A stretch of DNA of 23,313 bases. Origin: a virus. Positions within the stretch are counted from its first letter, which is position 1, and each line of letters starts with the position of its first letter. The stretch is taken from IMG/VR virus record IMGVR_UViG_3300008050_000329, positions 1 through 23,313 of that record; one strand, 5' to 3'. Under the pieces are notes generated by a model, which had not been told where the DNA came from, searched no databases, and was given only the letters and a program-made list of their open reading frames with translations. Below, in pieces: positions 1 to 23,313 of the stretch. A program made the translations under genes and the position numbers.

Positions 1-71
1 GAGAAGAGAAAAAACACACGGGTTTTGGGCATAGGGGTGACTTGACCGATACACTTACAAGTGATTAAACC

Positions 72-105
72 AAACCAGTTCACCAAACCAGTTCAAACCA
101 GTTCA
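72..105 (+). repeat. Three direct repeats of AAACCAGTTCA ahead of small terminase gene
   Basis: Three exact copies of the 11-mer AAACCAGTTCA lie at 72-82, 85-95 and 95-105 (the last two share one base). They end at the AGGAG ribosome site of the small terminase gene. The repeats are seen directly. In many cos and pac phages the small terminase binds direct repeats close to its own gene, so a packaging or autoregulatory site is a reasonable inference but unproven. Confidence 0.6.
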
Positions 106-118
106 GGAGAAATTAAAA

Positions 119-601
119 ATGGGTAGACGAGGAACAAAGCCAACACCAACTGCACAACTTAAATTGCGTGGAAGTTGGCGTGGCGATATAAACAAAAACG
201 AACCAGAAGTTGAAGTTGGTATTCCCGAAATGCCTAACTTTGTGCAGGGTAATTCCAAGGCGTGTTGGGATGAACTCGCACCAATGCTTGCAGGCATCAA
301 GGTGCTTACTTTGCAAGACAAATTAGCCCTGTCATTGCTCTGTGAAACCTATGCAAACTGGCGTAGAAGCCAAGACCTTTTGGATAAACACGGTGATGTA
401 TTTGAAATCAAAGATGACAATGGCGATACAAAGTACCTTCAACAAACACCGTATGTTGCGATGGTTAGAAACTTTGGCTTGCAGTTTAAGAATATGCTGT
501 GCGAGTTTGGGCTAACCCCAAGTGCAAGGTCAAGGATTCAGACAGTGCCAGATTCAAGAACACAGAAAGCAGATGAACGGATGAATTATTTTAGTTCATG
601 A
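119..601 (+). CDS. terS: Terminase small subunit (P27 family)
   Basis: This 160-residue protein looks like a P27-family small terminase, the DNA-recognition subunit that brings the packaging motor to the phage genome. The N-terminus GRRGTKPTPTAQLKLRGSW is the typical P27 opening, followed by a helical core (CWDELAPMLAGIKVLTLQDK, then an aromatic and charged helix around residues 75-95) and the family end LTPSARSRIQ near residue 140. Length matches the family. The start is supported by CAGGAG about 9 bases upstream. It sits directly before the large subunit, overlapping it as ATGA. Family assignment is by motif memory, supported by the neighbouring large terminase. Confidence 0.9.
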   Translation: MGRRGTKPTPTAQLKLRGSWRGDINKNEPEVEVGIPEMPNFVQGNSKACWDELAPMLAGIKVLTLQDKLALSLLCETYANWRRSQDLLDKHGDVFEIKDDNGDTKYLQQTPYVAMVRNFGLQFKNMLCEFGLTPSARSRIQTVPDSRTQKADERMNYFSS

Positions 602-2226
602 GCAAACAAGATTCAAAACTAATTCTGCCAAAGTACAACCCGTATGACCAAGCGGGTGATTGCGTTTATGACACAGAGGTTGCAGAACGGGCGTGTAAGT
701 TTTTCAGTTTGTTTTGCAAACATGACAAAGGCATTTGGGCGGGTAAACCATTTGACCTTTTGCCATACCAAAGTTCTATTGTAAGTAACATCTTTGGTTG
801 GTTGCGACCAGATAGCACAAGGCGTTACCGCAGTGTGCTGTGTGAACTTCCACGAAAGACAGGCAAGAGCCATTTGTGTGCAGGTCTAGGATTGTATTGT
901 TTAACATCAGATAATGAACACGGTGCTGAAATTGTAACCACTGCATCAAGCCGTGACCAAGCAAGCATCGTGTTTGGAATCGCAAAGCGTTTTGTTTTGA
1001 ACGATGAGTTTCTTTCTAAGCGTTGCAAGATTTACAGGAACTCAATTGTGGTTGAAGAAACTGGTTCAGTTATGAAAGCGTTAAGTTCAGAATCAGGCAC
1101 AGCACACGGCTTGAACTGTAGCACTATTATCTGCGATGAACTTCACATTTGGACTAAGCCAGATGCAAGAGAGTTTCACGAAGCACTTGTAACTTCTCAG
1201 GGTGCAAGAAATAACCCACTCAATATATCCATTACAACAGCAGGAACTTCAGCACCATCTTTGTGGTTGGATATGCACAACTATGCCAAGCAAGTTCAAG
1301 AGAACACGATAGAAGCAATGGACTTCTTGCCTGCGTTGTGGGGTGCTGAAAAAGATGATGCGTGGGATGACCCAGAAGTTTGGAAGCGTGTGAACCCTGC
1401 ACTTGGTCACACTGTTCAGATGGAGTTTTATGAACAAGAGTGTGCAAAGGCAAAAGCACTTCCATCTTATCAACACAGTTTCAAACGGCTTTATCTGAAC
1501 CAACCCACTTCCCAAATGTCTAGGTGGATTGACATGGCAGATTATGAATCGTGTGAAGAACGCTATTCACTTGAAGAACTCAAAGGCAGAAAGTGTTTTG
1601 CAGGCGTTGACCTTTCATCAACAATGGACTTAACTGCACTTTGTTTGGTGTTCCCTAGAACTAAAGATGAAGGCGGTGGCTATGATGTTTTGCCTTTCTT
1701 CTTTGTACCAGAAGATAATATGCTGAAGCGACAGCGTGACGATAATGTGCCTTATGTATTGTGGGCTTCTGAAGAAGGTGGCAACGCAATCATTCCAACA
1801 AGCGGTGATGTAGTGGACTACGAAGCAATTCAGATAAAGATAAACGAACTTGCAGAACACTATAATATAGTGTCAGTGGTGTGTGACAGATGGAACGCCA
1901 CACAATTTGCAATAAGGTGTCAAGAGAATGGGCATGAAGTTGCATACATAGGTCAGGGCTACCGTAGCCAATCGCCCAGTTGCAAGGAGTTGGAAAGTAT
2001 GATTTGCAGTGGTCGTTTTCGTCATGGTAATCACCCTGTGTTGAGATGGAACTTTTCAGTAGTAGCGTGTGAACAAGATGCTTCAGGCAATTTGAAAATA
2101 AGTAAGAGGCGTTCAACGGAAAGAATAGATGGCGTAGCAGGCACATTGAATGCAATAGCAGTAGCAAACCTAACGGTTGAAGAAACAGATAGCGTGTATG
2201 AATCAAGAGATTTGGAGATTCTATAA
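598..2226 (+). CDS. terL: Terminase large subunit, HK97-like
   Basis: This is the packaging motor: an ATPase that pumps DNA into the prohead and a nuclease that cuts the concatemer. The 542-residue length is normal. Visible motifs are a deviant Walker A PRKTGKS (residues 85-91), Walker B IICDE (177-181), a coupling-type segment SITTAGT (about 211-217), and an RNase H-like nuclease half with acidic residues at GVDLS (D338), VVCDRW (D430) and RIDGVAG (D511). It overlaps the small subunit by four bases (ATGA) and runs directly into the portal gene, so it belongs to the head operon. The motif set makes the call firm. Confidence 0.96.
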   Translation: MSKQDSKLILPKYNPYDQAGDCVYDTEVAERACKFFSLFCKHDKGIWAGKPFDLLPYQSSIVSNIFGWLRPDSTRRYRSVLCELPRKTGKSHLCAGLGLYCLTSDNEHGAEIVTTASSRDQASIVFGIAKRFVLNDEFLSKRCKIYRNSIVVEETGSVMKALSSESGTAHGLNCSTIICDELHIWTKPDAREFHEALVTSQGARNNPLNISITTAGTSAPSLWLDMHNYAKQVQENTIEAMDFLPALWGAEKDDAWDDPEVWKRVNPALGHTVQMEFYEQECAKAKALPSYQHSFKRLYLNQPTSQMSRWIDMADYESCEERYSLEELKGRKCFAGVDLSSTMDLTALCLVFPRTKDEGGGYDVLPFFFVPEDNMLKRQRDDNVPYVLWASEEGGNAIIPTSGDVVDYEAIQIKINELAEHYNIVSVVCDRWNATQFAIRCQENGHEVAYIGQGYRSQSPSCKELESMICSGRFRHGNHPVLRWNFSVVACEQDASGNLKISKRRSTERIDGVAGTLNAIAVANLTVEETDSVYESRDLEIL

Positions 2227-3816
2227 ATGGGATTATTAACATGGTTCAGTGGTAAACAAGATAAAGAAACAAGAGGACAGTTAAAAGACCCATCTTGGTG
2301 GAAGTCAGTTTTTACGGGTGCAGAAAGTTATTCAGGCGAAACAGTAACACAAGACAGTGCATTACGCCAAGCAGTTGTTTGGGCGTGTGTGCAGGCGATA
2401 AGCCAAGATGTTGCATCGCTACCCATCAAGATTTATTCACGCATTTCCGAAAGCACCCGTGAACCTATTACTGACCACCCAGTTGCAAAGATGTTGCACA
2501 CTGCACCCAATGGTGAAATGTCACCATTCACTTTCAAAGAGGTAATGACTTCTCATGTTCTTTTGTATGGCAATGCTTTTGCCGAAATAGAAAGAAACCA
2601 ACAGGGGCAACCCATTGGTCTTTGGATTCTTTTGCCAGAGAATATGCAGGTAAGTGTTAGTGAAGGTGAAGTGATATACACTTATGGTGGTCGTGTTACA
2701 ATTGCAAGCGAAAATGTTTTTCACTTGAAGGGCATGGGGCATGATGGGATTCTTGGACTAAGCCCCATTGAATATGCAAAAAATGTAATTGGCGATATGC
2801 AAGCCATGCAAAAGAGTGGTGGAAGTTTCTTTGCAAACTCAAGTAGACCATCAGGTGTTCTTTCACACCCTGCAAAACTTTCAGAAGATGCTTCAAAAAG
2901 ATTGCGTGAAGGTTGGAATAAAATGTATTCTGGCAGTCAGAGCGTTGGCAAAACTGCGATACTTGAAGAAGGATTAAAGTTTAGTTCTATGACAATTCCC
3001 CATTCTGAAAGTCAGTGGCTAGAAGCAAGGCAGTTTGCGGTCATTGACATTTGCAGAATGTACAGAATGCCACCCCATGTTGTACAAGATTTATCACACG
3101 CCACTTACAGTAACATTGAAAGTCAACAGATTCAATATCTTTCACAAACGCTTATGCCTTGGTTGCGTAGGTGGGAACAAGAAGTAAACCGAAAGTTAAT
3201 TGGTGTTGATGACCGTTCTGTGTACGCAGAGTTCTTAGCAGAAGAAGCATTGCGTGGTAACACGCTTGATAGATATTCTGCTTATCGAACTGCAAGAGAA
3301 TCAGGTTGGCTTTCCATTAACGAAATCCGTGCTAGAGAAAACCTCAACAACATTGGTGAACAAGGTGACAAGTATATCCAACCACTTAACTTTGCTGATG
3401 TTGGTTATGAAGAAGTTGTTGAAGAAGAACGTACTGCACCTGCACCTGCTATGAACCAAGAGCAAGTCAACGATTGGTTGGTTGATTCTGTTAGAAGGGC
3501 AGTTGCAATTGTGCGTAATGCTTCAAACAGAAAAGCAGAGAAAGTTACAGAAGAAGAATGGAACGATTGGTTAATTCAAAGCGACAAGCAATTAAACCAA
3601 AAAGTTTCACAGATACTAGAACCCTGTTGCAGAAGTATAAATGTTAATGAAGAAGTTGTTTGCACGGAACTGTTAGACACATGGCTTGGTGCAATGAGAA
3701 AAACAGAAACCAGAGAACAACGAATTGAAACTTGCAACGCTTGGGCTAAGAGTTTTGTAAATTATGAAAGTGCTGAATTGCTAATTCAAAGGAGTAAACA
3801 AGATGAAAAAGAATAA
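2227..3816 (+). CDS. Portal protein, HK97 family
   Basis: This 529-residue protein is the portal, the dodecameric ring at the unique capsid vertex through which DNA enters and leaves and to which the tail connectors attach. Family hallmarks are ALRQAVVWACVQAISQDVAS (about residues 45-64), YGNAFAEIERNQQGQPIGLW (about 115-134), a helical stem/clip region, and DRYSAYRTARESGWLSINEI with RARENL (about 343-368). The last 120 or so residues are a charged helical extension beyond the usual core. The start codon follows the terminase stop directly and the end overlaps the protease by 14 bases, which is the standard HK97 order. Confidence 0.95.
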   Translation: MGLLTWFSGKQDKETRGQLKDPSWWKSVFTGAESYSGETVTQDSALRQAVVWACVQAISQDVASLPIKIYSRISESTREPITDHPVAKMLHTAPNGEMSPFTFKEVMTSHVLLYGNAFAEIERNQQGQPIGLWILLPENMQVSVSEGEVIYTYGGRVTIASENVFHLKGMGHDGILGLSPIEYAKNVIGDMQAMQKSGGSFFANSSRPSGVLSHPAKLSEDASKRLREGWNKMYSGSQSVGKTAILEEGLKFSSMTIPHSESQWLEARQFAVIDICRMYRMPPHVVQDLSHATYSNIESQQIQYLSQTLMPWLRRWEQEVNRKLIGVDDRSVYAEFLAEEALRGNTLDRYSAYRTARESGWLSINEIRARENLNNIGEQGDKYIQPLNFADVGYEEVVEEERTAPAPAMNQEQVNDWLVDSVRRAVAIVRNASNRKAEKVTEEEWNDWLIQSDKQLNQKVSQILEPCCRSINVNEEVVCTELLDTWLGAMRKTETREQRIETCNAWAKSFVNYESAELLIQRSKQDEKE

Positions 3817-4447
3817 CGAAGAACGAGTTAATGTAGAAGAAAAAGAAGTTCGGCTATGTAATGATTTGCACTTTGCTGAAACACGAAACGAAGATGGCGA
3901 AACAACGTCACCCAAGATTGTTGGTTATCCTGCTGTGTTTGATTCTCTTTCAAATGACTTAGGTGGCTTTGTTGAAAAGATAGAGCGTGGAGCATTTGCA
4001 GAATCACTTTCTAACGATGATGAAGTTCATGCTTTGTTTAACCACGATGATGACAAACTGCTTGGTAGGCGTGGAGCAGGTACATTGAAACTGTGGGAAG
4101 ATGACCACGGTTTAAGAATGGAACTTGACCCGCCCAATACAACGCTTGGTAATGATGTTGTTGAGTTGCTTAAAAGAAATGACTTGGTTTCAATGTCATT
4201 TGGTTTCTTTGATGTTGATGACACTTGGGAAGTTCGTGAGGGAAAGAACATTAGGACTATTAACCGTGCAAGGTTGTTCGATGTGTCTATTGTCGTTTCG
4301 CCCGCATATTCGTCTGCGAGTGTGCAACTAGCACAGCGTTCACTGGAACAGTTTCAAGCAGAAAAAGAAGTTGAGCAAACTAACTTTGATGCAGTTGGCG
4401 AACGCATAACGATGAACCTACGAATTAAGTTGGCAGAACAAGAATGA
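3803..4447 (+). CDS. Prohead maturation protease (HK97 U35 type)
   Basis: This 214-residue protein is the serine protease packaged in the procapsid that trims the capsid protein's N-terminal domain. The U35 pattern is clear: GYPAVFDSLSNDLGGFVEKI (residues 41-60), ERGAFAESL, the catalytic-His segment LFNHD (His81), and the catalytic-Ser segment LVSMSFGF (Ser130 or Ser132), followed by RLFDVSIVVSPAY. The start has AAAGGAG 7 bases upstream, inside the portal gene. In HK97-like phages the capsid gene normally follows directly. Here it is displaced by about 1.4 kb carrying two tiny ORFs and a minus-strand gene pair. Confidence 0.93.
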   Translation: MKKNNEERVNVEEKEVRLCNDLHFAETRNEDGETTSPKIVGYPAVFDSLSNDLGGFVEKIERGAFAESLSNDDEVHALFNHDDDKLLGRRGAGTLKLWEDDHGLRMELDPPNTTLGNDVVELLKRNDLVSMSFGFFDVDDTWEVREGKNIRTINRARLFDVSIVVSPAYSSASVQLAQRSLEQFQAEKEVEQTNFDAVGERITMNLRIKLAEQE

Positions 4448-4548
4448 GTTACAAAACGAAAATGCGATTGATGGAACTTGGAACTTTCTTTGTGATAACA
4501 ACAATATCTTCTGGCATTGTTTTTATTCTGTGTAAGGCAACCCACTAA
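4444..4548 (+). CDS. Tiny single-span membrane protein, coupled to the protease gene
   Basis: This 34-codon ORF starts at an ATGA overlap with the protease stop, the coupling used throughout this operon. After a basic start (MSYKTKMRLMEL) comes one hydrophobic segment, GTFFVITTISSGIVFILC, ending in KATH. That is the layout of a small inner-membrane protein, N-terminus probably cytoplasmic by the positive-inside rule. No family is recognised. A role in lysis, superinfection exclusion or capsid assembly at the membrane is possible but not supported beyond topology. The main doubt is its length: an ORF this short can arise by chance, though the exact overlap and the next coupled ORF argue against that. 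Confidence 0.5.
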   Translation: MSYKTKMRLMELGTFFVITTISSGIVFILCKATH

Positions 4549-4631
4549 TGCTCTACTGGTCAAGAATTATTGTGATATGCAGACCCGATATAACTGCTAT
4601 TGCAGTATTTTACATTTTGTTGGTCTGCTGA
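4548..4631 (+). CDS. Tiny hydrophobic peptide, coupled to the previous ORF
   Basis: This 27-codon ORF starts at a TAATG overlap with the preceding tiny ORF. It reads MLYWSRIIVICR, then PDITAIAVFYILLVC to the stop, so it would be a membrane peptide with one C-terminal span and a conspicuous basic residue in the N-terminal half. It has no Shine-Dalgarno of its own and would depend on re-initiation. Its last 35 bases overlap the end of the convergent minus-strand gene. No homologue is recognised. It is kept because the coupling geometry matches the operon; translation is uncertain. Confidence 0.35.
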   Translation: MLYWSRIIVICRPDITAIAVFYILLVC

Positions 4632-5325
4632 AATAACCAAAGTCAGCATCTTTGTCAGACCTTGATAAACGGCAGTCGAATTGCACCGTATCTTCTTTGC
4701 TTACTTCAGATGGGCAAGTTCCCCAAATACGAATGTTGTTTTCTAGTTCAACAATTATTTTATAAGCACCACCAAATTGTGAATCTTTCCAAGCGTAGTA
4801 AACAACTTTTCCTGTTACGGTTGTTCTGTTTGTGCAGTCAAGTTTTTTCCATAGAGCATCGAACTTTTCTTTCTTGTCTGCTTCTGCTTTTACTTCTGCA
4901 TCACGCATTGCTTTTTCTTCTGCAATTCGTTGCTGTGTTTGTTGTTCAATAAGTGCTTGTTCTGCTTCAAGTTTAGCAATTCGCTTTGCTTCTGCTTTTT
5001 CCTCACGGGCAATTCTCTTGATTTTTTGGTCTAATGTTTCGGTTCTAATTTTAAGAATCTGATTCACTAAACGCTTAATGCTTTTCTTGCGTACTTCTCT
5101 TGTTTTTGGGTTTCTACCTTGCTTTGTGCATCGGTAACATTCACCATGAAACTTGCTGTAAATACCTGTTCCACCACAACGCCTGCAACCCGAAACCCAA
5201 ACAGCATAAATTGAATCTTCTGGCAAATAAAGTTTCCACCCTGAACCAATTGTATTGTCAATTCGTTCTAGTTCTTCTGCTGTGAAATCTGATTTCTTTT
5301 CAATTGTTGTTGTTGTGTTTGTCAT
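4597..5325 (-). CDS. Zinc-finger / coiled-coil / OB-like accessory protein
   Basis: This 242-residue protein has three visible parts. Residues 47-66 hold a CxxC-GGTG knuckle and a second CYRC pair (C47, C50, C63, C66), like a DnaJ-type or ribbon zinc site. Residues about 75-162 are a Lys/Glu/Ala-rich coiled coil. Residues about 165-242 resemble the small beta domain of many phage and plasmid accessory proteins: TGKVVYYAWKDSQFGGAYKI, then GTCPSEV, then RSDKDADFGYFSRPTKCKIL. Such a domain could bind nucleic acid, but that is inference. The start is set by AACGAAAGG upstream. It is the second gene of a minus-strand pair between protease and capsid genes and meets the late operon tail to tail. 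Confidence 0.75.
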   Translation of the reverse strand: MTNTTTTIEKKSDFTAEELERIDNTIGSGWKLYLPEDSIYAVWVSGCRRCGGTGIYSKFHGECYRCTKQGRNPKTREVRKKSIKRLVNQILKIRTETLDQKIKRIAREEKAEAKRIAKLEAEQALIEQQTQQRIAEEKAMRDAEVKAEADKKEKFDALWKKLDCTNRTTVTGKVVYYAWKDSQFGGAYKIIVELENNIRIWGTCPSEVSKEDTVQFDCRLSRSDKDADFGYFSRPTKCKILQ

Positions 5326-5356
5326 TTCGTTATGCCTTTCGTTTTGGGGTTGTTAG

Positions 5357-5605
5357 TTATGCTCTAAGTGTGTTAATGTTTTGTGGTGCTTGATACTCTG
5401 ATGAAAAGAACCATGTGCCACTCATAAAGTTTTCACTGTTTTTTGATTGCTTGATTCTTGCTTTCTTTTCTTTTCCGTAAGCAATAAACCAAACTGTTTT
5501 TGCTGTTCTTCTTGTAACTTCTACTGTGTGAATGCAGTTGTAATCTGCAATGCTTCTTGAGTAGTAAACTTTACCTGTTTCAATTTTGTTTGTTGTTGTT
5601 GTCAT
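5357..5605 (-). CDS. Small conserved-type accessory protein (RTAKTV motif)
   Basis: This 82-residue protein reads TGKVYYSRSIADYNCIHTVE followed by VTRRTAKTVWF, a pattern I associate with small phage and plasmid accessory proteins of unknown function; it looks like one compact beta-rich domain. It is the first gene of the minus-strand island, with its promoter just upstream. Two in-frame starts exist. The one used here (MTTTTNK) has AAAAGGAAACGAA in front. An ATG at 5636-5638 would add 11 residues (MTNEQTTKGNE) but lies where transcription should begin, so it would be leaderless. No function can be assigned. Confidence 0.7.
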   Translation of the reverse strand: MTTTTNKIETGKVYYSRSIADYNCIHTVEVTRRTAKTVWFIAYGKEKKARIKQSKNSENFMSGTWFFSSEYQAPQNINTLRA

Positions 5606-5644
5606 TTCGTTTCCTTTTGTTGTTTGTTCGTTTGTCATGCTTTT

Positions 5645-5672
5645 ATTATATCGACCGATTCACGCACCGCAA
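5645..5672 (-). promoter_or_regulatory. Sigma70-type promoter of the minus-strand island
   Basis: Read on the minus strand this is TTGCGG (5667-5672), a 16-bp spacer and a perfect TATAAT (5645-5650). The spacer holds the box GAATCGGTCGAT (plus-strand 5650-5661), also found at the promoter of the right-hand operon. Predicted transcription starts at or next to the ATG at 5638. The -35 element is weak, so activation or operator control is plausible. Confidence 0.65.
5650..5661 (-). promoter_or_regulatory. Shared operator-like box GAATCGGTCGAT (copy 1)
   Basis: This exact 12-mer recurs at 21243-21254. Its core ATCG-GT-CGAT is an inverted repeat, as expected for a dimeric regulator site, and both copies sit immediately upstream of, or one base into, the -10 element. 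A repressor or activator binding here could switch both transcription units together. The regulator itself was not seen in the window. Confidence 0.55.
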
Positions 5673-5752
5673 GACCCTTATTCAATGAAAATGTAGTTTT
5701 TTTTCAATATAGCCCTTTATAGTGCTTTAAGCCCACATAAATCTTTACCCCA

Positions 5753-5780
5753 TTCTGCATTTTTCTTTGCATACTATAAT
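5753..5780 (+). promoter_or_regulatory. Candidate promoter for the capsid gene
   Basis: A perfect TATAAT lies at 5775-5780 with a weak TTCTGC at 5753-5758 (16-bp spacer). The capsid gene needs its own entry point because the minus-strand island separates it from the upstream head operon. The 5639-5862 gap holds no other gene; it contains this promoter, the divergent island promoter and the leader hairpins. Confidence 0.5.
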
Positions 5781-5785
5781 AATAC

Positions 5786-5815
5786 AGCCCGTTGGCTATT
5801 ACTTGCCGTTGCAAG
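5786..5815 (+). other. Two tandem small hairpins in the capsid mRNA leader
   Basis: AGCC-CGTT-GGCT (5786-5797) is followed four bases later by CTTGC-CGTT-GCAAG (5802-5815). Both have the same CGTT loop, and the first begins where transcription from TATAAT would start. Hairpins at the extreme 5' end of an mRNA are known to protect against 5'-dependent decay, which would suit the most heavily expressed phage gene. The stems are short, so this is a tentative reading. Confidence 0.45.
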
Positions 5816-5862
5816 AATCGTAGTAACAATTTCACAAAACAATCAGAGAGAAGGACATACTT

Positions 5863-7065
5863 ATGTCACAGTCAAAAGAAATGCGTGAGCAACGCTGTAA
5901 ACTAATTGCAGATGCTCGCAAAATTATGGATAGTGCTGAAGTTCTCGATGCTGAACAAAGGTCACAAGTTGATGCAATGCTCAACGACAGTGACACTTTG
6001 AAAAAAGACATCGACAGAATCGAAGCAATCGAAAAAGAAGAACGAGCATTAAAAGCATCAGCAGGAAAAACTGCTGAACTTGAAGTTGCAAAAACAAGCG
6101 AAACAGAAACACGGGCAACTGGCGTTAAGTCAAAAGAATATCGTGATGCTTTCTGGAAGTATATGCGTGAAGGTAAAACAGCATTGAACAATGCAGAACT
6201 TCGTGTAATGGTTGAAGGCACAGGAACAGCAGGTGGTTTCACTGCACCAATGTTTGATGATGGTCAAGCACAACTGCAAGATATGATTATTGAAAAAATG
6301 TCACCTGCTCATAACTTCCTTTCGTATGCAACGCAAATGACTATTGGTGGCGAGATAACCGTGCCAGTCGTTAATGCACAAGGAGATGCTACATGGACTG
6401 CTGAAAATGCAGACGCAACTTTAGCAGACACGACCTTTACACAATTGAAGTTCCAACCGCAGAAGGCAACTCGGATTTGTCAAGTTTCACGGGAACTTTT
6501 AAGTGATAGTTATGTAGATATGCAAAGTTTCTTGGCGGGTGTGTACGCAAAATCTTTCGATGTTTTGCTTAATTCGGCTTTTGTAAACGGTGATGGTTCT
6601 TCAAAACCAGAAGGCGTAACTGACGGAGCAGATACAGGAACAACCGCAAGTTCAGCCACTGCCGTAACTTGGTCAGAATTACAAACGCTCTTTTACAGTT
6701 TGAAAGAATCCTATCGTGCAAACGGTACATGGCTCTTTAATTCAACAACTGCTTCTGCGATTCGTAACCTTACAATTGGTGATGCGGGTTACATTTGGCA
6801 ACCAAGTGGTGCAGTAGGTCAACCAGATACTTTAATGGGCAGACCAGTTGCAATCAATGATGATTGTGAAGCAATGACATCAGGACTTAAACCAATTCTG
6901 TTTGGTGACCTAAGTTACTATTGGGTTACTTGGCGTGAATACATGGATTTCCAACGACTTGATGAACTCTATGCGTTGGCAGGAAATGTAGGACTAAAAG
7001 CAGAACTGCGAGTTGATGGCAAATTGACATCAAGCGAAGCAGTCAAATGTCTAGTTATGGGTTAA
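5863..7065 (+). CDS. Major capsid protein, HK97 fold
   Basis: This 400-residue protein forms the icosahedral shell. Residues 1 to about 90 are a charged coiled coil (MREQRCKLIADARKIMDSAE through DTLKKDIDRIEAIEKEER), the scaffold-like delta domain removed by the prohead protease. The mature part has typical HK97-fold segments: TAGGFTAPMFDDGQAQ (about 122-137), the E-loop region VPVVNAQGDATWTAENADAT (about 157-176), SRELLSDSYVDMQSFLAG, NGDGSSKPEGV, and the C-terminal YWVTWREYMDFQRLDELYA. The start has AGAAGGA upstream. The exact cleavage site cannot be read from sequence. Confidence 0.95.
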   Translation: MSQSKEMREQRCKLIADARKIMDSAEVLDAEQRSQVDAMLNDSDTLKKDIDRIEAIEKEERALKASAGKTAELEVAKTSETETRATGVKSKEYRDAFWKYMREGKTALNNAELRVMVEGTGTAGGFTAPMFDDGQAQLQDMIIEKMSPAHNFLSYATQMTIGGEITVPVVNAQGDATWTAENADATLADTTFTQLKFQPQKATRICQVSRELLSDSYVDMQSFLAGVYAKSFDVLLNSAFVNGDGSSKPEGVTDGADTGTTASSATAVTWSELQTLFYSLKESYRANGTWLFNSTTASAIRNLTIGDAGYIWQPSGAVGQPDTLMGRPVAINDDCEAMTSGLKPILFGDLSYYWVTWREYMDFQRLDELYALAGNVGLKAELRVDGKLTSSEAVKCLVMG

Positions 7066-7091
7066 TCCCAATTAGTTAAACGGCTACACAG

Positions 7092-7122
7092 GGGGCAGGT
7101 GAACCAAGCGTTTGCCTGCCCC
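7092..7122 (+). other. 13-bp hairpin after the capsid gene, without U-tract
   Basis: GGGGCAGGTGAAC (7092-7104) and GTTTGCCTGCCCC (7110-7122) form a 13-bp stem (two G-U pairs) around the loop CAAGC. No T-run follows and the next gene's AGGAG is only 9 bases downstream, so it is not a standard intrinsic terminator. It may stabilise the 3' end of capsid mRNA, mark RNA processing or attenuate downstream expression. Confidence 0.7.
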
Positions 7123-7146
7123 AACCGTAGCAGGAGAAATTGAATA

Positions 7147-7350
7147 ATGAAATACGAAGTATTGAAAGACGGCATGGGTAAAGATGGTCGCTCTTTTTCT
7201 GTTGGTGCAGTAGTTGAACTTGATAAAGATTATGCTGAACACCTAATTGTTAAAGGTGTAGTTCAACCCGTAAACTTTGAAAAGCCAAAGCCAAAAAAGA
7301 GCCGTGCAGTTTCAAAGCCAAGCGACCTAGAACAAGCAGTTGAAGAATGA
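7147..7350 (+). CDS. Small head-region protein of unknown function
   Basis: This 67-residue protein reads MKYEVLKDGMGKDGRSFSVG, then VVELDKDYAEHLIVKGVV, then a Lys/Pro-rich tail. It looks like a small SH3/KOW-like beta domain followed by a disordered basic-acidic end. Short proteins of this shape often sit between capsid and connector genes in siphoviruses; no function is established to my knowledge. CAGGAG upstream supports the start, and it overlaps the connector gene as ATGA. Confidence 0.7.
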   Translation: MKYEVLKDGMGKDGRSFSVGAVVELDKDYAEHLIVKGVVQPVNFEKPKPKKSRAVSKPSDLEQAVEE

Positions 7351-7928
7351 GTTACAAAAGTTTCAAAGTAACAACAGCACCCGCCATTGAACCAGTGACA
7401 GTTGCAGAAGCAAAGACACAACTTAGGATTGACGGCAGTGATGAAGATACGCTAATTGGTAATTACATCACCGTTGCAAGGCAAACGCTTGAAGTGCTAA
7501 TGCGCAGGGCTTTTATTACACAAACCATCACATTGAGTTACGATAGTTTTCCAACTGAAATGCGTTTGCCTAGACCACCTGCAATTGCAGTGACTAGCAT
7601 TAGTTACATTGACACAGATGGGGCAAGCCAAACATGGGATTCTTCAAACTACACGCTTGATTCACAAATTGAACCTGCAAGCGTTGTACTCGCTTATGAC
7701 AAGAGTTTCCCAAGCATACGAACACAGCCCAATGCGGTGACTGTTGTTTACACAGCAGGATACGGAACAGCAACAACTGATGTACCAGAATCAATACGCT
7801 TGGCAATTCGCCTGCTTGTTGGTTCTTATTATGAAAACCGTGAAGCAACAAGCGTTGCAAAAGTCAATGACTTGCCACTTGGTATTCAAATGCTAGTTGC
7901 AACAAACGAAGTACCAGAGGTATTTTGA
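7347..7928 (+). CDS. Head-tail connector protein (gp6 / phiE125 gp8-like)
   Basis: This 193-residue protein looks like the first adaptor ring that docks under the portal (HK97 gp6-like; phiE125 gp8 family). The N-terminal signature is PVTVAEAKTQLRIDGSDEDT followed by LIGNYITVARQTLE, then a beta-rich part with LPRPPAIAVTSISYIDTDG and a late AGYG loop and helix PESIRLAIRLLVGSYYENRE, all typical of the family. It is coupled to the upstream gene by ATGA and to the closure gene by TGATG. Confidence 0.88.
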   Translation: MSYKSFKVTTAPAIEPVTVAEAKTQLRIDGSDEDTLIGNYITVARQTLEVLMRRAFITQTITLSYDSFPTEMRLPRPPAIAVTSISYIDTDGASQTWDSSNYTLDSQIEPASVVLAYDKSFPSIRTQPNAVTVVYTAGYGTATTDVPESIRLAIRLLVGSYYENREATSVAKVNDLPLGIQMLVATNEVPEVF

Positions 7929-8248
7929 TGCGAGCATCTTCGTTAAGACATCGTGTTTCAATTCAAGCAGAAAGTAGTTCTGTTGACACCTACGGTGAAC
8001 CAACGCATTCTTGGTCAACAGATGAAACTGTGTGGGCTATGGTAGAACCTCTCTCAGGGAACGAGCAGGACGTTGGTGAAGGGCAGACGGGTATTATCAC
8101 CCATCGTGTCATGATGCGTTACACGGCAAATGCAAGCCCTAAAAAGCGTTTGTTGTTTGGCAGTAAAGTGCTTGGCATTGTGTCTGTGATTAACGGAATG
8201 GAACGCAATGAACATCTTGTTCTTGAATGCAAAGAGGAGTCAAACTAA
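7928..8248 (+). CDS. Head closure protein (SPP1 gp16 / H-T joining family)
   Basis: This 106-residue protein closes the connector after DNA packaging. The family opening is clear: RASSLRHRVSIQAESSSVDT, YGEPTHSWSTDETVWAMVEPLSG, then the TGIITHRVMMRYT strand. The start is the ATG inside TGATG at the end of the connector gene; a TTG one codon earlier is less likely. Length and place are standard. Confidence 0.87.
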   Translation: MRASSLRHRVSIQAESSSVDTYGEPTHSWSTDETVWAMVEPLSGNEQDVGEGQTGIITHRVMMRYTANASPKKRLLFGSKVLGIVSVINGMERNEHLVLECKEESN

Positions 8249-8790
8249 TGGGTTTTGGTTCAATGGGTGAAAGCCCCAATTTATCATTAGGTGCAGGCAA
8301 GTCATTGGGTTCTGGTTCGATTTCTGGTATAGAAGAAGTCGAACGGGCATTAAAAAAGTTTGAACAAAAAGTAAGCAGAAAAGTCATTAAAAAAGCAATG
8401 ACCAGAACAACTGCCATGTTCAGAAAAGAAGTTAGACGAAGAACGCCAAAGGGCAAAACTGGAAACCTTAGAAAGTCAGTTACAAGTAAAGTCAAAGCGT
8501 TTGGTGTAGGTAAAAGAATGCTTTGGGGCAGTGTGTTCTTTCAGCGTGGTGGTGGCAAGAAAGGGTATCATGCACACTTCATTGAATCGGGTACAGGTCA
8601 AAGAACCATTAACGATTACCGTGGATTGAAAAAGAAAGGTTATCGCATTCGTGCAAGAAGGCAAAATGTTGGTAGCATTAAAGGCAGAGGCATGGCACAG
8701 GAAGGTTTTGCAGGTGGTACACCAAAGGCGCTACGCACTTGGCGTAGAGCGTTAGTAAAAGAAATACAAAAAGTAAGGGCATTAAAATAA
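8248..8790 (+). CDS. HK97 gp10-like tail completion protein
   Basis: This 180-residue protein matches the HK97 gp10-like family: ISGIEEVERALKKFEQKVSR, then KVIKKAMTRTTAMFRKEVRR, the RTPKGKTGNLRKS loop, and a late HAHFIESGTGQR segment. It acts at the head-tail junction or tail end during siphovirus tail assembly. The ATG at 8248 is chosen over an in-frame ATG at 8227 because GAGGAG lies 8 bases upstream of it and it overlaps the previous stop as TAATG. The N-terminal 30 residues are Gly/Ser-rich and probably disordered. Confidence 0.88.
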   Translation: MGFGSMGESPNLSLGAGKSLGSGSISGIEEVERALKKFEQKVSRKVIKKAMTRTTAMFRKEVRRRTPKGKTGNLRKSVTSKVKAFGVGKRMLWGSVFFQRGGGKKGYHAHFIESGTGQRTINDYRGLKKKGYRIRARRQNVGSIKGRGMAQEGFAGGTPKALRTWRRALVKEIQKVRALK

Positions 8791-9197
8791 TGGCAGGAAT
8801 TGAAGCATCAATTCGTTCGATACTAACAGCAGAGTCAGATGTGACAGACCTAGTAAGCACCAGAGTGTACCCATACATGAGGCAACAAGGTTCTGTCTTT
8901 CCTGCAATCGTGTATGAATTAGAGGACACAGAACCACAGCAGGGGCTTGGTGGCTTTCAGTCATTAACCCGTTGCGAGTTGTCTATTAGCCAAATTGCCG
9001 AAACTTACGCAGGTGCTAAGACCCTAGCCGAAAAGGTGAGGACAGCATTGAATGGGTATACGGGTACAAGTGAAGGCGTGGCAATAAAGTCACTAGTACA
9101 CGATAATGATATAGGAATTGTAGAAGATTCACCGATAGGTAATAGTAGAGGCGTTTCTATTATTGATAGTAGTTACATAATTTGGTACGCAGGATAA
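8790..9197 (+). CDS. Tail terminator / tail completion protein (DUF3168-like)
   Basis: This 135-residue protein resembles DUF3168 tail terminators, which cap the growing tail tube and join it to the head. Visible traits are EASIRSILTAESDVTDLVST, RVYPYMRQQGSVFPAIVYEL, and the helix YAGAKTLAEKVRTALNGY. It starts at a TAATG overlap with the gp10-like gene. Position immediately before the tail tube gene is the expected one. Confidence 0.85.
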   Translation: MAGIEASIRSILTAESDVTDLVSTRVYPYMRQQGSVFPAIVYELEDTEPQQGLGGFQSLTRCELSISQIAETYAGAKTLAEKVRTALNGYTGTSEGVAIKSLVHDNDIGIVEDSPIGNSRGVSIIDSSYIIWYAG

Positions 9198-9218
9198 CAC
9201 AGAATAGGAGTTTCCAAC

Positions 9219-9599
9219 ATGGGAGCAGTAACAGCCAATGGCACAACAATAACGGTAGACAGTCAGTTAATAGGTGATGTTATTTCAATTTCACCTGCAT
9301 CAGTTTCAGTAGCAACAATTGATGCAACAGTTTTAGATGATTCATGGAGAACATTTATCGGTGGTATTAAAGACGGGGGCGAATGTACTTTTGAAGTAAA
9401 TTATGACCCTTCAGATACTAGTCACATCGCACTAGAAACGGACATAGATGGCGCATCAAAAGCAGTAAGCATTGCATGGTCTGATTCAACGACCTGCACA
9501 TTTAGTGCTATCATTACTTCATACGCACCATCAGCAAGTTTAGATTCTGCTTTGACTTGTTCGATAGGCATGAAAATTACTGGAGCAGTAACCTTCTAA
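9219..9599 (+). CDS. Major tail tube protein
   Basis: This 126-residue, beta-rich protein is the likely tail tube subunit. It has the tube-fold pattern: a short N-terminal strand pair, DATVLDDSWRTFIGGIKDGG (about residues 46-65), then ECTFEVNYDPSDTSHIAL and a C-terminal strand set ending SCSIGMKITGAVTF-like. It has its own AGGAG (9207-9211), suiting a highly expressed gene, and precedes the chaperone frameshift pair, as in most long-tailed phages. It is shorter than many tube proteins and shows no added surface Ig domain. Confidence 0.85.
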   Translation: MGAVTANGTTITVDSQLIGDVISISPASVSVATIDATVLDDSWRTFIGGIKDGGECTFEVNYDPSDTSHIALETDIDGASKAVSIAWSDSTTCTFSAIITSYAPSASLDSALTCSIGMKITGAVTF

Positions 9600-9613
9600 A
9601 ATAGGAACAAATT

Positions 9614-9961
9614 ATGTTAGACAAAAAATCAATTCTTAATTCAGATGACCTACCTAAAGTTGAAGTTCAATGTGAACTATGGGGTGGAAGTGTTTGGATT
9701 AGAACTATGTCAGGAAGTGAACGGGATGACTTTGAACAATCTTGCGTAGCCAAGAAGGGCAAAGAGATGAACCTTAAAAACATTCGGGCAAGGTTGTGTG
9801 TTCTTTGTATCTGTAACCAAGAAGGTCAACGCCTTTTTGATGCAAGAGATATTGAAGCACTAGGTAAGAAGTCATCTAAGATGCTTGACCTGTGCTTTTC
9901 AAAGGCACAAGAATTGAATGGGCTAACTGAAAGTTCAGTAGAATCTGCTGTGGGAAACTAA
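9614..9961 (+). CDS. Tail assembly chaperone, zero-frame product (gpG-like)
   Basis: This 115-residue protein is the shorter of two tail assembly chaperone products that coat the tape measure during tail assembly. It has the family's plain alpha/beta make-up (VEVQCELWGGSVWIRTMSG, then DDFEQSCVAKKGKEM, then a C-terminal SKAQELNGLTESSVESAVGN). Identity rests mainly on place, between tail tube and tape measure, and on the -1 slippery heptamer at its last two sense codons. AATAGGAACAAATT precedes the start. Confidence 0.87.
   Translation: MLDKKSILNSDDLPKVEVQCELWGGSVWIRTMSGSERDDFEQSCVAKKGKEMNLKNIRARLCVLCICNQEGQRLFDARDIEALGKKSSKMLDLCFSKAQELNGLTESSVESAVGN
9952..9958 (+). promoter_or_regulatory. Programmed -1 ribosomal frameshift site GGGAAAC
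   Basis: The heptamer G GGA AAC is in the exact X XXY YYZ register: zero-frame codons are GTG GGA AAC followed directly by TAA (9959-9961). A -1 slip continues CTA AAG ACC CGC into the open downstream frame. Lambda and many other long-tailed phages join their chaperone genes in this way, lambda at GGGAAAG. The register and adjacent stop are seen in the sequence; frameshifting itself is inferred. Confidence 0.92.
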
Positions 9962-10296
9962 AGACCCGCCCCGAAAGAATGTTCTACTTTCTATTGGCGA
10001 AAGAACTTGGCATGACTGTCAGGCAATTACTTTCAAACATAGATTCAAAAGAACTTTCAGAATGGGCGGGTTACTACTCACTTGAACCGTTTGGTTCACT
10101 GAGAGATTCAGATGTTCCTGCGGGAATAATTGCAAGCACTATTGCAAATTGCAATAGGACAAAAAACAGTAAGTCGTTCAAGCCAGAAGATTTTATGCCG
10201 TTCGTAATAAACGAACCAAAGGTAATGTCTGGCGAAGAAATGAAAGAAGTGATGAAGCAAATGGCACAAGAACAAGAAGGCAAGAACAATGGCTAA
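9958..10296 (+). CDS. Tail assembly chaperone, -1 frame extension (gpT-like part of gpGT)
   Basis: This 112-residue segment is translated only after the -1 slip, giving a fused chaperone of about 227 residues. It begins LKTRPERMFYFLLAKELGMT and contains RQLLSNIDSKELSEWAGYYS, a signature of the downstream chaperone half (DUF4035-like), which links to the tape measure. The first methionine in this frame (9979) has no Shine-Dalgarno, supporting frameshift over independent initiation. It overlaps the tape measure gene by 8 bases. Confidence 0.88.
   Translation, partial: LKTRPERMFYFLLAKELGMTVRQLLSNIDSKELSEWAGYYSLEPFGSLRDSDVPAGIIASTIANCNRTKNSKSFKPEDFMPFVINEPKVMSGEEMKEVMKQMAQEQEGKNNG
9964..10071 (+). 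other. Possible long-range stem downstream of the frameshift site
   Basis: ACCCGCCC at 9964-9971 is perfectly complementary to GGGCGGGT at 10064-10071, with a further G-U pair outside. The 5' arm starts 5 bases after the slippery heptamer, the spacing expected of a stimulator, but the loop is 92 bases. Pairing is visible; formation and effect on frameshifting are inference. Confidence 0.4.
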
Positions 10297-12607
10297 GTCA
10301 ACAGTTGGTTCACTTTGGATAAACATCAAAGCCAATACTATGGGGCTTGCCAAAGGTCTAGGCAAGTCAAGGGGTATGCTTGGCAAGTTTGGTAAGTTTG
10401 CTTCTTCTCCTGCGGGTATTGCAACTGCTTCTTTTGCAGGATTGACTGCGGGTATTTACGCAATGGGCAGGGCGTTGGTTGCATCTATTAAACAATGGAT
10501 GGACTTCAGCAAAGCAATGTCTGAAGTTCGTTCTATTTTGCTTGATGTATCGAACGACCAGTTCAAGCGATTAACTGAACAAGCAAAGTTGTTAGGTGCG
10601 ACAACTGCAAACACTGCAACCGAAATTGCAGGTGCAATGACAAACTTGGCAAGGGCAGGTTTTGACACAAGCGAAATTGAAGCATCAGTAAAATCTGTTT
10701 CTGATTTAGCAAACGCAACTGGTATGGAAATGTCAGAAGCATCAGACCTAATTGCTGTTGGTGTTCGTGCATTTGGTTTTGAAGCAAGGGAAGCAACACG
10801 GGTTGCAGATGTGCTTGCAATGACAGCATCAAAGACAAACACTAGCGTTACTGAACTTGGCGAAGGCATGAAGTATGTTGCACCTGTTGCTAAACAACTT
10901 GGTTTCAGCATAGAAGAAACAAGTGCGATGCTCGGCAAACTTGCAGATGCAGGTATTAAAGGAACAATGGGTGGCACTGCATTACGCAAGATTTTCCTGA
11001 TGCTTGGTCAAGATATTGAAAAACATGGAACGAAAGCGTTCTTTGATTTTATGTCAACGCAACAAGGTGTAATAAAAAACTTTGAAAAGTTTGGTGCAAG
11101 AGCCGTGACAAGTGCAGGCGTGTTGCAAGATGTTTCTAGTGAAGTTGCAGAGTTGACAGAAGAACTAGACAAAGCAAGCGGTACTGCTCAAAGAATGGCA
11201 GAAATCCAATTGGACAATCTATCAGGTGATGTTACATTGTTGAACTCAGCCATTTCTGGTTTAGCACTTGCAATAGGTGAAGAATTAGATGATTCAATGC
11301 GAGGTGCAACTCAAACAGCGACAGGTTTTATTTCTGCTTTGACAGCAGGGTTTAACGCTTTAGATGAAAATGTAAAAAAGACAAGTGTTACAACTGAAAT
11401 GTGGAATGGCATATTATTAGGATTGGCAACAATCGTAATAGCCGTTGTTGGTGTTCTAAAGTTTTTGATAAATGCAGTTGAAGCAATAGCAATTGCAATA
11501 GCAGGTTTAATCAGTGGTGCTTTGTCAGGTCTTGGAATGGTTATTGGTTTTCTGTATGATGGTGTTCAGGCATTCTTTGGTTTGTTTATGGATACTTCTG
11601 GTTGGGATGAAGTTGGCAATGTAATATGGGATATGCAGAAGGAACTTGCAAACCAATCTTTTAACTTATTCAAAAGGGCAGATGAAGAAGCAAGAGAGGG
11701 CATGAACGCATTAACTAACGGTATAACATCTAGCGTTAAAGCAGAATATGAGGTTCTTTTTGGAACTGGAAAAGTTATTGGCAAAGCAGTCGGTGATGGT
11801 GCAAGCAAAGGTATAGAAGAAAGTACAGATAAAAACAAAAAGAAATTAAAAGAAGGCGTTGATAAATTGCTAGAAGAAGTAAGACAGTTAGTGCCTTCAC
11901 TGCAAGAACAAATAAATACTTTTGGTATGGGAAAAGCAGAAGCACTTGCATACGCTCTTGCACAAAAAGAAGTGACAAGCGAGTTGGTTGACCAAGCGGT
12001 TGTACTAGAAAATCAACTTGAAGCACTTAAAGAAAAACAAAAAGCAGACCAAAAACTTGCATCAGATGCAAAAAATGTAATTGAATCTTTGCGAACACCG
12101 AAAGAAATATACGATTCAGAAGTTTCAAACCTTCAAAAAATGGTAGATGCAAAACTGCTTACACTTGAACAGTTTGAAAAAGCAGTTAGCAATCTAAAGA
12201 CAGATACAGAAGATGAAATTGAAATTAACATTGTTACCAAGGGGGTTGTTGAAGGACTACAAACTGCCTTGGGTACAGTTAAAATTGCAGGCGAAGTAGA
12301 CAAAACAGAACAGATAGCAGAAAAAACATTGAGTGTTCAAAAGAACATGGAAAGTTTAACTGAAGCAGTGAAGCAATCAACAAAGAAAACTGCTGATGTG
12401 TTAAGTGGCACAGTCGAAACAGAAGTAAACGGATTGCAACAAGCGGTAACTTCTGGCGTTTCAAGTGCAACAGTAACAGCCAACATGAATGCTGATGTAT
12501 TAGAAGAATTAGCGAAAAAGAACAACGATATAAACGAAAAGGGTTTTGAAAGTGTTGTGCAAGAACTAAAAAACATAAACAGTAGCCAAGCGAGTCCATT
12601 GACATGA
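10289..12607 (+). CDS. Tail tape measure protein
   Basis: This 772-residue protein sets tail length and is ejected with the DNA. The tape measure core is at about residues 75-235: SEVRSILLDVSNDQFKRLTE, LGATTANTATEIAGAMTNLA, SVSDLANATGMEMSEASDLI, and TSVTELGEGMKYVAPVAKQL followed by a GIKGTMGGTALRKI segment. A hydrophobic stretch lies at about 370-434, typical of the part that enters the host membrane. Long Lys/Glu coiled coil follows (about 500-700). By the usual 0.15 nm per residue rule the tail would be roughly 115 nm. It overlaps the next gene as ATGA. Confidence 0.94.
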   Translation: MAKSTVGSLWINIKANTMGLAKGLGKSRGMLGKFGKFASSPAGIATASFAGLTAGIYAMGRALVASIKQWMDFSKAMSEVRSILLDVSNDQFKRLTEQAKLLGATTANTATEIAGAMTNLARAGFDTSEIEASVKSVSDLANATGMEMSEASDLIAVGVRAFGFEAREATRVADVLAMTASKTNTSVTELGEGMKYVAPVAKQLGFSIEETSAMLGKLADAGIKGTMGGTALRKIFLMLGQDIEKHGTKAFFDFMSTQQGVIKNFEKFGARAVTSAGVLQDVSSEVAELTEELDKASGTAQRMAEIQLDNLSGDVTLLNSAISGLALAIGEELDDSMRGATQTATGFISALTAGFNALDENVKKTSVTTEMWNGILLGLATIVIAVVGVLKFLINAVEAIAIAIAGLISGALSGLGMVIGFLYDGVQAFFGLFMDTSGWDEVGNVIWDMQKELANQSFNLFKRADEEAREGMNALTNGITSSVKAEYEVLFGTGKVIGKAVGDGASKGIEESTDKNKKKLKEGVDKLLEEVRQLVPSLQEQINTFGMGKAEALAYALAQKEVTSELVDQAVVLENQLEALKEKQKADQKLASDAKNVIESLRTPKEIYDSEVSNLQKMVDAKLLTLEQFEKAVSNLKTDTEDEIEINIVTKGVVEGLQTALGTVKIAGEVDKTEQIAEKTLSVQKNMESLTEAVKQSTKKTADVLSGTVETEVNGLQQAVTSGVSSATVTANMNADVLEELAKKNNDINEKGFESVVQELKNINSSQASPLT

Positions 12608-13566
12608 CCATACAGTACAAAGAACTAATTGAATCAAGAAGCATAAGCAGAGGAAAAGATTCCTTTACCGCTTCAAGAACATTTCTTGTGTACGATGATT
12701 TAGAAAGTGCAACACTAACGGCATCGGAAGCAGTCAACTATTCGGGCGGTGTATCTTTTTCAGATAGCCACCCAGAAATATCTTCTATTTTTGCTGATGG
12801 GTTTTCGGTTTCACCAATGGGTGATAGGCGTTTTACTTACAAAGTCACTTGGAACTATGCAAAACCAGAAGAAGAAGATGATGCAGGTGGTGAAGATGAC
12901 CCGCATGAAGATGAAGATGACAACACATCGACAGACCCAGACGATGATGGTGGTATTCTTGACCCGCCAACAGGCGGTGAAGAAGAACAGAGTTCTGATG
13001 GTGATGTGGGTGATGATGGCGTTAGTGAAGATGAACCCGATAGCGGTGGCGATGACGATACTACAAGGCAATTCAACGGTTGTTCTTTAACAACAGGTGT
13101 ATCGTTGGTTGATGGATATGTTGCGGGTGCAACCATTCCAACAGACGGAACAGAAGTAGCGGGTGCAATATCAGACGGAACAGTCGTTCATGTTGGTGGC
13201 GAAGCAATAACTGTTCCTGTGCAAACAACTGAAATCTCTTTAAGCGAAACTGTTTATGGTGCATACTTTTATTTGAATGATGTTCAACTTAAAGCGGGAA
13301 AAAGAAACAGCAGTCCGTTTCTTGGTTTTGATGCGGGAAGCGTAGTATTCAAAGGAATGTCAGTTCAACGACAAGAATATGCAACTTGGGATGTAACCTA
13401 TACCTTTGCATGGGATGCTTGGTCGCACATGAGGCAAGTACCAAAAAGAATAGTCGGAGAAGATGTGGGTGAATTAGATTGGGATACAACAACTGACCCT
13501 GCAACACTGCCCATTTATTTCAAACAACCGTTTCCCGATACAGTAAGTTTTGATTTTGCACCATGA
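12604..13566 (+). CDS. Tail-region protein with a long acidic insert
   Basis: This 320-residue protein is not recognised. It reads as two beta-rich parts (about 1-87 and 155-320) separated by a strongly acidic low-complexity segment at about residues 89-153, made mostly of Asp, Glu, Gly, Ser and Pro. The C-terminal part has TWDVTYTFAWDAWSHMRQVP near residue 261, which resembles tail-tip or baseplate-type beta domains only loosely. Placement right after the tape measure suggests a distal tail or tail-tip role. The acidic segment could be a flexible linker or bind divalent cations. Both ends are ATGA overlaps. Confidence 0.7.
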   Translation: MTIQYKELIESRSISRGKDSFTASRTFLVYDDLESATLTASEAVNYSGGVSFSDSHPEISSIFADGFSVSPMGDRRFTYKVTWNYAKPEEEDDAGGEDDPHEDEDDNTSTDPDDDGGILDPPTGGEEEQSSDGDVGDDGVSEDEPDSGGDDDTTRQFNGCSLTTGVSLVDGYVAGATIPTDGTEVAGAISDGTVVHVGGEAITVPVQTTEISLSETVYGAYFYLNDVQLKAGKRNSSPFLGFDAGSVVFKGMSVQRQEYATWDVTYTFAWDAWSHMRQVPKRIVGEDVGELDWDTTTDPATLPIYFKQPFPDTVSFDFAP

Positions 13567-14261
13567 CTAAAGGACAATACCCAACAATTAACAATGGTCT
13601 TGGTAATCTTACGCCACAACTCTGGCGTAGATTGATGACGATGTTGGAAAAGTTTGAACAAAAAGACAGAGATGAACAAAGACAAAAAACCAATGCAACA
13701 GTTGCAAAACCATTCTTAGTTAAATTGGACAAAGCAAAATGTATTGCACCAAATAGGTATAAGTATTCTTGGACTGAAGTTTATTTGAAAGATGATGATA
13801 CTATCGGAACTGTTACAGATGGAAGAACATCAACAGGTGAAAGTGACGAATGGGATTATTCTGCAATCAATGTAATAGAAGCAGTCAACTTGAGTACCTA
13901 TACTTCTGCGGGTGTAAATATGGCAAGCGGTTATCCGTCTGGTTGGACTATGCAAGCGTTTGGTGGCGGTTCTTGTTCTGGAACAGATTGCGTAGTTACA
14001 TTGGATGGTAATGCAGTTGTAATACTGAACAAGATTGGTGGACGAAGCACAGAGAGTGTACCAAGGTATATCTTTAGTGCAGTAAATGAACATGACGGAA
14101 GTTGTCCAAGTACAGCGATTACAATATCAGACCCAATCGGCAGTGTGCCAACTGTGCCAGACGGTGCTGATTACGGATTCATATACATTAACGCATCGGG
14201 CGTTCCTACATTCAAAGCCAAGGATGACACCTACTATACATTCGATGTAACAGAGGAATAA
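13563..14261 (+). CDS. Unrecognised tail-region protein
   Basis: This 232-residue protein has a short helical N-terminus (TPQLWRRLMTMLEKFEQK, about residues 17-34) that could oligomerise, followed by a beta-rich body starting KPFLVKLDKAKCIAPNRYKY and SWTEVYL. The end is Asp/Thr-rich. No enzyme motif is visible. Its place between two other unassigned tail genes points to a tail-tip or fibre-base component. It begins at an ATGA overlap. A strong hairpin lies within its early codons (13605-13633). Confidence 0.7.
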   Translation: MTKGQYPTINNGLGNLTPQLWRRLMTMLEKFEQKDRDEQRQKTNATVAKPFLVKLDKAKCIAPNRYKYSWTEVYLKDDDTIGTVTDGRTSTGESDEWDYSAINVIEAVNLSTYTSAGVNMASGYPSGWTMQAFGGGSCSGTDCVVTLDGNAVVILNKIGGRSTESVPRYIFSAVNEHDGSCPSTAITISDPIGSVPTVPDGADYGFIYINASGVPTFKAKDDTYYTFDVTEE

Positions 14262-14263
14262 CC

Positions 14264-15502
14264 ATGTCTTACAACCGTTCAACTCAAGCACCATGTTCTG
14301 CAACTTGCTGTGTGCCAGCAGATTTCAACGCAACTGCACACGCTTGGTTGCAAGATGGTACTGGTCTTACTTACAACACAGATGCAAGGAGTGGCGTTTA
14401 CTCTAACTCGCTAACACTTTCGGCTGACTTGAATATAGTAGTACCTTCTGGTGAGGGTATGAGTTGCAACTGCGATGATGGCAATGGCAATGAACTATCG
14501 TCAGTGAGTTCTTCTTTTTCTTCACAAAACGCTTCTGATATTTCTATTTGCCAACAACCAATCTTTGAACCAAATTGTTGTCATACTAGCGGTGACCCAT
14601 ACGACTGTGATATTACTTGCAGTAATTCCAACCCAGATTGCCCAAGCACCGATTGGAACTGCGTAAGTGGTGGACAAACGGGTAGAGCAGGTGTATGTAT
14701 TAGTGCGGGAGATATTTCAGGTTATGATGACTGCTTTGAAGATGCGTCTGGATTTGATGAGCCACCGTGTGAAGGCAGTGATGATTGTGCCATAATTACT
14801 TTTCAAGGTGATTGCGCTTCATTGGGTTCTTGCATTTCTTATTACGCTGTTGCTGACACAACTTGGTACGCTTCTGGATTAAAAATAAAAGGTACACCAG
14901 AAACATTTGTTGGTTATCCTTCTTCAGTTGACCCGTGCAGTACAACACGGAAGGGGCTTAGAAGAATATATGCACTATGTGCAGGTGGTGGTATTTTTAT
15001 TAAATGGGAAATCGAAAAAGAATGGGATGGCGGTACATCAAACCAAGTCAACGTAGATTCCTTTGGCGGTGGTGGGAACAGTACGCAAGGTTGGGAAGAT
15101 GCAATTAACTTAAATGTAGATGTAGGCATACAAGGTTCTGGCGGTGGAACGAAATTGATGAGTGGCATGAGATTGGGCGATGGTGCTTCATGGTATGACA
15201 TAACAAATACAGAAGTTGAGTTTTATTACCAAAAAACTACGGGCTACGGAATTAAAACGGAAATCAATTTAGATTATGGTTGCGGTCACCAAGATTATTG
15301 TTGTGAAGATAATTGTACTTGTAACTATACACATTGGAGATTTGAGAGTAGTTCGTTAAGAAGAATCACAAGTTCGACCCAAGTTTCAGATGGTTCAGGC
15401 AACTGCATTTGGGATGCTCACCCAAGTAATTGGGGTTCAATGGACTGTGTAAGTGTTGGTGGTATATGCAAAGCAGAAAGTTCTACCTGTGCGGTAAGTT
15501 AA
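14264..15502 (+). CDS. Cysteine-rich tail-region protein
   Basis: This 412-residue protein holds 29 cysteines by my count, about 7 percent, in pairs and clusters such as CSATCC (11-16), SCNCDD, a CDITCSNSNPDC segment, and CGHQDYCCEDNCTCN late in the chain. It has no HExxH, kinase or hydrolase motif and is rich in Gly, Ser, Asp and aromatic residues like an exposed adhesin. So many cysteines are odd for a protein folded in the reducing cytoplasm. They may bind metal, or form disulfides after release. Location suggests a tail-tip or receptor-contact protein. Its AGGAATAACC leader supports the start. Confidence 0.7.
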   Translation: MSYNRSTQAPCSATCCVPADFNATAHAWLQDGTGLTYNTDARSGVYSNSLTLSADLNIVVPSGEGMSCNCDDGNGNELSSVSSSFSSQNASDISICQQPIFEPNCCHTSGDPYDCDITCSNSNPDCPSTDWNCVSGGQTGRAGVCISAGDISGYDDCFEDASGFDEPPCEGSDDCAIITFQGDCASLGSCISYYAVADTTWYASGLKIKGTPETFVGYPSSVDPCSTTRKGLRRIYALCAGGGIFIKWEIEKEWDGGTSNQVNVDSFGGGGNSTQGWEDAINLNVDVGIQGSGGGTKLMSGMRLGDGASWYDITNTEVEFYYQKTTGYGIKTEINLDYGCGHQDYCCEDNCTCNYTHWRFESSSLRRITSSTQVSDGSGNCIWDAHPSNWGSMDCVSVGGICKAESSTCAVS

Positions 15503-15504
15503 TT

Positions 15505-15951
15505 ATGGAAAACCAATACATACAATGGACATACGAAGGTGAATTAAAAACAGCCAAACTAGAATTGGGTGAAACTTGTTCTATTACGGAGTTGAAAAAA
15601 GTAGAGGCAAAAAGATTTGAAGTTAAAGACGAAGAAGCAATTAATTATGGTAAACAAAAACCTTTAGAAAAAGCACCAAAATACAAAGAGGTAGCAAAGG
15701 AAGAAGGTGGTTGTAGTTCCTGTGAAGAAAATAAGCGCAGGAACGGATTGATGCACTTGGCGAAGGGCGGTGCTAAATTATTGAAGGCACAACTCGGAAT
15801 GGATGCAAGTGATGAAGATACTATAAATGAAAGAAAAGCATTGTGCCTTTCTTGCAAGCATTATGACTTTGGCGTTTGCAATTCGTGTGGTTGCTTTTGT
15901 TCTGCTAAGGTACGATTGAAAACAGAAAAATGTCCAATAGGAATATGGTGA
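15505..15951 (+). CDS. Small Cys-cluster (zinc-ribbon-like) tail-region protein
   Basis: This 148-residue protein ends in a dense cysteine cluster at residues 114-148: CLSCKHYD, CNSCGCFC and a final KCPIGIW. The pattern C-x2-C, C-x2-C-x-C, then CP near the terminal Trp recurs in small proteins of phage tail regions and looks zinc-binding; no role is established to my knowledge. A further CSSC pair lies at residues 70-73. The N-terminal half (about 1-68) is acidic-basic and plain. The start at 15505 follows the previous stop by three bases, leaving little room for a separate ribosome site, so coupling is likely. Confidence 0.72.
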   Translation: MENQYIQWTYEGELKTAKLELGETCSITELKKVEAKRFEVKDEEAINYGKQKPLEKAPKYKEVAKEEGGCSSCEENKRRNGLMHLAKGGAKLLKAQLGMDASDEDTINERKALCLSCKHYDFGVCNSCGCFCSAKVRLKTEKCPIGIW

Positions 15952-15956
15952 ATTAA

Positions 15957-16784
15957 ATGGCAACTAAAACATGGGTAGGTGCAGATGGAAATTGGAATAC
16001 AGCAGGAAGTTGGTCACCGTCTGGTGTACCTGTTGCATCAGATGATGTTTACTTTGTAAGCGGTAGCAACAGTGTAACTACTGATGCTTCTTCATCAGTT
16101 GTTCTTAACAGTTTGAACTTTGGCACGAAGTGGACTGGCAGTGCAGTTAAAATTACAACAAGTGCAACAACAGTAGATTATGCAAACAAAGTAGGCACAG
16201 TTGTTTTAGAAGGCGTTTACACAACAGTCAATGTGCAAGCAACTGCATCAGACAATCCTGCTCTAAAGTTTGATGATTCAACGGTAACTACTTTACGAAT
16301 CACAGGCGGTTCAGGCACTATCTTTATTTCCGATGGAACTACTATCTCTGGTGAGGTGTCTATGATTGGTTGCAAGGGTGCAAGGTTAGAAATAGAATCA
16401 GGTGCAACAGTAAGTGCAAGTGATATTACAATTGATGCAGGGAAGGTTGTAACTTACGAACAGTTAGATACGCTCACGCAGTTTGGCGGTACTGTTACTT
16501 TTGCAAACAGCGATGGAACAACAAACACAGTTACTTTGTATAAAGGCATTATCAAATACCAACCAACTTCAACTGCGGTACTCACTACGCTTGTTGCCTA
16601 TGGTGGCTACTTTGATATGCGTGGTTGCAATTCACCTAGCCACACCATTACGAATGCAACAATCTATTCTGGTTCTATGATTGATGAACGCAATGGGCTT
16701 TCTAACACATCGTACACCAATCCCATTTTGTCGAATGGTGGGGTATTCATGCCAGATTTAGGCAGAGATATAACGGTAACATAA
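15957..16784 (+). CDS. Beta-helix tail fibre / receptor-binding candidate 1
   Basis: This 275-residue protein opens TKTWVGADGNWNTAGSWSPS then GVPVASDDVYF, the Trp-rich start of PATR/autotransporter-like beta-helix repeats, where W-x-WS-x-G-x-P precedes a ladder of short strands. The rest is Thr/Ser/Val/Gly-rich with regular strand-turn spacing, as in right-handed beta-helix adhesins. It ends FMPDLGRDITVT. The next protein repeats both the Trp motif and this end, so the two are paralogues in part. A host-surface binding role is inferred from fold type and position late in the tail module. No catalytic motif is visible. Confidence 0.7.
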   Translation: MATKTWVGADGNWNTAGSWSPSGVPVASDDVYFVSGSNSVTTDASSSVVLNSLNFGTKWTGSAVKITTSATTVDYANKVGTVVLEGVYTTVNVQATASDNPALKFDDSTVTTLRITGGSGTIFISDGTTISGEVSMIGCKGARLEIESGATVSASDITIDAGKVVTYEQLDTLTQFGGTVTFANSDGTTNTVTLYKGIIKYQPTSTAVLTTLVAYGGYFDMRGCNSPSHTITNATIYSGSMIDERNGLSNTSYTNPILSNGGVFMPDLGRDITVT

Positions 16785-18241
16785 TGTCTACAACAACTAC
16801 AATCTACACTTCAAAAGATACTTGGCTTGATGGCGAAAATGTTTCAACCAATTATGGAACAACTGAATCATTGAAGATTGGACAGCAGACAGTTGGCATG
16901 GGTGGTGCGGGAGAAAGGGCGAACGCAATTCTTGCTTTCGATGTTTCTGGTTTGAACGCATCAACGCTTACACAAGTAAACTTAAAACTTACTAACGGTG
17001 GGTTTGCAACGGGAAACACGACAAGAACTGTCAACGTGTACAGGTTGACTCAAAACTTTACTGAAGATGAAGCAACTTGGGAAGAAGCAGAAGATGGAGT
17101 TGATTGGACAGGTGGCACAACTGTTGGCGGTGCGAACAATACAGCAATCACAGAATCAACGGCAACATTTACAGTTGGGTTTAGGGTTTCTGCTGATGTT
17201 TCTGTAGACATTACTGACATGGTAAAAGATGCAATTAACTCAAGGTCTGGAACTCTATTGATTTGGATTGGCATACCTTTAAGTGATACATCGACAAACA
17301 GAGGACAATGCACTTATCGTTCTTTGGAATATGCAACAGCAGGTAATCGACCACAGTTAGAAGTTATTACAGCAGATAGAATTGTTTGGGATGGAAGTGC
17401 AGGTGATGGCAACGCACAAACTGATAGTAATTGGGTTGGCGATGTTGCACCCGATTCGTATGACCATGCAATTTTTAACGATGGTGCAGTTGATGTAACG
17501 AGTGGTGGCATAATATGCAACTCTTTATTCATTGGCAAAGGTTACAAGGGTAACATTGAAGCCACAGATGGTAGTGAAATAATGGTTGTTTCTGGTGCTT
17601 CTGAAGGATACCCAACTACCAACAAGGTAGTGGTAAACCAAAGTGAAGGGAAGTTTAATTTAAGGTTTACAACTACAAACACTTGGAAGTTGTTTATTAC
17701 GGATTGTCCAACAGGCGGTGGTAGGTTTTATTCAACACAAACAGGCAAGTATGAAACAACAGTAATTAAAACAACAGGCACATTAGAATTAGATGGTGAC
17801 TTTGATTTATCTGCAACAGGAAATAAAACAGGAACAAAGAACATTACAACAAGCGGAACAGTAACATCAATAAAAGCATTAAATACAAAGTTAGAAGTAT
17901 CAAATGGTTGTAATGACTTTGTTCTTGGTGATGGCACAAGGATGAATGCAACTGGTGGGAACATTGCAGAATCAGGAACAAGTTACATTACTGATGGTTC
18001 TTATGTTGATTTTCAGGGTGAGGAAATAAGTGCAGACGTACACATTTTTGATGGCACTTTAAGTTTTCGCAACAATGAGAATGCAACCATCACAACTGAG
18101 GACATCATGTTGTGGAAAAAAGGTTTATTCGATACAAGAACAAACACAGGTTCTTGGAGTGTTACCACTTCCCCTTCAATAGATTGTAGAGGTGGTGGCA
18201 AGTTCCTTATTGATTCAGGCAGGACAATAGCAGTTACATGA
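16784..18241 (+). CDS. DNRLRE plus beta-helix tail fibre / receptor-binding candidate 2
   Basis: This 485-residue protein has two modules. Residues about 1-200 resemble a DNRLRE (carbohydrate-binding-like) domain: DTWLDGENVSTNYGTTESLK, AILAFDVSG, VNVYRLTQNFTEDEATWEEA and the closing YRSLEYATAGNRPQLEV. Residues about 203-485 form a beta-helix opening VWDGSAGDGNAQTDSNWVGD and ending KFLIDSGRTIAVT, like the previous gene's product. The combination suggests a glycan-binding fibre recognising a host surface polysaccharide. It starts at a TAATG overlap and couples to the metallophosphoesterase gene by ATGA. Fold calls are from motif memory. Confidence 0.72.
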   Translation: MSTTTTIYTSKDTWLDGENVSTNYGTTESLKIGQQTVGMGGAGERANAILAFDVSGLNASTLTQVNLKLTNGGFATGNTTRTVNVYRLTQNFTEDEATWEEAEDGVDWTGGTTVGGANNTAITESTATFTVGFRVSADVSVDITDMVKDAINSRSGTLLIWIGIPLSDTSTNRGQCTYRSLEYATAGNRPQLEVITADRIVWDGSAGDGNAQTDSNWVGDVAPDSYDHAIFNDGAVDVTSGGIICNSLFIGKGYKGNIEATDGSEIMVVSGASEGYPTTNKVVVNQSEGKFNLRFTTTNTWKLFITDCPTGGGRFYSTQTGKYETTVIKTTGTLELDGDFDLSATGNKTGTKNITTSGTVTSIKALNTKLEVSNGCNDFVLGDGTRMNATGGNIAESGTSYITDGSYVDFQGEEISADVHIFDGTLSFRNNENATITTEDIMLWKKGLFDTRTNTGSWSVTTSPSIDCRGGGKFLIDSGRTIAVT

Positions 18242-19008
18242 GTGAAGCAGTAAAGTTTGGTGCTATTAGTTGTACGCATTGCCCACACCAAAGTGAACGG
18301 GCAATTGCAAAACTAATTGAAGAATTGAAAATTAGAAAGCCACAGGTCTTTGTGCATTTAGGTGATGTTGTAGATGCAGATGGTGCAAGCGTTCATAGTG
18401 ACGATTCAGATTCAGTTACGTTGCACGATGAGTTTCTTATTGCAAGCGATATGTTGCGAAGGATTCGTGAAGCGTTGCCAGAAGATACTAAACTTGTGAT
18501 GATTGATGGAAACCATGATGACAACATACAGCGACCAGACCCAAGGCGAGTACCGAAAGCGTTACGTTCATTGTGCGACCCAAGGAAGATGCACGGTGTT
18601 GCAGACGAGTTTAAGAGATGGCAAAAAATCCCGTATCGTTTCGGTCGATGCTTTCAACTTGGCGGGGTAATCTTTCATCATGGCTTTGGGGCTTCAGCCA
18701 ACAGCGATGAACTAGAAGCCATACAATTGGCTATGGCGTGTGGCGGTCATGCACATAGGTTGGTTATCCGTGGTCATACGCATCGCCCTGTACCGCCAAC
18801 ACAATGCCGTAGAACAGCCCGTGTGAAATTGCCGTGGTGGTACTGCAACGTGGGTATGATGGCGTTCGAGCAGAAGCCAAGTTACTGCCACAGGTTTGAT
18901 ACGCAACAGTGGGGAAGGAGTGCCTGCTTTGGAACTGCGATAGTAGGTAGACCAGACAGAATCCCCAAGGACAATTGGACGGCAGAACTTGTGGACTTAG
19001 ACAAATGA
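18238..19008 (+). CDS. Calcineurin-like metallophosphoesterase family protein
   Basis: This 256-residue protein has most motifs of dinuclear metallophosphoesterases: GDVVD (residues 42-46), GNHD (91-94), FHHG (146-149) and GHTHR (179-183). The first motif, normally D-x-H, here reads SCTHC (11-15), with Cys12 in the place of the metal-binding aspartate and His14 kept. Activity may be altered or use another ligand. Substrate is unknown; relatives hydrolyse nucleic acids, nucleotides or phosphoproteins. It is near the end of the late operon, coupled by ATGA on both sides, so it is expressed with tail genes. Confidence 0.88.
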   Translation: MSEAVKFGAISCTHCPHQSERAIAKLIEELKIRKPQVFVHLGDVVDADGASVHSDDSDSVTLHDEFLIASDMLRRIREALPEDTKLVMIDGNHDDNIQRPDPRRVPKALRSLCDPRKMHGVADEFKRWQKIPYRFGRCFQLGGVIFHHGFGASANSDELEAIQLAMACGGHAHRLVIRGHTHRPVPPTQCRRTARVKLPWWYCNVGMMAFEQKPSYCHRFDTQQWGRSACFGTAIVGRPDRIPKDNWTAELVDLDK

Positions 19009-19250
19009 AAGTTGCGAAAGTAACTTGGGTGGATGCGGAAACTGTTGGCGATTCTTCTTGGCAAGAACTTGAAGAAGTAATGCAGACAGCAAAAGACCAA
19101 CCGCCTGTAATGCAGACGGTTGGCTTCGTGCTTTGTGAATGTGACACTCACATTTCTATGACGGATTCAGTCGGTGAACAAGAGTGTGGTCATGTCACCA
19201 AAATACCTTTGGCTATGATTCAAGAAGTAGAAGTTTTATTGCTTGATTGA
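19005..19250 (+). CDS. Small acidic protein ending the late operon
   Basis: This 81-residue acidic protein reads MKVAKVTWVDAETVGDSSWQ, then PPVMQTVGFVLCECDTHISM, and ends KIPLAMIQEVEVLLLD. The pattern VTWVD, a mid 'TVGFVL-CECD' strand pair and a final IP-x-x-MI resembles a widespread small phage protein of unknown function with a probable small beta-barrel. It starts at an ATGA overlap with the phosphoesterase. Its last 31 bases overlap, in the opposite direction, the end of the metallopeptidase gene. Confidence 0.75.
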   Translation: MKVAKVTWVDAETVGDSSWQELEEVMQTAKDQPPVMQTVGFVLCECDTHISMTDSVGEQECGHVTKIPLAMIQEVEVLLLD

Positions 19251-20140
19251 CCCTTGGCTTTGCACGCAACTTTTCGTTGATGTGCTTCGCTACGCTTGCG
19301 ACCTGCAACAAGCCGATTAACTTTTGTCTGGTATGACTTCACTTTGCTCTCTGCTTGTTCAAGTTTCTTTTGCCATTTAACTAAGTTCATTTCTGCTAAT
19401 TCAAGTTTTCGATTAGGTGCTTTTCGTTCTGCCTTTGCATTTTCTTTTCGCAGGTTTTTGTTCCTTGCAGTTCTTCGTAACTTGCGATACTTACGCCATA
19501 TCTTTATTTCTTCTTTTGCAAAAGCAGAAACAACTTCACCTGCAATGTTGTCTGTCTTGAACTCCATTGACTGTAATTGCCTTCGTCCGTTCTTATACTT
19601 GGCGTTAGCAAGATTGGTTGTGTGGACTAATTCGTGTGCAATGATATGGCACAAAGATTGCAAGCCAGTTTTAGTTGCATGGTCTTTTGCCCAACTGATT
19701 CCACAATACTTCCAATTCATTCGTGGTGCGTTTCTATCGTGTGCAATGTGAACCCAACTGCCGTCTAACCTTGCTCGTCCGTGACCGCCCCTATTGGTGT
19801 GAACAAATTGCATATTGTAAGTTGATGCTCTGCCACCTTTCTGCTTTAACTCTTTTACTACAAAGTCAATCACAAGTTCAATAAGCGGTGTACACCACAA
19901 TGAAGTGTTGCGTGATAGAAAACGGTACTGGTGACTTTGCCTACCACCAAGGTATTTCGCCTTGTGCTGTTTGTCGATTGCCCTTGCTTGCTTTCTTCGC
20001 ATTCTAGTTTTGCGTTCGCTCCACAATTCTGCCCAGTGGTATTCAGGTGTGTCAACAGGTTTGCCTGTACCATTTTGGTAATCGCTGACATATCCCGCTT
20101 TCAATTTGATTCGTTTGATTGTTTCTAGGTATGGTTTCAT
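19220..20140 (-). CDS. SprT/zincin-like metallopeptidase with basic coiled-coil tail
   Basis: This 306-residue protein contains SLCHIIAHELVHTTNLANA with the zinc motif HELVH at residues 169-173; the third ligand is probably Glu193 or Glu202. Residues 1-75 are basic. Residues about 205-300 are a very Lys/Arg-rich coiled coil that could bind nucleic acid or a partner. The general layout recalls SprT-like zincins, which act on DNA-bound proteins, but the substrate is unknown. It is the last gene of a four-gene minus-strand operon, with a one-base gap after the previous stop; CGAAAGG sits within that gene's last codons. Confidence 0.78.
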   Translation of the reverse strand: MKPYLETIKRIKLKAGYVSDYQNGTGKPVDTPEYHWAELWSERKTRMRRKQARAIDKQHKAKYLGGRQSHQYRFLSRNTSLWCTPLIELVIDFVVKELKQKGGRASTYNMQFVHTNRGGHGRARLDGSWVHIAHDRNAPRMNWKYCGISWAKDHATKTGLQSLCHIIAHELVHTTNLANAKYKNGRRQLQSMEFKTDNIAGEVVSAFAKEEIKIWRKYRKLRRTARNKNLRKENAKAERKAPNRKLELAEMNLVKWQKKLEQAESKVKSYQTKVNRLVAGRKRSEAHQRKVACKAKGQSSNKTSTS

Positions 20141-20141
20141 T

Positions 20142-20360
20142 TCAGTTTGCCTTTCGTTTTTGAATGAGTGGTAAGTATCGTTTGACTGTTCTGTTGCTAC
20201 TGGTCTTTTCTATGTACTCGCAAAGCAACGGTGTTCCTTCGTGAGCGTGATTGTTTGCAAGTATGATTGCTTGCGACTTGCAGTACAACTTGTTGCCAGT
20301 GCCGATGACTTCTGTGTTGCCAGTTAATGCTACTGCTTGTTCTTCTGTAATGATTTTCAT
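20142..20360 (-). CDS. Small accessory protein of unknown function
   Basis: This 72-residue protein begins MKIITEEQAVALTGNTEVIG and has LYCKSQAIILANNHAHEGTP. It is mixed alpha/beta with a basic C-terminus, with no recognised family. It starts at an ATGA overlap with the preceding minus-strand gene and uses GAAAGG within that gene's last codons. Its own last codons (KRKAN) encode the ribosome site of the metallopeptidase gene, so the two are tightly linked. Confidence 0.7.
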   Translation of the reverse strand: MKIITEEQAVALTGNTEVIGTGNKLYCKSQAIILANNHAHEGTPLLCEYIEKTSSNRTVKRYLPLIQKRKAN

Positions 20361-20764
20361 TGTTGTACTTTCCTTTCTAATTCAGCAAGCCGAGTATTTT
20401 CTTCAAAGGTTGTTGTTTCAAACTGTGCAAAGTGTTCTGCAACTTTTACAAAACCCTTCAAAGATAATTCTTGCCACTGGTTAAAGTTTGGGTTCAAGGA
20501 CTTACTGCCATGACCGTGTGCATTTTTAGGTTCACCACATAGTTTTACAATAGTTTCTTCATGCCCAAAACCACCGTTTGTAAAGCCAACTTGAAAGCAT
20601 GACCTTCGACCATTTAGAATCTCAAACTCTTTTTGCCAGTGTTTTTCTTTTGCTACTTCAAAAATTGCATTTCCTGTGTCTGCATCAAAAATAGTAACCA
20701 CTGTTCCATTGCACCCTTGTCGTTTTGTTGTACTGATTTTTCTAAACTTTGTTGGATGTTGCAT
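20357..20764 (-). CDS. Accessory protein of unknown function
   Basis: This 135-residue protein is not recognised. It has FRKISTTKRQGCNGTVVTIF, an INEXACT zinc-poor beta-rich N-terminal half, and a run GRRSCFQVGFTNGGFGHEET with several His and Gly residues (about 52-71), then a helical acidic end. No catalytic triad or zinc knuckle can be assigned safely. AACGAAAGGTAAGAACA precedes the start, identical to the leader of the upstream gene 20814-21047. It overlaps the next gene as ATGA, so all four minus-strand genes form one operon. Confidence 0.68.
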   Translation of the reverse strand: MQHPTKFRKISTTKRQGCNGTVVTIFDADTGNAIFEVAKEKHWQKEFEILNGRRSCFQVGFTNGGFGHEETIVKLCGEPKNAHGHGSKSLNPNFNQWQELSLKGFVKVAEHFAQFETTTFEENTRLAELERKVQQ

Positions 20765-20782
20765 TGTTCTTACCTTTCGTTT
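20762..20782 (-). repeat. 21-bp exact leader repeat, copy 1
   Basis: The 21 bases at 20762-20782, from the start codon back through the ribosome site, are identical to 21045-21065. The core, read on the coding strand, is AAACGAAAGG eight bases before ATG. The same core precedes 20140, 5325 and 21315, so it is a recurring translation-initiation cassette of the accessory genes. Confidence 0.8.
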
Positions 20783-20813
20783 TTGCCCTGTGGCGTTGTT
20801 TGTTTGTTTACTG

Positions 20814-21047
20814 TTATTTTATTTCCCAAGCACCATCGCTTTGAACAGTGATTGATTTATTTATTGAAGCCGTTCCATTTATGTTTTGCAATTTCAATTT
20901 GCCATTTCTCCAACTCATGCCAACAGTTTCTTTTAGCCAACCATCGTATTTAATCCATTCAGTTGAAACCCAAGTTAGTGAAATTGCTTTGTAACCTTTG
21001 GCTTTGATTTCTTTGTTTACTGTTCTTAGTATTTCTGTCTTATTCAT
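20814..21047 (-). CDS. Small accessory protein, first gene of the minus-strand operon
   Basis: This 77-residue protein begins MNKTEILRTVNKEIKAKGYK and has TWVSTEWIKYDGWLKETVGM, then a beta-rich end. The start at 21047 is preferred over an in-frame ATG at 21095 because AAACGAAAGGTAAGAACA lies directly before it, identical to the next gene's leader. No family is recognised. As promoter-proximal gene beside the divergent control region it is likely expressed early. The 49-bp gap to the next gene holds only its leader. Confidence 0.65.
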   Translation of the reverse strand: MNKTEILRTVNKEIKAKGYKAISLTWVSTEWIKYDGWLKETVGMSWRNGKLKLQNINGTASINKSITVQSDGAWEIK

Positions 21048-21065
21048 TGTTCTTACCTTTCGTTT
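21045..21065 (-). repeat. 21-bp exact leader repeat, copy 2
   Basis: Second copy of the 21-bp initiation cassette found at 20762-20782, fixing the start of the 77-residue gene at 21047. Coding identity stops at the ATG: the two proteins share no visible sequence, so the leader alone was copied or conserved. Confidence 0.8.
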
Positions 21066-21093
21066 AAGCCAGAACCATTTCTGACTTGCTTTC

Positions 21094-21121
21094 ATTATTA
21101 CTATTATTCGTCACCTTGCAA
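21094..21121 (-). promoter_or_regulatory. Candidate promoter of the minus-strand operon
   Basis: On the minus strand TTGCAA (21116-21121), a 16-bp spacer and AATAAT (21094-21099) give a plausible sigma70-type promoter about 47 bases before the first start codon. An alternative is GATAAT further upstream near 21166-21171, with ATCG and CGAT half-sites 7 bases apart. Neither is strong. Confidence 0.35.
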
Positions 21122-21230
21122 CCCATATCTTCACTTATTTTATGTTTTTTTCATTTTATTCCATTATCGCCCCTCACGATACCAAGAACAGCGATATTGA
21201 AAAAAGAATGATTTTGTGCATATTACTGTG

Positions 21231-21260
21231 TTGACAGAAGCGGAATCGGTCGATTATACT
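21231..21260 (+). promoter_or_regulatory. Near-consensus promoter of the right-hand operon
   Basis: TTGACA (21231-21236), an 18-bp spacer and TATACT (21255-21260) give one of the best sigma70-type promoters in the window. It drives the ArdC-like gene and the coupled small genes to its right. It implies transcription by host RNA polymerase soon after entry. Confidence 0.78.
21243..21254 (+). promoter_or_regulatory. Shared operator-like box GAATCGGTCGAT (copy 2)
   Basis: Exact copy of the 12-mer at 5650-5661 (opposite strand), directly abutting the -10 element. The inverted-repeat core ATCG-GT-CGAT fits a dimeric DNA-binding protein that would block or assist polymerase at both promoters. Confidence 0.6.
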
Positions 21261-21314
21261 TCTGGAAGTCAGGCGACGAGCATGACACAAACAAACAAAC
21301 GAAAGGCAAACAAG

Positions 21315-22268
21315 ATGAAAAACACAAACACAAAACAAAAAACAAAAAAAGCAAAACGAGATTTATATGCAGAAATTACTGACAGAGTAATTGCATCACT
21401 TGAAGAAGGCAGAGTTCCTTGGGAAATGCCTTGGTCTTGTGCAGGTGCAAGAGGATTTGCACGAAGCGTTAGCACTGGTAAAGTTTACACAGGTGTTAAT
21501 CAGTTGCTTCTTTCAATGAGTGGCTATGCTTCACCTTGGTGGATGACTTACAAACAAGCAACAGAACTTGAAGGCGTAGTACGAAAAGGCGAAAAGGCAA
21601 CAACAGTTGTATTCTGGAAGTTCATCGAAGAAGTAGACAAAGATACAAAGAAAAAAACTGGCAAGCGAATACCAATACTTCGCCACTTCAATGTGTTCAA
21701 TGCTGAACAGTGTGAACTACCAGAAGAAGCAGTGGCAAAACTTGAAAAGCGATTAGAAAAAGTTGCACCAATGAAAGTTGTAAATGAAAACGAAGTAATC
21801 GAAGAAGCACAAATGATTTCAGACAATTACTTAACCCGTGAAGAAATCAAACTTTCGCACGGTGGCGATTCAGCACACTACACACCTGCACTTGATTCAA
21901 TCACCATGCCAACAATGGAATCATTTAAGTCAAGCAACCATTACTACACAACTTTGTTTCACGAAGAAGTACACAGCACTGGACACAGCAAGCGTTTGAA
22001 CCGTGGTCTTGACACAAACAAAGAGAACGTGCAGTTTGGTTCTGGTTCTTACTGCCGTGAAGAACTTGTTGCTGAAATGGGTGCTTCGTTCCTTTGTGGC
22101 TTAACAGGAATTGCAAACAAGTCAATTGATGTAAACCGAAACAGTTACATCAAAGGGTTTTTGAAACTACTAAAAGAAGATAAGAGAGCCATCATAGTTG
22201 CATCAGGAAAGGCAAGCAAAGCGGTTGAGTTAATTACTGGCTTGCCAACTGAAGGCGATGTAGAATAA
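21315..22268 (+). CDS. ArdC-like antirestriction / ssDNA-binding zincin protein
   Basis: This 317-residue protein matches ArdC-type proteins, encoded by plasmids and phages, that protect incoming DNA from restriction. The N-terminal ssDNA-binding part shows LYAEITDRVIASLEEGRVPW, YTGVNQLLLSMSGYASPWW and the KGEKATTVVFWK strand (residues 17-103). The C-terminal zincin has FHEEVHSTGHSKRLNR with HEEVH at 216-220 and a third-ligand region YCREELVAEMGASFLC (E250 or E254). Length is close to ArdC. AACGAAAGGCAAACAAG fixes the ATG at 21315; an in-frame ATG at 21282 would add 11 residues. It is the first gene of the right operon, fitting early defence. Confidence 0.87.
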   Translation: MKNTNTKQKTKKAKRDLYAEITDRVIASLEEGRVPWEMPWSCAGARGFARSVSTGKVYTGVNQLLLSMSGYASPWWMTYKQATELEGVVRKGEKATTVVFWKFIEEVDKDTKKKTGKRIPILRHFNVFNAEQCELPEEAVAKLEKRLEKVAPMKVVNENEVIEEAQMISDNYLTREEIKLSHGGDSAHYTPALDSITMPTMESFKSSNHYYTTLFHEEVHSTGHSKRLNRGLDTNKENVQFGSGSYCREELVAEMGASFLCGLTGIANKSIDVNRNSYIKGFLKLLKEDKRAIIVASGKASKAVELITGLPTEGDVE

Positions 22269-22282
22269 AACTAACACGAATA

Positions 22283-22304
22283 GGGTGGGGCGAAAGCCCC
22301 ATCC
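22283..22304 (+). other. 9-bp GC-rich hairpin with GAAA tetraloop
   Basis: GGGTGGGGC and GCCCCATCC pair around GAAA, a GNRA tetraloop (one G-U pair). No T-run follows, and the next gene starts 17 bases later, so it is not a classic terminator. It lies between the ArdC-like gene and the small genes and may protect the upstream mRNA or reduce read-through. Confidence 0.65.
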
Positions 22305-22320
22305 AAGAAAGGATAAACAA

Positions 22321-22662
22321 ATGACAAACGAAACTAAACTACAATGCCCACACTGTAAAAGAATTGCTACCGTGTATCACATGAATTGGGTAGCACTTGG
22401 GTGTGGCAGATTTATTGAAGGAAAAGTTAAAGACGGTTGCGGTGCAATGGTCGATAAGAAAGATTGGAAACAACAACAGAAAGGTAAAACGAAAATGAAA
22501 ATAGTAACAGAACAAGAACTCAAGCAACTAAACGAAGCGATGAACATAGGCATGAAATGGTTTATGGAAATGAAGATTTCAGTACCAGAAGAAGAACACC
22601 GAAAGTTTGATGATGCACATTGCAAGTTATTTGAAATAATAAATCAAAGAGAGGATGCGTAA
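22321..22662 (+). CDS. Zinc-ribbon-like small accessory protein
   Basis: This 113-residue protein has cysteines at 9, 12, 28 and 40 (CPHCKR, GCGRF, GCGAMV), a small zinc-ribbon-like N-terminus, followed by a helical acidic part MKIVTEQELKQLNEAMNI onward. AAGAAAGGATAAACAA supports the ATG at 22321; a GTG at 22285 lies inside the hairpin and is rejected. Methionine 59 (22495) has its own AAAGGTAAAACGAAA and could start a second 55-residue product consisting of the helical part alone. Function unknown. Confidence 0.68.
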   Translation: MTNETKLQCPHCKRIATVYHMNWVALGCGRFIEGKVKDGCGAMVDKKDWKQQQKGKTKMKIVTEQELKQLNEAMNIGMKWFMEMKISVPEEEHRKFDDAHCKLFEIINQREDA

Positions 22663-22829
22663 TGAGTAAAGCACTTAAAAAACAACGTAGGCAACATAAG
22701 GGTGGCATTGGAAACATGCACGGCTTGGGTGGTGACTTGGTAATTTACGAAGATGGCAAAGGTGAACACCGCAAGTCAACCAAGATTAGCAAACACAAAG
22801 ATGGTTACAAACAAAGGAAACGAAAATGA
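22662..22829 (+). CDS. Small basic protein
   Basis: This 55-residue, Lys/Arg/Gly/His-rich protein reads MSKALKKQRRQHKGGIGNMH, GLGGDLVIYEDGKGEHRKST and a basic end. It starts at a TAATG overlap with the previous gene and ends in an ATGA overlap with the next, so it is a coupled operon member too short for many gene finders. Its charge suggests nucleic-acid contact, but nothing specific is visible. Confidence 0.6.
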   Translation: MSKALKKQRRQHKGGIGNMHGLGGDLVIYEDGKGEHRKSTKISKHKDGYKQRKRK

Positions 22830-23008
22830 AAATGAAAAGTGAAAAAGAATATAGCAACTGGATTCAAGTGGCGTTGTGTTTAGGAACTGCATTGGCTTTG
22901 ATGTCTGTTGGCGAATTGCTTTGGTCATCGACCTGTGTAGTAATTGCATTTGGGTTTACTCTTGAAGAAACATACAAAAGAAGTAAAGGTAATAAGAATG
23001 GAAGGTAA
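22826..23008 (+). CDS. Small protein with two membrane segments
   Basis: This 60-residue protein has a charged N-terminus (MKMKSEKEYSNW), two hydrophobic stretches at about residues 13-32 and 34-45, and a basic C-terminal tail (YKRSKGNKNGR). It could form a membrane hairpin. Holins can look like this, but so can many small phage membrane proteins, and no lysis enzyme is seen nearby. ATGA coupling at the start; AAAGGAAACGAAA acts as ribosome site within the upstream gene. Confidence 0.62.
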   Translation: MKMKSEKEYSNWIQVALCLGTALALMSVGELLWSSTCVVIAFGFTLEETYKRSKGNKNGR

Positions 23009-23174
23009 AACAGATGAACAATACTTAATTGAACTTCGTGAAAAGTATGAACAACTAAAAAAGATTTCAATACTGGAAACAAAACGTGCTGATGATTGGG
23101 AAGAAAAATGTGAACTTCTAAGGCACAGCATGGTTTACATGACAATGTTTATGACTTATGATGACAGGAATTAA
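22998..23174 (+). CDS. Small coiled-coil protein
   Basis: This 58-residue protein reads MEGKTDEQYLIELREKYEQL, KKISILETKRADDWEEKCEL and a Met-rich end. It is a highly charged helix with heptad-like leucines, so a coiled coil is likely. The start at 22998 overlaps the preceding gene by 11 bases and has AAAGGTAATAAGA ahead. No family is recognised. Confidence 0.6.
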   Translation: MEGKTDEQYLIELREKYEQLKKISILETKRADDWEEKCELLRHSMVYMTMFMTYDDRN

Positions 23175-23198
23175 CCGTTCAAGTTCTTGTGGAAAAAA

Positions 23199-23211
23199 GT
23201 ACACGGTGTAC
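23199..23211. promoter_or_regulatory. Perfect palindrome GTACAC-G-GTGTAC
   Basis: A 13-bp inverted repeat with a single centre base lies in the short gap before the last gene. With one base in the middle it cannot fold as a full RNA hairpin, so a dimeric protein site on DNA is more likely than a terminator. No convincing promoter is seen beside it. Confidence 0.4.
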
Positions 23212-23245
23212 AGCAAGACAGAACACAAAGAAAGGTAGGTGCAAC

Positions 23246-23313
23246 ATGGCACTACGAGCGAAAGAACCGTCAGCGAGTGAAAGACGGTTGAAACTATTTA
23301 TGTTTGGTGATGC
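23246..23313 (+). CDS. Start of a gene cut by the window edge (possible ATPase)
   Basis: Only 22 complete codons are present: MALRAKEPSASERRLKLFMF followed by GD. AAAGAAAGGTAGGTGCAAC before the ATG supports the start. The string RLKLFMFGD looks like the strand that leads into a P-loop in phage AAA/RecA-like ATPases, but the P-loop itself would lie outside the window. Function is therefore a guess. Confidence 0.5.
   Translation, partial: MALRAKEPSASERRLKLFMFGD

Follow-up and report, generated by a model that had tools for sequence, protein, structure and literature searches.

The stretch of DNA analyzed here (the window) is an entire virus record of 23,313 bases, and features on both of its strands are given in window positions. 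Because larger related records reach 30-36 kb, part of the genome is probably missing. The left part of the window holds a siphovirus-like structural cluster that includes terminase, portal, protease, capsid, and tail genes. Between the protease and capsid genes sits a minus-strand island of two genes (4597-5638), and from the strand layout its promoter drives transcription opposite to that of the late structural (protease/capsid) operon. The right side holds a minus-strand unit (19220-21095) and, after it, a plus-strand operon that starts with an ArdC-like gene and continues to the start of a Sak4-like recombinase gene (approximately 23250) at the end of the record. The promoters, leaders, and leading genes of the island and of the right-hand operon are listed in Table 1.

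Table 1. Promoter and leader elements of the island and the right-hand operon, with the genes that they precede (window positions)
Feature	Position	Strand	Details
Island second gene, 242 aa	4597..5325	-	95% identical protein in G002
Island first gene	5357..5605	-	within segment 5341-5760, unrelated to G002
Left leader, 38 nt through ATG	5603..5640	-	no hairpin predicted
Island (left) promoter, TTGCGG-16-TATAAT	5645..5672	-	inside 31 bases identical to G001 early promoter
Box GAATCGGTCGAT, left copy	5650..5661	-	offset 1 bp versus -10 relative to right copy
Upstream block U ATATTGAAAAAA, left copy	5699..5710	-	49 bp upstream of box
Upstream block U ATATTGAAAAAA, right copy, 49 bp before box	21194..21205	+	one of two window copies, equal spacing
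Right (main early) promoter, TTGACA-18-TATACT	21231..21260	+	11/12 consensus match, best of the region
Box GAATCGGTCGAT, right copy, in -35/-10 spacer	21243..21254	+	one of two window copies; also in G001 early promoter
Predicted 5'-terminal leader hairpin, GTCAGGC-GACGA-GCATGAC	21268..21286	+	-7.2 kcal/mol, z -2.6
Right leader, 38 nt through ATG	21280..21317	+	gapless alignment with left leader
Right operon first gene, ArdC-like anti-restriction protein	21315..22268	+	ArdcN and zincin metallopeptidase; Pfam PF08401 2e-37, PF18818 2e-34; phrog_7245 anti-restriction

An earlier note on this DNA had proposed that the two units share a 12-mer box next to the -10 element, GAATCGGTCGAT, and an 8-mer, GCATGACA. 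Both sequences are indeed found there, and each occurs exactly twice in the record, the box in the two promoters and the 8-mer at 21280 (+) and 5640 (-). The same is true of ATATTGAAAAAA, a second block (U) that lies 49 bp upstream of the box at both promoters. When one mismatch is allowed, ATCGGTCGAT has three matches in the window versus 0.25 expected (0 of 100 shuffles). Of these, the one at 18640 is inside a gene, and no further box-like site was found in the window at this threshold. The local alignment score for the promoter part alone was reached in four of 20,000 dinucleotide shuffles. Across the box and block U the two promoters are identical at 24 of 24 positions, whereas the 37 bp between these blocks match at only 12, which is about the random level (gapless comparison; Fisher 2e-8). 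Two co-spaced 12-mers of this kind appeared in none of 20,000 Markov-simulated pairs, a figure to be read with the knowledge that block U is A-rich and was found post hoc. Two perfect islands within randomized DNA would not be expected from the neutral descent of a copy, and therefore both blocks look as if they have been kept by selection.

The position of the box also provides useful information. The spacers differ in length (16 and 18 bp), and relative to the -10 element the position of the box differs by 1 bp between the two promoters; the box is therefore not simply an extended -10 motif. The palindrome that had been proposed as the core of a regulator site is present as 4-bp arms around GT only, and its symmetry is read from identical copies, which lend it no independent support.

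The leaders of the two units are less distinctive. As the earlier note had claimed, the distance from GCATGACA to the ATG, start codon included, is 38 nt in both, and the leaders align without gaps (25 of 38 positions identical). However, other pairs of gene starts in the window reach 26-27 of 38, and thus the similarity of these two leaders is not special. It mostly reflects the ordinary gene-start and ribosome-binding-site context of the group (AACGAAAGG). Furthermore, the predicted hairpin of the right-hand transcript begins about 7 nt past the -10 element, near +1, and its 3' arm lies within GCATGACA, whereas folding predicts no hairpin for the transcript of the left unit. The shared 8-mer therefore belongs to two different leader forms. 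A corresponding hairpin (GTCAAGC-AACGA-GTTTGAC) occupies the same place at the right-hand promoter of a relative, G003, and similarly placed hairpins with differing stems are found at the island of another relative, G002, and at the leftward units of both the window and G003. These predicted early-leader hairpins have stems of 7-9 bp located about 7 nt after the -10 element (window 21066-21087, minus strand; G003 20022, minus strand, and 20212, plus strand, in L110/L111; G002 island leader in L094), with recurrent AUGG or RACGA loops and stem differences that are compensating. A leaderless start at a conserved in-frame upstream ATG was also considered and was set aside, as the frame is kept in both window leaders and in G001 but is lost in G003.

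Comparisons with related phages provide an independent view of the box. G001 (L025; 30,281 bp) is colinear with the window and encodes proteins that are 60-67% identical to those of the window (TerL 61%, portal 67%), and it carries no island. It has one exact match to the box, within TTGCGGTGCGTGAATCGGTCGATATAATAAA, which is identical at 31 of 31 positions to the island promoter of the window; similarity falls sharply upstream of the -35 element. This copy precedes the main early operon of G001, and so it is the counterpart of the right-hand promoter of the window. The first genes downstream of the box promoters in the window and in G001 are unrelated. G001 also has GATATTGCAA, and its ATATTG begins 50 bp upstream of the box. 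A pattern combining the box and the -10 element was present in 81 of approximately 2.9 million viral contigs, one of which is L025; the other matches have unrelated flanks, and only L025 resembles the promoter plus leader. A search with a leader pattern likewise recovered L025 alone. The claim of a duplicated promoter-operator module is thus well supported, both by the two co-spaced blocks and by the box in the identical 31-bp promoter of G001.

Other searches were less productive. TerL is about 40% identical at best in isolates, and thus there is no close isolate phage. No nucleotide match to the window was found among GenBank phages, in which the promoters gave nothing but weak matches to the AC-rich leader. 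Searches with the ArdC protein and with a 77-aa gene of the minus-strand unit yielded no new relatives, and Rfam gave no match at the gathering threshold.

G002 and G003 are closer relatives as judged by terminase, yet the box is missing from their corresponding promoters. Their island promoters have the form ATTGGACGATATATTAC, and the right-hand promoter of G003 carries no box although its leader hairpin is placed as in the window. The earlier note had stated that its proposal would suffer if the box were common at random sites and absent from the same promoters in relatives. The box is not common, occurring only twice in the window, and it is kept in G001, but it is missing from G002 and G003. 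What is seen of the suggested phage-wide switch is the same box at two promoters; a phage-wide breadth is so far unsupported, given that these are the only sites known in an incomplete genome, that no regulator was found, and that these relatives carry no box at the matching positions. Among 35 relatives' loci searched with up to two mismatches to the 12-mer, matches were scattered, and none outside G001 were promoter-like. An early promoter of G024 (L144:11040-11062, plus strand) includes an inverted repeat with 9-bp arms, GGCATATTC-A-GAATATGCC, that immediately precedes its -10 element; the leader that follows resembles that of the G003 island. This palindrome was evaluated as a second duplicated operator and was rejected because it is single-copy in its record.

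The boundaries between similar and dissimilar DNA are instructive. The window is 89% identical to G002 at the nucleotide level up to approximately 5340, and homology returns at approximately 5761. The segment that has been replaced is precisely the island promoter and the first gene, and it now bears the box of the right-hand operon. On the right side, the 77-aa gene has the opposite orientation to that in G003 (with 87% nucleotide identity), and the boundary falls in the repeated leader. This gene (20814-21064, minus strand) belongs to the minus-strand unit in the window, whereas its G003 counterpart is encoded on the plus strand, behind the main early promoter. Promoters and first genes thus appear to have been exchanged as units, and in this way both window promoters seem to have come to carry one box. 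A broader proposal, which is tentative and on balance doubtful, is that this uncultured siphovirus lineage swaps its early promoters as cassettes with interchangeable operators. A new operator type would then be adopted by separate accessory units as well (G002 and G003 versus the window and G001 versus the G024 palindrome), while the -10 elements and the 5'-terminal leader hairpins would persist. If true, such cassettes would offer a visible series of concerted changes in operator specificity.

Taken together, the data make it reasonably probable that one operator was acquired by both early promoters and that a single DNA-binding protein regulates them jointly, probably by repression. Both units would be transcribed early from sigma-70-type promoters, each with the common operator GAATCGGTCGAT within the -35/-10 spacer and the second conserved block ATATTGAAAAAA upstream. 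A single trans-acting protein, either encoded by the phage in the unsequenced part of its genome or supplied by the host, would bind the box and control both promoters. Repression is the most likely outcome because the box overlaps the RNA polymerase contacts between -35 and -10. A plausible purpose would be the silencing of the early operon, and of the antisense island as well, when transcription of the late structural genes facing that island has begun. The modules themselves may have arisen through the copying or exchange of promoter-leader cassettes.

The earlier note had suggested searching for the box near -10 elements beside a helix-turn-helix (HTH) gene. The early promoter of G001 has the box near its -10 element, but no recognizable HTH repressor accompanies it among the G001 early proteins scanned, which were most of them; the only Pfam match of this kind was a MerR_2 fragment with an E-value of 0.04. 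Similarly, no repressor or Cro-type HTH gene is located beside either promoter of the window, where the neighbors encode ArdC, capsid, and small proteins. As a separate observation, G001 carries a gene (L092:1979-2488, minus strand) for a conserved 169-aa protein with relatives in G003, G004, G010, G014, G016, and G024. For its AlphaFold model (pLDDT 76), most of the top structural matches are to sigma-factor region 2, with Z 5.4-7.9 and no significant Foldseek E-value. This protein, which lies outside the sequenced part of the window's genome, could possibly be a phage sigma factor.

Several alternatives to co-regulation by a dedicated protein must be weighed. Identical 12-mer pairs are not rare across the window, where 230 occur in either orientation, and so one might suspect that two unrelated promoters share sequence by coincidence. 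This is extremely improbable and can be treated as refuted for practical purposes, given the outcome of the simulations of co-spaced 12-mers, an AGCATGACA equidistant from the ATG in both units, and the independent copy of the box in G001. A host regulator might instead recognize the box, and the phage would thereby place both early units under the control of a host signal. The only cellular matches are distant (33% TerL in two Spirochaetae MAGs), and this explanation seems improbable, despite the lack of a recognizable HTH repressor in 30 kb of sequenced G001 DNA and the presence of other sequences at this position in other lineages, such as the 19-bp palindrome of G024.

It is also conceivable, although less likely, that no dedicated regulator is involved and that a single strong promoter of the host type was copied to give both modules. 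In that case, the box would act as a spacer motif or an extended -10, with U as an A-rich upstream element, both being promoter parts preferred by the host RNA polymerase. Elements resembling CGATATAAT at -10 do recur in the noncoding DNA of the group (eight in 40 kb versus 10 in 414 kb of coding DNA), and ATYGGWCGATATAWTA is common to the left promoter and the island promoters of G002 and G003. Moreover, five promoters have a U-like element 61-62 bp above the -10 element, although the motif was fitted to those same five. However, the sequence of the box stays constant despite its 1-bp shift and the 2-bp difference between the spacers, and the full GAATCGGT half is missing from related promoters that retain the -10 element. 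UP elements usually lie nearer to the promoter than block U does, and its position above their usual range is another point against this explanation.

The arrangement at these promoters is of a known kind, namely the dispersed operators of a phage regulon, whereas the sequence is new. The hallmark of such operators is a short site repeated at no fewer than two promoters in a genome, and exactly two copies are present here; the site is also kept at the matching promoter of one relative, G001, but not in G002 or G003. In phage lambda, the duplicated operators OL and OR overlap the promoters of two distant early units, and the window likewise has two far-apart early units with one operator sequence overlapping their promoters. 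Unlike lambda, there is one box per promoter, no cI- or Cro-like gene was found, and no lysogeny module was recognized in the parts examined. Operators of the MerR type are palindromes in long spacers of 19-20 bp, and the spacers here, at 16 and 18 bp, do not reach the length that MerR-type activation requires. In the promoter early stem-loops (PeSLs) of T4-like phages, a stem-loop lies directly upstream of each early promoter. PeSLs (cited in PMC4503421) resemble the modules here in being repeated early-promoter cassettes before exchangeable accessory genes, with genes replaced at cassette boundaries. They differ in that the hairpins here are located at the transcript start, with only the right promoter of the two having one, and in that the modules described here have an added shared box, of which two copies are known. 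The stoperators of Cluster A mycobacteriophages are asymmetric, one-directional sites that number 24-34 per genome and have a known repressor (PMC3029335). Like these operators and stoperators, the sites compared here are short, intergenic, and different among related phages, as expected of different regulatory specificities (PMC3029335), but there are only two of them in 23 kb, and they lie within promoters. Among the start-associated sequences (SAS and ESAS) of Cluster K mycobacteriophages, SAS is a 13-bp element found at many gene starts (PMC3203893). The AACGAAAGG leaders of the window resemble these short sequences repeated upstream of the starts of unrelated genes (PMC3203893), whereas the box is located within the promoter, before the transcript begins.

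If interpreted correctly, two gene units that are far apart are probably switched on and off together by one putative regulator. The box offers a defined and testable candidate regulatory site for a phage lineage that has no cultured member, and an accessory island placed in opposition to the late operon has its promoter module in common with the main early operon. Comparing the promoters of the window, G001, G002, G003, and G024 could also help to address how operator specificity is altered simultaneously at multiple promoters of a phage.

Some additional features were noted in the capsid region. At 5773-5815 (plus strand), the major capsid gene is provided with a promoter-like ACTATAAT of its own and, after it, two short hairpins in tandem, each with a CGTT loop (AGCC-CGTT-GGCT and CTTGC-CGTT-GCAAG). 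No Rfam match was obtained for these hairpins at the gathering threshold. Both hairpins are retained in every one of the nine records compared, where 81 of 81 pair cells are standard pairs (86% in shuffles) and five of the nine pairs have changed on both sides. The capsid protein (5863-7065, plus strand) is 67% identical to that of G010 versus 57-58% to those of G002 and G003, whereas the terminase and portal proteins are close to those of G002 and G003, and from these sequence comparisons an exchange of the capsid gene is likely.
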